From Arcobacter sp. CECT 8985 (lineage in GTDB: Bacteria > Campylobacterota > Campylobacteria > Campylobacterales > Arcobacteraceae): a stretch of DNA of 64,000 bases. Below, piece after piece: positions 1 to 64,000 of the stretch (positions within the stretch are counted from its first letter, which is position 1; each line of letters opens with the position of its first letter). Both the position numbers and the translations under genes were made by a program. The stretch is taken from the NCBI RefSeq assembly GCF_004116495.1, contig NZ_PDKC01000002.1, forward strand, positions 62,001 to 126,000. Reading direction: 5' to 3'. Below the pieces are notes generated by a model. The model worked only from the letters and a program-made list of their open reading frames with translations. It was not told where the DNA came from and ran no database searches.

Positions 1-476
1 ATAAAACCCCTCTTTATCCTAATTATGTTTTCAATGTTATTAGCTTCATGTCGTGATGAGAAAGTAGAATTAAAAAAAGTACATATGATATAAAGCAATG
101 TAATAAAAAGATTTTAAATAAATATGAATATGTAACACTAAAGATTATGTATGAAAGAGCTATTTATAAAGATATGACTAAAGGAAAATATTTAGGAAAA
201 AAAGAAGCCTTAGAAATTGTTCCTTTTGGTTCATTTTCTTTATATAGCTTAAAAAATGATGATTTCTTAACTAAGATATATAAAGTATTAGAGATAAAAG
301 GAGAGTTTAAAAATGGTGATGATAACTATAAAAAACTAAAAGATAATTATATTCACCACTCTTCAAAATATGCTGATTTTGTAAATAAAGCTTCTTATGA
401 GAATAAAGACAAAAGTGATTTTTATGGAAAGAGAGTTATTTATACTGCATCAGGAGATATGTTTACAAGAGGATAA
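1..476 (+). pseudogene. Lipoprotein gene, 5'-truncated by window edge and frameshifted
   Basis: From base 1 the first frame encodes a hydrophobic stretch ending in the lipobox LLASC (Cys at codon 17), then RDEKVELKK, and stops at 91-93. The third frame is open from base 60 and continues as KQCNKKILNKYEYVTLK into a 109-residue segment beginning at ATG 147 and ending at 476. The two frames join naturally in the A7 run at 72-78; one extra A would give a single outer-membrane or periplasmic lipoprotein of about 155 residues. No domain is recognised in the mature part, which is Lys- and Tyr-rich. The start codon lies before the window. It could be a true pseudogene, a phase-variable gene or a sequencing error; an intact protein starting at 147 is less likely because it would lack an export signal. 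Confidence 0.6.
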
Positions 477-497
477 AAAGTAAATTTACTTTTTATC
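472..497. terminator. Palindrome between convergent genes
   Basis: GATAAAAAGTAAA is followed at once by its perfect reverse complement, so the A-tract/stem/T-tract reads the same on both strands. It overlaps the stop codons of the lipoprotein gene and of the convergent MOSC gene. The stem is AT-rich and has almost no loop, so a bidirectional terminator role is inferred. Confidence 0.4.
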
Positions 498-1109
498 TAA
501 TTTTTTCAAAAAATCATTTTTATAACTTTGTGCTATAAATTCAGATTCTAAAATTTCATTTATTATTCTTTTATCACTTGGGCTATTTTTTAAGTAAACA
601 GATAAATCATATATACTTAGATTTGAAACTCTTTTTTCTAAAATCATTTTGTCTTCTATGTTAATTGTTCCTTCTTCCAAAACTTTTACATACCAACCAG
701 TTGCATGATTATTTACAATATATCTATTTATGTCTTTATTAAAAATTGCTCCAATTTTCCAGCAAGGATGTCTTGGTTGTGTTACTTGTATTTTTACATT
801 ACCAATTTTATAAATATCTCCAACACAAATGTCTTTTTCATCTAAATCTTCTATAATTAAATTGCAACCAATAAAAAGTTTATCAAAAGTTGGGTTTTTT
901 ATAATATGTGTATTTGAACCAATATGAATAGCTTTATCTAATCCCCCATGATATCTTTTATCTACTTGAATATCATCTGTAATCCCATCTGAATTAATTT
1001 TTGCAGAGTCTAAAAAAATATCTTTTTTATAAGCACTGTCAAAATTTTTTTCATTTTTTGAATAATTTTTTACTTTTCCGATTGCAATACTTTTAATAGT
1101 ACTTTCCAT
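486..1109 (-). CDS. MOSC-domain protein (YiiM-like)
   Basis: This is a MOSC (molybdenum-cofactor sulfurase C-terminal) domain protein of the YiiM type, about 207 residues. Diagnostic motifs are KRYHGGLDKA near residues 51-60 and PRHPCWK near 112-118, the latter carrying the conserved Cys of the family. YiiM-type proteins act with the molybdenum cofactor in reducing N-hydroxylated compounds; the substrate here is unknown. I chose the ATG at 1109; a GTG three codons upstream (1118) is possible, and neither has a strong ribosome-binding site. It is convergent with the broken lipoprotein gene and divergent from nifH, and sits beside the nitrogenase genes, but nothing in the sequence ties it to their function. 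Confidence 0.85.
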   Translation of the reverse strand: MESTIKSIAIGKVKNYSKNEKNFDSAYKKDIFLDSAKINSDGITDDIQVDKRYHGGLDKAIHIGSNTHIIKNPTFDKLFIGCNLIIEDLDEKDICVGDIYKIGNVKIQVTQPRHPCWKIGAIFNKDINRYIVNNHATGWYVKVLEEGTINIEDKMILEKRVSNLSIYDLSVYLKNSPSDKRIINEILESEFIAQSYKNDFLKKLDKK

Positions 1110-1137
1110 TTTTCTCACTTTAATATAATATTTTTGA

Positions 1138-2166
<1,029 letters not shown>

Positions 2167-2202
2167 AAAATAAAAATAATTATAAAAGAATAAGGAGAAA
2201 AA

Positions 2203-2556
2203 ATGTTTATTTGTGGATACCACTTTCCAGCTGATATGGGAAATGATGTAAGTTTTGATAAAGTTATTGAAAAAGTAGAAGATGGAGTTGATGCAAAAGG
2301 TAAAACTGTTACATTAACAAGTGAAACAAAAGAAGGAACTATTATTGAAGAATTAGTAGTTCCTGAAGGTACTTTTGCACATACAGCATTTGTTGATTAT
2401 TTTGAAAGTTCTGAAATTGAAGGTGATACTAAAATGATTTATTACACAAATAAGTATCAAATTTCTGAAATTTCAAAAAGTGTTGATAAAGAAATAACTA
2501 AAGATCTTTGTAAAAAACTTGATGATATGAATCTTTACAGAGTAAAAGTAGCATAA
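2203..2556 (+). CDS. Unknown 117-residue protein between nifH and nifD
   Basis: I do not recognise this protein. It is small, acidic and soluble, with no signal peptide, no membrane segment and a single Cys near the N-terminus (MFICGYHF) plus another near the C-terminus (DLCKKL). The middle is rich in Thr, Glu and Val and looks beta-stranded; the C-terminal third looks helical. A good ribosome-binding site (AAGGAG) precedes ATG 2203. It sits 36 bases after nifH and 18 bases before nifD, so it is almost certainly co-transcribed with the structural nitrogenase genes. The size recalls the PII-like NifI proteins that occupy this position in methanogens, but I see no PII T-loop or signature. A role in nitrogenase regulation, protection or assembly is an inference from position only. 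Confidence 0.85.
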   Translation: MFICGYHFPADMGNDVSFDKVIEKVEDGVDAKGKTVTLTSETKEGTIIEELVVPEGTFAHTAFVDYFESSEIEGDTKMIYYTNKYQISEISKSVDKEITKDLCKKLDDMNLYRVKVA

Positions 2557-2574
2557 AAAAAAAGAGGAAGTAAC

Positions 2575-4041
2575 ATGGGAGAAGAAACATTAGAAGCTCA
2601 GCAGAAACAAGTAATTGAAGAAGTTTTAAGTGCTTACCCTGCTAAAGCTGCAAAAAACAGAGCTAAACATATTGGGGTTGATAGTCCTGAGGGAGTAAAA
2701 GGTTCTTGTGACACAACAAAAAGTAACAAACAGTCAGTTCCTGGAGTAATGAGTGAAAGAGGATGCGCATATGCAGGTTCTAAAGGAGTTGTTTGGGGAC
2801 CAATTAAAGATATGATTCATATCTCTCATGGTCCTATTGGATGTGGACAATATTCAAGAGGTGGAAGAAGAAATTATTATATAGGTACAACTGGTGTTGA
2901 TACATTTGTAACTATGAACTTCTCTACTGATTTTAATGAAAAAGATATTGTATTTGGTGGAGATAAGAAATTAAAAAAAGCATTAGAAGAAATTGATGAA
3001 TTATTTCCGTTAAATAATGGTATCTCAGTTCAATCTGAGTGTCCAATTGGGTTAATTGGTGATGATATTCAATCTGTTGCAAAAATTCACAAAAAAGAGA
3101 CTGGACATCAAACAGTTGCAGTTTCATGTGAAGGGTTTAGGGGTGTATCTCAATCTCTTGGTCACCATATTGCAAATGATATGATTAGAGATCATGTTAT
3201 GCCAGATAACTCATATAAAAAAGATTTTGAATCAACTCCATATGATGTATCAATTATTGGAGATTATAATATTGGTGGAGATGCATGGGCAACAAGAATT
3301 TTATTGGAAGAAATAGGATTAAGAGTAATTGCTCAATGGTCTGGAGATGCTTCTTATAAAGAGATGGCAATTGCACCAAAATCAAAATTAAATTTACTTC
3401 ATTGTTATAGATCAATGAATTATATTTCAAGACATATGGAACAAGAGTTTGGTATTCCATGGATGGAATATAACTTTTTTGGACCTTCAAATACTACTGA
3501 AAGTTTAAGAAAAATAGCAGCTTTTTTTGATGAAAAAGTTCAAAAGAAAACTGAAGAAGTTATTGCTAAATATACAAAAATGACAGATGAGGTTATTGCT
3601 AAATATAAGCCTTTATTAGAAGGTAAAAAAGTAATGCTTTATGTTGGTGGATTAAGACCAAGACATGTTATTGGAGCATATGAAGATTTAGGAATGGAAG
3701 TAATAGGAACTGGTTATGAGTTTGCTCATGGGGATGATTATAAAAGAACAAAAGAAGATTTAAAAAGATCTACTTTAATTTATGATGATGTAAATGAGTA
3801 TGAACTTGGACAATTTGTTAAAAAAATGAGACCAGATTTAGTAGCAGCAGGTGTAAAAGAAAAATATGTATTCCAAAAAATGGGATTACCTTTTAGACAA
3901 ATGCACTCATGGGATTATAGTGGTCCTTATCATGGATATGATGCATTTGCTGTATTTGCAAAAGATATGGATTTAGCTATGAATTCACCTGTTTGGAATC
4001 ATACTAAAGCACCATGGGAAAAAGAAGAGATAGGAGCGTAA
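2575..4041 (+). CDS. nifD: Nitrogenase molybdenum-iron protein alpha chain NifD
   Basis: NifD carries the FeMo-cofactor and, with NifK, the P-cluster. P-cluster Cys ligands are C64 (ERGCAYAG), C90 (GPIGCGQ) and C156 (SECPIG). FeMoco ligands are C277 ([11 protein letters not shown]) and H444 ([14 protein letters not shown]); the cofactor-pocket residues Q193 and H197 of [14 protein letters not shown] are present. Length of 488 residues is normal for the Mo enzyme, and these motifs rule out a V- or Fe-only type. It follows the unknown small gene and is separated from nifK by a single base, which suggests translational coupling for equal subunit supply. Confidence 0.98.
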
Positions 4042-4042
4042 T

Positions 4043-5590
4043 ATGCAAGACGTAGATAATATAGTAAATGGACAAAAACTTTTTTTAAAGCCAGAATATC
4101 AAGAAGTTTTAAAAAATAAAAAACAATTTGAAAGTTCTGTTGGATCAACAGATCCCCAAAAAGTACAAGAGATTGGTGAATGGACTAAATCTTGGGAATA
4201 TAGAGAAAAAAACCTAAATAGAGAAGCAATTACAATTAATCCAGCTAAAGCTTGTCAACCTTTAGGTGCTGTTATGGTAGGACTTGGTTTTGAGAATACA
4301 ATGCCTTATGTTCATGGTTCTCATGGGTGTGTTGCATATTTTAGAACTTATTTTACTAGACATTTTAAAGAACCAACTCCTTGTGTAAGTGATTCTATGT
4401 CTGAATCAGCTGCAGTTTTTGGTGGATTAGCAAATATGAAAGATGGTTTGAGAAACTGTAATGCTTTATACAAACCAGATATGATTGCAGTTTCTACTAC
4501 TTGTATGGCAGAAGTTATTGGAGATGATTTAAATGCATTTGTATCAGGTGCAAGAGAGTACGCAGAAGGTGAATTAGATAATGTTGAAATCCCTTATGCA
4601 CATACACCATCTTTTGTTGGTTCACATATTACAGGTTATGATAATATGATGAAAGCAACATTAGAACAATTAAATCCATCAAAAGAACAAAAGGTTCTAG
4701 ATGAAGAAAGAATAAATATAATTCCTGGATTTGAGCCATATTTAGGTTCTTTAAAAGAGATTAAAAATATTTCTAAAATGTTCAGTGATAAGATTATTAT
4801 GATTGGTGATCATGAAGAGCAGTGGGATACTGGAGCTGGCGAATATAAATTATATGCTGGTGGAACAAAAATTGAAGATGCAAAAACTGCAATTAATGCA
4901 AAAACTACAATCTCTTTACAAAAATATTCTACAGTTTCAACTGCAAAAACTATTAAAAACAAATGGAAACAAGAATATGCAACTTGTAATCCAATTGGTT
5001 TAAGTGGTACAGATGCTTTTGTTATGAAATTATCTGAATTAACTAATAAAGAAGTTCCAAATGAATTAAAAAATCAAAGAGCTAAATTAGTTGATGCAAT
5101 GCAAGATTCATATCCATATATGCATGCTAAAAAGTTTGCTATTTGGGGAGATCCTGACTTCTTATTAGGTATGGTTTCTTTTTTAGTTGAAATGGGATCT
5201 ATTCCAACACACATAGTTTGTCATAATGCTCCAAGAAAAGGTTGGGAAGATGAGATGAAAGCTATATTGGAAAAATCTGATAGAGCTGAAGAGTGTAATA
5301 TTTGGCCTGGTAAAGATTTATGGGCATTAAGAAGTTTATTGTTTACTGAGCCAGTTGATTATATGATTGGTAATGTTTATGGAAAAGAGTTATATAGAGA
5401 TACAAAAATTCCATTAATTAGAATTGGTTTCCCTATATTTGATAGACACCATTTACATAGATATTCAATAAGTGGATATGAAGGTGCACTTAACTTATTA
5501 ACATGGATTACAAATTCAATTTTAGATCATTTAGATGAAGAAACTAAAAATATTGCTGAAACAGATTACTTCTTTGATTCAGTAAGATAA
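4043..5590 (+). CDS. nifK: Nitrogenase molybdenum-iron protein beta chain NifK
   Basis: NifK is the beta subunit of the alpha2-beta2 MoFe protein and completes the P-cluster. The Cys ligands are C71 (KACQPLGA), C96 (GSHGCVAYF) and C154 (TTCMAEVIGDD). Length of 515 residues is close to the Azotobacter protein. The N-terminal region before C71 is of the long form seen in Mo nitrogenases. It is last in the nifH operon: a strong intrinsic terminator begins immediately after the stop codon. The assembly genes nifE, nifN and nifB are not in this window. Confidence 0.98.
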   Translation: MQDVDNIVNGQKLFLKPEYQEVLKNKKQFESSVGSTDPQKVQEIGEWTKSWEYREKNLNREAITINPAKACQPLGAVMVGLGFENTMPYVHGSHGCVAYFRTYFTRHFKEPTPCVSDSMSESAAVFGGLANMKDGLRNCNALYKPDMIAVSTTCMAEVIGDDLNAFVSGAREYAEGELDNVEIPYAHTPSFVGSHITGYDNMMKATLEQLNPSKEQKVLDEERINIIPGFEPYLGSLKEIKNISKMFSDKIIMIGDHEEQWDTGAGEYKLYAGGTKIEDAKTAINAKTTISLQKYSTVSTAKTIKNKWKQEYATCNPIGLSGTDAFVMKLSELTNKEVPNELKNQRAKLVDAMQDSYPYMHAKKFAIWGDPDFLLGMVSFLVEMGSIPTHIVCHNAPRKGWEDEMKAILEKSDRAEECNIWPGKDLWALRSLLFTEPVDYMIGNVYGKELYRDTKIPLIRIGFPIFDRHHLHRYSISGYEGALNLLTWITNSILDHLDEETKNIAETDYFFDSVR

Positions 5591-5617
5591 AACTAGAAGG
5601 TAACCTTCTAGTTTTTT
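5591..5617 (+). terminator. Intrinsic terminator of the nifHDK operon
   Basis: AACTAGAAGG (5591-5600), a TAA loop and the perfect complement CCTTCTAGTT (5604-5613) are followed by four more Ts, making a run of six. This is a textbook rho-independent terminator that begins directly after the nifK stop codon. Confidence 0.9.
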
Positions 5618-5628
5618 AAGGTGATATT

Positions 5629-5724
5629 ATGTTTATTAATCTTGCGATTGCTTTTATTTTAATTATTTATATAGTTTTTATTGTACTTTATACAAATTAT
5701 GTATATAAAAATAAAAAACTATAA
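5629..5724 (+). CDS. 31-residue single-span membrane microprotein
   Basis: A short ORF begins at ATG 5629 with a well-placed ribosome-binding site AAGGTGA (5618-5624) and ends at TAA 5722-5724. The product has one long hydrophobic helix (about residues 4-22, Ile/Leu/Val/Phe-rich) and a short basic tail ending YKNKKL, so an N-out or N-in bitopic inner-membrane peptide is expected. It resembles small subunits such as CydX or CcoQ only in general form; no specific family is recognised. It lies just past the nifK terminator, so it would be made from read-through. Its stop codon overlaps the next sigma-54 promoter. Being short and AT-rich it could be fortuitous, but the Shine-Dalgarno and the clean hydropathy argue for a real gene. 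Confidence 0.55.
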   Translation: MFINLAIAFILIIYIVFIVLYTNYVYKNKKL

Positions 5725-5738
5725 GGAACACTTTTTGC
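5724..5738 (+). promoter_or_regulatory. Sigma-54 promoter of the reductase-flavoprotein-nifT operon
   Basis: AGGAACACTTTTTGC has GG at 5725-5726 and GC at 5737-5738 with correct spacing. The surrounding 20 bases (5721-5740) are identical to the element before the ferredoxin gene at 13034-13053. It overlaps the stop codon of the upstream microprotein. Confidence 0.8.
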
Positions 5739-5788
5739 ATATGAATATATAACCTTTAGATAAAAAGGATTTTTTTTAAGGAAAAAAT

Positions 5789-6901
5789 ATGTCTTATGCA
5801 ACACCTCAATCAACATATAATTTTGCAAAAAAATTTTCATCTTATAAAGATTTTTATGTTAAACATAATGATTTAGTTTTTTCAAGATTAGGCTTAGGTA
5901 CTTTTAATAAAGAGCCTTATAAAGAAGAAAATTATGTTTTTCATTATATAGAAGGTGTTAAAGAAGCAATAAAAAATGGAATAAATTTAATAGATACAGC
6001 AAGTAATTATAGATATGGACAAAGTGAAAAAGAAATAGCAATAGCATTAAAAGAGTTATTCAATGAAAATAAAGTAACAAGAGAAGAGTTGATTATTTGT
6101 TCAAAAGCTGGATTTATTCAACTTGACTATCCTTTCCCAAAAAATCCGTATATGTGGATTGAAGAAAATATTATAAATACTAACTTGGCAAGAAAAGAAG
6201 ATATTGAATTAGATCAACACTGTATGACACCTGATTTTATAGAGTGGTCATGTAAAAAATCATTAAAAAACTTGCAAATTGATTCAATAGATATTTTCTT
6301 TTTACATAATCCAGAAATGCAATTAATGTCACTTGGTTATAAAAATTTATTAAAACAAGTAGAAAAAGTATTTAAAAGATTTGAAAAAATGGCTGATTGT
6401 GGACTTATAAAATATTATGGAGTTGCTGTTTGGAATGCTTTTATTAATAGTGAAGATTCAAAAGAGCATATAAATTTAGAAGATTTAGTTAATATTGCAA
6501 TTAAAGTAGGTGGGGAAAATCATAGATTTAAATATATTCAAACGCCATTTAATTTAGCAAAAACTTCAATATATACTTTGCAATCACAAAAAGTTAAAAA
6601 TGAAAAATGTACTTTACTACAAGCTGCACATAGATTAAATATTGGTTTAATTTCAAGTTCATCTTTATTACAAATGAATCTTTTTAAACGCTCTTTTAAA
6701 GCAGAAATGGGATATTTACTAGATTCACAAATGATTTTAGAAAATGATATTCAACTTGCATTACAATTTGTTCGTTCAACACCTGGAATTATTAGTTCAC
6801 TATTTGCTTCAAAAGTTCCTGTACATATTAAGAAAAATTTAGAAATAACAAAAATTAAATCAGTACCAAGAAAAAAGTATGATTTAATGTATAAAGTTTA
6901 A
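5789..6901 (+). CDS. Aldo/keto reductase family protein
   Basis: A TIM-barrel NAD(P)H-dependent oxidoreductase of the aldo/keto reductase superfamily. All four catalytic residues can be placed: D69 and Y76 in IDTASNYRYG, K106 in ICSKAG and H173 in FFLHNPE. At 370 residues it is longer than the usual 310-330; the extra lies in a loop after the lysine (about residues 110-150) containing a Cys and in the C-terminus. The physiological substrate cannot be read from sequence. Ribosome-binding site AAGGAA precedes the ATG. It is first in an operon with a flavoprotein (2-base gap) and nifT, downstream of a sigma-54 promoter, so it should be made only when nitrogenase is made. Confidence 0.88.
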   Translation: MSYATPQSTYNFAKKFSSYKDFYVKHNDLVFSRLGLGTFNKEPYKEENYVFHYIEGVKEAIKNGINLIDTASNYRYGQSEKEIAIALKELFNENKVTREELIICSKAGFIQLDYPFPKNPYMWIEENIINTNLARKEDIELDQHCMTPDFIEWSCKKSLKNLQIDSIDIFFLHNPEMQLMSLGYKNLLKQVEKVFKRFEKMADCGLIKYYGVAVWNAFINSEDSKEHINLEDLVNIAIKVGGENHRFKYIQTPFNLAKTSIYTLQSQKVKNEKCTLLQAAHRLNIGLISSSSLLQMNLFKRSFKAEMGYLLDSQMILENDIQLALQFVRSTPGIISSLFASKVPVHIKKNLEITKIKSVPRKKYDLMYKV

Positions 6902-6903
6902 TT

Positions 6904-8553
6904 ATGATTTATGATGTAATTATAGTAGGTGGAGGAATTTCTGGTTTAATGGCAGCTATTGAAGCTAAAACATCTTCAAACAAAGTAGCAATAATTACAA
7001 AAGGTAATATTTTTAAATCAAATTCATCAATGGCATGTGGTGGAATAAATGCTGTTTTAGATGAAAAAGATAATCAAAAAATTCAATCTCATATAGAAGA
7101 TACATATAAATCTTCATTAGGTTTAGCAAATTTACAAAATATTACATATATGTGTAATCGTGCAAGTAAGATTATATCAAAATTAAAACTTTATGGGGTT
7201 GATTTTGATAAAGATGAATCAGGTAATATAATGCAAAGACCTTTTGGTGGAGGAAGACATAATAGAACATGTTATGTAAAAGATAAAACTGGAAGTGCAA
7301 TTACTCAGGTTTTAATAAAACAAGCAAAAAGATTAGGTATCACTTTTTTAGTTAATACTTTTGTTTTAAATCTTTCAACACATAAAAAAAGAGTAAGTGG
7401 TGTAATTGCTTTAAGAAGGGTTGATTCAAATGTATTAGTTTATCCTGCTAAATCTGTAGTATTTGCAGGTGGTGGGTATGCAGGAATATTTAGAGGTAAT
7501 TCCACAAATGCACAAGATTATACTGGAGATCTAACTGCTGTTTGTTTAAGAGCAGGATTAACTTTGAAAGATATGGAATTTATTCAATTTCATCCTACTG
7601 GAATTAAAAAGACAAATTATTTGGTAACTGAAGCGGCAAGAGCAGAAGGAGGATATTTAGTCAATGAAAATAATGAAAGATTTGTTAATGAATTAGATAC
7701 AAGAGATAAAATTGCAAAAGCCATAATACAACAACAAAATAATCATAAAAAAGTATATATTGATTTAAGGCATTTAGGTTTAAACAAAATTCAACAGAAA
7801 CTTCCATCTTTATATAATGCTGCATTTAATCAAGTTGGTATTGATATAAGTAAAGAGTTACTTCAAATTAAACCTGTTGCTCATTATAGTATGGGTGGAG
7901 TTGAAGTTATAAATATGGTAGAAAGCAAAATTGCAGGACTATTTATTTGTGGAGAAATGGCAAACACACAAGTTCATGGGGCAAATAGATTAGGTGGAAA
8001 TTCATTATTGGAAGCGACAGTTTTTGGTGAATTAGCTGGACAAAAAGCTTTGAGTTATAGTTGTGAAAATAGTTTTGAGATAATTAATTATAACAATGTA
8101 ATAAAAGATATAGAGATGATAGATTATATTTTTTCTTCTGATAGTTCAAAAAATTTTAATGCAATTAGAGTTTCACTTGGTAATTGTATGTATGAAAATG
8201 TTGGAATAATTAGAACTGAAGATAGCTTAATTAAAGCATTTGATTACATAAAATATCTAAGAACACAATCTTATACTTTGCACTGTATAAATAAAGAAAG
8301 AAGAAATAATGTTGAGCTTACTTCAATTTTAGAATTAAGAAATGCTCTTGAAATATCAGAAGCAATTATATTAAGTGCTAATTTAAGAAAAGAGAGTAGA
8401 GGATCTCATTTTAGAGAAGATTATCCTTCTTTAGATGAATATTATAACAAACATATTTTGGTTAATGAAATAAAGAAAGGTTTTTTTAAACTAGAATTTG
8501 AAGAAAATAGTTTTTTATCAAGTATTAGAAGTTTATTGATAAATAAAAATTAA
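6904..8553 (+). CDS. FAD-dependent oxidoreductase of the fumarate reductase/L-aspartate oxidase family
   Basis: A 549-residue flavoprotein with an N-terminal dinucleotide-binding motif (VGGGISG, residues 8-14) and the family signatures FIQFHPTG, EAARAEGGYLVN, AHYSMGG and VHGANRLGGNSLLE, and a C-terminal RGSHFREDYP. The HYSMGG and RLGGNS versions are closer to SdhA/FrdA than to NadB. The residue that binds FAD covalently in SdhA/FrdA (His before the AxxGGIN motif) is missing here (SNSSMACGGIN), so the FAD should be non-covalent as in NadB. There is no iron-sulfur or membrane-anchor partner next to it. Possible roles are a soluble fumarate reductase, an aspartate-oxidase-like enzyme or an electron-disposal protein. 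It follows the aldo/keto reductase by two bases and precedes nifT in a sigma-54-controlled operon. Confidence 0.85.
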   Translation: MIYDVIIVGGGISGLMAAIEAKTSSNKVAIITKGNIFKSNSSMACGGINAVLDEKDNQKIQSHIEDTYKSSLGLANLQNITYMCNRASKIISKLKLYGVDFDKDESGNIMQRPFGGGRHNRTCYVKDKTGSAITQVLIKQAKRLGITFLVNTFVLNLSTHKKRVSGVIALRRVDSNVLVYPAKSVVFAGGGYAGIFRGNSTNAQDYTGDLTAVCLRAGLTLKDMEFIQFHPTGIKKTNYLVTEAARAEGGYLVNENNERFVNELDTRDKIAKAIIQQQNNHKKVYIDLRHLGLNKIQQKLPSLYNAAFNQVGIDISKELLQIKPVAHYSMGGVEVINMVESKIAGLFICGEMANTQVHGANRLGGNSLLEATVFGELAGQKALSYSCENSFEIINYNNVIKDIEMIDYIFSSDSSKNFNAIRVSLGNCMYENVGIIRTEDSLIKAFDYIKYLRTQSYTLHCINKERRNNVELTSILELRNALEISEAIILSANLRKESRGSHFREDYPSLDEYYNKHILVNEIKKGFFKLEFEENSFLSSIRSLLINKN

Positions 8554-8562
8554 GGAGAGAGT

Positions 8563-8769
8563 ATGGCAAAAGTAATGTTAAGAGAAAAAGATGAAAAAAT
8601 ATACTTTTATATTGCAAAAAAAGATATGGAAGAAATAATAGAGAGTTTAGAATTTAATACACCTGATAATTGGGGTGGAGAGGTTGAATTATCAAATGGT
8701 GAAACTTGGTGGATAAAGCCAGGAGTGAAAAAATTACCCAAAGAAGAAGTTTGTAAAAAAATAAAATGA
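8563..8769 (+). CDS. nifT: NifT/FixU family protein
   Basis: A 68-residue protein matching the NifT pattern: MAKVMLRE at the start, an IAKKDMEE segment near residue 18 (YVPKKDLEE in Azotobacter), and the core NWGGEVELSNGETWWI near 37-52. NifT is a small nitrogenase-associated protein of unsettled function, usually found just after nifK or nifD and dispensable in tested organisms. Here it closes the reductase-flavoprotein operon, nine bases after the flavoprotein, and is separated from nifK by about 3 kb. Ribosome-binding site AAGGAGAG precedes its ATG. Confidence 0.88.
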   Translation: MAKVMLREKDEKIYFYIAKKDMEEIIESLEFNTPDNWGGEVELSNGETWWIKPGVKKLPKEEVCKKIK

Positions 8770-8834
8770 ATTAATTATAATGAGTAATTAATAAACAAGA
8801 AAGGTGTTGTTTTAATATAAAAATTAATTATAAT
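8769..8834 (+). repeat. 13-bp direct repeat in the nifA upstream region
   Basis: AATTAATTATAAT occurs at 8769-8781 and again exactly at 8822-8834, 53 bases apart. Each copy ends in a TATAAT -10-like hexamer, and a third TATAAT lies at 8840-8845. The sequence could be two alternative nifA promoters or a pair of regulator sites. AT-rich composition makes chance repeats more likely than usual. Confidence 0.35.
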
Positions 8835-8868
8835 ACAACTATAATATTTGATAATGAAGGACAAGAAT

Positions 8869-10413
8869 ATGGCACTTTTTGATAAAACAGCATGTATGAG
8901 TTGTCTTACATTAAAGGAATTAACAACTTTATATGATATTGCATCAGTAATATCAAATCATTACGATTTAGAGACTTCATTAGAAAAATCAATGAAGATA
9001 TTAAAAAACTCTTTACACCTAACAAATTGTTCGGTTCATCTTCTAGAAGAAGACGACATACTAAATGTATTTGCATCTGTTGAACTAAGCGTGATTCAAA
9101 AAAAATTATCATGTTACAAGTTAGGTGAAGGAGTTACTGGTTTAGCAGCTGAATCAAAAGAACCTGTAGTAGTTGAAAATATACATAGTGATTCTTTATT
9201 TTTAAATAAATCGGGAAAAAGAGATTTAAATAATTTGTCATATGTAGCTGTTCCTTTAATTATAGAAGATGAAACTTTAGGTGTTTTGGGAGCTACTTTA
9301 ACAAAAACAACTGAAATAGGATTTGATGACTGTGTTAGAATTTTAACTATAGTTTCATCAATTTTTGCGCAATCAATATATTCATATCTTTTAAATAAAA
9401 AAGAGAAAGAGAGATTAAAAGAGTTAAAACTCTACTATAAAATGGAATGGGATTCAAAAGTACATAATTTTGGGGATATTATTGGGGACAGCCCTAAAAT
9501 GAAGCAAGTTTTTAATGCAATTCAAAGAATTGCTCAATCTGATGTGACTGTATTTGTTCGTGGAGAAACAGGTACTGGAAAAGAGCTAGTTGCTGCTGCT
9601 ATTCATAAAAGAAGTAAAAGAAAAGATGAACCGTTTATCAAATTAAACTGTGCAGCAATAACAGATAGTTTATTGGAAAGTGAACTTTTTGGACATGAAA
9701 AGGGTGCTTTTACTGATGCAAAAGAGACAAGAAAAGGTAGATTTGAACTTGCAGATGGGGGAACTTTATTTTTAGATGAAATCGGAGATATTTCAGCTTC
9801 TGCACAAGTAAAATTATTAAGAGTTCTACAAGAAAGAGAGTTTGAAAGAGTTGGTGGAAATAAGACTATTAAAGTAAATGTAAGACTTATTGCTGCAACA
9901 AATAGGAATCTTGAAGAGATGGTAAAACATGGAGATTTTAGAGAAGATTTATATTATAGATTAAATGTTATTCCAATTGATTTACCTCCACTAAGACAAA
10001 GAGGAGATGATATAAAACAATTAGTAGAATTTTTTCTTGAAAAAGCAATTAGAAATCATAAAAAAAGAGTAAGTATAACACCTGAAGCAATGGATATTTT
10101 AGCAACTTATCCTTGGCCTGGTAATGTAAGAGAACTTGAAAATACAATTGAACGAATTGTTTTAATGGGAAATGAAACAGGTGTAACAAAACATGATATG
10201 CTTTTATTACTTCCTGCATTAAATGATGATAATTTAAAAAAAGAGTATAAAACTATTCAATTAAAAAATAAAACACTTGACGAATTAGAAAAAGAAGCAA
10301 TTGAAAATGCTTTAATTAATAATAATTTAAATCAAGAATATGCAGCAACTGAGTTAGGGTTGACTTTTGAACAAATTAATAAAAAAATAAAAGAGTATGG
10401 AATATTACAATGA
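8869..10413 (+). CDS. nifA: Nif-specific sigma-54 activator NifA
   Basis: NifA is the enhancer-binding protein that opens sigma-54 promoters of nif genes. Order of parts: an N-terminal CMSC pair (C9, C12), a GAF domain (about 20-175), an AAA+ domain with Walker A GETGTGKE (232-239), the sigma-54 contact loop GAFTDA (279-284), Walker B LFLDEIGD (300-307), and a C-terminal Fis-type helix-turn-helix ending KEYGILQ. The loop has Asp where GAFTGA is canonical. The interdomain Cys pair of oxygen-sensitive proteobacterial NifA is absent. ATG 8869 is chosen because AAGGA (8857-8861) is well spaced; a TTG at 8848 would add seven residues. Its stop overlaps the next gene by four bases. Confidence 0.93.
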   Translation: MALFDKTACMSCLTLKELTTLYDIASVISNHYDLETSLEKSMKILKNSLHLTNCSVHLLEEDDILNVFASVELSVIQKKLSCYKLGEGVTGLAAESKEPVVVENIHSDSLFLNKSGKRDLNNLSYVAVPLIIEDETLGVLGATLTKTTEIGFDDCVRILTIVSSIFAQSIYSYLLNKKEKERLKELKLYYKMEWDSKVHNFGDIIGDSPKMKQVFNAIQRIAQSDVTVFVRGETGTGKELVAAAIHKRSKRKDEPFIKLNCAAITDSLLESELFGHEKGAFTDAKETRKGRFELADGGTLFLDEIGDISASAQVKLLRVLQEREFERVGGNKTIKVNVRLIAATNRNLEEMVKHGDFREDLYYRLNVIPIDLPPLRQRGDDIKQLVEFFLEKAIRNHKKRVSITPEAMDILATYPWPGNVRELENTIERIVLMGNETGVTKHDMLLLLPALNDDNLKKEYKTIQLKNKTLDELEKEAIENALINNNLNQEYAATELGLTFEQINKKIKEYGILQ

Positions 10414-10916
10414 TTTATAAAAATGAAAAATTTGACTTAATTGATGAGTTTATTGATATTGGTTATATGGCAGAAGATTTTGAAGTAAAAGATATAAATG
10501 ATAACAGTAAAATTATCAAAAAATCAAATGAAAAAAGAGATATACAAATATTTATTTCTTTTCCTAATTATGAAGATTTTAAAGAGGAAATCACTTTTTT
10601 TGATGAATTTATAAATGGTGCAAAAGTTGATATTTATACTTATTTGATTTTTAATAAAAAAATACAATTACCTACTTTTAAAAAATTAATTCCTGTTTTT
10701 GATATTGAAGAAGATTTTGCATGTATGTATGGAACTCAAATATTAAATGGTACATTTAAAAATAAATTAACAAAAGCACTTTTTATAATTGGAAAAGATG
10801 GTGCAATATACCATATTGATATGCCAAATGATTTAGAAGATAGTTTTAATTTAGAATTAGTAAGAGTTGAATTAAATAAAGTATATCAATCTTATACAGG
10901 AGTTGGTTGTCATTAA
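10410..10916 (+). CDS. Thiol-peroxidase-like (thioredoxin-fold) protein lacking the peroxidatic Cys
   Basis: The second half aligns by eye with thiol peroxidase Tpx: PVFDIEEDFACMYGT and then TKALFIIGKDGAIYHIDMP near residues 121-139 match the Tpx segments around its YGV and AVFVLDKDG motifs. In the region where Tpx has its PSxDTPVC active site this protein reads FISFPNYEDFKEE (48-60) with no Cys. Only C105 and C167 occur in the whole 168 residues. It therefore should not be a classical peroxidase and may bind a partner or redox signal. The ATG overlaps the nifA stop (ATGA at 10410-10413), so the two are translationally coupled. A role in oxygen or redox control of NifA or nitrogenase is inferred from that coupling alone. 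Confidence 0.7.
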   Translation: MIYKNEKFDLIDEFIDIGYMAEDFEVKDINDNSKIIKKSNEKRDIQIFISFPNYEDFKEEITFFDEFINGAKVDIYTYLIFNKKIQLPTFKKLIPVFDIEEDFACMYGTQILNGTFKNKLTKALFIIGKDGAIYHIDMPNDLEDSFNLELVRVELNKVYQSYTGVGCH

Positions 10917-10934
10917 AATCTAATTAATAAGTAA

Positions 10935-10949
10935 AGGAACAACTCTTGC
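10935..10949 (+). promoter_or_regulatory. Sigma-54 promoter of the SIR2-like/clpX operon
   Basis: AGGAACAACTCTTGC has GG at 10936-10937 and GC at 10948-10949, with the same spacing as the nifH element. Its -12 half covers the upstream TTG (10946) that could otherwise be taken as a start codon, which supports ATG 10982 as the real start. Confidence 0.78.
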
Positions 10950-10981
10950 ATATAAATAAAAAACACAAGATAGGCTGCTTT

Positions 10982-11806
10982 ATGGAAGAATTAATTAGTA
11001 AACTTAAAACTGGGCAAGTAATTCCTTTTTTGGGAATGGGTGTTTTCGAAAATACTATTACAAAAGATGGACAAATATTACCACATGATAGTGATTCGAT
11101 GATTTTAGCTTTAAATAATAATAGAGCAATGAGTCCAAGACTAATGTATGAATACTCAAGAGCTGCAATGAGTTTAGAACAAAGAAAAGGAAGAGATTTT
11201 ATCACTCAGATGACTAATCATATTTACTCTTCAAAACAGTATGAAATTCCTTTGGTTTATAGTTGGTTAAAAGATATTAAACCTAGATATATAATAGATA
11301 CTAACTTAGATGACAGCTTACAAAAAATATATTCAGATGTAGATCATTTTTTAATAACTGGTGTTTCAAGAATTACTGCTGATTATGATAGGTTTATTAT
11401 TTATAAATATGATACAAAATCAAAAAATTATAAAAGAATAAAAAAAGAAGAATTAACTTTAAATTTACCAATTTTATTTAAACCTATGGGGTCAACAAAA
11501 CCAGATATGAATTTTATTATTTCTGATGCTGATTTTGTTGATTGGTTAACAGAAGCTATGGGTGGTTATGCAATGCCAACTATTTTAAAAGAGTTTAGAA
11601 AAGGTAAAGAGTACTTATTTTTAGGCGTTGACTTTTCTAGGGATACATTTAGAATGGTAGCAAATGAGATAACTATTGATTTAGATGGTGGAGTTGTTTT
11701 ATTAAATAAACAACAGTTAAGTAAAAAAGAGGATAAATTTATTAAATCTCATAATTTAGAAAATATAAATATGAATATTGATGAATTTATAAATAGCTAT
11801 GAATAG
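10982..11806 (+). CDS. SIR2-like domain protein, nif-associated
   Basis: A 274-residue protein with the outline of the SIR2_2 family: an N-terminal glycine-rich nucleotide loop VIPFLGMGVFENT (13-25), the RYIIDTNLDD motif (102-111) that corresponds to the TTNYD segment, the ILFKPMGS segment (164-171), the SDADFVDWL helix and the YLFLGVDFSRD strand (211-221). In the family ILFKPMGS is usually KLHGS; the catalytic His is replaced by Met169. Some enzymatic activity could therefore be lost while NAD-type nucleotide binding is kept. It is first in a sigma-54-driven pair and overlaps the following clpX gene by eight bases. A role with ClpX in nitrogenase turnover or NAD sensing is an inference. Confidence 0.75.
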   Translation: MEELISKLKTGQVIPFLGMGVFENTITKDGQILPHDSDSMILALNNNRAMSPRLMYEYSRAAMSLEQRKGRDFITQMTNHIYSSKQYEIPLVYSWLKDIKPRYIIDTNLDDSLQKIYSDVDHFLITGVSRITADYDRFIIYKYDTKSKNYKRIKKEELTLNLPILFKPMGSTKPDMNFIISDADFVDWLTEAMGGYAMPTILKEFRKGKEYLFLGVDFSRDTFRMVANEITIDLDGGVVLLNKQQLSKKEDKFIKSHNLENINMNIDEFINSYE

Positions 11807-13037
11807 TACATGTGATTTTTGTGGTAAAAATATAAAAGATGTAAAGAAAATCTTTAGTAGTGAAAAAGCACATATTTGTGATGAATGTATAGATATGTGT
11901 TTTAATGTATTACAAAAAGAGTCTTTAAAAGAGTATAAACAACAATTTCAAAAGGGTCTAAATGTACCTGTTAGTATAAAAGAGCATTTGGATGATTATG
12001 TAATTGGTCAAGATGATGCAAAAAAAGTACTTGCAGTTGCTTTATATAATCATTATAAAAGAATAGATAAACCAACTATAAAAAATATAGAACTAGAAAA
12101 ATCAAATATAATGTTAGTTGGTCCAACAGGTTCAGGTAAAACTTTACTTGCAAAGTCTTTAGCAAAAATAATGGATGTTCCTTTTGCAATTGCAGATGCA
12201 ACAGCATTAACTGAAGCTGGATATGTGGGAGAAGATGTAGAGTCAATTTTATCAAGATTATTATCTGCAGCTGATTTTGATTTGGAAAAAGCAAAAAGAG
12301 GAATTGTTTATATTGATGAAATAGATAAAATTGCAAACAAAAGTGAAAGTGCAACTAGTGGAAGAGATGTAAGTGGAGAAGGGGTTCAACAAGGATTACT
12401 TAAAATACTTGAAGGTGCAGATGTTTATGTTCCTGTAAAAGGTAGTAGAAAAAATTCAAGTGCAGAAACAATTCTTTTTGATACTACACATGTTTTATTT
12501 ATTTGTGGTGGAGCATTTGTAGGTCTTAGAAAAGAAGATGAAAAACAAAAAGAGACTGTTATGGGGTTTTTAAATGAACGTGGAATTGAGAGTAAGACAC
12601 AAAAAGAGATTGAATCAAAAGAGTTGATTTCATTTGGATTGATTCCAGAGTTTATAGGTAGAATTCCAGTAGTTGCAGAGTTAAATAAACTTTCAAAAGA
12701 AGATCTTATAAGAGTTCTTAAAGAACCTAAAAATGCCATTATAAAACAGTATGAAATTCTTTTTGAACTTGATGGTGTTGAACTTATATTTGAAGATGAA
12801 GCACTTGAAGAAATAGCTCAAATTGCAGTAGAAAAAGATGTTGGAGCAAGGGGACTTAGAGGTATAATTGAAAAATATATGTTTCCTTTACAATACTTAA
12901 TACCTTCTGATGATAAAGTTGAAACTTGTATTATTACAAAAGGTTATATACAAGGTACAAGTGATGTAACATTGGTTAATTCAAAACAAAAAACAAAGAC
13001 TAAAAAAGAGATAAAATATAAAGATATAGAGAAATAA
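11799..13037 (+). CDS. clpX: ClpX paralogue (ClpX2-type AAA+ unfoldase) of the nif island
   Basis: A full-length ClpX (412 residues): zinc-binding domain C5, C8, C27, C30; Walker A GPTGSGKT (108-115); pore loop GYVGED (141-146); Walker B IVYIDEID (169-176); sensor-2 GARGLR near 352. The ClpP-docking loop, IGF in most ClpX, reads MGF (255-257), so ClpP docking looks retained. ClpX unfolds substrates for ClpP. In Azotobacter a second ClpX encoded with nif genes (ClpX2) controls NifB and NifEN levels, and this gene's sigma-54 operon suggests the same job. The housekeeping clpX should lie elsewhere in the genome. Start overlaps the SIR2-like gene; the stop overlaps the next sigma-54 promoter. Confidence 0.92.
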   Translation: MNSTCDFCGKNIKDVKKIFSSEKAHICDECIDMCFNVLQKESLKEYKQQFQKGLNVPVSIKEHLDDYVIGQDDAKKVLAVALYNHYKRIDKPTIKNIELEKSNIMLVGPTGSGKTLLAKSLAKIMDVPFAIADATALTEAGYVGEDVESILSRLLSAADFDLEKAKRGIVYIDEIDKIANKSESATSGRDVSGEGVQQGLLKILEGADVYVPVKGSRKNSSAETILFDTTHVLFICGGAFVGLRKEDEKQKETVMGFLNERGIESKTQKEIESKELISFGLIPEFIGRIPVVAELNKLSKEDLIRVLKEPKNAIIKQYEILFELDGVELIFEDEALEEIAQIAVEKDVGARGLRGIIEKYMFPLQYLIPSDDKVETCIITKGYIQGTSDVTLVNSKQKTKTKKEIKYKDIEK

Positions 13038-13051
13038 GGAACACTTTTTGC
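13037..13051 (+). promoter_or_regulatory. Sigma-54 promoter of the ferredoxin gene
   Basis: AGGAACACTTTTTGC has GG at 13038-13039 and GC at 13050-13051. The 20 bases 13034-13053 equal 5721-5740 exactly, including the TAA stop of the upstream gene at both places. Confidence 0.8.
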
Positions 13052-13087
13052 ATCTTGTTTTTATAAATTTCATATGAAGGATTAAAT

Positions 13088-13474
13088 ATGGCAGTTAGAA
13101 TTACTGATGAGTGTATTAGTTGTGAAGCATGTGCAAGTGAATGTCCTGTTGCAGCAATTTTAGAAGAAGGAAATGAAAAAAATCCAAATGAAGATTTTTT
13201 CTATGTAAAACCAGAAAGTTGTGTTGAGTGTGTTGATCATGCTGATTCTCCAAGATGTGCTGAAGCTTGTCCAACAGAAGGTGCTATTGTTTGGGATATG
13301 CCTTATACTGAAGAGTTTAATGATTATTATGCTTTAAGAAATGAAGAAGGTATATATAAAATTAGAGAACATAAGAAAAAAGGTTTAATGTTGCCAATTG
13401 TTAAATCACAAAAATTTAATGAAGCGATTTCTTTAGAGCAAAGGCAAGCAGCTGAATTTGTACAAGATTTTTAA
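13088..13474 (+). CDS. 2[4Fe-4S] ferredoxin of the nif island
   Basis: A 128-residue ferredoxin. The first cluster motif is CISCEACASEC near residues 9-19 (Cx2Cx2Cx3C). The second is CVECVDHADSPRCAEAC (Cx2Cx8Cx3C) near 45-61; the eight-residue spacing is that of the Allochromatium-type low-potential ferredoxins. About 60 residues follow the second motif as a helical tail. With its own sigma-54 promoter in the nif island it is a good candidate for an electron donor to NifH or to a NifB-type assembly step, as FdxN does elsewhere. Ribosome-binding site AAGGAT precedes the ATG. A terminator hairpin overlaps the stop codon. Confidence 0.9.
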   Translation: MAVRITDECISCEACASECPVAAILEEGNEKNPNEDFFYVKPESCVECVDHADSPRCAEACPTEGAIVWDMPYTEEFNDYYALRNEEGIYKIREHKKKGLMLPIVKSQKFNEAISLEQRQAAEFVQDF

Positions 13475-13499
13475 AAGAGGCTATAAAAAGTCTCTTTTA
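13472..13499 (+). terminator. Hairpin terminator after the ferredoxin gene
   Basis: TAAAAGAG (13472-13479) pairs with CTCTTTTA (13492-13499) across a 12-base loop; the TAA stop codon forms the start of the stem. The T-run sits inside the 3' arm, so efficiency is uncertain. Confidence 0.55.
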
Positions 13500-13584
13500 G
13501 TGTACTAAAAATACATAAGAACATCAAAAACTTATACATCTATAACACTAATAAATTTATAATAAACAAAAACAAAGGTTTATT

Positions 13585-14310
13585 ATGAAAAAGATATTAG
13601 TTTTTCTTATGTCATTAGTTGTGTTCGCAAATGCACACTTTTTAATGATGACTACAACTACAGATAATGTATCAAGTAAAAAACAATCAACAATAGAAAT
13701 TAAGTCAATGTTTATTCACCCTTTTGAACAAAATGGAATGGAAATGGTAAAACCAGTTGGTATATATGTTAATAGTAAAAAAAATCCACTACCTTTAAAA
13801 AGTTTTACTAAATTTAATCATACAGCTTGGGAAACATCATATAAAATAAAAAGACCTGGTGTTTATAAATTTTTTACTATTCCAAAACCATATTTTGAAC
13901 CAGCTGAAGCTAAGTTTATTTCTCATGTTCCTAAAATAATTGTAAGTGCATATGGATTAGAAGAGGGGTGGGATAAACCTATTGGATTAAAATATGAAAT
14001 AGTACCTATGACTAAGCCTTTTGGTTTATATGCAGGAAATATTTTTACAGGAAAAGTACTTCACAATGGGAAACCAGTTTCAAATGTAGAAGTTGAAGTT
14101 GAATTATATAATGAGTTTAAGTTAAAAGCACCAACTTCAGCACACATAACACAAGTTGTAAAAACAGATGAAAATGGTAACTTTTCTTTTGTAATGAATC
14201 ATAAAGGTTGGTGGGGATTTGCTGCACTAATAGAAGAAGGAACAAAAATGCATGATGGGAAAAAATATCCAATTGAAAATGGTGCATTGCTTTGGATAAA
14301 AGCTTATTAA
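13585..14310 (+). CDS. nikK: NikK-like periplasmic component of ECF nickel/cobalt importer (DUF4198)
   Basis: A 241-residue exported protein with signal peptide ending VFANA before HFLMM, so the mature protein would begin with His. The body matches the DUF4198 pattern (GLYAGNIFTGKVLHNGKPV, TDENGNFSF, KGWWGF). Proteins of this family (NikK) accompany ECF-type nickel transporters. It starts an operon with CbiM/NikM-, NikL-, CbiQ- and CbiO-type genes, 12 bases before the next. Substrate could be cobalt rather than nickel. No NikR-type palindrome or cobalamin riboswitch was seen in the 110 bases upstream; a -10-like TATAAT lies near 13558. Confidence 0.75.
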   Translation: MKKILVFLMSLVVFANAHFLMMTTTTDNVSSKKQSTIEIKSMFIHPFEQNGMEMVKPVGIYVNSKKNPLPLKSFTKFNHTAWETSYKIKRPGVYKFFTIPKPYFEPAEAKFISHVPKIIVSAYGLEEGWDKPIGLKYEIVPMTKPFGLYAGNIFTGKVLHNGKPVSNVEVEVELYNEFKLKAPTSAHITQVVKTDENGNFSFVMNHKGWWGFAALIEEGTKMHDGKKYPIENGALLWIKAY

Positions 14311-14322
14311 AAAGAGGATAAA

Positions 14323-14925
14323 ATGCATATTTCAGATGGAGTTTTAAGTGTACAAGTAGCTACAACACTTGGTGTTGTAGCAGTAGGAATGTGTGCATAC
14401 TCTTTAAAAAAAATGAAAAATAAAGATATCTCATTGTGTGCAGCAATGAGTGCACTTTTTTTTATAGCTTCTTTTATACATATTCCTTTAGGACCTACCC
14501 AGATACATCTAGTCTTAGTAGGAGTTATTGGTGCATTTTTAGGTAGTATGAGTTTTTTACCAATTGCAATAGCTTTAATTTTACAAGCAACTCTTTTAGG
14601 TTATGGTGGAATAACATCTTTAGGCGCTAATATAGTTGTAATGGCTTTACCTGCATATTTGGTATATATTATTTTAAGAATGAATATTTTAAATAAATTA
14701 AATGAAAAGATAAAGTTTTTTATTATAGGATTTTTAGGAGTATTTTTTGCAACAGTATTACTTGCATTAGTTTTATTATTTGCAAAAAGTGAATATGCAA
14801 TTGCATCATATGCTATAGTTTTGGCATATATTCCTGCAATGGTATTAGAAGGTATAATTACACTATTTTTATTGATGTATATAAAAAAAGCTATGCCTGG
14901 TTTATTAAAAGAGTATAAAATATGA
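14323..14925 (+). CDS. nikM: CbiM/NikM substrate-binding membrane component
   Basis: A 200-residue multi-span protein beginning MHISDGVLS, the characteristic N-terminus of CbiM/NikM in which the amino terminus and His2 coordinate the metal ion. The core HIPLGPTQIHLVLVGVIGAFLG also fits the family. CbiM/NikM is the S-component that binds Ni2+ or Co2+ and defines specificity in the ECF transporter. The start is fixed by the required MHI N-terminus and by AGAGGA upstream. The gene overlaps the next by four bases. Confidence 0.9.
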   Translation: MHISDGVLSVQVATTLGVVAVGMCAYSLKKMKNKDISLCAAMSALFFIASFIHIPLGPTQIHLVLVGVIGAFLGSMSFLPIAIALILQATLLGYGGITSLGANIVVMALPAYLVYIILRMNILNKLNEKIKFFIIGFLGVFFATVLLALVLLFAKSEYAIASYAIVLAYIPAMVLEGIITLFLLMYIKKAMPGLLKEYKI

Positions 14926-15407
14926 GATTATTAATAATATTTTTTTTATTAGCAAGTTCTTTATTTGCACATAAATTAAGTCTTTTTACAGATTATGAAA
15001 AAGGAACTTTATTTATAGATGCTTATTTTGCAAATGGTAATGGATGCCAAAATTGTGAAGTTAAAGTTAAGACTTTAGATGGAAAAATCATAAAGCAGCT
15101 TAAAACGGACACAAAAGGTGAAGCAAATATTGATATAAATAAGAAAAAATTTGTTGTTATAGTAAATGCTTGGGGCGGACATATTGCAAGACAAGAAGTC
15201 TCTTTAGATGATAAGATACCAAATAATGAAAGCAAAACTATAGAACATAGTGTTCAAAAATCTGATTTGGAAAAAGAGAATGAGAAATTAAGAGCAAAAG
15301 TAAAATTATTAGAGCAACAATTGCAATATCTAAATTTTGCAAAAATTATTTTTGCTATTTTTATTATTATTGGAATTTTTTATGTTTTAAAAAGAGTTAA
15401 AAAGTGA
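14922..15407 (+). CDS. nikL: NikL-like component of ECF nickel/cobalt importer
   Basis: A 161-residue protein with an N-terminal signal peptide ending SLFA before HKLSLF, a carboxypeptidase-regulatory-like beta domain with NGNGCQNCEVKV, a coiled coil (LEKENEKLRAKVKLLEQQ) and one C-terminal membrane span. This is the architecture of NikL, an auxiliary component of nickel ECF transporters. As in the NikK-like protein, the predicted mature N-terminus is His. It overlaps nikM and the following cbiQ-type gene by four bases each. Confidence 0.75.
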   Translation: MRLLIIFFLLASSLFAHKLSLFTDYEKGTLFIDAYFANGNGCQNCEVKVKTLDGKIIKQLKTDTKGEANIDINKKKFVVIVNAWGGHIARQEVSLDDKIPNNESKTIEHSVQKSDLEKENEKLRAKVKLLEQQLQYLNFAKIIFAIFIIIGIFYVLKRVKK

Positions 15408-16048
15408 TATTTTCCCCTGCCATATCTTTGATTAGTGCATTTTTATTTTCAAGTGTAGTAAGTTTTTCTTCTTATGAAATTTACTACTTATTGCCAATAC
15501 TTCTTATTTTATTTTATAATAAAAATTATATTTTAAAAATATTAAAAACTTTAGTTTTATTAAATTCATTTATTCTAGCTTTGAGTATAGTTTTATATAT
15601 AGAAAATCAACCAAATGAAGCTATAAATATATTTATTAGAACTAATATGATTATTTTATTTAATATTTCTATTTTTTATAATTCTAGAGGATATGATATT
15701 GTAAGGGGATTTAATCTTTTGAAATTTCCAGATAGTTTTATTTCAACTACTTACTTTACATTAAAAATGATTGATAATTTAACTAATGATTTTAAAAGTA
15801 TAAAAAATACATTAAGAGCTAGAGGTTTTCAAGCAAAAACTAATCTTTTTACATATTATACTTTTGGAAATATTCTTGGAATGCTTTTTATAAAATCAAT
15901 AAGAAAATCATATAAGTTAAAAGAGTCTTTTATTCTTAGAGGTTTTAATAAAAAAATATATTTAAATGATGAATTTATAGTAACAAAAAAAGATAAGATT
16001 TTAATTTTACTAATTTTATTAGTAATAATTTTAAAGGTAACATTATGA
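15404..16048 (+). CDS. nikQ: CbiQ/NikQ transmembrane (T) component
   Basis: A 214-residue integral membrane protein of the CbiQ/EcfT family. The two arginine-centred motifs that contact the ATPase are recognisable as LRARGFQ (near 141) and ILRGFNKK (near 180). It is short for the family and has about five hydrophobic spans. It couples ATP hydrolysis by the following NikO protein to release of metal from NikM. Overlaps on both sides show tight translational coupling. Confidence 0.82.
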   Translation: MIFSPAISLISAFLFSSVVSFSSYEIYYLLPILLILFYNKNYILKILKTLVLLNSFILALSIVLYIENQPNEAINIFIRTNMIILFNISIFYNSRGYDIVRGFNLLKFPDSFISTTYFTLKMIDNLTNDFKSIKNTLRARGFQAKTNLFTYYTFGNILGMLFIKSIRKSYKLKESFILRGFNKKIYLNDEFIVTKKDKILILLILLVIILKVTL

Positions 16049-16695
16049 GTTGTTCAATAACACTAAAAAATATCTCTTATAAAAATGAAAATAGACAACT
16101 TTTTTCAAATGTAAGTTTAAATGTAGGACATGAAGAAAAAGTTGCAGTTGTTGGAGCAAATGGAGCAGGGAAGAGTACCTTACTTAAAATAATAGCAGGA
16201 CTTCAATACTCATATAATGGAGAATTAGAGCTCTTTCATAATAAAATATCCTCAAAAAAAGAGTATAAAGAATTTAGAAGTGATGTGGGATATTTACCTC
16301 AAGATGTAAATGATTATTTTTTATGCCCAGTTGTTATTGAAGATGTAATGTTCAATCTAAGAGCAAAGGGAATAAAAAAAGAAGAGGCTTATCATAAAGC
16401 TGTTTTAATGTTAGAAGAGTTAGGTATATCACATTTAAAAAATAGAGTTATTTATGAACTTAGTGGAGGTGAACAAAAAATTGTTGCACTTGCAGGAATA
16501 TTAATTACTAAACCAAAAATATTACTTTTAGATGAACCTACAAATGCATTAGATTCAAATGCTGAAGAAAAAATTATTAATATTTTAAACTCTATAAAAA
16601 AATCAATGATTATAGTATCCCATCATAAAAGTTTTATTGAAAAATTAGCTCCAAGTGTTTATAAACTAAATGAGAATGGTTTAGAGAAAATTTAA
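16045..16695 (+). CDS. nikO: CbiO/NikO ATP-binding protein
   Basis: The ABC ATPase of the importer, 216 residues. Walker A GANGAGKST (about 37-45), signature LSGGEQK (about 136-142), Walker B ILLLDEPT (about 157-164) and switch His in VSHHKS are all present. It overlaps the end of nikQ by four bases and closes the operon; no clear terminator follows. Confidence 0.9.
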   Translation: MSCSITLKNISYKNENRQLFSNVSLNVGHEEKVAVVGANGAGKSTLLKIIAGLQYSYNGELELFHNKISSKKEYKEFRSDVGYLPQDVNDYFLCPVVIEDVMFNLRAKGIKKEEAYHKAVLMLEELGISHLKNRVIYELSGGEQKIVALAGILITKPKILLLDEPTNALDSNAEEKIINILNSIKKSMIIVSHHKSFIEKLAPSVYKLNENGLEKI

Positions 16696-16772
16696 AAAAA
16701 TTTGACCTTTATTTATTTAAGTTTTATATTTATTCAAATTTATATAATAGAGTTTTAAATAAAGGTTGTCTT

Positions 16773-17531
16773 ATGGAAATAGAAAAAATATTAAAAAGAA
16801 TAGAAATCTTTGATGAACCCTCAAAGATAGAAATAAGTATAGAAAATCTAACAAAATTACAAGAATCTTATATCTTAAATGTGCCATATGAAAATCTTGA
16901 TTTTGTTTTTAAAAAAGATTTTTCTGTTAATATTTTGAAAATATATGAAAAAATAGTTTGTAATAACCGTGGTGGAATATGTTATGAATCAAATACTTTA
17001 TTTATGTATTTGTTGAAAAAATTAGGATTTAATGTACAAATGATATTTGCAAAAGTAGAAGATATTACTTACATTGGTGCAGATTATCCACACTTAGCAC
17101 TTTTAGTTACTATTAATAGTAAAGAGTACTTAGTTGATGTAGCAAATGGTCAAAATGTTAGAGTTCCTTTATGTTTAAGTGAAGATACTATTGTAAAAAG
17201 TGAAAATATTGAATATAAAATAAAAAAATTAAATAGTGCAGAGTTTGCACTTATGTATAATCATAAATATAAAGGTTGGCAAACTAGATATATTTTTACG
17301 AAAGATGAAAAAAGTGTTAGTGATTTTTCTTCTGTTTTTGATGATACGAAGAATTATCAGCAATTCTCAAATCATGCACCATTGTTAGTTACTAAAGCCT
17401 TAGAAGATGGAAGAGTAACCTTGACTGATGAAACTATGACTTTCAAAAAAAATAAAGAAAAAAGAGTTTGGCAAATTAGTTTAGAAAATAGAGCAGAAGT
17501 ATTAAGGGATTACTTTAATATTGAAATATAG
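16773..17531 (+). CDS. Arylamine N-acetyltransferase (NAT)
   Basis: A 252-residue NAT-family enzyme with an intact catalytic triad: C70 in NNRGGICYE, H107 in YPHLALLV and D122 in YLVDVANG. The family transfers acetyl groups from acetyl-CoA to arylamines, hydrazines or other amines; the natural substrate here is unknown. Length is normal for the family. It stands alone downstream of the nickel transporter, with its own AT-rich promoter region. Confidence 0.9.
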   Translation: MEIEKILKRIEIFDEPSKIEISIENLTKLQESYILNVPYENLDFVFKKDFSVNILKIYEKIVCNNRGGICYESNTLFMYLLKKLGFNVQMIFAKVEDITYIGADYPHLALLVTINSKEYLVDVANGQNVRVPLCLSEDTIVKSENIEYKIKKLNSAEFALMYNHKYKGWQTRYIFTKDEKSVSDFSSVFDDTKNYQQFSNHAPLLVTKALEDGRVTLTDETMTFKKNKEKRVWQISLENRAEVLRDYFNIEI

Positions 17532-17571
17532 ATAAATTTAATATAATTTATCTAAAAAATAAAGAGAACTA

Positions 17572-18498
17572 ATGCAAGATTTTTCAAATAAATCTATGTT
17601 TGAAATATATAATATATTATATAAGCAATTAAAAAAGAAAGAAGAAATAAGTTTTTATGCTTTAAATCCAGATATAAAAGATGGAGTTTATGCAGGAGAA
17701 AAACTTATTATTTGTGATCAAGAATTTATTTATAGAAGTTTGTATTCTTTTATAGATTTAGCTTCTCTTCTTGATTGCAAAATGTTAATGCCTGAATATA
17801 TAGATGATAAACTAATCAAAATAAATTTTAAAAAATTAAATAAAAAACAATCTTTTCATAAAGATAGTAATACAGAAGAAAAATACGGAAGTATGTCTTA
17901 TTTTTCAAAAATTAATAAAAATGAAGAGCCAGATTTTTTATTAAATTATATAAATTGTTTGACTAATGCTAAAATTGAAAAAAGAAAAAGAGTTTTAAAT
18001 CTTGGTGTAAATAGTGGTGGGGAATTTGAAGTAATAAAAAATTTAAGTGAAAATTTTTCAAATTTAGAGCTAGTTGGAATAGATTATAGTAAAAGTGCAA
18101 TAAAGTTAGCTAAAAGTAAATTTTATGAGCATAAGAATGTAAGTTTTTATTCTTGGGATATAAATAGACTTGATGAATTAGATTTAGGTCAATTTGATTT
18201 GATTGTATCAATAGGAACTTTACAAAGTACTAATTTGAATTTCAATGAGACTTTTATGAATATTGTTCAAAAATACTTAAAAAAAGACGGAGCAATGATA
18301 CTTGGCTTTCCAAATTGCAGATGGTATGATGGTTCAATGGTATATGGTGCAGTTGCAAAAAACTATTCATATTCAGAGATGTCTGTTTTATATAAAGACG
18401 CAATGTTTTGTAAGAAATATCTTCAACAAAAAAAATTTAGAGTTACTTTAACTGGTAAAAACTATATATTTTTAACTGCAACTTCAATTAGAAAGTAA
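17572..18498 (+). CDS. SAM-dependent class I methyltransferase
   Basis: A 308-residue protein whose C-terminal two thirds is a Rossmann methyltransferase: motif I LNLGVNSGGEFE near residue 143, the acidic end of strand 2 in LVGIDYSKSA, and FDLIVSIGTLQS for motif IV. The N-terminal 130 residues form an extra domain I cannot name. Substrate unknown. It begins 40 bases after the NAT gene on the same strand and might be co-transcribed with it. Confidence 0.78.
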   Translation: MQDFSNKSMFEIYNILYKQLKKKEEISFYALNPDIKDGVYAGEKLIICDQEFIYRSLYSFIDLASLLDCKMLMPEYIDDKLIKINFKKLNKKQSFHKDSNTEEKYGSMSYFSKINKNEEPDFLLNYINCLTNAKIEKRKRVLNLGVNSGGEFEVIKNLSENFSNLELVGIDYSKSAIKLAKSKFYEHKNVSFYSWDINRLDELDLGQFDLIVSIGTLQSTNLNFNETFMNIVQKYLKKDGAMILGFPNCRWYDGSMVYGAVAKNYSYSEMSVLYKDAMFCKKYLQQKKFRVTLTGKNYIFLTATSIRK

Positions 18499-18514
18499 AA
18501 CAATAAACATTTGG

Positions 18515-18520
18515 GTATAC
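18515..18520. promoter_or_regulatory. GTATAC-containing sequence upstream of the 164-residue hypothetical gene
   Basis: The sequence TTGGGTATACTTACAATA near 18511-18528 shares GGTATACTTAC with the second GTATAC motif upstream of the MFS gene. It lies about 40 bases before ATG 18557. It may be a transcription factor site; a chance match in AT-rich DNA is possible. Confidence 0.3.
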
Positions 18521-18556
18521 TTACAATAAAACATTAAAAAAATAAATCGGAGTAAA

Positions 18557-19051
18557 ATGAAATTTAAAGATTTAGATGAACAAACTAAAGAGTATCTATA
18601 CACTACACTAAATAACTATGCGAATAGTTTAGGTGGAAAGAACTTTTTTTTACAATTAATTGAAGATATGAAAAAAGAAAAAGAGAATCCACTATTAAAT
18701 AAATCTTCAGCTTTTCACTATTCAAAAGGTAGAGTATCTTGGAATAAAAAAATATATAAAGATACTTTAGTTTTATTATATGAGACAATGAGATTAGAAG
18801 AAAAAGATAGTAACTTTTTTGAGAGTTTAAAACCAAAAACTAAAAAAAATACAATAAATATGATGAAAACATTGAAACCAGTTACAATTGAAATAAAACC
18901 AAAAGATGATGAGCAAACAGAAGGTTTCTCTCTTTGTATTATTGATTCAACAGATGAAGAAAATATTAAAATATCATTGCTATTTAAATCAATATTTTTT
19001 TATAATATTAATTTTGCAAAAGATGCCTTGTCTTATAAGAAAAGTGTATAA
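18557..19051 (+). CDS. Hypothetical protein, 164 residues
   Basis: I do not recognise this soluble, lysine-rich, mostly helical protein. It has no signal peptide or membrane span and a single Cys. Ribosome-binding site CGGAGT precedes ATG 18557. The next gene starts at the base after its stop codon, so it is cotranscribed with the YwbE- and YaiI-like genes. A GTATAC-containing sequence lies 37 bases upstream (see separate entry). Confidence 0.75.
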   Translation: MKFKDLDEQTKEYLYTTLNNYANSLGGKNFFLQLIEDMKKEKENPLLNKSSAFHYSKGRVSWNKKIYKDTLVLLYETMRLEEKDSNFFESLKPKTKKNTINMMKTLKPVTIEIKPKDDEQTEGFSLCIIDSTDEENIKISLLFKSIFFYNINFAKDALSYKKSV

Positions 19052-19243
19052 ATGGATAATAAAAAAAGATTTGATATTAAGCAAGGTATGAATGTTAATA
19101 TTGTATTGAAACAAGATCAAAGAAGTGGAAAATTAACAAAAGGTGTTGTAAAAGATATATTAACAAATTCAGCTTTTCATCCACATGGAATAAAAGTAAG
19201 ATTGCAAGATGGTCAAGTAGGTAGAGTTCAAGAGATTTTATGA
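19052..19243 (+). CDS. YwbE family protein (DUF2196)
   Basis: A 63-residue protein that fits YwbE: KQGMNVNIVLKQDQRSGKLT followed by a GVVKDILTNSAFHPHGIKV core and a QVGRVQEIL end. YwbE proteins are small and of unknown function, perhaps an SH3-like barrel. It begins directly after the preceding stop codon and overlaps the next gene by four bases. Confidence 0.82.
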   Translation: MDNKKRFDIKQGMNVNIVLKQDQRSGKLTKGVVKDILTNSAFHPHGIKVRLQDGQVGRVQEIL

Positions 19244-19698
19244 TGATTTTATATATTGATGGAGATGCTTTTCCTAATTTATTAAAACCAATTATTACAA
19301 AAGCGATAAATAGAGTAAAACTTAAAACTTTAGTTGTTGCAAATAAAAAAATAAATGTTGGAAAATCTACTTTTATTGACTATCTTATAGTAGAACAAGG
19401 TGCAGATGAAGCTGATGATAAAATAGTTGAATTTTTACAAGAAGATGATTTAGTTATTACAGCTGATATTCCACTTGCAAATAGAGTTATAGAAAAAAAT
19501 GCTCATGCAATTGATCATAGAGGTGAGTTATATACTGAAGATAATATCAAACAGTATTTAGCTATTAGAAATTTGATGCAAGAGTTAAGAGATAGTGGTG
19601 AAGTCACAAAAGGACCAGCACCATTTACACAAAAAGATGCACAGAGTTTTGCAAATCAACTTAACATGTTCTTGCAAAAACATAGTACAAAAATATAG
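19240..19698 (+). CDS. YaiI/YqxD family protein (DUF188)
   Basis: A 152-residue member of the YaiI/YqxD family, recognised by YIDGDAFPN at the start, VEQGADEADDKIVEF, DLVITADIPLANR and GPAPFT near the end. The fold is PIN/FEN-like with conserved acidic residues, suggesting nuclease ancestry, but the biochemical function is not known. It overlaps YwbE by four bases. Confidence 0.88.
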   Translation: MMILYIDGDAFPNLLKPIITKAINRVKLKTLVVANKKINVGKSTFIDYLIVEQGADEADDKIVEFLQEDDLVITADIPLANRVIEKNAHAIDHRGELYTEDNIKQYLAIRNLMQELRDSGEVTKGPAPFTQKDAQSFANQLNMFLQKHSTKI

Positions 19699-19711
19699 AA
19701 AAGGCTTTACA

Positions 19712-20590
19712 ATTATACTAAAAACAAAAACACTAAGAGAACAATTTGAAATCTTTTGTAAAACAAACAAACCAAAAGATATGCAAACAGCAGTGAATTA
19801 CTTTGCAGTATTCGGTGGACTTGATATAAAAGTTGATACATCAAAACCATTAGGAACACTTATAACAAGGCATATTTTAAGTGATTATAGTAAATTACAG
19901 AAAAGTATTGAAGAGTTAACAAAAAATGATGGAATTTATCATAAATTATTAACAGGAATTGCTTTAGGTGATGGTAGAGTATCAACTACATTTAAAAGAG
20001 CAGATTTAGAATATGATGATGAATATGGTTCTTTGTTAGATTTAGAAGATTTAAAACTAATTAAACTTCAAGAACCAGTTGTAATTTTAGATGAGCAAAG
20101 TAATATTGGAAATAAAAATAATAAGTTTATTTTTACAACTGCTTTTTTAAGATTTTGGTTTGCTTTTGTATCACCTTTGTATAAAGGAATATCAAAGAGT
20201 AATTTTGATGAGTTTTTTGAAAAATTTAGTAATTATCAAATGCAATTTATGGATTTGATTTTTGAACAACTATGTCAAGAATATATTAAAGATTTTTATA
20301 AAGATGAGATAAAAGTCATAGGTAATTTTTGGAATGAAAGTAGTGAAGAAATTCAAATTGTTGCAAAGACAAAAGATAATAGAGTAATAGCTGCATTATG
20401 TAAATATAATAACCAAAAAATAAAAACAAAACAACTTAATAGCTTTATTGATACTTGTAAGTCATTAAATATTGAGCCAGATATAGTTGTATTATTTTCT
20501 AAAAATGGATATTCAACTGAGTTAAAAGCACAAAAATCAGAGCAATTAAAACTATTTACTGTTAAGAGTTTAAAAGCATTAATTATATAG
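19712..20590 (+). CDS. DUF234-type protein (ATPase C-terminal region without the ATPase)
   Basis: The reading frame encodes a protein similar to the C-terminal part of archaeal-type DEXX-box ATPases (DUF234): FIFTTAFLRFWFAFVSP, the SNFDEFFEKFSNYQ helix, EQLCQEYIKDFY and a restriction-endonuclease-like end (EIQIVAKTKDNRVIAALCKY). No P-loop domain is present. The start is not clear. Conserved-looking sequence LREQFEIFCKTNKPKD lies upstream of the first in-frame ATG (19781), and the frame has no ATG, GTG or TTG there. An ATT at 19712 has AAAAGG (19699-19704) seven bases before it, so an AUU start is proposed. Otherwise initiation is at 19781 or far upstream inside the YaiI gene. Confidence 0.62.
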   Translation: MILKTKTLREQFEIFCKTNKPKDMQTAVNYFAVFGGLDIKVDTSKPLGTLITRHILSDYSKLQKSIEELTKNDGIYHKLLTGIALGDGRVSTTFKRADLEYDDEYGSLLDLEDLKLIKLQEPVVILDEQSNIGNKNNKFIFTTAFLRFWFAFVSPLYKGISKSNFDEFFEKFSNYQMQFMDLIFEQLCQEYIKDFYKDEIKVIGNFWNESSEEIQIVAKTKDNRVIAALCKYNNQKIKTKQLNSFIDTCKSLNIEPDIVVLFSKNGYSTELKAQKSEQLKLFTVKSLKALII

Positions 20591-20597
20591 TTATTTT

Positions 20598-21680
20598 ATG
20601 ATAGATTTTATTCCTGTAGATTATATAAATAAAAAAGATAAGGAACTTGTAGCAGAGTTTTTTTCATCTTCTACTAAAAAAAAGTTTATTCTTGGAATCA
20701 ATAAATATACAAAATGTATTCAAAACTTTGTGCAAATAGATGGAATAATTGACGATTTTACAAGAGTTCAAAGTTCAAGAAAAAAATCAATTTATAAAAT
20801 TGATGAGGTTCCAAAAGATGCATTAATTTTAAGTGTTTCAACTGGTAGTCCTCTTGAAGTAAAAAATACACTTGATAAAAAAGGTTTTAAAAATATAAAT
20901 TATCTAAGTTTTTATAAATATAGTAAACTTGATAAAAAACTTTTGGCTAAACCACCTTTTATAACTGATTTTGAAGATGATTTTAAAAATAATAAAGCAG
21001 AATATGAAAAAGTTTATAATCTACTTTGCGATGAAAAATCAAAAGAAGTTTTTAAAAAAGTAATAAGCTTTAAAATAAGTTTTGATTTTGATTTTATGAC
21101 AGGCTTTACAAATAACCATAAAGAACAATACTTTGATAAAGAATTAATACCAAATATTAAAGATATAGTTTTTCTTGATGGTGGTTCATATGTAGGTGAT
21201 ACTATTCCTCAAATTATAAGTAATTTTCCTGATTTTAAAAAAATATATTGTATTGAACCAAATAAGTTACATATAAACATAGCAAAAAAGAACTTTTCTA
21301 AATATGAAAATATAGAGTTTATAAATTGTGGTTTGGGAAATAAAAAAATAGAAAATATCGTAAATCAAGAACTACAAAATAACTGTGAACATGATTATCA
21401 AGCAATAAATATAAATACCATAGATAATTTAATAAATGAAAAAGTTGATTTTATAAAATTAGATATAGAAGGCGCAGAACAAGATGCCTTAATTGGTGTA
21501 ACAAATACGATAAAAAAATATCAACCAATTCTTGCAATTTGTATCTATCATAAAGCACAAGATTGGTATAAAATACCTAAGATAATACTAGATATTAATC
21601 CAAATTATAAAATTTACTTAAGACATTATATGGAAGGTATTTTTGAAACTGTTATGTATTTTATACCAATTAAAAATTAG
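20598..21680 (+). CDS. FkbM family methyltransferase
   Basis: A 360-residue protein. The C-terminal half is an FkbM methyltransferase: DIVFLDGGSYVGDTIP (SAM motif I), IYCIEPNKLH, and VDFIKLDIEGAEQDAL. The N-terminal part (to about residue 180) is a separate alpha/beta domain. FkbM proteins O-methylate sugars or polyketides and in Campylobacterota often modify surface glycans; substrate unknown. It follows the DUF234 gene by seven bases. Its stop overlaps that of the convergent hydrolase gene. Confidence 0.82.
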   Translation: MIDFIPVDYINKKDKELVAEFFSSSTKKKFILGINKYTKCIQNFVQIDGIIDDFTRVQSSRKKSIYKIDEVPKDALILSVSTGSPLEVKNTLDKKGFKNINYLSFYKYSKLDKKLLAKPPFITDFEDDFKNNKAEYEKVYNLLCDEKSKEVFKKVISFKISFDFDFMTGFTNNHKEQYFDKELIPNIKDIVFLDGGSYVGDTIPQIISNFPDFKKIYCIEPNKLHINIAKKNFSKYENIEFINCGLGNKKIENIVNQELQNNCEHDYQAININTIDNLINEKVDFIKLDIEGAEQDALIGVTNTIKKYQPILAICIYHKAQDWYKIPKIILDINPNYKIYLRHYMEGIFETVMYFIPIKN

Positions 21681-22432
21681 TATTTACAAAATCTTTCAAT
21701 TTCACTTGCAAAATAAACAGGACACTCTATCATGGGATAGTGTCCTGCTTCCATGCACTCTATTATCTCAAAATTATTATAATACTTTTCAAACTGTTTT
21801 TTAATGATACTTTTATTAAAAGCAGGTAAATCATGATGACCTACCATTATTTTTATTGGTATCTTAATATCTTTTACTTCATCTATAAAATCAGTTGTAA
21901 GATACATATTCATATACCCAGTTCTAGCTTCTAAAGTTGAAGAAGTATATCCCATTTTGATTCGGTAATCTTTCCATGCTTGATTATATCTTTTACTTGC
22001 ACTTTGTACTACTTGTTCAATTAACTCTTTATTCTCTTTCATTTTATTAATTAGGTTTGTTTGTGCTAAAGGTTTCATTTTTATGCCACTTGCTGAAATT
22101 GGTGTGATTAAAATCAATTGTTTTATTCTATTATCAATTAAAGCTACTTTTTGAGCTATTAGTGTAGACATTGAGTGAGCTAAAAGATTTACATCTTTTA
22201 GCTTAAGATTCTTTATTAAACTAACGATATCATTTGCAGCTTCATCACAAGTGTAATCACCAGTTAATTCTTTTGAAAGTCCATAACCTCTTAAATCAAT
22301 AAAAAAATATGTAAATTCATCTTTATTTAAATATGGCATACAAGCTTCATAATTTCTACAATCACCCATAAGTTCATGTAAAATAAAAATTATATTATTT
22401 CCATTTCCTATTTTTTTATATTTTAGTTGAAT
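21677..22432 (-). CDS. Alpha/beta hydrolase, start codon uncertain
   Basis: An alpha/beta-hydrolase-fold protein: the nucleophile elbow LLAHSMST (Ser, family GxSxG loosely as AHSMS), IDLRGYGLSKE near the N-terminus, VGHHDLPAFN and a C-terminal EAGHYPMIE with the catalytic His. The frame is open upstream of ATG 22369 and there encodes LKYKKIGNGNNIIFILHEL, the expected first strands and oxyanion segment. So translation must begin earlier, but no ATG, GTG or TTG exists before the stop; ATT at 22432-22430 or ATC at 22435 are the only near-cognate options. It overlaps the MFS gene stop by a few bases and is co-directional with it. Either a rare AUU start or a lost start codon is implied. Confidence 0.72.
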   Translation of the reverse strand: MQLKYKKIGNGNNIIFILHELMGDCRNYEACMPYLNKDEFTYFFIDLRGYGLSKELTGDYTCDEAANDIVSLIKNLKLKDVNLLAHSMSTLIAQKVALIDNRIKQLILITPISASGIKMKPLAQTNLINKMKENKELIEQVVQSASKRYNQAWKDYRIKMGYTSSTLEARTGYMNMYLTTDFIDEVKDIKIPIKIMVGHHDLPAFNKSIIKKQFEKYYNNFEIIECMEAGHYPMIECPVYFASEIERFCKY

Positions 22433-23586
22433 GATTTAGCCTTTTTATCATGTTTTTTTAAAAACATTATACATAAAAATACTCCAATTGATGCCATTGC
22501 TGCACCTACTAAAGATGGATAGTTATACTCTAAACCATAAAATAAAGGTAATCCTCCAAAGAATGCTCCTAGAGAATTTGCTACATTAAATGCTGCTTGC
22601 AAAAATGCTGCACCTAACATTGCAGAGTGTTTTGCATGGTGAATCATTACCATATTAATTGGTGCTCCAATTGACATAGCAAGTGCACCACATATAAACG
22701 TAAGAATTACTGTAACAATTTGTGATGAAGAAAAGAAAAATACTAATATTAGTGAAATTACCATACATATTAATAAAAATATACAAACTTTTATAGGATT
22801 CATTTTATCTGCAAGTGAGCCACCCATAATATTACCAACGACCATCCCTGCTCCTGCAATTATCATCAAGTAAGGAACATTTCCTTCATCAAAGTTTGCT
22901 ACATTAATTAAAAGTGGAGCGATATAACTAAACCATGCAAATAATCCTCCAAAACCAATTGCAACTATTGAAAGAATATGCCATGCTTTTATTGTTTTGA
23001 AAAAATCTATTTCTTCTTTAAAAGTAACAGTTCTTAAAACTTTTTGTTTTGGTAAGTTTTTATATAAAAAAATAATGGTTAAACAACCAATAATAGATAC
23101 AATACCAAAAGCATAACGCCAATGAAGATGATGACCAATATAAGTTACTATTGGAACCATTGCTAAATTTGCAATTGTCAAGCCTGTAAACATAGAAGCA
23201 ATTGCTTGAGCAGATTTACCCTCTTTAGCTAGTTTTGCAGCAACTACAGTGCCTACACCAAAAAAAGCTCCATGGGGTAAACCACTTAAAAATCTTGCCA
23301 TCATTAATGTATTATAATCAGGTGCAATTGTTGATAAAAAATTAAAAATTGTGAATAAAAGCATAAAGGCCATTAATACATTTTTAGGTGGAAATTTTGC
23401 ACTTAATGCAACTAATATGGGAGCACCAACTACCACACCAAATGCATATGCTGATATAAGGTGCCCTGCAACTGGAATACTCACACCTATATCATTTGCA
23501 ACATCAGGTAATAACCCCATTATTACAAATTCTGTTGTACCAATTCCCAACCCACCAAGGGCTAAAGGAAATAATTGTTTTGTCAT
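22423..23586 (-). CDS. MFS transporter of the AraJ/purine-efflux type (DHA1 family)
   Basis: A 387-residue, 12-span major facilitator protein. Family traits are the GTTEFVIMGLLPDVANDIGVS start, the RFLSGLPHGAFFGVG helix and the C-terminal YPSLVGAAMASIG. This subgroup exports sugars, nucleosides or drugs by proton antiport. The promoter region contains two GTATAC motifs. It heads a short operon with the alpha/beta hydrolase. Confidence 0.88.
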   Translation of the reverse strand: MTKQLFPLALGGLGIGTTEFVIMGLLPDVANDIGVSIPVAGHLISAYAFGVVVGAPILVALSAKFPPKNVLMAFMLLFTIFNFLSTIAPDYNTLMMARFLSGLPHGAFFGVGTVVAAKLAKEGKSAQAIASMFTGLTIANLAMVPIVTYIGHHLHWRYAFGIVSIIGCLTIIFLYKNLPKQKVLRTVTFKEEIDFFKTIKAWHILSIVAIGFGGLFAWFSYIAPLLINVANFDEGNVPYLMIIAGAGMVVGNIMGGSLADKMNPIKVCIFLLICMVISLILVFFFSSSQIVTVILTFICGALAMSIGAPINMVMIHHAKHSAMLGAAFLQAAFNVANSLGAFFGGLPLFYGLEYNYPSLVGAAMASIGVFLCIMFLKKHDKKAKSFN

Positions 23587-23664
23587 AAAAAGTATCTTTA
23601 TTTTGATTTTGGGAATTTTAGTGTTTTATGGCTTAGTTTTTTATCAAAGTTAAAATCTATAAAA

Positions 23665-23690
23665 AAGTATACTTATTTGGTATACTTACT
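23665..23690. promoter_or_regulatory. Two GTATAC motifs 13 bp apart in the MFS promoter region
   Basis: AAGTATACTT (23665-23674, a perfect palindrome) and GGTATACTTAC (23679-23689) give GTATAC cores at 23667 and 23680. The spacing is close to but not exactly one helical turn. They lie in the divergent region between the MFS gene (minus) and the chemoreceptor pseudogene (plus). An HxlR- or MarR-type operator is possible. Confidence 0.4.
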
Positions 23691-23714
23691 ACATAATATA
23701 TAAAGGGGTAGGAA

Positions 23715-24942
23715 ATGAATCTTTCTAGTATAAAATAAAAGCTATTGATTAGTTTATTTATAAGTAATTTTTGTACTTTTGGATCATTGGATATAGGGAT
23801 GCATCAGGTAATTTTGAATCTGAGTGAAAAAGAGGAATTAGCTTTAACTAAACAAACTGCAAAATTTATCAATGAGTATATTAAATCAAAGATAGATATT
23901 GTTAAATCTGTTGCAAGTATGATTGATGAAGAGATAGAAATTGTAAAAGAAGTAGTTACTAAAATCAAAAATGGAAATCTAGATGTTAAAGTAGAGAAAT
24001 GCTTTTCAACAGAACCATTAAATGAGTTAAAAGATATCTTAAAAAGCAAATGCTAAAAATGTAAATAATAATATCAATATTATTTGTACTTAAAAACTAC
24101 TCAAAACTTGATTTTGAAAAAATATAGATAATGCCTCTGGGGAAGTTGCAAAAGGGCTAAATGGATTATCTGATATTATATGGAATGTTGCAAGAAAACT
24201 ACCAATTAGGGTTAACTTTAGAAAACAATGCGAAACAGCTTTTAGAAAATGTTGATAAATTAAATAAATCATCAGCGGATACAGCAGCTTCCTTAGAAGA
24301 GACTTCTGCTTCAATTGAAGAGATTACTTCAACTATTGTAGAAAATACTCAAAATATTTCACAAATGGCAGTTTATTCAAATAATTTACTTAAATCAATA
24401 AGTTTAGGACAAGCTTTAGCAAAACTTACAGTTGAATCAATGAATGAGCTAAATGAACAAACAAGCTTAATTGCAGAAGCAATTACAGTAATTGATCAAA
24501 TATCTTTCCAAATAAATATTTTATTATTAAAGAAGCAGTAACAGCAGGAGAGGCTGGAAAAGGCTTTGCTGTAGTTGCAGCTGAAGTAAGAAGTCTAGCA
24601 TCAAGAAGTGCAGAAGCTGCAAAACAGATAAAAAGTTTAGTAGAAAATGCCACAATCAAAGCAAATACTGGTAAGAAAAATGCAGATGAGATGATAAGCG
24701 GATATGAAGAATTAACTGATAATATAAATAAAACTACACAACTAATATCTCGTGTTAAAACTGCTTCAACTGAACAAAAACAAGGAATAGAACAAATCAA
24801 TGATGCAGTTGCAAGTCTTGATTCACGAACTCAAGAAAATGCAAATGTTGCAAATCATGCTCATGAGATTGCTACAAATACTTTTACTATCGCTGAGAAT
24901 ATAATTGCGAATGTAAATAAAAAGAAATTTAGAAAATCTTAA
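23715..24942 (+). pseudogene. Methyl-accepting chemotaxis protein pseudogene
   Basis: Remnants of one chemoreceptor lie in several frames. ATG 23715 has AAGGGGTAGG before it but meets TAA after seven codons (23736); the same frame goes on as KLLISLFIS and then an N-terminal sensor fragment ending at 24056. A second fragment in another frame (24161-24541) carries the adaptation helix AASLEETSASIEEIT and breaks at QISFQINILLLKKQ. There about 14 bases are missing compared with the intact QTNILSLNAAVEA of the receptor at 32861. A third frame resumes at EAVTAGEAGKGFAVVAAEVRSLASRSAEAAKQ and continues to 24942. There is also sequence in a further frame (24120-24180: IDNASGEVAKGLNGLSDII). At least one nonsense and several frameshift lesions are visible, so no functional receptor can be made. 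The periplasmic sensor domain is largely gone. Confidence 0.88.
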
Positions 24943-24970
24943 AATAAGGCTAGTTTTTGGCCTTGTTTTT
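24941..24970 (+). terminator. Terminator after the chemoreceptor pseudogene
   Basis: AAAATAAGGC (24941-24950) pairs with GCCTTGTTTT (24960-24969), one U-G pair included, and Ts follow. The TAA stop codon of the pseudogene is in the stem. Confidence 0.65.
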
Positions 24971-25044
24971 AATGCAAAAATCTCAAAATAAATATAATAG
25001 ATAATTATATACACTTACTAAGCCTAAGTTAATTTTAATTTAAG

Positions 25045-25050
25045 TATAAT
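25045..25050 (+). promoter_or_regulatory. -10 element of the rpsL-rpsG-fusA operon
   Basis: TAAGTATAAT at 25041-25050 contains a perfect TATAAT in the periodic T-rich context usual for sigma-70 promoters of Campylobacterota. Transcription from here would give a leader of about 120 bases before rpsL. Confidence 0.6.
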
Positions 25051-25099
25051 CACGAACTTTTTTAGAAAACTTACATGTTTCCTAGAATGGTAGTATCGT

Positions 25100-25152
25100 T
25101 TCAACTTATTGTTGAAGACAAGCGAGAAGCATGAGCATTGCTTTAATTGCTC
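25100..25152 (+). ncRNA. Candidate structured leader of rpsL
   Basis: Two hairpins lie between the promoter and the gene. TTCAAC-TTATT-GTTGAA (25100-25116) is a perfect 6-bp stem. GAGCA (25133-25137) pairs with TGCTC (25148-25152). The leader as a whole has noticeably higher GC than its flanks. A ribosomal-protein autoregulatory leader is possible; no known class was recognised. Confidence 0.35.
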
Positions 25153-25177
25153 AAACCAATAAAAATAAAGGGAAAGA

Positions 25178-25552
25178 ATGCCTACTATTAATCAGCTTAT
25201 TAGAAAAGAGCGAAAAAAGGTGATAAAAAAGTCTAAATCACCAGCATTAGACAAATGTCCACAAAGAAGAGGAGTATGTACAAGAGTATATACAACAACT
25301 CCAAAAAAACCTAACTCGGCTTTAAGAAAAGTTGCAAAAGTTAGATTAACAACTGGATTTGAAGTAATTTCATATATCGGTGGTGAGGGTCACAACTTAC
25401 AAGAACACTCTATCGTATTAGTTAGAGGGGGAAGAGTTAAGGATTTACCTGGTGTTAAGTATCACATCGTAAGAGGTGCTTTAGATACAGCTGGTGTTGC
25501 AAACAGAACTGTTGCAAGATCTAAATATGGTACTAAAAGACCTAAGAAATAA
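25178..25552 (+). CDS. rpsL: 30S ribosomal protein S12
   Basis: The 124-residue protein is unmistakable: [13 protein letters not shown], the streptomycin-site loop [13 protein letters not shown] with lysines in wild-type form, [17 protein letters not shown] and the [10 protein letters not shown] end. S12 sits at the decoding centre. First gene of the str operon with rpsG and fusA. Confidence 0.99.
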
Positions 25553-25556
25553 GTAG

Positions 25557-26036
<480 letters not shown>

Positions 26037-26045
26037 GAATTATTT

Positions 26046-28154
26046 ATGGCTAGAAAAACACCACTTAATAAAGTTAGAAATATTGGTATTGCAGCGCATA
26101 TTGACGCAGGTAAAACAACTACTACAGAAAGAATTTTATTCTATACTGGTGTATCTCATAAAATTGGTGAGGTACATGATGGTGCTGCAACTATGGACTG
26201 GATGGAACAAGAGCAAGAAAGAGGTATTACAATTACTTCTGCTGCTACAACTTGTTTCTGGCCACATCCAAAAACAAATGACAAATTACAAATAAATATT
26301 ATTGACACTCCAGGTCACGTTGACTTTACAATTGAAGTTGAAAGATCTATGAGAGTTCTTGATGGTGCTGTAGCTGTATTTTGTTCAGTAGGTGGAGTTC
26401 AACCACAATCTGAAACTGTTTGGAGACAAGCAAATAAATATAAAGTACCAAGAATGATATTCGTTAATAAAATGGATAGAACTGGTGCAGATTTTTATAA
26501 TGTTGAAAACCAAGTTAAAGAAAGATTAAAAGCTAATCCTGTTCCAATTCAATTACCAATTGGTGCAGAAGAAGATTTTAAAGGTGTTGTTGACTTAGTT
26601 ACAATGAAAGCTATTGTATGGGATGATGATGCTGCAATGGGTTCTCATTATCATGTAGAAGAAATTCCAGCAGATATGATGGATAAAGCAGAAGAGTATA
26701 GAGAAAGAATGATCGAAGCTGCTGCTGAGTCTTCAGAAGAGTTAATGGAAAAATACTTTGAAGAAGGTGAATTATCAGAAGAAGAAATCGTTGCTGGATT
26801 AAAAGCTGGTTGTTTAGCTATGAATATAACTCCAATGACTTGTGGTACTGCATTTAAAAACAAAGGTGTTCAAACTTTACTTGACGCTGTTGCAATGTAT
26901 TTACCAGCTCCAACAGAAGTTGCAGATATTAGAGGTGAAACTCAAGATGGTGAATCTGTTATCGTTCCTTCAACTGATGAAGGTGAAGTAGCAGCATTAG
27001 CATTTAAAATTATGACTGACCCATTTGTTGGACAATTAACATTTGCTAGAGTTTATAGAGGACAATTAGAGTCTGGTACATATGTAATGAACTCTACTAA
27101 AATGAAAAAAGAAAGAGTAGGTAGACTACTTAAAATGCACTCTAACAATAGAGAAGAAGTATCTGAATTATATGCTGGTGAAATCGGTGCAGTTGTTGGT
27201 CTTAAATCAACAGTTACAGGTGATACATTAGCTTCTGAAAAAGATCCAGTTATCTTAGAAAGAATGGAATTCCCAGATCCAGTTATCTCTGTTGCAGTTG
27301 AGCCAAAAACAAAAGCTGACCAAGAAAAAATGGGTATTGCATTAGGTAAACTTGCTGAAGAAGATCCATCGTTTAGAGTTGCAACTGATGAAGAATCTGG
27401 ACAAACTATTATTTCAGGAATGGGTGAATTACACCTTGAAATTCTTGTAGATAGAATGAAAAGAGAATTTAAAGTTGAAGCTGAAGTTGGTGCTCCACAA
27501 GTTGCTTATAGAGAAACTATTAAAAATGGAATCAAAAATGAGTATAAATATGCTAAACAATCTGGTGGTAAAGGTCAATACGGTCACGTATATTTAGATA
27601 TTAAACCATTACCAGCTGATAGCGAAGATAACTTTGTATTCAAAAATGATATTAAAGGTGGGGTTGTACCAAAAGAGTATATTCCAGCAGTTCAAAAAGG
27701 TTGTGAAGAAGCAATGGCTGGTGGTATTCTTGCTGGTTACCCAATGGTTGATATTGAAGTTACATTATATGATGGTTCTTACCATGACGTTGATTCATCT
27801 GAAATGGCGTTTAAATTAGCTGCATCAATGGGATTTAAAGAAGCTTGTAGAAAGGCAGAAGCTCAAGCTGTTATTTTAGAACCAATGATGAAAGTTGAAA
27901 TCGAAACTCCTGAAGAGTATATGGGAGATGTAATCGGTGATTGTAACAAAAGAAGAGGACAAGTTCAATCTATGGATGATAGAGCTGGTGTTAAACTAGT
28001 TACTGCAATGATTCCATTATCTGAAATGTTTGGTTATTCAACTGACTTAAGATCTATGTCTCAAGGTAGAGCAACATACTCTATGCTTTTTGATTCATAT
28101 GCTGAAGTACCAAAAAATGTTTCTGATGAAATCATCAAAAAAAGAAACGGATAA
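26046..28154 (+). CDS. fusA: Translation elongation factor G
   Basis: A 702-residue EF-G GTPase: G1 [12 protein letters not shown], switch [11 protein letters not shown]4 NKMDR; domain [15 protein letters not shown] and the C-terminal [14 protein letters not shown] and SQGRATYSM segments. It drives ribosomal translocation. Last gene of this str operon; tuf does not follow, and a strong terminator does. Confidence 0.99.
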
Positions 28155-28192
28155 TTAAATAGTTTAATTTAAATTAATTATTTTAATTATTT

Positions 28193-28227
28193 AAAGGCTC
28201 AGTCTTAAAGATTGGGCCTTTTTTTTT
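28193..28227 (+). terminator. Terminator of the str operon
   Basis: AAAGGCTCAGTCTT (28193-28206), an AAA loop and the partner arm ending GGGCCTT (about 28210-28220) form a stem with a few G-U pairs, followed by an unbroken run of T to 28227. Confidence 0.9.
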
Positions 28228-28314
28228 GTAAAAATATTACAATTTGTTAATTTAAAGCATTTTTATTATCAAATTGGATAAAATAGTGTAAATTTTAATT
28301 ACTAAGGTTAAACT

Positions 28315-29178
28315 TTGCACAAGCCATCTAAAGAAAAAATAGAATCTATATCTAAAGTTGGGATTATACTACGACCATCAACACCAGAAATTAAAGATAA
28401 ATATTTAAATATTAAAAAGTGTTTTGAAAAACATAATATAGAAGTCTTTATAGAAAAAAGTAGTGCTTCTATGATTGGAGAAAATGGTACTGATTTAGAT
28501 ATTCTTTGTGATAGTGTTGATTTCTTCGCATCATTAGGGGGAGATGGTACTTTAATCTCTGTTGTTAGAAGAACATTTAAATCAAATAAACCTGTACTTG
28601 GAATAAACCTAGGTAATTTAGGATTTTTAACTGATATAAAAGTTAGTGATTTAGATGGAGTTTTAACTAATATAGAAAACAATAATTATAGAATTGATAG
28701 TAGAATGATTATTAAAGCAAGTACAAACTTAAGAACTTTTTTTGCTTTTAATGATATCGTTATCTCAAGAAAATCACTATCTTCAATGATAAAAATTGAT
28801 GCAAAAATTGATGGTAAACCATTTAATTCATATTTTGGTGATGGTGTAATTATTTCAACACCAAATGGCTCTACTGCATATAATTTATCTGTTGGAGGTC
28901 CATTAGTATATCCTTTGACAGATGTATTTATAGTAACACCAGTAGCTCCTCATAGCCTTACACAAAGACCTTTAGTTTTACCTGCAGATTTTGAAATAGA
29001 GTTCACTGTAAGTGATAATCAAGGTGCAGTTGTAATTGTTGATGGGCAAGATATATATGAAGTAGAACATAATCAATCAGTAAAAATTCAAATTGCCTCT
29101 AAAAAAGGTAAATTGATACATAGAAAAGAAAGAAATTATTTTGAAGTTTTAAATGAAAAATTACGATGGGGAAATTAA
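28315..29178 (+). CDS. nadK: NAD kinase
   Basis: A 287-residue ATP-NAD kinase that makes NADP. The GGDGT motif is in FASLGGDGTLISVVRR (about residues 73-88), and the substrate-binding GDGVIISTPNGSTAYNLS and GGPLVYP stretches follow. Start is TTG 28315, with AAGG at 28304-28307 at good distance; no in-frame ATG lies closer to the conserved N-terminus. The recN gene follows by six bases. Confidence 0.95.
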   Translation: MHKPSKEKIESISKVGIILRPSTPEIKDKYLNIKKCFEKHNIEVFIEKSSASMIGENGTDLDILCDSVDFFASLGGDGTLISVVRRTFKSNKPVLGINLGNLGFLTDIKVSDLDGVLTNIENNNYRIDSRMIIKASTNLRTFFAFNDIVISRKSLSSMIKIDAKIDGKPFNSYFGDGVIISTPNGSTAYNLSVGGPLVYPLTDVFIVTPVAPHSLTQRPLVLPADFEIEFTVSDNQGAVVIVDGQDIYEVEHNQSVKIQIASKKGKLIHRKERNYFEVLNEKLRWGN

Positions 29179-29184
29179 TTTACT

Positions 29185-30711
29185 ATGATAAATAGAATTT
29201 ATATAAAAGATTTTTTATCTTTTGATGAAGTTGATTTAGAGTTTGATAAGGGATTAGTTGTTTTTACTGGGCCTAGTGGTGCAGGTAAATCAATCTTAAT
29301 GGAGTCTATATTATCTTTATTTGCTATTAAAGAAGCAAAAGCAAAACTTGCAGAAGTTGTACTTAATAGTTCAATTGAAGATGAAGACTTTGATATAAAA
29401 AAAGATGATGAAATAGTAATAAAAGAGATAAAAAAAGATAAAACAAGATATCTTTTAAATAATCAAACAATTTCAAAAAAAAGGCTATTAAACTTTTCAT
29501 CTTTAGTAATTAAACATTTAAGTTTGAAAGATAAAAGTGATTTTGAAAGTGAAAAACTTATTGATTCACTTGATTTATTATGTTCAAAAAATAATAAGTC
29601 ATTTAATTCATTAAAAGAAAGTTTTGAAAAAGAATTCAAAAATTTATCTTTACTTAAAAAAGAACTAAAAAAATTAAATGATGATGAACAAAAAGTTGAA
29701 GAATTAAAAGAATTCGCAAAATTTGAAATAGATAAAATTGAGTCTATTGATCCCAAACTTGAAGAGTATGATGAATTAATAGAAATTAAAAGAAAACTAT
29801 CAAAAAAAGATAAGATAGAAGATGCTCTTAAAAGTTTAGAGCCAATTTTTGACAATTCACATTTAGTATCTAATGCCTTAGAATTATTAGAAGTAGATAG
29901 TTCTTTTTTTGATGATGCAATAAATGAATTAAATAATCATTTTGAAAAGTTCAATGACTCTTTATATGAACTTGAAGAGTTAGATATAGAAAATGTATTA
30001 AATAGAATAGAAAAATTATCTTCACTACAAAAAAGATTTGGTTCAATTAAACAAGCATTAGAATATAAAGAAGATAAAAAAAATGAGCTAGAAAAATATG
30101 AAAATATCAGTTTTGAAAAAAGTAAATTAGAAAATGATATTAAAACTATGGAAAATATAGTAAATGAATTAGCTCAAAAAATTAGTGATAATAGAAAAAA
30201 ATCAATAATAACTTTAGAAAAGAGAATAAATCATTATTTAAAATTTCTTTATTTATCAAATGCAAAGATTTTAATACAGAAAAAAGCTTTGGACTTTGCA
30301 GGTTTTGATGAAGTAACTTTTGAATTAAATGGAGTTGATTTAGACACTATTAGTAGTGGTGAATTTAATAGATTAAGACTTGCTTTACTTACTTCAATAA
30401 GTGAATTTCAAATTGTTGAAAATGGAGTACTATTTTTAGATGAAATTGATGCAAATTTAAGTGGTAAAGAGAGTTCTGCTATTGCAACTGTATTGACTGA
30501 ATTATCAAAATCATATCAAATTTTTGCAATATCACATCAACCGCAACTTACTTCTACTGCAAATCAACACTTTTTAGTTGATAAAAAAGCTGGAAAGTCT
30601 ACAGTTAGACTTTTAAATAAAGAACAAAGAGTAAATGAAATATCAAGAATGATAAGTGGTGAGAATATTACAAATGAAGCTTTAGAATTTGCTAAAAATC
30701 TTTTAAAATAA
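29185..30711 (+). CDS. recN: DNA repair protein RecN
   Basis: An SMC-like ATPase of 508 residues, somewhat shorter than E. coli RecN (553). Walker A GPSGAGKS lies near residues 30-37. Two coiled-coil arms rich in Lys, Glu and Leu occupy about 130-350. The ABC signature is SSGEFNRLRLAL and Walker B LFLDEIDANLSGKE, followed by AISHQPQLTS. It acts in double-strand break repair. Cotranscribed with nadK, as is common in this phylum. Confidence 0.92.
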   Translation: MINRIYIKDFLSFDEVDLEFDKGLVVFTGPSGAGKSILMESILSLFAIKEAKAKLAEVVLNSSIEDEDFDIKKDDEIVIKEIKKDKTRYLLNNQTISKKRLLNFSSLVIKHLSLKDKSDFESEKLIDSLDLLCSKNNKSFNSLKESFEKEFKNLSLLKKELKKLNDDEQKVEELKEFAKFEIDKIESIDPKLEEYDELIEIKRKLSKKDKIEDALKSLEPIFDNSHLVSNALELLEVDSSFFDDAINELNNHFEKFNDSLYELEELDIENVLNRIEKLSSLQKRFGSIKQALEYKEDKKNELEKYENISFEKSKLENDIKTMENIVNELAQKISDNRKKSIITLEKRINHYLKFLYLSNAKILIQKKALDFAGFDEVTFELNGVDLDTISSGEFNRLRLALLTSISEFQIVENGVLFLDEIDANLSGKESSAIATVLTELSKSYQIFAISHQPQLTSTANQHFLVDKKAGKSTVRLLNKEQRVNEISRMISGENITNEALEFAKNLLK

Positions 30712-30720
30712 TTAAATTAT

Positions 30721-30743
30721 GTAAAGCTATTTTATAGCTTTAC
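30721..30743. terminator. Bidirectional hairpin between recN and the ankyrin gene
   Basis: GTAAAGCTA (30721-30729) and TAGCTTTAC (30735-30743) form a perfect 9-bp stem with a five-base loop that contains part of the ankyrin-gene stop codon (30732-30734). Position between two convergent genes supports a shared terminator. Confidence 0.65.
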
Positions 30744-32624
30744 ACTAAACTCTTTTACCATGTTTTCAACTAAAGTTTTCATTTTTAAGTGATCTGCAGG
30801 ATTTCTTGTATTTTCAAGAAGTGGTCTTAGATTTTTATGGAATTTTTTCAAAAAGTTAAAAATATAATGTGTTTTTCTATATGGGTTATTTACATAAGAA
30901 CCAGAATCAATTAATTCAACTACAAGTTCATTGTATCCCAAAAATGCTGCATAATTAATTGGTAGTACACCAAATTTATCTGGCTTATTTATTAATTTTT
31001 TGTTATATGAATATAAAAGTCTAAATACTTTCACTTTATTTTGCCACATAGCATTATGAACCATATTTCTACCTTTATTATCAACTGCATTTATATCTGC
31101 ACCTGCATTAATAAGAACTTTTATTGTTTGAATATCATTATCTAAAATTGCTTTATGAAGGGTAATTCCTCCAAAGTCATCTCTAGAGTTTACATCTGCA
31201 CCTAGACTAATTATATTTCTTAGCATAAGTAAGTAATGTTGTTGGTCAGCTACTCTTCTAAAAGATATATTTTTTGACATATAGTGATAAATAATATTAT
31301 AGCCGTCTTTATTTTTTTGATTTATATCTGCGCCATATTTAACAAGCATTTTTACTAAGTCAATATTTCCATGCTCAACTGCATCAAAGAAATATGGATT
31401 TCCTTCTGAATTTAGCATAGTAAGATTTACTTCACCATTTAATAAAATTTCTTCAAGTACAGATTTATAATTTTCATTTTCATTTATAAACTGTCTTGCT
31501 TTCATTTTTAGTTTTTTCTTGTTTCTTAAATGAAGTTCTATTTCGATTAATTTCTCAATTATTGTTTTACCATTTTCATCACTTATATTTGGTCTTGCTC
31601 CATAATCAAGTAATAAAGATACTAAATCAATATTTGATTTACCTTTTATTGCAGCAAAAGCTAAAGCAGTCTCATTTTTATCATTTATATAATTGGGATC
31701 AACATCATAATCTAATAGTGTTTCAACTACTTTTATATGATTATTTTTTGTTGCTAGCATTAAAGCATTATCACCATTTTTATTACATAAATTATAATCT
31801 ACATTTTCATCTATAAGCCAAGGTATCATACCTATTAAGTTTTTTACTTTTTCTTTTTCTGTTGGAGGTGTAGAAATGATTTCTTGGATTAATTCCATTA
31901 AAACAGTATTACCTTCATAATCTATGTGATTGATATCTGCGCCTTTTTCCAAAGCATATGTAAAAGAATCAATATTTGAAGCACCATTTTTTACTAAATA
32001 AAATAGTGGAGTTTTACCTTTATTATCTTCTGTATTTAGATCAATTGATTCTGCTAAAAATTTTATAATATCTGTATTAAGGTATGTATTTGGATAAAAA
32101 AGAATCTTTTTATTTAAATCATTCCCTTGAAGTTTAATTACATCTTTTACTAAATCGATATTTTGACTATCAATAGCATCAAAAATAATTGTATGACCAT
32201 TATCATCAATGTTATCAAGATTTTTAGTAGTAGATTTTAAAAGAACATAAGAATCTTTTTTGTTGTTCTTTAATGCTTCTTGAATAGCTGTTCTACCTTG
32301 TGCGTTTACAATATTTGGGTCTGCTTTTAATTGAAGTAAAGTTCTAACTGATTGTGTACAGCCAAGTTTTGCTGCATAAATTAATGGTGTATTTTTATCA
32401 CTATCTAATGCATTAATATCAACTTTTTTAGATATTAACCATTTAATAGATTCAATCAAATTTGCTTCTGCAACTATATGCAAATAAGATCTATTTTTTT
32501 CATCTTTATAATTTATATCAACATCTTTTAGCATAGCATCAGCTTTAGTGTCATTAAATGTTGAACTTTTTAATGCTTCAAGTAAGTCTTCTCTAGTATA
32601 TTTTTTGAAAAGTCTATTTAACAT
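30732..32624 (-). CDS. Ankyrin-repeat protein
   Basis: A 630-residue protein made almost entirely of ankyrin repeats, roughly 14-16 by eye. Clear units include NTPLIYAAKLGCTQSVRTLL, KGKTPLFYLVKNGASNI, NGDNALMLATKNNHIKVVETLL, NETALAFAAIKG and GGITLHKAILDNDIQTIKVL. There is no signal peptide or membrane span, so a cytoplasmic scaffold or protein-interaction role is expected; the partner is unknown. The last 40 residues (after the repeats) are helical. It stands alone, convergent with recN. Confidence 0.9.
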   Translation of the reverse strand: MLNRLFKKYTREDLLEALKSSTFNDTKADAMLKDVDINYKDEKNRSYLHIVAEANLIESIKWLISKKVDINALDSDKNTPLIYAAKLGCTQSVRTLLQLKADPNIVNAQGRTAIQEALKNNKKDSYVLLKSTTKNLDNIDDNGHTIIFDAIDSQNIDLVKDVIKLQGNDLNKKILFYPNTYLNTDIIKFLAESIDLNTEDNKGKTPLFYLVKNGASNIDSFTYALEKGADINHIDYEGNTVLMELIQEIISTPPTEKEKVKNLIGMIPWLIDENVDYNLCNKNGDNALMLATKNNHIKVVETLLDYDVDPNYINDKNETALAFAAIKGKSNIDLVSLLLDYGARPNISDENGKTIIEKLIEIELHLRNKKKLKMKARQFINENENYKSVLEEILLNGEVNLTMLNSEGNPYFFDAVEHGNIDLVKMLVKYGADINQKNKDGYNIIYHYMSKNISFRRVADQQHYLLMLRNIISLGADVNSRDDFGGITLHKAILDNDIQTIKVLINAGADINAVDNKGRNMVHNAMWQNKVKVFRLLYSYNKKLINKPDKFGVLPINYAAFLGYNELVVELIDSGSYVNNPYRKTHYIFNFLKKFHKNLRPLLENTRNPADHLKMKTLVENMVKEFSVKL

Positions 32625-32804
32625 ATATCGTACCTAATTATTAATTGTTTTATAATAGCATATTTATAATTTTCATTGAATTAAAATAAAAAAATAATTT
32701 TTGTAAGCATTATAATTTTATTCAATATATTAAAAAATAAATTAATTTTAAATGAAACAAAAATAAACAAAATAAACTTTTTAAAAGAAATGACACTCAT
32801 AAAG

Positions 32805-32834
32805 TTGACTTTTTACTATTCTTAAAGATAGAAT
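32805..32834 (+). promoter_or_regulatory. Sigma-70 promoter of the chemoreceptor gene
   Basis: TTGACT (32805-32810) and TAGAAT (32829-32834) are separated by 18 bases, 27 bases before ATG 32861, which is preceded by AAAGGAGA. A -35 hexamer this good is unusual in this AT-rich DNA. The rest of 32625-32804 is AT-rich, with no gene. Confidence 0.5.
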
Positions 32835-32860
32835 AATCAATTATATAAAGGAGAATAGGT

Positions 32861-35761
32861 ATGTTGGCTAGATTATCTATAAAAGTTAAACTTTTAATTT
32901 TATCATTTTTTACTATTTTTATTATTGCAGTGGTTGTTTCAACTGAATCAATTGTTTCAATAAATAAATTCTCTAATAAGAGTGTAGAAAATTATAAAAA
33001 TGAAGCATATTCAAAAAAAGAAGCTGAACTAAAAAACTATGTTTCTTTAGCGATTAAAACAGTGAAATCTTATCATGAGAGAACATCAAAAGATAAGATT
33101 AAAGATGAAGTGCAAGATTATTTATTAGAACAATCAAATTTTATTTTTTCAATTATTAATGGAGAGTATAATAGATTAAAAAATAAAATGTCAAAAAGTG
33201 AGCTAAAAGCACACATAAAAAATCTAGTAAAAGATACAAGATATGGTAAAAATGGTTATTTTTGGATTAATGATACAAATGCAGTTATTGTTATGCATCC
33301 TTTAAAACCACAAATAGATGGGAAAGATTTATCTAATTTTCAAGATAAAAATGGAAAAAAGATATTTTCTGTTTTTGCTAAAATTGCAAAACAAAAAGGT
33401 GCTGGATATGTAGATTATGTTTGGCCAAAACCTGGCTTTAATAAACCACAAGATAAAGTCTCTTATATTAAGTTATTTAAGCCTTTTAATTGGGTTATTG
33501 GTACAGGTGCTTATGTTTCAGATGTAACTGAAAAAATACAAAAAGAAGCACTTACTGCTATTTCAAAAATGAGATATGGTAAAAATGGCTATTTTTTTAT
33601 TAATGATTCTCATCCAAAGATGATAATGCATCCTTTTAAACCACAGTTAAATGGTAAAGATTTATCAAATATAAAAGATAAAAATAATATGTATTTGTTT
33701 AAAGAAATATCAAAAGTTGCAAATAAGAATAGTGAAGGTGGATTAGTTAAGTATTTATGGCCAAAACCTGGAGTTGATAAGCCACAAGAGAAATTTTCAT
33801 ATGTTCAAAAATTTGGTCCATGGGATTGGATTATTGGAACAGGTGCATATGTAAATGATATACAAAATGAAATTATTACTATGCAAAATCATACAGAACA
33901 AGAGATAAAGGAGATTATTAGAAATATCTTAATTTATTCATTGATTTCAATAGTGTTAATTTATATACTATATTCTTTTTTGATAAAAAGAACAATAATA
34001 AAACCACTTGATAATTTAGATAATGCAATAAATGAATTATCTTCTGATTCAACTAGTAAAACTATTAAAAAAGATTCTGATGATGAAATTGGAAAAGTAG
34101 TTGATAGTTTTAATGGGTATATTAATAAATTAAATGAAGATGCAAAACAAGATGAAAAAGTTATTGAAGAGGTTGAAGATGTAATTCAAAAAGTTAATAA
34201 TGGATTTTATGTTTATAAAGTTCATAGTCAATCATCTAATTCATCAATTTCAAAACTTAGAGAGTCTATCAATTCAATGATTGATAAAACAAATGAGAAG
34301 CTAGAAGAGATAAATAATATTCTTGTGGAGTATGGTAATTCCAATTTTGATTATAAATTGGATAACAATAAAAAACATAATGCAAATGGTATTGTGGGAT
34401 CAATTTCAACAAGTACTGCATTTATAGGAAATACTGTTTCAGAGTTTTTAGCAATGATTACTACTAGTGGAAGAAAGTTAAATTCTGATACTAAGATTTT
34501 ATCAACAGAAGTTGAGAAATTGGCTAAATCAGCAAATGAGCAAGCTGCTAGCTTAGAAGAAACAGCTGCTGCAGTTGAACAAATTACTTCAATTATAAAA
34601 TCTAGTACATCAAAAGTAAATGAGATGTCAGTTTTAGCAAATGATTTAAATATATCATCAACAACTGGTAAAAACTTAGCTTCACAAACTACACAAGCAA
34701 TGGACGATATTGATGCTAAAGTATCTGCTATTAATGAAGCAATAACAGTAATTGATCAAATAGCATTCCAAACAAATATTTTATCTTTAAATGCAGCAGT
34801 TGAAGCTGCAACTGCAGGTGAAGCTGGCAAAGGATTTGCTGTAGTTGCGCAAGAAGTAAGAAATCTAGCAAGTAGAAGTGCCCAAGCTGCAAAAGAGATT
34901 AAGCAATTAGTTGAAACAGCAGCTTCAAAAGCAAATGAAGGAAAAGTTATATCAAATAATATGATTAGTGGATATACAGAATTAAATGAAAAAATTGATC
35001 AAACAATTAAACTTATTGATGATGTCACAACAGGAAGTAAAGAACAAGAAGATGGAATTATTCAAATTAATGATACTATAAATACATTAGATAGAGCTAC
35101 ACAAGTTAATGCAAATTCTGCAAGTCAAATTAGTAATTTATCAAGTGGAGTAACAAAACTTTCAGAAGATTTAAATGCAATTGCACAAAGAGCAAATTTT
35201 AATAAAGAAAAAGAAAAACAAATTTGTGATATAGATTTGGTATTTAAAATATCAAAAATAAAAAATGATCATATATCTTTTAAAGATATGAATTTTGCAA
35301 AAGTAGGGCAAAAAGATGTTAAATCTTGGAGTGTTACAAAATGTACTGAGTGTGATTTTGGTAAATGGATTGTAAGTGAAGAGTCAAAAGGTAGTATTTT
35401 TACAAAAACTGCTAATTGGACTAAAATAAAAGAGTATCACTCTTTAGTTCACAAAAAAGTACAAGAATATATTGATGAAAATGCACAAAAAGCTGAAAAT
35501 AAACTACTTGCTGCTATTTCAAAAGAAGTTGATGATTGTACAACAAAACTTTTTGAGTGTTTAGACATTGTTAAATTTGAATATTGTACATCAAGTGAAA
35601 ATTTAAAAAAAGATGATATTTCTAAAGAAAAAACAAAAAATTTAGAAGCTTCTAATAAGAAAATAAATTCTGATACAACTAATATGCAAAAAACAAAGTC
35701 TGAAGATAAAACAACTTTTGTTTCAAATTCAAATAATGATGATGAGTGGGAAAGCTTTTAA
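32861..35761 (+). CDS. Methyl-accepting chemotaxis protein with tandem Cache_2 domains and a CZB domain
   Basis: A 966-residue receptor. Order: TM1 (about 11-31), two similar Cache_2-type periplasmic modules, each with RYGKNGYF(W/F)IND, MHPxKPQxxGKDLSN, WPKPG and WxIGTGAYVxD, TM2 (about 356-378), HAMP, the methylation and signalling helices with the hairpin tip DQIAFQTNILSLNAAVEAAT at about 632-651, and a C-terminal zinc-binding CZB domain (about 790-905) with CTECDFGKW and a downstream HSLVH. CZB domains sense zinc or hypochlorite-type oxidants in other bacteria. The last 60 residues are a Lys/Ser-rich tail ending WESF, similar in kind to the CheR-tethering pentapeptide of other receptors but not identical. 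Confidence 0.92.
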   Translation: MLARLSIKVKLLILSFFTIFIIAVVVSTESIVSINKFSNKSVENYKNEAYSKKEAELKNYVSLAIKTVKSYHERTSKDKIKDEVQDYLLEQSNFIFSIINGEYNRLKNKMSKSELKAHIKNLVKDTRYGKNGYFWINDTNAVIVMHPLKPQIDGKDLSNFQDKNGKKIFSVFAKIAKQKGAGYVDYVWPKPGFNKPQDKVSYIKLFKPFNWVIGTGAYVSDVTEKIQKEALTAISKMRYGKNGYFFINDSHPKMIMHPFKPQLNGKDLSNIKDKNNMYLFKEISKVANKNSEGGLVKYLWPKPGVDKPQEKFSYVQKFGPWDWIIGTGAYVNDIQNEIITMQNHTEQEIKEIIRNILIYSLISIVLIYILYSFLIKRTIIKPLDNLDNAINELSSDSTSKTIKKDSDDEIGKVVDSFNGYINKLNEDAKQDEKVIEEVEDVIQKVNNGFYVYKVHSQSSNSSISKLRESINSMIDKTNEKLEEINNILVEYGNSNFDYKLDNNKKHNANGIVGSISTSTAFIGNTVSEFLAMITTSGRKLNSDTKILSTEVEKLAKSANEQAASLEETAAAVEQITSIIKSSTSKVNEMSVLANDLNISSTTGKNLASQTTQAMDDIDAKVSAINEAITVIDQIAFQTNILSLNAAVEAATAGEAGKGFAVVAQEVRNLASRSAQAAKEIKQLVETAASKANEGKVISNNMISGYTELNEKIDQTIKLIDDVTTGSKEQEDGIIQINDTINTLDRATQVNANSASQISNLSSGVTKLSEDLNAIAQRANFNKEKEKQICDIDLVFKISKIKNDHISFKDMNFAKVGQKDVKSWSVTKCTECDFGKWIVSEESKGSIFTKTANWTKIKEYHSLVHKKVQEYIDENAQKAENKLLAAISKEVDDCTTKLFECLDIVKFEYCTSSENLKKDDISKEKTKNLEASNKKINSDTTNMQKTKSEDKTTFVSNSNNDDEWESF

Positions 35762-35846
35762 TAGCTTTCTTACTTTTGATAACTTTCTTTTTATTTATAT
35801 AAAACTTTTAACTTTTTACTAAAATCTTTTTTATAAAAACTTTTGA

Positions 35847-35852
35847 TATAAT
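35847..35852 (+). promoter_or_regulatory. -10 element of the U32 peptidase operon
   Basis: TATAAT at 35847-35852 is preceded by T-rich sequence. It overlaps an in-frame TTG (35852), which argues that the real start of the following gene is ATG 35891. Confidence 0.5.
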
Positions 35853-35890
35853 TGCGAAAAATATATGTGCTAGGTGCACAAGGGATTAAT

Positions 35891-37183
35891 ATGATTAAAA
35901 AAGATATAGAGTTACTATCACCAGCAGGAAATTTGGAAAAACTTAAAATTGCAATTGCATATGGTGCTGATGCAGTTTATGCTGGAGTTAGTCATTTTAG
36001 CTTAAGAATTAGAGCTGGAAAAGAATTCACTTTTGAAACCTTTAAAGAAGGAATTGATTATGCTCATGCAAGAGGTAAAAAAGTATATGCAACTATAAAC
36101 GGCTTCCCTTTTAATTCTCAAATTGAATTATTAAAAAAACATATTATAAAAATGGCAGAATTAAAACCAGATGCTTTAATAGTTGCTGCTCCTGGTGTTG
36201 TAAGACTATGTAGAGAATTAGCTCCGCAAATACCAATTCATTTATCTACTCAAGCTAATGTATTAAATTATCTAGATGCACAAGTTTTTTGGGACATGGG
36301 TGTAAAAAGAATTATAGCAGCGCGTGAGATATCTTTAAAAGATGTAAAAGAGATTAAAAAACATCTTCCTGATATGGAAATTGAAATTTTTGTACATGGG
36401 TCAATGTGTTTTGCTTATAGTGGAAGATGTTTAGTAAGTGCTGTTCAAATGGGAAGAGTTCCAAATAGAGGAAGTTGTGCAAATGATTGTAGATTTGATT
36501 ATACACTTTATGCAGCAAATGAAGATCATAGCACATTATTTAGACTAGAAGAAGAGCCAGGTGTTGGTACTTATATTTTTAATTCTAAAGATATGAATTT
36601 AGCTTCTCATATGCAAGAAATTCTTGAATCAGGTGCAGTAGATTCAGTAAAAATTGAAGGAAGAACAAAGTCTCCTTATTATGCAGCAGTTACAACTTAT
36701 GCTTATAGAGAAGCTATTAATGATTATTATGATAATAAATTTGATGCAGATAAATACCAAAAAGAACTTCATACTACAAAAAATAGAGGTTTCACTGATG
36801 CTTATTTAGTGCATAAACCATTTGACAAAAATGATACACAAAATCATAAATATGCATTAAGTAAAGGTAGTTATGAAGTAAGTGGACTTGTAACAGAAGA
36901 TGAAGATCATTTTTATTGTAAATATAAAACATATCCAGGTGATGAAATAGAAATATTTACTCCAATTGGTGTACAAATTCAAGAATGTGATAATGAAATA
37001 GGTAAAATTTATAAAAAAGATGATGGTAAATATTATGTTCAGTTTAAAAAGATTTTAACAGATACAAACAAAGAGTTAGAATCAGTTCATAGTGGAAATA
37101 CAAATAAGATTCAATTGCCATCAAAATTACCTTATTTAACTATGCTACGTGTTAAAAATGAAGAGGAAAGTATAAGTAACTAA
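35891..37183 (+). CDS. Peptidase U32 family protein (TrhP/YegQ-like)
   Basis: A 430-residue U32 family protein. The signature EIFVHGSMCFAYSGRC is followed by MGRVPNRGSCANDCR with its conserved cysteines, and DSVKIEGRTKSPYY lies further on. Members close to E. coli YegQ (TrhP) are needed for tRNA U34 hydroxylation; others were called collagenases. Function here is assigned to the family only. ATG 35891 is used because AAGGGAT lies just before it and the upstream TTG 35852 falls on a -10 box. The next gene starts one base after the stop codon. Confidence 0.87.
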   Translation: MIKKDIELLSPAGNLEKLKIAIAYGADAVYAGVSHFSLRIRAGKEFTFETFKEGIDYAHARGKKVYATINGFPFNSQIELLKKHIIKMAELKPDALIVAAPGVVRLCRELAPQIPIHLSTQANVLNYLDAQVFWDMGVKRIIAAREISLKDVKEIKKHLPDMEIEIFVHGSMCFAYSGRCLVSAVQMGRVPNRGSCANDCRFDYTLYAANEDHSTLFRLEEEPGVGTYIFNSKDMNLASHMQEILESGAVDSVKIEGRTKSPYYAAVTTYAYREAINDYYDNKFDADKYQKELHTTKNRGFTDAYLVHKPFDKNDTQNHKYALSKGSYEVSGLVTEDEDHFYCKYKTYPGDEIEIFTPIGVQIQECDNEIGKIYKKDDGKYYVQFKKILTDTNKELESVHSGNTNKIQLPSKLPYLTMLRVKNEEESISN

Positions 37184-37184
37184 A

Positions 37185-38483
37185 ATGGTAATATTTAGAG
37201 TTACTGAAAATATAAATATTAAAACTACAGATGGTACTTTGGTTTCTTATGTGAAACTAAAGAATCCATCAAATTTGTTAAATGATACTCTTTATTTAAC
37301 TACTTATGAAGACTTTAATGACTTAAAATCTGTATTTTCTCAAATTTCAGAAAAGTATCAAGCAAAAGTTATTGTTGAAAAAAGAGTAAGAGAATTAGAG
37401 TATTTTCCAAAAGAATTAGGAATTTCAAATGAAAATGAATTTTCAAATATCTCAAATATCAAAAAAAGATTAAAAACAAAAAATAAAGATTATAGTAAAA
37501 ATTTAGATTATGTATCTTTGCTTTTAAAAAATAAGAATAATTTTGTTGAAGATGAAATAAAAGCTACTTTAAAACAAGATATAAAAATTGCTATACTTGG
37601 AAACTTAGGTTTTGATATAGGAGAGATGATTGCTTCATGTACTGCACTTAGAATTTTATATGAAGAGCTTAAAAAGAAGTTTAAGACTGTTAAAATAGAA
37701 CTTTTTTTAAACTCTTCAGAAAATAAACAATTTTCAAGAGATAAACAAATTTTCTCAAATCAGTATTTTATATCAAATGTTGCAGCTTTATCAATTAGTG
37801 TAAAAAAATTATTTAATTATGATTATTTTATAGATACAAGCTTAGTGACAAAACAACCTTACTACAATCAATTAAATTATGTTGATGCGTGGCTTTATAA
37901 ATTTGGAATAGATTTTAGAAAAATAGCAAAAGAAAGAAAATATAATACATTAGATTTAAGTAAATATAAACCTTCTAAATCAGTTGTTGAAAAATTTGAA
38001 GAGTTAAGATTGAAAGGGAAAATCCTTTTATTTCATCCATATTCTGCACATGAAAAAAGGTCTATTCCAAAAGATGTAGCACGAAAAATGCTAAAAGAGT
38101 TGTTATTTAAGTTAAAAGATTATGTTATTGTTAGTGCTTTAAGTATAGATGGCGTAGATGATGATGCCTTTGTTGATCTGTCTAGGTTTTCTAAAAATTT
38201 CTTAGATTTTGCATATATAATTTCAAACGTAGATAATATTATTACAGTTGATACTTCAACTTATCATATTAGTGATATATTTTTTATTCCAACTATTGTG
38301 TTATTTACAACGGAAAATCCTTTAAAAAGAGTATCAAATTATAACTATGTAAAAACAGTTATAATTGATGATAAATCAAAAAATTTATCACTTTTTAAAT
38401 TTGATGATAATTCCCTTGTTCTCAATAGGTTTGAGAGTTGGCAAAAGTTAAAAATAGGAAAGATTATTAAACTATTAGATTAA
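37185..38483 (+). CDS. Glycosyltransferase family 9-like protein
   Basis: A 432-residue protein. The C-terminal half resembles GT9/heptosyltransferase sequences: ILLFHPYSAHEKRSIPKDV, then DNIITVDTSTYHISDIFFIP with the Asp and Thr of the donor-binding segment, and FTTENPLKRVSNY. The N-terminal 140 residues are unusual, Lys-rich and without a recognised motif. Its substrate is unknown; a role in lipooligosaccharide or capsule assembly is possible. It starts one base after the U32 gene. Confidence 0.55.
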   Translation: MVIFRVTENINIKTTDGTLVSYVKLKNPSNLLNDTLYLTTYEDFNDLKSVFSQISEKYQAKVIVEKRVRELEYFPKELGISNENEFSNISNIKKRLKTKNKDYSKNLDYVSLLLKNKNNFVEDEIKATLKQDIKIAILGNLGFDIGEMIASCTALRILYEELKKKFKTVKIELFLNSSENKQFSRDKQIFSNQYFISNVAALSISVKKLFNYDYFIDTSLVTKQPYYNQLNYVDAWLYKFGIDFRKIAKERKYNTLDLSKYKPSKSVVEKFEELRLKGKILLFHPYSAHEKRSIPKDVARKMLKELLFKLKDYVIVSALSIDGVDDDAFVDLSRFSKNFLDFAYIISNVDNIITVDTSTYHISDIFFIPTIVLFTTENPLKRVSNYNYVKTVIIDDKSKNLSLFKFDDNSLVLNRFESWQKLKIGKIIKLLD

Positions 38484-38524
38484 ATTAGATAAAATAATAT
38501 ACCAAAAAAATTATAAGGAAAATT

Positions 38525-39019
38525 ATGAGCTTTGTTTCTATAATAATGGGAAGTAAGTCAGATTATGAAGTTATGAAAAACTGTGCAGATACATTTGAAA
38601 AATTTGATGTAAAATATGAAATGATTGTTTCATCAGCTCACAGAAGTCCAGAAAGAACAAAAAATTATGTTAAGAATGCAGAAGAAAAAGGTGCTGTAGC
38701 GTTTATTGCTGCTGCAGGGATGGCTGCTCATTTAGCTGGTGCTTTAGCTGCAACTACAACAAAACCTATTATTGGTGTTCCTATGAAAGGTGGTGCAATG
38801 GATGGAATGGATGCTATGCTTTCAACTGTTCAAATGCCATCAGGAATGCCTGTAGCAACAGTTGCATTGGGAAAAGCTGGTGCAGTTAATGCAGCATACT
38901 TAGCAATGCAAATTCTTGCAATTTCTGATAAAGAGTTAGCAATTAAATTAAAAGAAGATAGAATCGTTAAGGCTAAAAAAGTTGAAACTGATTCTAATGA
39001 AATAGAAGTTATTTTATAA
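38525..39019 (+). CDS. purE: N5-carboxyaminoimidazole ribonucleotide mutase PurE
   Basis: A 164-residue class I PurE of purine biosynthesis: SIIMGSKSDYEVM, VSSAHRSPERT with the catalytic His, and AAGMAAHLAGALAATT. Ribosome-binding site AAGGAAA precedes the ATG. A glutaredoxin gene follows by four bases. Confidence 0.96.
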   Translation: MSFVSIIMGSKSDYEVMKNCADTFEKFDVKYEMIVSSAHRSPERTKNYVKNAEEKGAVAFIAAAGMAAHLAGALAATTTKPIIGVPMKGGAMDGMDAMLSTVQMPSGMPVATVALGKAGAVNAAYLAMQILAISDKELAIKLKEDRIVKAKKVETDSNEIEVIL

Positions 39020-39023
39020 TAAT

Positions 39024-39257
39024 ATGAAACCTGTCGCATTATTTACAGTACCTAAGTGTAAATGGTGCGATAAGGCTAAAGCTTACTTTAAATCTAAAAA
39101 TATAAGATATAATCAAATTGACGTATCAAGAAACAAACAAGCATTAAAAGATTGTCAAAAGCATGGATGTAATGGTGCTCCTGTTGTATTAATAGGAAAT
39201 AGTTGGATCTGTGGTTTTGATAAAGAAAAAATAAATAAAGAATTAGGGATTAAATAG
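39024..39257 (+). CDS. Glutaredoxin
   Basis: A 77-residue thioredoxin-fold protein with the redox pair C12-K-W-C15, the GSH-site GAPVVLIG and C-terminal CGFDKEKIN. It reduces disulfides or glutathionylated proteins; target unknown. It is placed between purE and glyQ, ending at the base before the glyQ start. Confidence 0.9.
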   Translation: MKPVALFTVPKCKWCDKAKAYFKSKNIRYNQIDVSRNKQALKDCQKHGCNGAPVVLIGNSWICGFDKEKINKELGIK

Positions 39258-40139
39258 ATGATTACATTTTCAAATATGTTATTAAAACTTCAACAATTCT
39301 GGGCAGAACAAGGTTGTAATATTGTTCAGCCTTATGATATTCCAGCAGGTGCTGGTACTTTTCACCCAGCCACAATATTAAGAAGTTTAGATTCAACTCC
39401 TTGGAGTACAGCATATGTTGCACCGAGCAGAAGACCAACAGATGGTAGATATGGAGAAAATCCAAATAGACTGGGTGCATATTATCAATTTCAAGCATTA
39501 ATAAAGCCAAGTCCAGAAAATATTCAAGATTTATATTTACAATCTTTGGAGTATTTAGGCTTAGATATATCAAAACATGATATAAGATTTGTAGAAGACA
39601 ACTGGGAATCTCCAACATTAGGTGCATGGGGTCTTGGTTGGGAAGTATGGTTGGATGGTATGGAAGTTACACAATTTACATATTTTCAACAAGTAGGTGG
39701 TCTTGCTTGTGATCCTGTTGCAGTTGAAATTACATATGGAACTGAAAGACTTGCTATGTATTTACAAGGTGTTGATTCTGTATTTGATATTGTATGGAAT
39801 GAAAATGAACATGGTAAAACAACATATGCGGATGTACATAAAGAAAGTGAATATGAGTTCTCAACTTATAACTTTGAAGTAGCAAATACACAGATGTTAT
39901 TTAGACATTTTGATGATGCATTTAATGAGTGTAAATCTTGTTTAGATGCGGGGCTTCCTTTACCTGCTTATGATCAATGTATGCTTGCTTCTCATGCATT
40001 TAATACACTTGATGCAAGAAAAGCAATTTCTGTAACTGAAAGACAAAATTACATTTTAAAAGTAAGAGAATTAGCACAAGGTTGTGCTGTTTTATATAAA
40101 CAGCAAGAACAAGATAGATTAAAAAGAGTTGGAAGATAA
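39258..40139 (+). CDS. glyQ: Glycyl-tRNA synthetase alpha subunit
   Basis: A 293-residue GlyQ of the alpha2-beta2 enzyme: [34 protein letters not shown], and [36 protein letters not shown]. The beta subunit glyS is not adjacent, as is common in this phylum. It starts at ATG 39258, right after the glutaredoxin stop. Confidence 0.97.
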
Positions 40140-40140
40140 A

Positions 40141-40905
40141 TTGAAAATAATAGATATTTATAATATTTTAGATGAAATTTCTCCTTTTTATTTACAAGAA
40201 AAATGGGATAATAGTGGACTATTAGTTGGAAATAAAAATGATGAGATAGAAAAAATATATGTAAGTATTGATTTGGATGAGGAGTTTTTACATGTAGTGG
40301 ATGAAAATTCACTGATTATCACTCATCATCCTTTAATCTTTTCACCTCTTAAAAAAGTTAATTTTGATAATTATTGTACAAAGTTATTAAAAATTTTAAT
40401 TCAGAAAAATATTGCATTGATATCAATGCATACGAATATTGATAAAACGCACTTAAATATGTATGTTGCAAAAGAGATATTAAATCTAGATGTAATTGAA
40501 AAAAATGATGTAAATGAGTTCATTATATATGCTAATGTAAATAAGAATTTTGATGAGTTTTTGAAAGATATTACATCTAAATTAGATATTAAATCAACAA
40601 ATGTTGTAAAATGTAATCAAGAAGTAAAAAAAGTAGGAATAGTAACTGGTGCTGGCATGTCTTTATTAGATGAAGTTCAAGCAGATTGTTATTTGACAGG
40701 AGATATCAAATATCATGAAGCAATGGATGCAAAATCTAGAGGAATATCATTAATTGATATAAGACATTATGAAAGTGAAAAGTATTTTAATGCCCTTTTA
40801 GTAGGGTTATTAGAAAAAAATTTGAAAAAAAATAAATTAAAAGCTATAATATCAGCTTCGAAAAATCCATTTAAGTTTTGTATACAAGGAGAAACAGTTG
40901 AATAA
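40141..40905 (+). CDS. Nif3-like dinuclear-metal-centre protein (DUF34)
   Basis: A 254-residue member of the Nif3/YbgI family, a toroidal hexamer with two metal sites. Evidence: LQEKWDNSGLLVG, ITHHPLIF with the metal-binding His pair, ISMHTNIDK, GAGMSLLDEVQADCYLTGDIKYHEAMDA and DIRHYESEKY. The name Nif3 comes from yeast and does not imply nitrogen fixation. TTG 40141 is used as start because the protein then begins LKIIDIYNILDEISP as in relatives; a TTG at 40129 is also possible. The coding end overlaps the next gene. Confidence 0.86.
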   Translation: MKIIDIYNILDEISPFYLQEKWDNSGLLVGNKNDEIEKIYVSIDLDEEFLHVVDENSLIITHHPLIFSPLKKVNFDNYCTKLLKILIQKNIALISMHTNIDKTHLNMYVAKEILNLDVIEKNDVNEFIIYANVNKNFDEFLKDITSKLDIKSTNVVKCNQEVKKVGIVTGAGMSLLDEVQADCYLTGDIKYHEAMDAKSRGISLIDIRHYESEKYFNALLVGLLEKNLKKNKLKAIISASKNPFKFCIQGETVE

Positions 40906-41617
40906 ATATTTAGAGGAACTAGTTAAATTATCTAAATTTGATACTAAGATTAGTATGTTTGAACCTCAAATTGAGAACGAAAAAGCAAAATTAGCTACAT
41001 TTGTAGAGACAGCAGAAGCAATTAAAACATCAATTAATGATATATATGTACAAATTGATGATGTTAAATCTAAAAGAACTAAAAATAATATCCATTTAGC
41101 AGAATTAAAAACTAAATTAGATGATATTTCAAAAAAACATAATGAAGTTCAAAATGAGAAAGAGTTAAAAGCTTTACAATTAGAAGAAGAGATTACTAAA
41201 GAGCAAATTTCATTTGCAAATGAAGAGATTATTAGACTTGATGAAATAACAGAAGAAAAAGAGTCTCAATTAAAAGAAGCAAAAGAGAAATTAACAGAAG
41301 AAGAGGAATCTATTAAAGAGATTCAAACTGCTGTTGATGAAAAAATAGAGCAGATAAATCAAGAAAGAAATTCTGTTTATCAAGAAAGAAGTGAATTATT
41401 AGAAAAATTTGATAATAAAATCTTAACTTTCTATGAAAAAATTAAAAGATGGGCGAAAGATACAGCTGTTGTTCCAGTAAAAAAACAAGCTTGTTATGGA
41501 TGTTTTATGAAAATAAATGACAAAACTTATGCGGAAGTGATTAAATCAGAAGAGATTGTAAACTGTCCACATTGTGGAAGAATCCTTTATAAAGAAGATG
41601 AAACTGAAGAGGCTTAA
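40898..41617 (+). CDS. Coiled-coil zinc-ribbon protein, FlgZ/HP0958-like (DUF164)
   Basis: A 239-residue protein with a long antiparallel coiled coil (about 1-185) and a C-terminal C4 zinc ribbon, CYGCFMK and NCPHCGR. This is the architecture of Helicobacter HP0958 (FlgZ), which helps flagellar gene expression by protecting the RpoN sigma factor. The start is TTG 40898 with AAGGAG at 40886-40891. It overlaps the Nif3-like gene by eight bases. Given the sigma-54 nif promoters in this window, a link to RpoN is attractive but not shown. Confidence 0.85.
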   Translation: MNKYLEELVKLSKFDTKISMFEPQIENEKAKLATFVETAEAIKTSINDIYVQIDDVKSKRTKNNIHLAELKTKLDDISKKHNEVQNEKELKALQLEEEITKEQISFANEEIIRLDEITEEKESQLKEAKEKLTEEEESIKEIQTAVDEKIEQINQERNSVYQERSELLEKFDNKILTFYEKIKRWAKDTAVVPVKKQACYGCFMKINDKTYAEVIKSEEIVNCPHCGRILYKEDETEEA

Positions 41618-41618
41618 T

Positions 41619-42764
41619 TTGCGCCTCTTTTCATTTTTTTATTATATATTAGCAATTATTGTTTATATAATTGCAATGCCTCTACTTTTAATAAAATTAA
41701 AAAATAAAAAATACCAAGTAGCAATTCCTTCAAAATTTTTTTTAAAAAATAATCCAAAGTTTGATAATGAAGATAAAATATGGTTTCATAGTTGTTCAAT
41801 GGGTGAGACTATTGCAATTAAGCCTTTAATAAAAGAGTTTAGCGATTGTAATATTTCAGTAATAACAAATACTGGGTATGAAGAGGCATGTAAACATAGT
41901 AAAAATGTAAGGTATTTACCTTATGAGTTATTTTTACCTTTTTGGATAAATAAACAAAAAGCATTGGTTGTAATGGAAGCAGAACTTTGGTTTATGCTTT
42001 TTTATATTGTAAAAAGAAAAGGTGGAAAAACCTTTTTAATTAATGCAAGAATATCTGATAAATCATATAACTCATATAGAAAAATGAGATGGTTTTATAA
42101 ATATATATTTAAAAATATAGATAAGGTATTTGCTCAAAGTGAAACAGATAAGCAAAGACTTGAATATTTAGGTGCAAAAAATATTGATGTTATTGGAAAT
42201 ATTAAACTTGCACAACTTCCAAAAATAACAAAAAAGTTTGAAAAAACTAAACAGACTTTAATTACAGCTGGAAGTACCCATGAAAAAGAAGAAGAGTTGA
42301 TTTTAAACTCATATGATAGAAAATTTGGAAAATTAGTAATAGTTCCAAGGCATCCTGAACGATTTGAAAAAGTAAATAACTTGATTAAAAATTATTGTAA
42401 AGAAAAAAATTTAAAATATCATAGATTTTCACAAAATGAGAGTTTTGATTCTGATATAATATTAGTTGATAAAATGGGTGAATTAAATAATATATATGCA
42501 ATATCAGATGTTGTTATTTTAGGAGGTGGTTTTGAAAAAATTGGTGGACATAATCCAGTTGAACCAGCATTCTTTGGATGTAAAATTATAAGTGGTAAAG
42601 AGATATTTAATCAAAAATCACTTTTTGAATGTATTGATAACTATTATTTAGTACAAAATGATGAGTTGAGAAACTATTTAGAAAAAATAGATGAGTTAAA
42701 AATACCAAAATTAGCAAAAGCAGGCTCAGTTGAGCCAATAATAAAGGAATTAAAAAATGTATGA
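41619..42764 (+). CDS. waaA: 3-deoxy-D-manno-octulosonic acid transferase
   Basis: A 381-residue KDO transferase of lipid A core synthesis. A single N-terminal membrane anchor (LFSFFYYILAIIVYIIAMPL) is followed by IWFHSCSMGET, the GT-B fold with VMEAELWFMLF, ITAGSTHEKEE, VPRHPERF and the donor-site GGGFEKIGGHNPVEPA. The start is taken as TTG 41619, six bases after AGAGG; ATG 41598 inside the preceding gene would add seven residues. It overlaps the following gene by eight bases. Confidence 0.93.
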   Translation: MRLFSFFYYILAIIVYIIAMPLLLIKLKNKKYQVAIPSKFFLKNNPKFDNEDKIWFHSCSMGETIAIKPLIKEFSDCNISVITNTGYEEACKHSKNVRYLPYELFLPFWINKQKALVVMEAELWFMLFYIVKRKGGKTFLINARISDKSYNSYRKMRWFYKYIFKNIDKVFAQSETDKQRLEYLGAKNIDVIGNIKLAQLPKITKKFEKTKQTLITAGSTHEKEEELILNSYDRKFGKLVIVPRHPERFEKVNNLIKNYCKEKNLKYHRFSQNESFDSDIILVDKMGELNNIYAISDVVILGGGFEKIGGHNPVEPAFFGCKIISGKEIFNQKSLFECIDNYYLVQNDELRNYLEKIDELKIPKLAKAGSVEPIIKELKNV

Positions 42765-43503
42765 TAAAGCGTACAAACTTTTGGCAAAACAAGAAAATAT
42801 ATCTAATTCAAAAGCAAAAGAGCTTATTGATAGAGGTTTAGTAAGAGCAGGCGGGAAAAAAATTGTAATCGCAAGAGGTGAAATAAAAGAAAATACAAAA
42901 TTCACTGTGAAAAAACTTGCAAAAATAAATACAATATTTGAAGATGATGATATTTTAGCAATAGACAAACCAGCATATATGACTACAGATGAAATTCAAG
43001 ATAAGTATAGTGACTTCTTTTTATTAAACAGACTTGATAAAGAAACAAGTGGAGTTATGCTTTTTGCAAAAAACGAAGAGTTTCAAAAAAAAGCAATTAA
43101 AGAATTTAAAGAAAATAGAGTTTATAAAGAGTATGTAGCTATAGTTGAAGGTAAAGTTATTGATGAAATTGTTATTGATAAACCAATATTAACAATTAAA
43201 AATAAAGGTGTAGCAAAATCAAAAATTGATGTTAAAAAAGGTAAGCCTGCAACTTCGACTATTTATCCAATGTTTGTAGAAGGTAATAAGTCTAAAATTA
43301 AAGTTGTAATTGATACAGGTAGAACTCATCAAATTAGAGTTCATCTAAATCATCTAGGTTATCCAATTATCGGTGATTCAATTTATGGTAAAATAAACCC
43401 AAATGTAAATAGAGTTTTATTGCACTCAAAAGTTACAAAAATATTTGATTATGAATTTGAATCTCAAGAACCAAGAGAATTTAAAGTGTTTGACTTTAAC
43501 TAA
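42757..43503 (+). CDS. RluA-family pseudouridine synthase with S4 domain
   Basis: A 248-residue enzyme. An N-terminal S4 RNA-binding domain (to about 65, NSKAKELIDRGLVRAGG) is followed by the catalytic RLDKETSGVMLFAK, whose Asp is the nucleophile, and the RTHQIRVHLNHLGYPIIGD motif. It makes pseudouridine in rRNA or tRNA; the exact site cannot be assigned. It overlaps waaA by eight bases. Confidence 0.93.
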   Translation: MYDKAYKLLAKQENISNSKAKELIDRGLVRAGGKKIVIARGEIKENTKFTVKKLAKINTIFEDDDILAIDKPAYMTTDEIQDKYSDFFLLNRLDKETSGVMLFAKNEEFQKKAIKEFKENRVYKEYVAIVEGKVIDEIVIDKPILTIKNKGVAKSKIDVKKGKPATSTIYPMFVEGNKSKIKVVIDTGRTHQIRVHLNHLGYPIIGDSIYGKINPNVNRVLLHSKVTKIFDYEFESQEPREFKVFDFN

Positions 43504-43526
43504 AATTTAAGTTTTTAAAAAAATAC

Positions 43527-43548
43527 GAATCCCTATAAATAGGGATTC
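43527..43548 (+). terminator. Strong hairpin after the pseudouridine synthase gene
   Basis: GAATCCCTA, a TAAA loop and TAGGGATTC form a perfect 9-bp stem. There is no T-run on the plus strand after it, and the A-rich flank on its 5' side would be a T-run only for minus-strand transcription. It is probably a factor-dependent or processing hairpin. Confidence 0.5.
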
Positions 43549-43654
43549 TGAAAAGTAATAAAATTAATTTAAACTTAATTTATACCCTATTTAAACTATC
43601 TTAAAGTAAATAAACAGTAAAATCCACAAAATTTAAAATGTTTGGAGATTTATT

Positions 43655-45007
43655 TTGTTTGATTCAATAACTGGCTCACTAAAAAATTCAATTAATAAAA
43701 TTAGACATAAAGATGATGCAGCAGCATTAAAAAAAGCAACTACAGAATTAAAAAAGTCTTTTTTAAAAGCTGATATTCACCATAAGACGACAAAAGAGTT
43801 AGTTACAGAAGTTGAATTAGAAACAAAAAAAAATGGAATAGGGCAAGATTCATTTATAAATGCTCTTAAAAGCCAACTTACAAAACTTCTTACTACTGAA
43901 GGTAATCAAGGTTTTGTATTTTCAAATACTCCTCCAACTACAATATTAATGACAGGACTTCAAGGTTCTGGTAAAACAACAACAACTGGTAAATTAGCAA
44001 ACTATTTAAAAACTAGAAAGAAAAAAGTTTTAGTTGCTGCTTGTGATTTACAAAGATTAGCAGCCGTTGAGCAACTGAAACAAATTGCAGCTCAAGTTGA
44101 AGTTGATATATACTTTGATGATAATGAAACTGATTCTGTTAAAATTGCAAAAGCAGCGCAAGAAAAAGCAACAAAAGAGTTGTATGATGTATTATTAATA
44201 GATACAGCAGGTCGATTAGCTATTGATGAGGAATTAATGACTCAACTTGCTAATGTTAGAGATTCAATTAAACCTGATGAAATTTTTTATGTAGCAGATT
44301 CATTAACTGGGCATGATGCAACAAAAACAGCAACAACGTTTAAAGAAAGAATTGGAATAGATGGTGTTATTTTATCGAAATATGATGGTGATACAAAAGG
44401 TGGTGTTGCACTTTCAATTGCTCATCAAGTTGGTGTTCCTTTAAGATTTATTGGTGTTGGTGAAAAAATGCCAGACTTAGAAGTTTTTATTCCAGATAGA
44501 ATTGTTTCTAGACTTTTAGGTTTAGGAGATATAGAAGGACTTGCAGAAAAAACTTCAGCAGTAATTGATGAGAAAAAAGCTAAAGAAGTTACTAAAAAGA
44601 TTAAAAAAGGTGAATTTAATTTTAATGACTTTTTAGATCAACTTGCAATGATGAGTAAATTAGGTTCAATGAAATCTATTATAGGAATGATTCCCGGTCT
44701 ATCTCAAATGGCAGGCCCAATGAAAGATATGGATTTTGAAAACTCTGATGAAATAAAAAGAATCAAAGCTATGATTGGATCAATGACTCAAAAAGAAAGA
44801 GAACAACCAAGTTTAATTAATCCAAGTAGAAAAAGAAGAATTGCTAGTGGTTCTGGATTATCAGAAGTTCAAGTAAATAAAATATTAAAGCAGTTTAAAA
44901 ATGCTTCAAAAATGGCTAAGAAACTATCTTCAAAAGGTGGTATGAAAGGTCTTCAAAATATGATGTCTCAAATGGGACCTGGTGGAATGCCTAAAATCCC
45001 TAGATAA
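43655..45007 (+). CDS. ffh: Signal recognition particle protein Ffh
   Basis: A 450-residue SRP54 protein: N domain, G domain with GLQGSGKTTTTGKL (about 107-120), LIDTAGRL, SKYDGDTKGGVALS, and a Met-rich M domain ending GPGGMPKIP. It targets membrane proteins to the Sec translocon. Start is TTG 43655 after TTGGAGAT; no in-frame ATG is nearer. The rpsP operon follows. Confidence 0.97.
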   Translation: MFDSITGSLKNSINKIRHKDDAAALKKATTELKKSFLKADIHHKTTKELVTEVELETKKNGIGQDSFINALKSQLTKLLTTEGNQGFVFSNTPPTTILMTGLQGSGKTTTTGKLANYLKTRKKKVLVAACDLQRLAAVEQLKQIAAQVEVDIYFDDNETDSVKIAKAAQEKATKELYDVLLIDTAGRLAIDEELMTQLANVRDSIKPDEIFYVADSLTGHDATKTATTFKERIGIDGVILSKYDGDTKGGVALSIAHQVGVPLRFIGVGEKMPDLEVFIPDRIVSRLLGLGDIEGLAEKTSAVIDEKKAKEVTKKIKKGEFNFNDFLDQLAMMSKLGSMKSIIGMIPGLSQMAGPMKDMDFENSDEIKRIKAMIGSMTQKEREQPSLINPSRKRRIASGSGLSEVQVNKILKQFKNASKMAKKLSSKGGMKGLQNMMSQMGPGGMPKIPR

Positions 45008-45018
45008 ATATTGACTCT

Positions 45019-45069
45019 TATAGTGTTGAGTTGTAAACTTAAATTTTGAGTTTAGAATTCAATACTATA
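45019..45069 (+). ncRNA. Nested stem-loop upstream of rpsP
   Basis: TATAGTGTTGA (45019-45029) pairs with TCAATACTATA (45059-45069), one G-U pair included, and inside it TAAACT (45034-45039) pairs with AGTTTA (45049-45054). The structure lies 28 bases before rpsP and lacks a T-run. A possible TTGACT -35 (45011) overlaps its edge, so it may be either an RNA leader or a DNA feature of the promoter. Confidence 0.4.
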
Positions 45070-45096
45070 AATATAAAATAAACAAAGGAAAAATAA

Positions 45097-45324
45097 ATGA
45101 CAGTAATTAGATTAACAAGAATGGGTAGAAATAAAAAACCATTTTATAGAATTGTTGTAACAGATTCAAGAAAAAGAAGAGATTCAGGATGGATTGAATC
45201 AATTGGATATTATAATCCAGTATCTGAACCAAAAGTTTTAAAAATTGATGAAGAAAGATATAACTATTGGTTAAAAGTTGGAGCTAAACCTTCTGAAAAA
45301 GTTAAAAAATTAGCTTCTAAATAA
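45097..45324 (+). CDS. rpsP: 30S ribosomal protein S16
   Basis: The 75-residue S16: [39 protein letters not shown] and the [10 protein letters not shown] end. First of rpsP-KH-rimM. Ribosome-binding site AAAGGA. Confidence 0.99.
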
Positions 45325-45340
45325 TTTAGCTATTACTAAC

Positions 45341-45580
45341 ATGATAGTAAATTTTATAGAAAATTATGCAAAATTAATCGTTTCTAAGCCAGAAGATGTA
45401 AGTGTATTTGAAAAGAAAATTGATGATACTTTTACTGAAATTACAATTAATGCTCATGCAGATGATATTGGTAAATTGATTGGTAAAAATGGTAATATGA
45501 TTAATGCGCTTAAAGTTATGGCAAATGGTTGTAAAGCAAAAGATGGTGTATCTTACAAGATACAAGTATTATCTAATTAA
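45341..45580 (+). CDS. KH-domain RNA-binding protein (YlqC-like)
   Basis: A 79-residue single KH domain with the GxxG loop as IGKNGNMINALKVM. Members of this family (YlqC/KhpA) usually lie between rpsP and rimM, as here, and bind RNA, in some species with KhpB. It follows rpsP by 16 bases and precedes rimM by 11. Confidence 0.93.
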   Translation: MIVNFIENYAKLIVSKPEDVSVFEKKIDDTFTEITINAHADDIGKLIGKNGNMINALKVMANGCKAKDGVSYKIQVLSN

Positions 45581-45591
45581 AATAGCAAAAT

Positions 45592-46128
45592 ATGTCTAAA
45601 GATAAAATTTACGTAGCAAAGCTAGGGAAAACAGTAGGTCTGCAAGGTGATTTGAAAATCCATACAGATACTGATTTCCCTGATCAGTTTAAAAAAAATG
45701 CTACTTTTACTACAAATAGAAATCTACAATTAAAAGTAATATCATATAATGAATCAAGAGGTATAATCAGATTTGAATCTTATGAAGATATAGATCTTGC
45801 AAAAAAATTAACTAATCAGCAGTTATTTACAACTGAAGATTTAACGAAACAAAACTGTAATCTTAATGATGATGAATTCTTTTGGTTTGATATAATAGGG
45901 TGTGAAGTTATAGAAAATGGTATAGTATTGGGAAAAGTAGAAGATATTCATAGATATCCTATAACTGATTACTTAGAGATTATTACAAATAAAGAACTAG
46001 TAGATAATAAAGATTTACCAAAAAATTTTTTAATTCCATATTTAACTGAAACACATATTATTGAAGTTAATATAGAAAATAAAAAAATATATACTAAATC
46101 ATGTTTTGAAATATTAGAAAACTCATAA
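45592..46128 (+). CDS. rimM: 16S rRNA processing protein RimM
   Basis: A 178-residue protein with an N-terminal RimM domain (VAKLGKTVGLQGDLKIHTD) and a C-terminal PRC barrel (DDEFFWFDIIGCEVIENG, LIPYLTETHIIEVN). It aids 30S maturation through S19. The usual next genes of this operon, trmD and rplS, are not present; the transcript ends in a hairpin facing a convergent gene. Confidence 0.94.
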   Translation: MSKDKIYVAKLGKTVGLQGDLKIHTDTDFPDQFKKNATFTTNRNLQLKVISYNESRGIIRFESYEDIDLAKKLTNQQLFTTEDLTKQNCNLNDDEFFWFDIIGCEVIENGIVLGKVEDIHRYPITDYLEIITNKELVDNKDLPKNFLIPYLTETHIIEVNIENKKIYTKSCFEILENS

Positions 46129-46139
46129 AGTTTTCTAAT
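46113..46139. terminator. Bidirectional hairpin between rimM and the SPOR-like gene
   Basis: ATTAGAAAACT (46113-46123) and AGTTTTCTAAT (46129-46139) form a perfect 11-bp stem with a five-base loop holding the rimM stop codon. The A/T-rich arms give a T-run in either direction. Confidence 0.6.
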
Positions 46140-47259
46140 AATTACATCTTTTATTGAACTCTTCTTTTGTTAAATCAACTAGCATTGCTTTATTAAATCC
46201 ATTTTGTATAAATTTATTTAATAAATCTTTTCTTGCACTTGGCATTTCATAAGGTCCAACATATATTTCTATATTGTTTTTATTATTTCTACATAAAAGA
46301 ATTTTTTTATCTATTTTTTCAATTTTTTCTAGATACTCTTTTGTTAATTCACCTTTTAATACAGAAACATTAATTAATGGTAAGAATGAGTTTACATTAT
46401 TATTAAGACTATTTTCTTGAGATGGCAAAGTATTTTGTACAATATTATTGTTTGTATCATTTGTATTGATTTGAGTATTAACTTTAGACTCAACTTTATT
46501 TTCTTTTTCTTTACCTTCAACAAGTTTTTTTAATTCATCTTTCTTTTTCTCAACTTCATCTAATAAATCTTTTTTTATTTTTAATAGTTCTTCTTTTTGA
46601 GTAATTAATTCATTTTTTCTATCTTCAAGTGCTTTTTTTTGTAGCTGCAATTGTTTTTTTAAATCTTCAATCTCTTTTAGTCTTTTTTCTTCAGCTTGTG
46701 CTTTTTTCTTCTCTTCATCTTGTGCTTTTCTTTTTGCTTCTTCTTGCATTCTTTTTGTTTCTAATGTTGGATCATATTTTGTTAAATTGTTAAACTTTTT
46801 ATTTAGTTCACTTGAATTTATATCTCTTGATTTAAAATCGAATTTTTTTTCTTTAATTGTTTGTTCAATTTTTGGTTTTTCAATTTTAGGTTTTTTCTTA
46901 TCAAAGAAACCTGTAAAATATAATATCAATCCAATTGTCAGAATAACTAATAGTATAGCAGCAAGGGCAGTTAAAATTTTTTGAAGTTTTGTCTGTTTTT
47001 TTTGTGCTTTGTAATCTTTTAAGTCATCTTCATCTGAAGCATATTCACTAATGTCTTTTTCTTCATTTTGTTCAAATGATTCATTATCAAATTCATCTGA
47101 TTCTTGAGTTGGTTTCAAACTTTCACTTAAAGGCTCTTCTTCTATTCTTATTTCATCATCTAGTGATAATGAATCATTTTTTAAATTATCATTTTCATCA
47201 AGTTTTATTTCATCAACAATTTCATTTGAGTTTTCATCAAGATTTAATTTTTCTGCCAT
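46135..47259 (-). CDS. Single-span, coiled-coil protein with SPOR-like C-terminus
   Basis: A 374-residue inner-membrane protein: an acidic cytoplasmic region (1-100), one membrane span (about 93-118, ILTALAAILLVILTIGLILYF), a Lys/Glu coiled coil (about 165-250), an Asn-rich linker and a C-terminal segment NIEIYVGPYEMPSARKDLLN that resembles SPOR domains, which bind septal peptidoglycan. I do not recognise a named family. It is the third gene of a minus-strand operon led by flgG, so a role at the flagellar base or cell pole is possible. Confidence 0.72.
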   Translation of the reverse strand: MAEKLNLDENSNEIVDEIKLDENDNLKNDSLSLDDEIRIEEEPLSESLKPTQESDEFDNESFEQNEEKDISEYASDEDDLKDYKAQKKQTKLQKILTALAAILLVILTIGLILYFTGFFDKKKPKIEKPKIEQTIKEKKFDFKSRDINSSELNKKFNNLTKYDPTLETKRMQEEAKRKAQDEEKKKAQAEEKRLKEIEDLKKQLQLQKKALEDRKNELITQKEELLKIKKDLLDEVEKKKDELKKLVEGKEKENKVESKVNTQINTNDTNNNIVQNTLPSQENSLNNNVNSFLPLINVSVLKGELTKEYLEKIEKIDKKILLCRNNKNNIEIYVGPYEMPSARKDLLNKFIQNGFNKAMLVDLTKEEFNKRCNY

Positions 47260-47262
47260 TTT

Positions 47263-47700
47263 TTACTCTTTGTCTTTTAAATTTTGTTTTCTTCTTTCTC
47301 TTTGTTTTGCAAGAATTTTTTCTCTATTTTTTTTATAATACTCTTTTCTATATTGTCTTAATTGTTCTTTTTTTTCTTCTCTATACTCTTTATCGTATTC
47401 TAATCTTTCATCTTTGTGCTCTAAATAATATTCTCTTTTTTTGTCTTTATACTCTCTCATTTTAGCAATAATTCTATCTTTTCTTGTATCAACATGCTCT
47501 TTTTGTTGTTTGATAATTGATTTTATTTTTTCATTGAAGTTTAATTCATTTAACTCTTCTTCATAATCAATTATTTCTCTTTTTTTTATTTGAGTGGAGA
47601 GCTTTTTTTCTAATTTACTTTTTAAGTAATACTCTCTTTTTTTCTTTTTATGTCTTAGAAAATTCTTTTTTCTAACTTTTTTTAGTTCCTCTAAATCCAT
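47263..47700 (-). CDS. Highly charged Lys/Arg/Glu/Tyr-rich protein
   Basis: A 145-residue protein in which Lys, Arg, Glu and Tyr make up the great majority of residues, with repeated helical pieces such as KKREYYLKSKLEKK, KKREYYLEHKDERLEYDKEY and RKEYYKKNREKILAK. A strong alpha-helix, probably a coiled coil or RNA/DNA-binding rod, is likely. No family is recognised. It follows flgG by 23 bases and precedes the SPOR-like gene by three on the minus strand. Confidence 0.72.
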   Translation of the reverse strand: MDLEELKKVRKKNFLRHKKKKREYYLKSKLEKKLSTQIKKREIIDYEEELNELNFNEKIKSIIKQQKEHVDTRKDRIIAKMREYKDKKREYYLEHKDERLEYDKEYREEKKEQLRQYRKEYYKKNREKILAKQRERRKQNLKDKE

Positions 47701-47723
47701 GATTAAATCATATTACCTATTAT

Positions 47724-48509
47724 TTATCTTTTTAATTGATTAACAATATCAAGCATTTGGTCTGTTGTTGAAATTGCTTTTGAGTTAGCTTCATACGCTC
47801 TTTGTGCAGTAATTAAGTCAACCATTTCATTTACAAGTTTAACATTAGATAATTCAACTATACCTTGTCTTAAGCTACCAAAATTATCTTCACTTGGATT
47901 ACCTTCAATTGGAGCACCTGATGCATCTGTCTCTTTAAATAAAGAATCACCTTGTGGTGATAAACCAGCAGGATTTACAAAAGTTGAAAGAGTTATTTGT
48001 CCAAGTTCAACTGTTGCATCATTTACATCAGTTGCCGTTACTGTTCCATCTTTTGCGATTGTTACGTCTTTAACGTTATCTGGAATTATTATTTCTGGAT
48101 CAAGTCTATATCCAGCTGAATTTACAATAGCACCTTCATCATCAAGTTTAAATGCACCATTTCTAGTATATGCAGTTTGTCCATCAGGTAATGTAATTCT
48201 AAAAAAACCTTTACCTTCTATTGCCAAATCAAAAGTATCACCAGTCTCTTTTAAATCACCTTGTAAAAAGCTTTTTTGAATTCCTGATATTTTTACACCC
48301 ATACCTACATCTATTCCAGTAGGATTTCTTGTTGTTTCAGAAGTCTGTCCAGCTGTATAGTTTAATCGTTCATACATTAAGTCTTGAAATTCTGCTCTAT
48401 CTTTTTTAAATCCCATTGTATTAACATTTGAAATGTTATTTGAAGTTACATCAATTTGATTTTGTTGAGCATTCATACCAGTTGCAGCAGTGTATAACCC
48501 TCTAATCAT
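47724..48509 (-). CDS. flgG: Flagellar distal rod protein FlgG
   Basis: A 261-residue FlgG: N-terminal LYTAATGMNAQQNQIDVTSN and NNISNVNTMGFKK, central GKGFFRITLPDGQTAYTRNG, and the C-terminal EMVDLITAQRAYEANSKAI. It forms the distal rod of the flagellum outside the cell. First gene of a minus-strand operon with two unfamiliar genes. Confidence 0.96.
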   Translation of the reverse strand: MIRGLYTAATGMNAQQNQIDVTSNNISNVNTMGFKKDRAEFQDLMYERLNYTAGQTSETTRNPTGIDVGMGVKISGIQKSFLQGDLKETGDTFDLAIEGKGFFRITLPDGQTAYTRNGAFKLDDEGAIVNSAGYRLDPEIIIPDNVKDVTIAKDGTVTATDVNDATVELGQITLSTFVNPAGLSPQGDSLFKETDASGAPIEGNPSEDNFGSLRQGIVELSNVKLVNEMVDLITAQRAYEANSKAISTTDQMLDIVNQLKR

Positions 48510-48661
48510 ATGAAATCCTTTCTATTCGTCATATTATTAAATTATATTTAAAGATTTTTTAAAGTTAGATAAAATTTTATTAAAATATTAAGTGTAAATT
48601 TAAAACAAATTAAATATAATAGTTAATAATTTTTAAAATAAATGTTTTAAAGGCTTGAATA

Positions 48662-49030
48662 ATGAAAATTTTGATAGTTGATGATAGTTCTACAATGAGA
48701 AGAATTATCGGTAATGTTGTTATGCAATTAGGTTTTTCCAAAGATGACTTTGATGAAGCAGAAGATGGAGTTAAGGCATGGAAATTGCTTAGCGAAAGTG
48801 CATACGATATTATCTTAACTGATTGGAATATGCCAAATATGAATGGTTTAGAATTGGTTAAAAAAGTAAGATCTGAGGGTAATCACAAAAAAATACCTAT
48901 TATTATGATTACAACAGAAGGTGGTAAATCAGAAGTTATAACAGCTTTAAAAGCAGGTGTTAATAACTATATCGTTAAACCATTTAGTGCAGAAATATTA
49001 AAAGAAAAACTTGATGGAGTTTTAAACTAA
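48662..49030 (+). CDS. cheY: Chemotaxis response regulator CheY
   Basis: A 122-residue single receiver domain: DD pair in LIVDDSSTMRR (8-9), phospho-acceptor Asp in ILTDWNMPNMNG (about 54), the Thr in MITTEGG and the Lys in VKPFS. It carries the signal from CheA to the motor switch. The CheZ-like gene follows by 31 bases. Confidence 0.95.
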   Translation: MKILIVDDSSTMRRIIGNVVMQLGFSKDDFDEAEDGVKAWKLLSESAYDIILTDWNMPNMNGLELVKKVRSEGNHKKIPIIMITTEGGKSEVITALKAGVNNYIVKPFSAEILKEKLDGVLN

Positions 49031-49061
49031 ACTTTAGTGACTTAAATAAAAAGGTTTTAAA

Positions 49062-50189
49062 ATGAGTATGAGTCAAGAAGAAATTGAATCGTTGATGAAT
49101 GGCTTAGATTTAGATGAAAATGATAAATCAGAAGAAGTGGTAATAGAAGAAGATGACTCTTCAAATGAATCAGTTTCAAATGATGATATTGATAAGTTAT
49201 TAGCAGAGAACAATGTAGAAGATAGTACGGATGATACTAAAAGCGAAGAGATTCCTACTGAAGAGCTTCATATAGATGAAACTCCTTCTGAAGAAACTAA
49301 AATAAAAGAAGAATCTTCTAGTGAAAATAATAGTAATGATTTGGATGATATATTATCAAGTATAGATGATGTTAAAGAAGATGAAGAAAAAGATTCTAAG
49401 CCTGTTTCAAGTGATGATATTGATGAGCTTTTAAAAGATATTGATAGTAGTGAAGAAAATAATGATAATTCAAATGAATTAGATAATGAAAATTCAAATG
49501 AAGAAGATGATGAAAATTTTGATGATATTTTAGCAGGTATTAGTGGTATAACTGAGAGTGAAGTTAAAAAGCCAGAACCAGAAAATAAAACTGTTAATAA
49601 TAAAGAAGATTCAGCAGATGATGATGAGGAAGAACTTGTGAGTAAAATAGATAGTGGAATTTTTCCTTTACCTGCTGAACCTGATACAAAAGTTGTTAAT
49701 CAATTAAGTCAAGTAGCAAATGATTCTGAGGAAAAAGCATCAAAAATATTTGATGTATTAAGTTATGTTTTAGATGACAATAATGATATTCAAAAAACTG
49801 TAAAAAATGCAGATGAATTTTTAGCTAAACAAGCTGCACTTTTAGAATCTTTAAATAAAAAATTTCCAAATATCTCTATATTTGATGAACATTTGAAAAA
49901 AACAAACGAATTTAAAGGTGAATTAAAAGGTATTAACTCAAAAATTGATGCAGAAAATATGCAAATTTTTGAAGCAATGGAGTTAATGCAGTTCCATGAT
50001 ATAAATAGACAAAAAATAGAAAGAGTAATGGCAGTAATTAGAAAACTTTCAATCTATTTAAATAATCTATTTGAAGATGGAGGTGAACATCAAGAAGTTG
50101 TTGTTGCAAAACATATTCATGGTGATAACACAGCAGATGTTTTAGATGATGATGATTTAGAATCACTAATAGCTGAATTTGGTAATTAA
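49062..50189 (+). CDS. cheZ: CheZ-like CheY-P phosphatase with acidic N-terminal extension
   Basis: A 375-residue protein. Residues 200-345 form a helical CheZ-like region; MQFHDINRQKIERVM (309-323) carries the D313-x3-Q317 pair that matches catalytic D143/Q147 of E. coli CheZ. The C-terminus ends DDLESLIAEFG, like the CheY-binding tail DDLLDSLGF. Residues 1-190 are very acidic and hold three copies of a FliM-type peptide: SQEEIESLMNG (4-14), SNDDIDKLLAE (39-49), SSDDIDELLKD (116-126), and two related NDLDDIL-type copies. It follows cheY directly, which supports the assignment. The H. pylori counterpart (HP0170) is shorter. Confidence 0.82.
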   Translation: MSMSQEEIESLMNGLDLDENDKSEEVVIEEDDSSNESVSNDDIDKLLAENNVEDSTDDTKSEEIPTEELHIDETPSEETKIKEESSSENNSNDLDDILSSIDDVKEDEEKDSKPVSSDDIDELLKDIDSSEENNDNSNELDNENSNEEDDENFDDILAGISGITESEVKKPEPENKTVNNKEDSADDDEEELVSKIDSGIFPLPAEPDTKVVNQLSQVANDSEEKASKIFDVLSYVLDDNNDIQKTVKNADEFLAKQAALLESLNKKFPNISIFDEHLKKTNEFKGELKGINSKIDAENMQIFEAMELMQFHDINRQKIERVMAVIRKLSIYLNNLFEDGGEHQEVVVAKHIHGDNTADVLDDDDLESLIAEFGN

Positions 50190-50200
50190 TAGGAGTTAAT

Positions 50201-50920
50201 ATGAATCAAGGTACATATCCTTTAGCAGCAGCAATGGTTAATCAACTAAATAGAGTTGATATGATTTCAAATAACTTAGCAAATGCAAATACAGTTGGTT
50301 TTAAACAAGAAGGAATGACTGAAGGTTCTTTTAACAATTATTTATCAAGAGCTGAAAAAGAGGGGTTTACCCCTACAAAAATTAATACAATTACAAATAC
50401 AGTTCCAAAATTAGATGGAAAATATATAAATCAAGAAGTTGGTCCTATAGTTGAGACTGGAGATAAACTTGATTTTTCTTTAAAACATCCAAACTCATTT
50501 TTTAAAGTAATGAATAAAAATGGTCAAGTTGAATATACAAGGGATGGATCTTTTAAAATAATGGATAATTTTTTAGTTGATTCAAGTGGTAATAATGTAC
50601 TTGATAACAATAATCAACCAATTCTTGCAGAAGATGATTTTATAAATCAGATTTCAGTTTCGAGAATTGATTTTAAAGATTTAGAAAAAGTTGGTTATAA
50701 CAACTATAAAACAAAACCTAATGCACAAGTTGAGCCACTAGAATTAAATGAAGGTGAAATAGTTCAAGGAACATTAGAAAAGTCAAATATTAACACTGTA
50801 TCAACTATGGTATCATTAATTGACGCAAATAGAAGATTCCAACAGACTCAAAAAGGTATAACGACTATTGATGAATTAAATTCAAAAGTGATAGATAAAA
50901 TAGGAAATAATACTCAATGA
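50201..50920 (+). CDS. flgF: Flagellar proximal rod protein, FlgF-like
   Basis: A 239-residue flagellar rod/hook-basal-body protein: N-terminal VNQLNRVDMISNNLANANTVGFKQE, central FFKVMNKNGQVEYTRDGSF and C-terminal STMVSLIDANRRFQQTQ. FlgF and FlgG are alike; the shorter length and different N-terminus here favour FlgF. It is followed by flgB with four bases of overlap. Confidence 0.85.
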   Translation: MNQGTYPLAAAMVNQLNRVDMISNNLANANTVGFKQEGMTEGSFNNYLSRAEKEGFTPTKINTITNTVPKLDGKYINQEVGPIVETGDKLDFSLKHPNSFFKVMNKNGQVEYTRDGSFKIMDNFLVDSSGNNVLDNNNQPILAEDDFINQISVSRIDFKDLEKVGYNNYKTKPNAQVEPLELNEGEIVQGTLEKSNINTVSTMVSLIDANRRFQQTQKGITTIDELNSKVIDKIGNNTQ

Positions 50921-51321
50921 AACCAAGTAGCATAACTCAAACATTATTTAATCAGTTAAATTTTAGAGGTGATAGACAAAAAGTAATATCAAGTAATATT
51001 GCAAATATTAATACTCCTGGCTATAAAACAAAAGATTTAGTTTTTGAAAAACAGCTAGAAGAAGCTGATAAAAGTAGACTAAAATTGTATACAACAAATG
51101 AAAAGCACCTTTCGTCTTTTTCTAATGATCTTGATCCAACAAAAAGAGATATTATTAATGTAAAGGGATTAGAAGAGCAAAATGATGGGAATAATGTTAA
51201 TTTAGATGCCCAAATGAGTGAAATGGCAAAAAATAAAGTTATGTTTGATGCAATTCAAGCATCAATAAGAAAAGATTCTAGTCTATTTAAATCTGTTATA
51301 GAAGCTTCGTCAAAAAATTAA
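50917..51321 (+). CDS. flgB: Flagellar rod protein FlgB
   Basis: A 134-residue rod protein: SSNIANINTPGYKTKDLVFE at the N-terminus (the ANxxTPGYK signature) and VNLDAQMSEMAKNKVMFDA near the C-terminus. It is one of the first rod proteins on the MS ring. Unlike many genomes, flgC and fliE do not follow; fliF does. Confidence 0.92.
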   Translation: MKPSSITQTLFNQLNFRGDRQKVISSNIANINTPGYKTKDLVFEKQLEEADKSRLKLYTTNEKHLSSFSNDLDPTKRDIINVKGLEEQNDGNNVNLDAQMSEMAKNKVMFDAIQASIRKDSSLFKSVIEASSKN

Positions 51322-51337
51322 TTAGGATATATTATAT

Positions 51338-53065
51338 ATGGATCAACTTTTTAAGTTTGTAAATAATTTAAATGCTGCACAAAGAGCAGTTATAATAGGA
51401 GGTTTTTCTATACTCTTTGTGTTATTAGTAGGATTACTAGTATACTCAAACATAAAAGCTGAAGATAAAAAATTTAATTATACAATTGCCTCAAATCTTA
51501 CAAAAAATCAAGTTATGTTAGCAAGTAGTGAACTTGAAAGTTCAGGTGTTCCATTTTCTGTAATTGGGACAGGAAATGACTTAACTTTGAAAACTTCAAA
51601 AGAATTTATTAATATTGCAAAAATTAAACTTGTTACAAGTGAAGCTTCAACAAGTAAACATGTTGGTTGGGAAATATTTGAAAAATCATCTTTAGGTTCT
51701 ACAAATTTTGAAAACAAAGTTAAATATTTAAGAGCATTAGAAGGTGAATTGTCCCGTTCTTTAGAGTCTTTATCTGGCATATTAAGAGCAAGTGTAAAGA
51801 TTGCAATACCTAAAAGAACAATTTTTACAGAAAGAAAAACTGAACCAACAGCATCTGCTGTACTTACATTAAAACCTGGGGTATATTTAACTCAAAAACA
51901 AATTGATGGAATTAGAAATTTTATTGCTTCTGCTGTTTCAGATTTGGATAGTGAAAACATTAAATTGATTGATCAAGATGGTTCACTTTTGGAGCATTCA
52001 AAAGATGAAGTTGATAATGTAAAGTCAATGACTCAAAATAAGTATAAAAGTAAATTAGAAACAGGTTTTGAAAAAAAAATTGTATCTTTGTTAGAGCCAA
52101 TTGTAGGGCCTAATAGAGTTGTAGCAAGAGTTACAGTTGATTTAGATTTTATAAAAAAACATGTTCAACAAGAAATTTATGATCCAGAAGGAACAATTAG
52201 AAGTCAAGAATCAACAGAAAAAACATCAAACTCTCAAGGTGGAACTGGAGCTGGAGCTGTTGCAGGAGTTGATAGTAACATTGAAGAACCTCAAGGTGGA
52301 GGTAATAATCAAAGTATTAGATCAAATAATGAGTCAACAAAAACACTTACAAATTATGAAATATCAAAAAAAGTAATTGATCAAAAAGATAATAACTATT
52401 CAATTATTAAAAAAGTTAGTGCAGCAGTTACTTTTGATTCAACAGTATTAAAAGATGTAGAGAATAAAGATGAGTTTATAGCTTCTATTGAAGCTATAGT
52501 TCAAGATTCTATTGGATATGATAAAAAAAGAGGTGATCAAGTTAGTGTTAGAAGTTTTAAATTTGTTGGCTTTAACTCTAATACAGCTGGAAATGTAGAA
52601 AAAGTTGATGCAAATGGTAATGTTGTTTCTCAACCTGATACTTTTGGTATGGTTAAATCAGCAATAAAAGAATTTAGTGAATATATTCAATATCTAATTG
52701 CAGGTATATTATTATTTATTTTCTATAGAAAATTTATTGTTAATCATGAAGTTGTTATTTTAGGAGATAAAAAAGCAACAAAAAAAGATGAAAATGATGA
52801 TGAAGGTCTTTTAGATGATATGCTTACTGGGTTTGAAGATGAATTTGACATGCAAAGTGCAAAAGGTAGATTAAAAGCAAAAGTTAAAAGCCAAATTATG
52901 AATAATTTATCTGGTTTAGATGAAGAGGGTGCTGCAAAATATGAAGTGTTAATTGAGGAATTAGACAAAGAAATTAATACAAATCCTTCTGAAATGGCAA
53001 CTATGTTAGAATTACTGTTATCTGAAGGTGATTCTAAGTTTACAAAAAAAGAGGGTAAAAGATAA
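51338..53065 (+). CDS. fliF: Flagellar MS-ring protein FliF
   Basis: A 575-residue FliF: two membrane spans (about 17-38 and 447-465), the ring-building motif domains with ALEGELSRSLESLSGI and TERKTEPTASAVLTLKPG, and a cytoplasmic C-terminal end that binds FliG. It forms the base on which the switch and export apparatus assemble. The fliG start is at the last base of its stop codon region. Confidence 0.96.
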   Translation: MDQLFKFVNNLNAAQRAVIIGGFSILFVLLVGLLVYSNIKAEDKKFNYTIASNLTKNQVMLASSELESSGVPFSVIGTGNDLTLKTSKEFINIAKIKLVTSEASTSKHVGWEIFEKSSLGSTNFENKVKYLRALEGELSRSLESLSGILRASVKIAIPKRTIFTERKTEPTASAVLTLKPGVYLTQKQIDGIRNFIASAVSDLDSENIKLIDQDGSLLEHSKDEVDNVKSMTQNKYKSKLETGFEKKIVSLLEPIVGPNRVVARVTVDLDFIKKHVQQEIYDPEGTIRSQESTEKTSNSQGGTGAGAVAGVDSNIEEPQGGGNNQSIRSNNESTKTLTNYEISKKVIDQKDNNYSIIKKVSAAVTFDSTVLKDVENKDEFIASIEAIVQDSIGYDKKRGDQVSVRSFKFVGFNSNTAGNVEKVDANGNVVSQPDTFGMVKSAIKEFSEYIQYLIAGILLFIFYRKFIVNHEVVILGDKKATKKDENDDEGLLDDMLTGFEDEFDMQSAKGRLKAKVKSQIMNNLSGLDEEGAAKYEVLIEELDKEINTNPSEMATMLELLLSEGDSKFTKKEGKR

Positions 53066-54072
53066 TGGAAGAGGTAGAAAGAGAACTGTTAAAAGGAATG
53101 TCAATGCTTGAAAAAGTTGCACATTTCTGTGTCCTTATCGGTGAAGATGCTACTGTTAAAATTTTTCAACATCTACCTAAAAATGTTGTTGAAGATATTT
53201 CAACAGCAATTACAAGAATAAATTCAATTGATAAAGATGTTTCTTTAGCTATATTGGATGAATTTCACCTATTTACACGATCAAAAGGTTTTATAAGTTC
53301 AGGTGGTTTTGATTATGCAAGAGATATATTATATAAATCATTAGGAAAAGGTGAAGCTGATGATGTTTTAGCAAAACTTTCAAGAATGAAACTTGCAGCA
53401 CAGTCTTTTTCATATTTAGATGCAATTAATCCAAAACAATTATCTGATTTTATTAAGGATGAATCTCCTCAAACAATTGCTGTTATTTTATCTCATATGG
53501 AGCCACCAAGAGCAGCAGAAGTTCTTATGTCACTAGAAGAAGATGTTAGAGTAAAAGTAACAATGCAAATGGCTACAATTAAAGATGTTTCCCCTGACGT
53601 TGTAAGAACAATTTCAGTTATTTTAGAGAAAAAATTAGAATCGCTATTATCTTCAATTGTGGATGTTGGTGGTGTTAAAGTTGTTGCTGATATGTTAAAT
53701 AGAGTTGGTCCTAAATCACAAGATATTCTTAAAAATATAAATGGTGTTGATACTTCATTAGCAACTAAGATAAAAGAGAATATGTTTGTATTTGAAGATT
53801 TATTAAATTTAGATACAGAATATGTAATGAAAATTTTGCAAAATGTTGATACAGCAGATGTTGCAGTAGCTATGAAAAATGGTACAGATGAAGATTTAGA
53901 AAAAGTAACAAGTGCAATGTCTCAAAGAGCAAGTGATAGATTTAAAGAAGAGTATGAAATGTTAAATAAAGTAAAAATTAAAGATATTGAAGCTGCACAA
54001 AGAAAAATGCTAGATGTTGCCCAAAAAATGATTGAAGATGGCATAATTGACAGAGATATGGATGAAGAATAA
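53065..54072 (+). CDS. fliG: Flagellar motor switch protein FliG
   Basis: A 335-residue FliG with N, middle and C domains: AVILSHMEPPRAAEVLMSL (EHPQ-type middle segment), and MFVFEDLLNLDTEYVMKILQ plus MSQRASDRFKEEYEML in the C-terminal torque-generating domain. It couples the MotA stator to rotation. It overlaps fliF by one base and fliH by one base. Confidence 0.96.
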   Translation: MEEVERELLKGMSMLEKVAHFCVLIGEDATVKIFQHLPKNVVEDISTAITRINSIDKDVSLAILDEFHLFTRSKGFISSGGFDYARDILYKSLGKGEADDVLAKLSRMKLAAQSFSYLDAINPKQLSDFIKDESPQTIAVILSHMEPPRAAEVLMSLEEDVRVKVTMQMATIKDVSPDVVRTISVILEKKLESLLSSIVDVGGVKVVADMLNRVGPKSQDILKNINGVDTSLATKIKENMFVFEDLLNLDTEYVMKILQNVDTADVAVAMKNGTDEDLEKVTSAMSQRASDRFKEEYEMLNKVKIKDIEAAQRKMLDVAQKMIEDGIIDRDMDEE

Positions 54073-54743
54073 TGGCTAGTGGTAATGTATATTCAACTGC
54101 GAAAGTAATTAGTTCTGAAGAGGAAGTTCAAGATTATAAATTAGGTACATTCTTACATAAAAAACTAGATACTACTGCTCAAAATGAACAAATGGAGAGT
54201 GTTGCAACTTTAAGTGAAAGAGAAATACCTTTAAGTGTAGATCCTTTAGTTGAACAAATGAAAGCAATAGCTGGTCAAATTACATCATTATCTCAAAAAG
54301 TTGATGTACTAGAACAAGGTGGAGTTGCTTCAAGAGATATTGATAGACAAGTAGTAGAAGCAATTAAAGATCTTAAACATTATGCAACTTTTTTTGAACA
54401 AGCTACTTTTCAAATGGAGACAAAACTATTAAAAACTGCAGTATCAATTGCACAAAAAATTATTGCAATAGAAGTTGGTGAAAATTCAACAAAAATTGCA
54501 AAAGAAACAATTAATCACCTTTTATCAAAAATAAAAACAGCTTCAAGAATAAAAATCCATCTTAATCCAAGAGATTATGAAATATTAAAACATGAATTGA
54601 ATCTAGAATCATTTATTGAATTACAAGAAGATATAAATGTAGCTCCTGGTGGAGTTGTAATTGCAAGTGATTTAGGAAATTTTGATGGAAATATAGAAGC
54701 AAAAGTTGCATCTATGTTAGAAACTTTGGATACAGTTATATAA
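54072..54743 (+). CDS. fliH: Flagellar export regulator FliH
   Basis: A 223-residue FliH: a mid-region coiled coil and the conserved C-terminal half LLKTAVSIAQKIIAIEVGEN, IHLNPRDYEIL and GGVVIASDLGNFDGNIEAK. It inhibits and localises the export ATPase FliI. The gene begins at the last base of the fliG stop codon. Confidence 0.9.
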   Translation: MASGNVYSTAKVISSEEEVQDYKLGTFLHKKLDTTAQNEQMESVATLSEREIPLSVDPLVEQMKAIAGQITSLSQKVDVLEQGGVASRDIDRQVVEAIKDLKHYATFFEQATFQMETKLLKTAVSIAQKIIAIEVGENSTKIAKETINHLLSKIKTASRIKIHLNPRDYEILKHELNLESFIELQEDINVAPGGVVIASDLGNFDGNIEAKVASMLETLDTVI

Positions 54744-54793
54744 TTAAATAAAAAAAATAGACTCATCTTAACTCAATATATAAAACTTTGTGT

Positions 54794-54799
54794 TATAAT
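54794..54799 (+). promoter_or_regulatory. -10 element upstream of fliN
   Basis: TATAAT at 54794-54799 within GTGTTATAATATAAGC lies 29 bases before ATG 54828, after a gap of 84 bases following fliH. It suggests a separate promoter for fliN-flgD-flgE. Confidence 0.45.
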
Positions 54800-54827
54800 A
54801 TAAGCAAAATCATAAAAAAGTGATGTA

Positions 54828-55118
54828 ATGGTTGAAATTAGTGAAAGAGACTATGATTTATTAGTAGATACTGAAATTGTTGTTGATGTAATTTTAGGGA
54901 ATGCTAGTATTACAATAAAAGAGTTTTTAGACTTAGCAGAAGGTGATATCTTGTCTTTGGATAAGTTAGCTGGAACTGGCGGAGATATTTATGTAAACTC
55001 AAGAATCATAGGAACAGGAGATATTATTGTTATTGATGAAAAACTTGCAGTAAGAGTACAAGATGCAATGGATTCTGATAACGTAGTTAGATATTTCTTT
55101 GAAGAAAACTTATTATAA
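54828..55118 (+). CDS. fliN: Flagellar motor switch protein FliN
   Basis: A 96-residue SpoA-domain protein: VVDVILGNASITIKEFLDLAEGD, LSLDKLAGTGGDIYVNSRIIG and VIDEKLAVRV. FliN forms the lower part of the C ring. A second SpoA protein, FliY, is at 62314. Confidence 0.9.
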   Translation: MVEISERDYDLLVDTEIVVDVILGNASITIKEFLDLAEGDILSLDKLAGTGGDIYVNSRIIGTGDIIVIDEKLAVRVQDAMDSDNVVRYFFEENLL

Positions 55119-55127
55119 GGATTTAAT

Positions 55128-55916
55128 ATGTCAATGGATAGTACAACTACAAAAGGTGGAATGTATACTGGTTCTTATACTAGTAAAACTGGTTTTGATG
55201 AAACAAAGTATAATAACATAAAAAAAAGAGATGCAAATGGTTACTCTACATCAGATATAGAAACAAATACTGCAAAAGATGCATATGGCAATTCTTATAC
55301 AAGTTCAGTGAGTAATGATCAATTAAGTACAAGCGATTTTCTTGCTCTTATGCTTCAAGAGTTAAAACTTCAAGATCCAACAAAACCAATGGACTCTCAA
55401 AGTATGATGGATACTCAAATGCAAATGTCTTCTATGCAAACAAATATGACTCTTTCAAATTCAATGCAAGAATTAGTTTCAACTTTTAACCAATCTGCAT
55501 TGTCAAATGCATCTACACTGATTGGACGAAATATTGAAACTAATCAAGTTGATGAAGATGGAGTAACAAAAGCATATACTGTAACTTCAGTTGAAACGCA
55601 AGGAGGAGATTTGGTTCTTAAAGGAAGACAGATTCTTTACCTGCAAGATATTGTGAAAGATGAAGATGGCAATGTTTTACAATATGACAAAGATGGATAT
55701 ATTTATGGTTCAGATGGTGAAAAAACTGGAGAAAAAATAGTACTTGAAAGTAAGGGTAATATTGCTCTTGATGAAAATAATAAACCTATTATTTTAGATG
55801 CAGATAATAATACAGTTGAAGATAATCCATATACATATACAGGTCAAAATGCAAAAGTTTATTCAGATGAGATTAGCTCAATTCCAATGGGAAATGTTGC
55901 TCAAATATTTTCATAA
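55128..55916 (+). CDS. flgD: Flagellar hook capping protein FlgD
   Basis: A 262-residue FlgD: the family N-terminal segment FLALMLQELKLQDPTKPMD and the MDTQMQMSSMQTNMTLSNSM helix, then Ser/Thr-rich beta regions. It caps the growing hook so that FlgE can assemble. It directly precedes two flgE genes. Confidence 0.9.
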   Translation: MSMDSTTTKGGMYTGSYTSKTGFDETKYNNIKKRDANGYSTSDIETNTAKDAYGNSYTSSVSNDQLSTSDFLALMLQELKLQDPTKPMDSQSMMDTQMQMSSMQTNMTLSNSMQELVSTFNQSALSNASTLIGRNIETNQVDEDGVTKAYTVTSVETQGGDLVLKGRQILYLQDIVKDEDGNVLQYDKDGYIYGSDGEKTGEKIVLESKGNIALDENNKPIILDADNNTVEDNPYTYTGQNAKVYSDEISSIPMGNVAQIFS

Positions 55917-55931
55917 CATAAAGGAAAAATT

Positions 55932-57389
55932 ATGATTAGTGGAATGTGGAATGGAATATCAGGACTTAATGCTTTTCAAAAAGCTTTAGGTGTAGAATCA
56001 AATAATATTGCAAATGTTAATACAATTGGGCATAAATCAGATACTATCTCTTTTCAAGATTTGATGTATCAAAAGGGGTATGGGAAAGGTACTAATATTC
56101 AAAGTGTTGAGAAAGACTTTACTCAAGGTAATCTTAAATTAACGGGTAATACATTTGATGTTGCAATTAGTGGAAAAGGGATGTTTTTAGTTAAGGATTT
56201 AAATACAAATGATATTTATTACACAAGAGCAGGTAATTTTAAAATGGGATCTGACGGTACACTTCAAACTACAGATGGATTAAAAGTTCAAGGTATTCAA
56301 AGTCAAGCATCAACTATATTTGCAACTGATCCAGTTGATACAAAATTTACTAGTAATTTTTCTAAGTTTTTAGGAAGTGATACAATAACTACAGGTGATT
56401 TAGTGCAAACTATAAATGCAAGAAGTACAAATTTTAATCAAACAGCAACAGATAGTGGAGTATCAGGGCAAGGTTATAAAACTGCAACTTCAAAAATTAG
56501 TGATATTCAAGCATTAATAGCAAACTATAAAGCTAGTTTAGGTTTATATAGTTCAAATCCTACTGCTCAACCTGCACAAGCCACTTCCGCTGTATCTCAA
56601 GTGCAATTTGGATCTTTACAAAATGAATTAAAAGATGAAAATGATTTATTAAAAATCACTGTAAATAATATTACGATAAAACAAAAATTTGATACAGATG
56701 TACAAATAACTATGAATAAGTTTGCAGACAAAATTTCACAAGTTCAAGGTGTTACTGCTAGTGTTAATGATACAGGACTTCTTACTGTTACTTCTTTAAT
56801 TCCAGGTAAAGAGATGAAACTAACAAATGCAGCAGTTAACAATGATGCTCCTTCAATTACAAAAGTTACAGAAGCATCTCAAGGTGCAGGAATTGGTATT
56901 GTGAATAGTGCAAGGGATGCTCTTAAAACTGCAATTGAAAGTGCTGGTGGGAAATTTATAGAAATTACAACAAATTTAGATTTATCAAATCAAGCAGCAT
57001 TAAATACGACTGATTTGCAACTTAAACTCGATAATCTTAATTTATCTGATAATGGATTAGGTGATTTAGAAATTGAAAATGGAAAAATATTTGTAAAAGA
57101 TGGCGATAACAAATTTATAATTGGTACTATTTCAACTGCATATTTTGATGATGAATTGAGTCTAAACCCAGAAGGTGATAATTTATATTCGCAAACAAAA
57201 AATTCAGGTGAGCCAAAAGATGCAAGTAGATACAACTCTTTGGAAGGAAAAATGTTAGAATTAAGTAATTCTAGTTTAAGTTCTGATTTGACAAATTTAC
57301 TTGTTTTTCAAAGAGCATTTGAGGCAAATTCAAAATCTGTTACTACTTCTGATGAGTTTTTACGAACTGCAATAGAGTTAAAAAAATAA
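55932..57389 (+). CDS. flgE: Flagellar hook protein FlgE (first copy)
   Basis: A 485-residue hook protein: N-terminal WNGISGLNAFQKALGVESNN and ANVNTIGHKSDTISF, C-terminal LTNLLVFQRAFEANSKSVTT. The first of two tandem hook-type genes. It is shorter than the second copy and close to the E. coli hook protein in size. A hairpin with a perfect 10-bp stem overlaps its stop codon. Confidence 0.92.
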   Translation: MISGMWNGISGLNAFQKALGVESNNIANVNTIGHKSDTISFQDLMYQKGYGKGTNIQSVEKDFTQGNLKLTGNTFDVAISGKGMFLVKDLNTNDIYYTRAGNFKMGSDGTLQTTDGLKVQGIQSQASTIFATDPVDTKFTSNFSKFLGSDTITTGDLVQTINARSTNFNQTATDSGVSGQGYKTATSKISDIQALIANYKASLGLYSSNPTAQPAQATSAVSQVQFGSLQNELKDENDLLKITVNNITIKQKFDTDVQITMNKFADKISQVQGVTASVNDTGLLTVTSLIPGKEMKLTNAAVNNDAPSITKVTEASQGAGIGIVNSARDALKTAIESAGGKFIEITTNLDLSNQAALNTTDLQLKLDNLNLSDNGLGDLEIENGKIFVKDGDNKFIIGTISTAYFDDELSLNPEGDNLYSQTKNSGEPKDASRYNSLEGKMLELSNSSLSSDLTNLLVFQRAFEANSKSVTTSDEFLRTAIELKK

Positions 57390-57396
57390 CTCTATT
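57371..57396 (+). terminator. Hairpin at the end of the first flgE
   Basis: AATAGAGTTA, an A6 loop and TAACTCTATT form a perfect 10-bp stem over the flgE stop codon. There is no T-run after it, so it may attenuate or process the transcript rather than end it. Confidence 0.45.
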
Positions 57397-57492
57397 GTCA
57401 AATGAAGTGTTTAAATATAAGTACTTTTTTAAGTATTTGTATTTGAACATTTAAAAATTAAATGTTTATGATGTATATTAAAAGGATAAATC

Positions 57493-59529
57493 ATGATTGG
57501 AGCACTTTGGACTGGTATTTCAGGGTTATCGTCACAACAAACAGCGTTAGATAATGAGTCTAATAATATAGCCAACGTAAATACAATTGGGTACAAATCA
57601 TCAAGAATCTCTTTTGCAGATCAAATGTATCAAGATAGAATTGGTAAAGGTTCTAAAATTTTAGATGCAGAAAAATTATATGTACAGGGTAACTTAAAAC
57701 TTACTGGTGTTAATTATGATATGGCACTTAGTGGAGATGGTTTCTTTACTGTAAAAAATACTACACAAGGTGGTAGTGCAGAATCATTTTATACTAGAGC
57801 AGGTAACTTTAGAATGGGTGATAATGGTACATTGCAAGATACAGCAGGAAATGAAGTACAAGGATGGGCTATGAGTCCTCTTACTAATGAAGATGTCATC
57901 TCTACAAATCCAAATGCCACAATGTTTACAAATGATTATTCTGAATTATTGGGAACAAGAATAATTAGACATGATACTTATGTTGAGACTATTACAGGTA
58001 AATCTACAGATTATCAAGCTACAGTAGTGGCTGATGCATCTGATGTATTTACTGGAACAGGATTAAAAAGTAAAGCAGCAAAATTAAATGATATTGAAGC
58101 ACTTAAGAAAGATTATATTCAAAAACTTCAAGATTTAAAAAATAATCCAGATGGTCCATCTGCAACATCAATTGCTCAAACAAGTCAAATATCTTTTAAA
58201 GGTGACACTATGAAAGGAGAAAATGACCAAATTTCTGTAACAATTGATGGAACTACTGTATCACAATTATTTGTAAGCACAACTGCAGATACTGCTTTTA
58301 AAAATGAGCTAGATTCTGATCCTACAGTTGATACAACAACAGGCGGTAGTGGTGCTGGTGGAGTATGGACGCAAGATGATTATAATTTAGCAGCTAGTAA
58401 AATAAAAACATATCAAGCATTAGCAGATAAAATTTCATCAACTGTTCCAGGACTTAAAGCATATAATGTTATTGATGATAATGGCCAATTTGAAGATAGT
58501 GATGTTTTTGATAAAACTACGACTAATGCAGATATTTTACAAGGAATGATTGAGATAAAATCAATGATTCCTGGAAAAGATTTTGTAATTAATTCAACTC
58601 AAGAGAGTAGTAATAGTGTTGTAGTAAGTGGTGAAATAAATGAAACATTAAGTCAAACAAAAGCACAAGCAGGTACTGGAATTGGTGCAGTACAAAGTGT
58701 TCAGGATGCACTTTCAAGAGCATTAAGTGGGACACAAAGAAATGTATATACTCCAAGTGATTTAGATTTTGCACAAACACATACTTTAGGCTTTTCTATT
58801 TATGATAAAGAGTTAAAGAAAAATATTGAGGTTCCTGATATTGTAGCAGGTACAAGTGCAATTAGTATGCCTAATACTGGTATTGATGATTCTGTAACTG
58901 CATTAAATGCAGATACAACTTTTTCAAAATATCTTAAAGCTGAAAATATTAATGGTAATTTGGTTATTTCTACAAAAAGTTCATATTATGATGTAGGATT
59001 CAGTACAACTATAACTGAAACAAGTGGACCTAAAACTGGTGAAATTATTGATAAAAATGCAGATTATAGTGGTAGAGAAGGTGCTGGTGCAGAATTTTTA
59101 CAAATTACAAATACAATTGAGCAAACATCAACGCAAGATTCACTTCAATTAAAATTGGATGCATTAAATTTAAGTGATTCTGCCTTTGGTGAATTTAGTG
59201 TAGATAACTCTGGGCTTATTACGATGAAGCAAGGTGGTGTTGATTTTGCAATTGGTCAAGTTTCTATTGCACTTTTTAATAATAACAGAGGATTATTACC
59301 ATCAGGTGATAATTTACTTGCAAAAACAACTGAATCTGGTGATCCAATATATAATGTTAATAATGAAAAAACTGCAAAAATAGAGTCTAAAACATTAGAA
59401 TTAAGTACAGCTGATTTAAGTGAAAGTTTAGTTAACTTAATGGTATTTCAAAGAGCATTTGAAGCAAATGCCAAATCAATCACTACTGCTGATGAGTTAT
59501 TAAATACATTAATTAACTTAAAAAGATAG
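57493..59529 (+). CDS. flgE: Flagellar hook protein FlgE (second, longer copy)
   Basis: A 678-residue hook-type protein. The N-terminus LWTGISGLSSQQTALDNESN and ANVNTIGYKSSRISFA and the C-terminus LVNLMVFQRAFEANAKSITT are shared with the first copy. The middle is longer (by about 190 residues) and holds extra surface domains. This size is typical of the main hook protein in Helicobacter and Campylobacter, so this copy may be the major hook subunit. A good ribosome-binding site AAAGGAT precedes the ATG; the 103-base gap upstream could hold a promoter. Confidence 0.9.
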   Translation: MIGALWTGISGLSSQQTALDNESNNIANVNTIGYKSSRISFADQMYQDRIGKGSKILDAEKLYVQGNLKLTGVNYDMALSGDGFFTVKNTTQGGSAESFYTRAGNFRMGDNGTLQDTAGNEVQGWAMSPLTNEDVISTNPNATMFTNDYSELLGTRIIRHDTYVETITGKSTDYQATVVADASDVFTGTGLKSKAAKLNDIEALKKDYIQKLQDLKNNPDGPSATSIAQTSQISFKGDTMKGENDQISVTIDGTTVSQLFVSTTADTAFKNELDSDPTVDTTTGGSGAGGVWTQDDYNLAASKIKTYQALADKISSTVPGLKAYNVIDDNGQFEDSDVFDKTTTNADILQGMIEIKSMIPGKDFVINSTQESSNSVVVSGEINETLSQTKAQAGTGIGAVQSVQDALSRALSGTQRNVYTPSDLDFAQTHTLGFSIYDKELKKNIEVPDIVAGTSAISMPNTGIDDSVTALNADTTFSKYLKAENINGNLVISTKSSYYDVGFSTTITETSGPKTGEIIDKNADYSGREGAGAEFLQITNTIEQTSTQDSLQLKLDALNLSDSAFGEFSVDNSGLITMKQGGVDFAIGQVSIALFNNNRGLLPSGDNLLAKTTESGDPIYNVNNEKTAKIESKTLELSTADLSESLVNLMVFQRAFEANAKSITTADELLNTLINLKR

Positions 59530-59531
59530 AT

Positions 59532-59559
59532 AATAAAATAGGATTATTCCTATTTTATT
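59532..59559 (+). terminator. Hairpin after the second flgE
   Basis: AATAAAATAGG (59532-59542) and CCTATTTTATT (59549-59559) are a perfect 11-bp stem with a six-base loop. The T-rich 3' arm could act as a terminator before the next gene. Confidence 0.6.
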
Positions 59560-59575
59560 TATGAAAAGGTAAAAA

Positions 59576-59905
59576 TTGGAAAATTTTTTATTATTAGTTT
59601 TAGCAGGAGTTTTATTATTGTACTTTTTTTCTAGTATGAATGTTTATAAATCTTTATATAGAAAAGTTAATGAAGAAAAAAACTTGATGGAAGAAGAGTA
59701 TAAAAAACTTGAAAAAATAATTGAAAGATATGAAAAACAATTAAAAGTAAGTACATTAACACTTAAAAATAATCAAGATACATTACAAGTTGCAAGAAAT
59801 GATTTGCAAGAAGTAAAACTAGAAAATACTGAACTAAAACATAAAATTGATATTTTGGAAAATAGAGCTGAAGAATTATATGCTCAAGTTAATACAATGG
59901 TATAA
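59576..59905 (+). CDS. Small membrane-anchored coiled-coil protein
   Basis: A 109-residue protein with one N-terminal membrane span (FLLLVLAGVLLLYFFSSM) and a long coiled coil (about 28-105) in which Leu and Glu alternate. No family is recognised. Start is TTG 59576 with AAAGG upstream. It is between flgE and a PflA-like gene, so a function in flagellar assembly or placement is likely by position only. Confidence 0.72.
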   Translation: MENFLLLVLAGVLLLYFFSSMNVYKSLYRKVNEEKNLMEEEYKKLEKIIERYEKQLKVSTLTLKNNQDTLQVARNDLQEVKLENTELKHKIDILENRAEELYAQVNTMV

Positions 59906-59920
59906 AATGGAGATTGCATT

Positions 59921-61918
59921 TTGAAAAAAAAATATTTGTATCTTTTTTTTATACTTTTTTTTTATACTACTTTAAATGCTCAAAAAGAGCAATTGGAATC
60001 ACAACCAGAAATTATTTTTAATTACGACAAAATAAAAGAAAAGCAAAATAGTTTTTCATTACAGTTTGATTTTAATAAAGCTGTATTAATGATGGAAAAA
60101 AAAGAGTATAAAAAAGCAATAGAACTTTTTAAACAAACTGCAACAGCTATTAAAATCCCTTCTTTTTTAAATATTGCAATTGCTTATTATAAATTAGGTG
60201 AAATTGAAAATGCAAAACTTTATTTAAATAATATTTATAACTACAAAAAAGCAATATATAAAAATACGTTTTCTTATATGTCTGCATGTTATTATTTGTA
60301 TCAAATATCAAAGGATACTAGATATTTAGATATTATTATTGATATTGCAAAAAAACACAAAAATCTTACAGAACATTCAAAAAGAATGTTAGCTGATACA
60401 TTGATTATATTAAAAGATTATAAAACAGCATTGAAAATTTTAAATAGCATGAAATATCCATTGGATTTAAAAAAAGCAATACTACATTTAAAACTAAAAC
60501 ACTATACCGAGGCTGATAAGTTTTTAAAATTAGCAAAAGAAAAAGCGGTTAATGAAGATAGAATAAATAAAATTATTTGGATAATGACTTATAGAGATTT
60601 AAAAGCAAATGAGTTAGAAAAACTTCATGATAATATTGATTTATTAAATAAAAGAAAAAATAAGTTTAAAGCAAATATTGAATTACCATTAAAAATATAT
60701 TTTAATAAAAATAAATATGATGCAAAAGAGTATTTGAATTTTATCACAAACTTTTCAACAAAAAGAAAAATAGATTATATTTTTTATTTTGCACCATTTA
60801 TTTTTTCTGATAATCAAGAGATAATTTATGATATGTCAAAAGGATTTATTTTTAAATCAAAGCAGAATATTAAAAGCCTTGAAAGAATGGTAGAATATAA
60901 TGCAAAATTTATTGATATTATAAAAAAAGATCCAATAATTAGAGTTGATAGACTTAAAAAATTAATAACAAATGATACAAAATCATATGTTTATTATAAT
61001 TTAGCTCTGTCATATGCACAAATTTATGATTTTAATAATGCATATAGATATTTTAGAAAAGCATATAAATTAAATCCTGGTAATAAATTATACTCTATTA
61101 TGACAATACTTAGTGCAAAAAGAGTTAATAGAAAAATTCCAGATATTGAGTATATTAAATCAAATCTTCAATCTCCTAATGGTCTTTATAAATATTTTGG
61201 ATTTAGTTTGTATAAACTATTTTTAGATAATAAATTAAAAGTTAGACAAAAACCTTCTTATTATAAAGAGACTATTTTTTATAAAGCTATTAAACATTTA
61301 AACAACAAAATTGAAGGTGAAGATACAATAAATGATGAACTTTTTGTAGATCATATTAAAGATCCTTTTGTTTATTTGATGTATTTAGTTAAAAGACAAA
61401 AAAGTGAGAATAATTTTGAATATTTTTCTAGATTACAAAATAGTGTACCTTTATATTTAAATGATAACTTTTTAGAAGGACCATTAATTGTAACAGAGTA
61501 CTATTTTGATATATTAAGAGCAATTGGATTATTTAAAAAAGCAAATCTTACTATTCCAAAAAACAATACACCTTCATATTTAAGAACAAAAGCAGTTGTT
61601 CAATTATATAAAGGTGATTCAAATAAAAGTTTAGAAATATTAAATAAACTTCAAAATAAGTATAAATTGGAAGACAAATATACAATGTATTTACAAGTTG
61701 CTGCATTGCTTGATCAAAAAAAGTATAATGAAGCATCTGTTCAATTATCTTTGATAAAAGCTTTATTAAATGACGATGATGCTGATTTTTTAACTGGTAT
61801 TCAACTTTTACAAGAGTTGAAATTTTCAAGTGTTAAACAGTATTTTAGAACAAAATATATTGATAATAAAATAGATTTTAAACTTGAAGGTTTAAATGAT
61901 TTTTTAGAATCATTATAA
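59921..61918 (+). CDS. Secreted TPR-repeat protein, PflA-like candidate
   Basis: A 665-residue protein with a signal peptide (KKYLYLFFILFFYTTLNA) and many helical TPR or Sel1-like repeats, such as FLNIAIAYYKLGEIENAKLYL and YYNLALSYAQIYDFNNAYRY. This, with its place in the flagellar cluster, fits PflA, the periplasmic paralysed-flagellum protein that helps build the wide Campylobacterota stator ring. The match rests on architecture and position, not on a specific motif. Start is TTG 59921 after a GGAGAT. Confidence 0.62.
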   Translation: MKKKYLYLFFILFFYTTLNAQKEQLESQPEIIFNYDKIKEKQNSFSLQFDFNKAVLMMEKKEYKKAIELFKQTATAIKIPSFLNIAIAYYKLGEIENAKLYLNNIYNYKKAIYKNTFSYMSACYYLYQISKDTRYLDIIIDIAKKHKNLTEHSKRMLADTLIILKDYKTALKILNSMKYPLDLKKAILHLKLKHYTEADKFLKLAKEKAVNEDRINKIIWIMTYRDLKANELEKLHDNIDLLNKRKNKFKANIELPLKIYFNKNKYDAKEYLNFITNFSTKRKIDYIFYFAPFIFSDNQEIIYDMSKGFIFKSKQNIKSLERMVEYNAKFIDIIKKDPIIRVDRLKKLITNDTKSYVYYNLALSYAQIYDFNNAYRYFRKAYKLNPGNKLYSIMTILSAKRVNRKIPDIEYIKSNLQSPNGLYKYFGFSLYKLFLDNKLKVRQKPSYYKETIFYKAIKHLNNKIEGEDTINDELFVDHIKDPFVYLMYLVKRQKSENNFEYFSRLQNSVPLYLNDNFLEGPLIVTEYYFDILRAIGLFKKANLTIPKNNTPSYLRTKAVVQLYKGDSNKSLEILNKLQNKYKLEDKYTMYLQVAALLDQKKYNEASVQLSLIKALLNDDDADFLTGIQLLQELKFSSVKQYFRTKYIDNKIDFKLEGLNDFLESL

Positions 61919-61945
61919 AAGAGTTAAAATTTATTTTTTTTTTGA

Positions 61946-61951
61946 TATAAT
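61946..61951 (+). promoter_or_regulatory. -10 element upstream of the FlaG-like gene
   Basis: TATAAT at 61946-61951, preceded by a long T-run and followed by a strong ribosome-binding site AGGAGGGT (61972-61979), before ATG 61984. Confidence 0.55.
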
Positions 61952-61983
61952 CTAAGCATATATAAATTTCTAGGAGGGTAACC

Positions 61984-62301
61984 ATGGAACTAGGAAGAGT
62001 AGCAGATATTGATAATGCTAAAGTAAATCATATAGAAAAATCTCAAAAAGTTGCAGAAGTTGACAATAAAGAAAAAATTGTTGCTGATGATAAATATAAA
62101 AATGCTCAAAATAAGAATGTTTCTGATAAACAAGAAGTTATATTAGATAACGTTAGATTCGGTTATAATAGAAATTCAAAAGATTTCTTTGTAAAAGTTA
62201 CTAGAGGTGAAACAGAATATAAGTATCCAACAGAAGATATGATGAGAATAAAAGCTCAATTGCTTCATCAACTAGAACAACAAATACAAGAATCTAAATA
62301 A
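61984..62301 (+). CDS. FlaG-like protein
   Basis: A 105-residue soluble protein. The segment VILDNVRFGYNRNSKDFFVKVTRGETEYKYPTEDMMRI (reading the middle and end) has the plan of FlaG: a beta strand, a turn, an FVKV strand and a PxExMxRI helix. FlaG proteins affect filament length in other bacteria. The N-terminal 45 residues are Lys/Asn-rich and disordered. It sits between the TPR gene and fliY. Confidence 0.55.
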   Translation: MELGRVADIDNAKVNHIEKSQKVAEVDNKEKIVADDKYKNAQNKNVSDKQEVILDNVRFGYNRNSKDFFVKVTRGETEYKYPTEDMMRIKAQLLHQLEQQIQESK

Positions 62302-62313
62302 AGGTAATTTTAA

Positions 62314-63219
62314 TTGGCATCAGATTTATCAAATATATTAAAAGAAGAGTTAAGTAACACATTAGAGCAATTATTATCAAAAAGTTCTTCAATTGATAAT
62401 ATCTCTTTATTATCTGGGGAATTACCAGAGCAAACTCAATGCATAGAAGTAGATGTAAAATTTGAATTTAGTGCAGGAACTACTAATTGGAGTTTTTTTA
62501 TTCCCACTATTTCTGCAACTAAATTTGAATACTTCATGTTAGGTGGAATGGGTGATTTAAAAGAGCATATTGATGATGAAATAGCAGATGCAGTAAATGA
62601 GATAATCTCAAATGTATGTGGAAGTTTTACAACTTCAGTAAATGCGCAAAATTTTGCAGATATAGGTTCTATAAAATTTGAATTAGAAAACTCTTCAATT
62701 GTAGAATCATCTTCTATTGCTTCAAAAGAGAATTCATATGAATTTGCATTGTCAATGGATTCAGAAAAATTACCAGTTATTATTAGTTTTGATAATATTA
62801 TTTTACCATATATTAGTTCCATTACTGGAGTAGAGGAAAATGAAAATGAAGGTGTTACTTTAGCTCCAAGTAAACCAGTGAAAAATGAACAAAAAAATAC
62901 AGATGTACCTAAAGATGAATTAAGTATTAGTTCTTTGCTTTCTGAAAATTCTGCTCACAATTTACAATTATTATTTAATATTAAATTAAAATTGAGTGTA
63001 AGACTAGGAACAAAAAACTTTTTATTAAAAGATATACTTAGATGGGATATAGGTGAAATTATTGAGCTAGATCAAATGGTAAATGAACCTTTGGAAATTT
63101 TAGTTAATGGAATAAAAATAGGTGAAGGTGAAGCTGTAATAGTTGAAGGAAAATTTGGATTAAAAGTAAAAAGTATTGGCAATGAGTCTTTGCGACTTAA
63201 CCAGTTAGGATTAGAGTAA
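62314..63219 (+). CDS. fliY: Flagellar motor switch protein FliY (CheC-like domain plus SpoA domain)
   Basis: A 301-residue protein. The N-terminal CheC-like half contains DEIADAVNEIISNVCGSF (about 89-106) and the C-terminal SpoA domain LLFNIKLKLSVRLGTKNFLLKD ends at GLKVKSIG. FliY lies in the C ring with FliN and in Bacillus removes phosphate from CheY-P. In the phosphatase motif D/S-x3-E-x2-N the Asn is Ser here, so activity is doubtful. Start is TTG 62314 with AAAGGT upstream. The motA gene follows with no gap. Confidence 0.85.
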   Translation: MASDLSNILKEELSNTLEQLLSKSSSIDNISLLSGELPEQTQCIEVDVKFEFSAGTTNWSFFIPTISATKFEYFMLGGMGDLKEHIDDEIADAVNEIISNVCGSFTTSVNAQNFADIGSIKFELENSSIVESSSIASKENSYEFALSMDSEKLPVIISFDNIILPYISSITGVEENENEGVTLAPSKPVKNEQKNTDVPKDELSISSLLSENSAHNLQLLFNIKLKLSVRLGTKNFLLKDILRWDIGEIIELDQMVNEPLEILVNGIKIGEGEAVIVEGKFGLKVKSIGNESLRLNQLGLE

Positions 63220-63975
63220 ATGGATAAAAGTACAATTGGTGGATTAGTAGCAGGTTGGTCATTTGTTTGTTTAGCCATTGCATTAGGTGGAGCTGGGTTT
63301 GGTGCTTATATTGATATACCATCTGTTATTATTGTATTAGGTGGTACTTTAGCTGTAACTGCTGGTCAGTTTGAAATTTCTGAGTTAAAAAGAATTACAC
63401 CAGCAATGAAAATTGCTTTTAATGAAGTAAAAACTGAACCTCTTCCTGAATTAGTTGAAAAGATTACTTTTTATGCTACTGAAGTAAAAAAACATGGTGT
63501 AATGCAAATAGAACAAAAAGTTTTAGCAGAAAACAATCCTTTTTTTAAAGAGGCTTTTCAATTAATTGTTGATGGTACAAAACCAGAAGTATTGGAGCCT
63601 TTGTTAGAATTAAAGCAAGAGCATATAGATAAAAGACATAGTACAATAATTAGTATGTTTGGAAATATTGGTGGGACTGCTGGTTCAATGGGTATGATAG
63701 GTACTTTGGTTGGTCTTGTTGCAATGCTTGCAAATTTATCAGATCCTTCTGCTGTTGGTCCTGCAATGGCTGTTGCTTTAATTACTACACTTTATGGTGC
63801 ATTAATAGGTACTTTGTTTGCTGGTATTATGGAAAATAAACTTTCAAGAAAACATCAAATAGAAATGACTGCATGTGAAGTTATAATTTCAGGAGCATCA
63901 ATGATAGCAGCTGAAGAATCAATAGGTAATATTAAAATGAAACTAAATGCAATTTTAGTTGAACTTCCAGAGTAG
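63220..63975 (+). CDS. motA: Flagellar stator protein MotA
   Basis: A 251-residue, four-span stator: GGLVAGWSFVCLAIALGGAG near the N-terminus, VIIVLGGTLAVTAGQ, and GNIGGTAGSMGMIGTLVGLVAM plus AVALITTLYGALIGTLFAG. MotA and MotB drive rotation with ion flow; proton versus sodium use cannot be decided from what is visible. The start adjoins the fliY stop, and motB follows by six bases. Confidence 0.95.
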   Translation: MDKSTIGGLVAGWSFVCLAIALGGAGFGAYIDIPSVIIVLGGTLAVTAGQFEISELKRITPAMKIAFNEVKTEPLPELVEKITFYATEVKKHGVMQIEQKVLAENNPFFKEAFQLIVDGTKPEVLEPLLELKQEHIDKRHSTIISMFGNIGGTAGSMGMIGTLVGLVAMLANLSDPSAVGPAMAVALITTLYGALIGTLFAGIMENKLSRKHQIEMTACEVIISGASMIAAEESIGNIKMKLNAILVELPE

Positions 63976-63981
63976 AAAATT

Positions 63982-64000
63982 ATGGCTAAAAAAAAGTGTC
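63982..64000 (+). CDS. motB: Start of motB (partial, runs off the window)
   Basis: ATG 63982 begins MAKKKC, which is typical of MotB in this phylum, six bases after motA. Only six codons are in the window, so the name rests on position. Confidence 0.65.

Follow-up and report, generated by a model that had tools for sequence, protein, structure and literature searches.

A near-obligatory small protein, apparently of a new family, encoded between nifH and nifD in the nitrogenase operons of Campylobacterota

A 117-residue protein encoded between nifH and nifD of Arcobacter sp. CECT 8985 was found to be near-obligatory in the group-I nif operons of Campylobacterota. It appears to represent a new family, very probably serves nitrogenase in some way, and is probably a working, apparently unstudied part of the nitrogenase system of this phylum. 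The gene lies in a window of 64,000 nucleotides, the whole stretch of DNA that was analysed. A sequence-only reading of this window had placed the open reading frame (ORF) inside the structural nitrogenase operon, which was confirmed. The operon and its neighbourhood comprise the following features:

1203 to 1218, forward strand: sigma-54 (-24/-12) promoter-like site TGGAACATTAAATGCA, 52 nt 5' of the nifH ATG, score 9 of 11
1255 to 2166, forward strand: nifH (TIGR01287, 423.8 bits, above the cut-off)
2192 to 2197, forward strand: ribosome-binding site AAGGAG of the ORF, as read from the sequence
2203 to 2556, forward strand: uncharacterised gene of 117 aa with ATG start, supported by orthologues and purifying selection
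2575 to 4041, forward strand: nifD (tblastn, 70% identity to an annotated nifD)
4043 to 5590, forward strand: nifK (assigned by its position and its homology with NifK of related loci)
8563 to 8769, forward strand: nifT (TIGR02934, above the cut-off)
8848 to 10413, forward strand: nifA-like sigma-54 activator (best family TIGR01817 nifA with 504 bits, just missing the cut-off of 528.85)

The ORF is a real gene, because orthologues without internal stops were present in 73 of 397 Campylobacterota genomes and dN/dS against same-genus orthologues was 0.17-0.19, indicating purifying selection. The orthologues were distributed over 25 of 68 genera and shared 35-91% identity over nearly the full length. 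The gene is separated from nifH by 36 nt, and its product is an acidic protein of 13.2 kDa with a pI of 4.6. An rpoN-like gene was identified by reading upstream of the nif operon, and the nifA-like gene at 8848 to 10413 is likely the regulator of the operon. Between nifK and nifT, at window positions 5789-8553, an aldo/keto reductase and a flavoprotein resembling fumarate reductase or L-aspartate oxidase were encoded. The nif region of the same genome held two further proteins of note: one of 477 aa without Pfam match between nifE and cowN (L129:9003-10436) and one of 112 aa, matched by neither Pfam nor NCBIfam, that is flanked by nifZ and a ferredoxin-like gene (L129:14356-14694).

Full NifH above the curated cut-off was detected in 72 of the 397 Campylobacterota genomes. 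The ORF was present in 71 of these and in 2 of the remaining 325 genomes (Fisher p ~4e-75, a descriptive value since the sampled genomes are related to one another). Absence from close diazotrophic relatives, which the sequence-only reading had named as a finding that would speak against its proposal, did not occur. The two genomes with the ORF and without full nifH were G377, with nifH cut by a contig edge, and G224, with a frameshifted nifH and segments lost from the ORF and nifD. The G224 cluster (L101:3833-5300) looks decayed, an assembly or sequencing artefact being the alternative. Its ORF lacks the TNRYQ segment and continues the reading frame of the NifH C-terminus, and its nifD lacks a conserved segment. 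A second, divergent NifH-like gene was located at G224:C1:70478-71218 (L102). In genome G367, a fragment of nifH lay at the end of a contig, and this genome was uninformative for the presence of the ORF.

The gene order nifH-ORF-nifD on one strand was conserved in 113 of 113 loci that included the upstream side, some of which represent the same genomes from two collections and are thus not all independent. One further locus started inside the ORF. Beyond this set, the genome_contigs collection, with one genome per species for 84,980 species, was scanned. The scan, which is sensitive to close relatives, yielded 48 loci and missed the tier of 35-50% identity even within the phylum. Records that named a group were assigned to genera or families of Campylobacterota, and the rest were MAGs titled broadly or without a name (as 'bacterium' or 'Proteobacteria bacterium'). 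At this sensitivity for close relatives, no close homologue was found outside Campylobacterota. Because the scan reaches close relatives only, the ORF is not claimed to be specific to the phylum.

Among the 72 genomes with full nifH, only G007 was without the ORF. It carried two PII (NifI-like) genes between nifH and nifD, a layout shared with Nitratidesulfovibrio, and its NifD had only 39% identity to the NifD of the window. The operon (L099:2105-9463) consists of nifH, the two PII genes, nifD, nifK and more nifD/nifK-like genes. G007 belongs to the same family as the ORF-bearing genomes G117 and G394. This single Desulfovibrio-type operon among 72 nifH genomes suggests horizontal acquisition. 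The two proteobacterial group-I nif operons that were inspected, from Rahnella and Cupriavidus, had no gene between nifH and nifD. The content of the slot therefore depends on the nitrogenase lineage: it is empty in Rahnella and Cupriavidus, occupied by a PII pair in G007 and Nitratidesulfovibrio, and occupied by the ORF described here in the other Campylobacterota operons. That a partner protein recurs in this slot raises the question why.

Likely co-expression with the nitrogenase genes, as proposed from the sequence, was supported by a conserved sigma-54-type site 5' of nifH. Among 106 related upstream regions, 75 scored at least 8 of 11, compared with 2.2% of shuffled sequences, and the related loci listed also showed a -24/-12 site near the 52-nt distance from nifH. 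Neither a sigma-54-type site nor a terminator-like site was found in the gap that separates nifH from the ORF. Judged from these signals, nifH, the ORF and nifD are presumably co-transcribed from a sigma-54/NifA-type promoter. The ORF evolves faster than the structural proteins, with a mean pairwise identity of 53% compared with 77-87% for NifHDK. Its pairwise identities correlated with those of NifD (r 0.91), NifK (0.90) and NifH (0.87). It follows that the nif block including the ORF is inherited as a unit, also in genus g21, which holds both sequence tiers of the ORF. The value of 0.91 with NifD is no evidence of contact because linked genes share trees anyway.

Neither the ORF protein alone nor 28 diverse family members or their profile gave a significant match in Pfam, NCBIfam or the PDB sequences. 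The initial statement that no family is recognisable thus held for single sequences and for the family, and the profile searches brought up no known family that would contradict it. Weak names such as Mso1 and Pesticin_RB were returned for few members each, differed between members and included no nitrogenase-related family. A plasmid search gave one chance-level match from Halococcus only, PHROGs gave nothing useful, and the viral fold library gave nothing at E<=0.001. In the open-access literature, no publication on the family was found, although absence there is no proof that none exists. Excerpts of PMC4674564, apparently on the Zeitz genome from which locus L002 comes, and of PMC12029903 discuss nifHDK and do not mention the intervening ORF. 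The FESNov families (PMC10849945, Fig. 2b) include uncharacterised genes beside nitrogen-cycle genes, among them nifH, nifI, nifD and nifK. The lengths of these families (52, 144, 48, 80 and 165 compared with 117) and the presence of nifI1/nifI2 among the nif genes appear to set them apart from the ORF, as judged from their description. Altogether, the family appears to be new, lying outside the curated families searched and without a description found in the open-access literature.

The family is characterised by a near-invariant N-terminal motif, MFxxGxHFPAxxGN, a second near-invariant motif, YTN[KR]YQ[IM]SE[IL]SK, and the residues D95, C103, D107 and M109. The only widely conserved Cys and His residues were C103 (93%) and H7 (96%). 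A ferredoxin-type cluster protein and a [2Fe-2S] protein similar to Shethna protein II (FeSII) were ruled out since conserved cluster ligands are absent. No ligand-sensing motif was recognised.

The structure prediction suggested by the sequence-only reading resulted in a confident alpha/beta fold. Two AlphaFold models, built on nearly the same alignment but led by different sequences, agreed with each other (pLDDT 86.9 and 89.8, pTM 0.81 and 0.84). The predicted fold opens with short N-terminal strands, after which come one helix, two strands, three helices and a last strand. A disordered conserved N-terminus, indicated by a pLDDT of 67-72 in the first model, was dropped because the second model gave 83-85. 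For both models, the top fold match, clearly above the rest, was the N-terminal domain of DapD (PF14790, e.g. 2rij of Campylobacter jejuni). Foldseek gave E 0.008-0.011 and TM 0.40-0.43. VIA aligned 101-104 residues at 4.5-4.6 A with Z 5.3-5.6, in a range (Z <8) that can reflect a common arrangement. The structural alignment showed 8-11% identity and there is no known functional link between the two proteins. PF14790 did not match the ORF in Pfam, and hhalign gave a probability of 0.2 (P 0.38). The predicted resemblance is thus a lead on the fold or origin of the protein, not on its function.

In group II/III nif operons, the slot between nifH and nifD holds NifI1 and NifI2, PII-type switches of nitrogenase that bind 2-oxoglutarate/ATP and inhibit NifDK. 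Like these, the ORF fills the slot in all loci and has a similar length; unlike them, it is one gene instead of two and belongs to another nitrogenase lineage. The earlier remark that the protein has the length of NifI and lacks its signatures was borne out: PII/NifI (PF00543) was rejected as identity, with no match in the 28 members at E<=1 and an hhalign probability of 0.08 compared with 96.6 for the NifI1-NifI2 control.

Our favoured reading, held tentatively, is that the ORF encodes a dedicated stoichiometric partner that modulates nitrogenase by binding NifH and/or NifDK. Its translation would fall between those of NifH and NifD on a single sigma-54/NifA-type message, so that the protein would be produced in concert with NifH and NifDK. 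It would bind one or both of them and most likely modulate the encounter of Fe protein and MoFe protein, either switching nitrogenase off reversibly or protecting it, much as NifI1/NifI2, encoded at this position in other nitrogenase operons, do. Position alone is no proof of function, and the near-universality fits an assembly factor or a subunit as well. Of the earlier proposal of a nitrogenase regulator, protector or accessory protein, the link to nitrogenase stood, with 71 of 72 genomes and the fixed slot in its favour. The narrower claim of a regulator or protector did not gain from the survey, as near-universality agrees about equally with assembly or structural roles.

A possible, somewhat less probable alternative is a factor for assembly or maturation. 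As a small chaperone, it would bind new NifH or apo-NifDK, aid cluster insertion or subunit stability and then leave. Known assembly factors for comparison are NifM, NafY/NifY, NifW and NifZ. Such a role is consistent with a near-obligatory protein that is translated exactly between its would-be clients, evolves faster than NifHDK and is without metal ligands. VIA rows for chaperone folds of FKBP/SlyD-type PPIases reached Z 2-3, too weak to weigh much. On the other hand, nifW, nifZ, nifX, the nifX-associated gene and nifT are all present in the genome of the ORF, leaving no obvious gap to be filled, and there was no profile similarity to known nif assembly families. By a small margin, a switch or protector is preferred over an assembly factor: other nitrogenases have a switch encoded in this slot, and the genome is already equipped with nifW, nifX, nifZ and nifT.

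Less probable again is that the ORF product forms a permanent additional subunit of the MoFe protein in Campylobacterota, comparable in type though not in sequence with the delta subunit AnfG/VnfG. The near-obligatory single-copy gene within the structural operon would suit a subunit. The AnfG/VnfG genes of alternative nitrogenases, however, sit between D and K, not between H and D as the ORF does in all loci. Identity with the delta subunit (PF03139) was rejected, with no match in the 28 members at E<=1. Moreover, NifD and NifK share about 65-70% identity with their proteobacterial group-I counterparts, which function without the ORF product.

It is unlikely that the ORF encodes a very distant CowN relative acting in a CowN-like manner on the MoFe protein as a second protein for gas protection (CO or O2). 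CowN is likewise a small nif-linked protein, which binds the MoFe protein directly and for which a 4-helix bundle has been published as a prediction only (PMC8047169). A short in-register resemblance between ORF residues 74-96 and CowN residues 61-83 was spotted by eye. With column-shuffled CowN as control, HMMER gave p 0.01 (best) and 0.03 (mean), values that are optimistic since CowN was chosen by eye, whereas hhalign did not score above shuffles (p 0.72). The CowN family PF20543 had no Pfam match to the ORF or the 28 members, and the predicted folds differ, alpha/beta for the ORF compared with the helical bundle. True cowN was found in 48 of 74 nif-bearing Campylobacterota genomes searched, which makes it facultative and the ORF much closer to obligatory. 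The genome of the ORF itself has a cowN between nifE and nifN, about 7 kb upstream of nifH and outside the window (L129:10500-10805, G000:C22), with 70.5 bits in NCBIfam at a cut-off of 48. A role of the ORF as a substitute for CowN in this genome was ruled out accordingly. A hitchhiker gene trapped in the nif operon with a function unrelated to nitrogenase is very unlikely: in 397 genomes the ORF occurred only together with a nif cluster or remnants of one, in 113 loci it was never outside its slot, and it is under purifying selection.

The ORF product appears to belong with the known class of small proteins that are encoded alongside nitrogenase and serve it, while the family itself appears to be new. 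Few enzymes have been studied as much as nitrogenase, yet the operon of this phylum holds a near-invariant protein outside all family libraries tested. The Mo-nitrogenase of Campylobacterota may work with an extra obligatory protein of a new family, be it a post-translational switch other than PII or an unseen subunit, a proposition that we put forward with reserve. If the protein controls, protects or assembles nitrogenase, it would be a missing part for N2 fixation by Campylobacterota of vents, sediments and roots, and possibly useful for the transfer of nitrogenase into other hosts.

Follow-up and report, generated by a model that had tools for sequence, protein, structure and literature searches.

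Arrangement of the SIR2-like and clpX2 genes

The nif cluster of Arcobacter sp. CECT 8985 encodes a SIR2-like protein whose gene runs into that of a ClpX unfoldase, and this raises the question of what a relative of the sirtuins does in a nitrogen fixation locus and whether it works with ClpX. A preliminary description of this DNA had proposed a nucleotide-sensing adaptor that picks substrates for ClpX. The stretch analyzed here in its entirety, referred to as the window, is 64,000 nucleotides long.

The SIR2-like/clpX pair lies inside a Campylobacterota nif cluster, all of it on the + strand. The cluster begins with nifH, a small ORF, nifD and nifK (1255-5590), whose products matched TIGR01287, TIGR01282 and TIGR01286 above cut-off. 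These are followed by an aldo-keto-reductase-like gene, a gene for a flavoprotein similar to fumarate reductase and aspartate oxidase, a NifA-type sigma-54 activator gene (8857-10413; GAF-AAA-HTH; TIGR01817, E=5e-151, slightly below the model cut-off), a gene for a thiol-peroxidase-like protein of 168 aa (10410-10916), the SIR2-like gene (274 aa; 10982-11806, from the ATG at 10982 to the stop at 11806), clpX, which we designated clpX2 (412 aa; 11799-13037, ATG at 11799 and stop at 13037), and a 2[4Fe-4S] ferredoxin gene (13088-13474) with its own -24/-12 element at 13038-13052. The overlap with a full clpX gene that had been described earlier measures 8 bp by ORF coordinates, between the end of the SIR2-like gene and the start of clpX2. 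The aldo-keto-reductase-like and FrdA/NadB-like genes (5789-8553, between nifK and nifA, with a -24/-12 element at 5725) are kept in many Campylobacterota nif clusters. Directly 3' of the nif ferredoxin gene are genes for a DUF4198 protein and a CbiM/CbiQ/CbiO-like metal-uptake operon (13585-16695).

A pattern match to a sigma-54 promoter (-24/-12) lies at 10936-10950 on the + strand, 5' of the SIR2-like gene (GGAACAACTCTTGCA). It is found at the same position in genus mates with small changes, and the strict pattern occurs five times in the window against 0.47 expected. The pair therefore has a predicted sigma-54 promoter ahead of it, as the preliminary description had proposed. The search for NifA upstream activator sequences (TGT-N10-ACA) near this promoter showed no enrichment, with 21 matches against 21 expected, a count that is uninformative. 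In R. capsulatus, the SIR2 family protein Rcc03262, whose gene adjoins nifT, was detected in the wild type and undetected in a nifA double mutant (PMC6925177).

The SIR2-like protein has lost the catalytic pair of its fold

The window protein matched the Pfam SIR2_2 profile PF13289 (E=6.7e-9; 36.4 bits against a gathering score of 24.5), which agrees with its earlier assignment, and the profile was matched by 102 of 102 family members. Comparison of the AF2 model (pLDDT 95.1) with ThsA gave a Z of 18.5 over 231 residues with an rmsd of 3.2, indicating a Rossmann-type SIR2 fold. The best solved folds were the ThsA, KomC and DSR2 NADases, with Z between 16 and 18.5 over about 230 residues.

The motif KPMGS occupies residues 167-171, and Met169 (codon at 11486-11488, + strand) stands at the catalytic His position of the SIR2 NADases, as had been read from the motif before; Asn108, the catalytic Asn of TNxD, is kept. 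An intact Asn/His pair was found in none of 190 nif members, which fall into two types. Type I (98 members, the window protein among them) keeps the Asn of TNxD in nearly all cases and has Met or Leu at the catalytic His position (His in 0 of 98); type II (92 members) has Trp at the Asn position in 92 of 92 and the catalytic His in 3 of 92. The closest readable non-nif relatives have TTNYD or TSNYD with KMHGS, or TTNYD with HFHGR, in the same alignment columns. Because these nearest relatives keep the pair at the same columns, the loss is specific to the nif family and the columns can be taken as correctly assigned. The closest non-nif relatives found (L297, L298 and L299) are two-part proteins with a catalytic-looking SIR2 domain (TTNYD or TSNYD, KMHGS).

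Residues common to both types include G18 and mostly G20, at the start of the dinucleotide loop, P34, E66, D110, G127, P168, G170, S181-D182-x-D184-x-V186, T190-E191, G215 and R224, and the GxG of the loop is largely kept in the family. These results indicated that the SIR2-like protein is a nif-specific pseudo-sirtuin, which has the fold of the SIR2 NADases and sirtuins and from which the catalytic residue pair is gone. NCBIfam holds no model for the family, and no assigned role, no report of lost catalytic residues and no link to ClpXP was found in the literature searched on SIR2 family nif proteins.

An active enzyme of this fold would be an NAD-dependent lysine deacetylase or NADase of nif proteins. 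Deacetylation has been proposed for Zymomonas ZMO1821, a protein that rises during N2 fixation in cells where Nif proteins are acetylated (PMC8600466). The SIR2 fold agrees with such an activity, but the replacement of His by Met or Leu in 98 of 98 type I proteins, together with Trp for Asn in 92 of 92 and His in 3 of 92 type II proteins, stands against it, as does the retention of both residues in the non-nif relatives. The residue pattern of the family, taken from relatives, would likewise speak against the deacetylase proposal, and we regard an active enzyme as very unlikely. The resemblance to antiphage NADases, the closest solved folds, could also mean that a defence SIR2 gene hitchhiked into the nif cluster. 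We found this hardly credible, since the window protein gave no PADLOC hit, has no effector or sensor domain and has lost the catalytic pair, and since the tracking with nif across two phyla described below contradicts it. Carriage of the SIR2-like gene by viruses or phages was also considered, and no such relatives were found.

The SIR2-like gene tracks with nifH

The SIR2-like gene was present in 30 of 30 nifH-positive genomes among the 104 genomes of the window's family; the one additional carrier, in which nifH was not detected, is a genome 76% complete. Across 397 Campylobacterota genomes, both genes occurred in 71, nifH only in 4, the SIR2-like gene only in 1 and neither in 321, so that the SIR2-like gene was found in 71 of 75 nifH-positive versus 1 of 322 nifH-negative genomes. 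The corresponding numbers were 44, 6, 1 and 70 in a Rhodocyclales family sample of 121 genomes (44 of 50 nifH-positive genomes; two distant, low-scoring SIR2 matches excluded) and 25, 4, 1 and 291 in 321 Gammaproteobacteria (25 of 29), a class used in the GTDB sense and hence including the Betaproteobacteria. Fisher tests of the association gave p = 2e-72, 3e-25 and 5e-32 for the Campylobacterota, Rhodocyclales and Gammaproteobacteria samples, respectively, values that overstate independence because the genomes are related. Presence and absence of the gene also follow nifH within genera. A profile search for SIR2-like genes missed through divergence in genomes that have nifH only found none in the nif regions of G263 and G110 or the contigs of G324 and G424. 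In genome G316 the nif cluster is decaying as a whole (L097, 6370-15341), with nifH, nifD, nifK, the SIR2-like gene and clpX2 all broken.

Type I proteins occur in Campylobacterota, Rhodocyclales and other Beta- and Gammaproteobacteria; those from outside the Campylobacterota are 36-43% identical to the window protein and are often encoded near nifH and draT. Type II proteins, 20-27% identical, are encoded in nifB operons of Pseudomonadota. On rhizobial symbiotic plasmids, a relative with 24-26% identity occurs in the order nifB-fdxN-nifZ-nifT-SIR2 or nifS-nifT-SIR2-nifB. Genes of nif operons lay beside the SIR2-like gene at 80 of 80 loci, taken from at least 567 confirmed relatives in species genomes. 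These results showed that the SIR2-like protein goes with nif as such, and that this association is more general than the pairing with ClpX.

At the Rhodocyclales loci L249-L268, the type I gene is often found close to draT, 5' of nifH and divergent from it. The nearness of draT in this nifH region, and a dinucleotide loop whose GxG is largely kept, would suit an NAD(H) or ADP-ribose sensor that tunes nitrogenase switch-off with the ADP-ribosyltransferase DraT. However, DraT was missing from 40 of 40 nif-positive Campylobacterota genomes searched, which rules out a partnership with DraT as the general role of the family, and P. stutzeri A1501 was reported to be without DraT and DraG (PMC2820453). 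We consider such a sensor quite improbable.

Mutant evidence from P. stutzeri

The phenotype of a probable family member is available from P. stutzeri A1501, in which PST1325, adjacent to nifH, was induced about tenfold under N2 fixation (PMC2820453). In a non-polar PST1325 mutant, nitrogenase activity fell to 23% of the wild-type level, a larger defect than for any other of the nine genes tested (PMC2820453; 2010), and later annotation placed the product in the SIR2 family (PMC11332353). We infer from its position beside nifH and its annotation that PST1325 belongs to type I. By analogy with this 2010 mutant table, nitrogenase probably reaches its full activity only when the SIR2-like protein is present. 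For a conserved protein on which activity depends but whose enzyme fold is dead, binding is the likeliest function. That the mutant loses activity argues against a simple delivery adaptor: since A. vinelandii ClpX2 reportedly regulates NifB and NifEN levels, loss of such an adaptor should raise both. A gatekeeper or client-holding factor would fit the mutant better.

ClpX2 is a nif-dedicated unfoldase with an altered loop

ClpX2 of the window matched NCBIfam NF003745 (E=8.9e-165) and TIGR00382, both above cut-offs, and has the C4 zinc finger, Walker A and B motifs, GYVG pore loop, xGF ClpP-docking loop and sensor 2. The genome encodes a second, housekeeping ClpX elsewhere that is 50% identical to ClpX2. 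The RKH loop of ClpX takes part in recognition of the C-terminal ssrA tag; it is a common feature and does not define the ClpX fold or the unfoldase core. GRKH was found in 18 of 18 housekeeping ClpX proteins versus 0 of 57 Campylobacterota nif ClpX proteins, which have RKN, RKS, KKN or KKS instead (RKN in the window, 12447-12455, + strand) and retain the zinc finger, Walker motifs, GYVG loop and xGF loop. Since the RKH loop helps to recognize the ssrA tag, it is fair to infer that ClpX2 has an altered choice of tags.

In a ClpX tree with long branches, the Campylobacterota nif copies formed one clade and the nif copies of Azoarcus and Aromatoleum grouped with betaproteobacterial housekeeping ClpX. 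These two groupings indicate, with the same caution about long branches, that nif ClpX was recruited separately in the two lineages, and the tree thus rules out a single origin. At locus L262 (about 3480-4650), in the order draT, SIR2, CorA-like and ClpX-like, the ClpX-like gene encodes no zinc finger and has EYVN for the GYVG pore loop.

The SIR2-like/ClpX2 pairing is not obligate

Among 40 Campylobacterota contexts, clpX2 lay downstream of the SIR2-like gene on the same strand and within 0.8 kb in 34, was 5 kb off behind inserted genes in 1, and was absent from 5. It was kept in 17 of 18 contexts without nifA nearby, from which it follows that the pair outlasts other neighbours. A ClpP gene lies between the two genes in 12 contexts (L082-L093, mostly from family f7; in L082 at 7995-8588). 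In Azoarcus and Aromatoleum the order is SIR2-ClpP-ClpX-nifHDK, and the ClpX there derives from the local housekeeping gene.

The expectation that the pair would be conserved in other diazotrophs was borne out in these Campylobacterota (34 of 40), and a separately derived set occurs in Azoarcus and Aromatoleum. Genus g41 and genome G409 have the SIR2-like gene and only the housekeeping ClpX, without ClpX2, and G263 has the nif ClpX2 without the SIR2-like gene. At 76 of 80 Pseudomonadota-type loci, drawn from at least 567 relatives, no ClpX was found near the SIR2-like gene in the stretch examined. The pairing is therefore not obligate, and where there is no dedicated ClpX, as is the case for many SIR2-like genes, the protein works with the housekeeping ClpX or independently of ClpX.

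These exceptions bear on the main alternative, in which the SIR2-like protein serves nitrogenase assembly or stability by a mechanism unrelated to ClpX, and ClpX2 is a nif-regulon gene that became its neighbour. Most Pseudomonadota members are encoded in nifB operons or next to nifH with no ClpX gene alongside, and g41 keeps the SIR2-like gene without ClpX2. An activity defect like that of the PST1325 mutant (PMC2820453) would be equally compatible with a general assembly factor and with a ClpX partner. Against this alternative stand the survival of the SIR2-ClpX2 order through neighbour loss, in 17 of the 18 contexts without nifA, and a SIR2-ClpP-ClpX order in two phyla whose ClpX was separately derived. 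We take it seriously and find it somewhat doubtful.

A thiol-peroxidase-like neighbour

The product of 10410-10916 matched thiol peroxidase (Tpx) structures by profile (E=2.5e-13) and lacks Cys at both the peroxidatic and the resolving position. Its C-terminus, Y-T/N-G-x-G-C-H followed by at most one further residue, was invariant in 30 of 30 proteins, and the last residues were modelled with low confidence, as expected of a flexible tail. In the 40 Campylobacterota contexts the gene was present in 30 of 35 with ClpX2 versus 0 of 5 without, and the Tpx-like protein is a probable third member of the SIR2/ClpX2 module. Because this exposed, invariant tail adjoins a ClpX with an altered tag loop, the arrangement suggests that the tail may be a tag or tether for ClpX2, possibly a thiol-sensitive one. 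A bolder reading is that the core of Tpx-like protein, SIR2-like protein, ClpX2 and, in places, ClpP is a proteolysis switch reserved for nitrogenase and made out of two dead enzymes. The altered RKH loop would recognize the GxGCH tail as a thiol-sensitive tag or tether, the pseudo-sirtuin would report dinucleotide state, and assembly proteins would be unfolded or spared according to redox and energy. We think this unlikely.

Proposed role of the pseudo-sirtuin

The reading that we favour, tentatively and with belief and doubt close to balanced, is that the nif pseudo-sirtuin keeps assembly proteins usable by binding them, and gates ClpX2 where ClpX2 exists. The protein would be expressed with the nif genes. 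It would bind a protein of Nif assembly, whether or not the former NAD pocket also holds a dinucleotide, and the assembly proteins of nitrogenase would thereby stay usable. A nif-dedicated ClpX, in some cases with ClpP, would work with it in Campylobacterota and, separately, in some Betaproteobacteria; by holding or gating the client, the pseudo-sirtuin would decide whether ClpX2 unfolds that client. The SIR2-like protein would then interact physically with ClpX2, and it may bind a nucleotide. The client may be NifB or NifEN, by analogy with A. vinelandii ClpX2, which reportedly regulates the levels of both (a finding attributed to Martinez-Noel, 2011). The earlier observation holds and goes beyond chance. 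The earlier interpretation as a whole is partly supported, and an adaptor that picks substrates for ClpX is a plausible candidate.

The broader result is a nif-specific pseudo-sirtuin family that lacks an NCBIfam model; Campylobacterota and some Betaproteobacteria have a form of it coupled to ClpXP. The protein is encoded in nearly all nifH-positive genomes sampled from Campylobacterota and Beta- and Gammaproteobacteria. Should its function be to protect or sort the proteins that assemble nitrogenase, it would be a missing part for nitrogenase transfer to new hosts, for which NifB instability is a known hurdle (PMC5715403). The lost catalytic residues also give a direct test of the deacetylase proposal made for Zymomonas.

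Comparison with known systems

The Tpx-like protein shares its sequence profile with thiol peroxidase and differs from it in having no Cys at the two catalytic positions and in its invariant flexible tail (YTGxGCH). Campylobacterota ClpX2 resembles A. vinelandii ClpX2 in being a second ClpX in the nif regulon, and unlike it adjoins a SIR2-like gene and has a changed RKH loop. In P. stutzeri, clpX2 (PST1358) lies between nifM and nifF (PMC6053447, PMC2820453).

The antiphage SIR2-domain NADases ThsA, KomC and DSR2 are like the window protein in whole-chain fold, SIR2_2 profile and, for type I, the TN.D region. Unlike them, the nif SIR2-like proteins are single-domain proteins encoded in nif clusters with no defence partner, type I without the His and type II without the Asn. 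PST1325, Rcc03262, ZMO1821 and item 5 of the Rhodovulum operon, which the literature has treated as uncharacterised or as a deacetylase, share with the window protein a SIR2 annotation and a nif location, and are nif-induced or NifA-dependent where measured.
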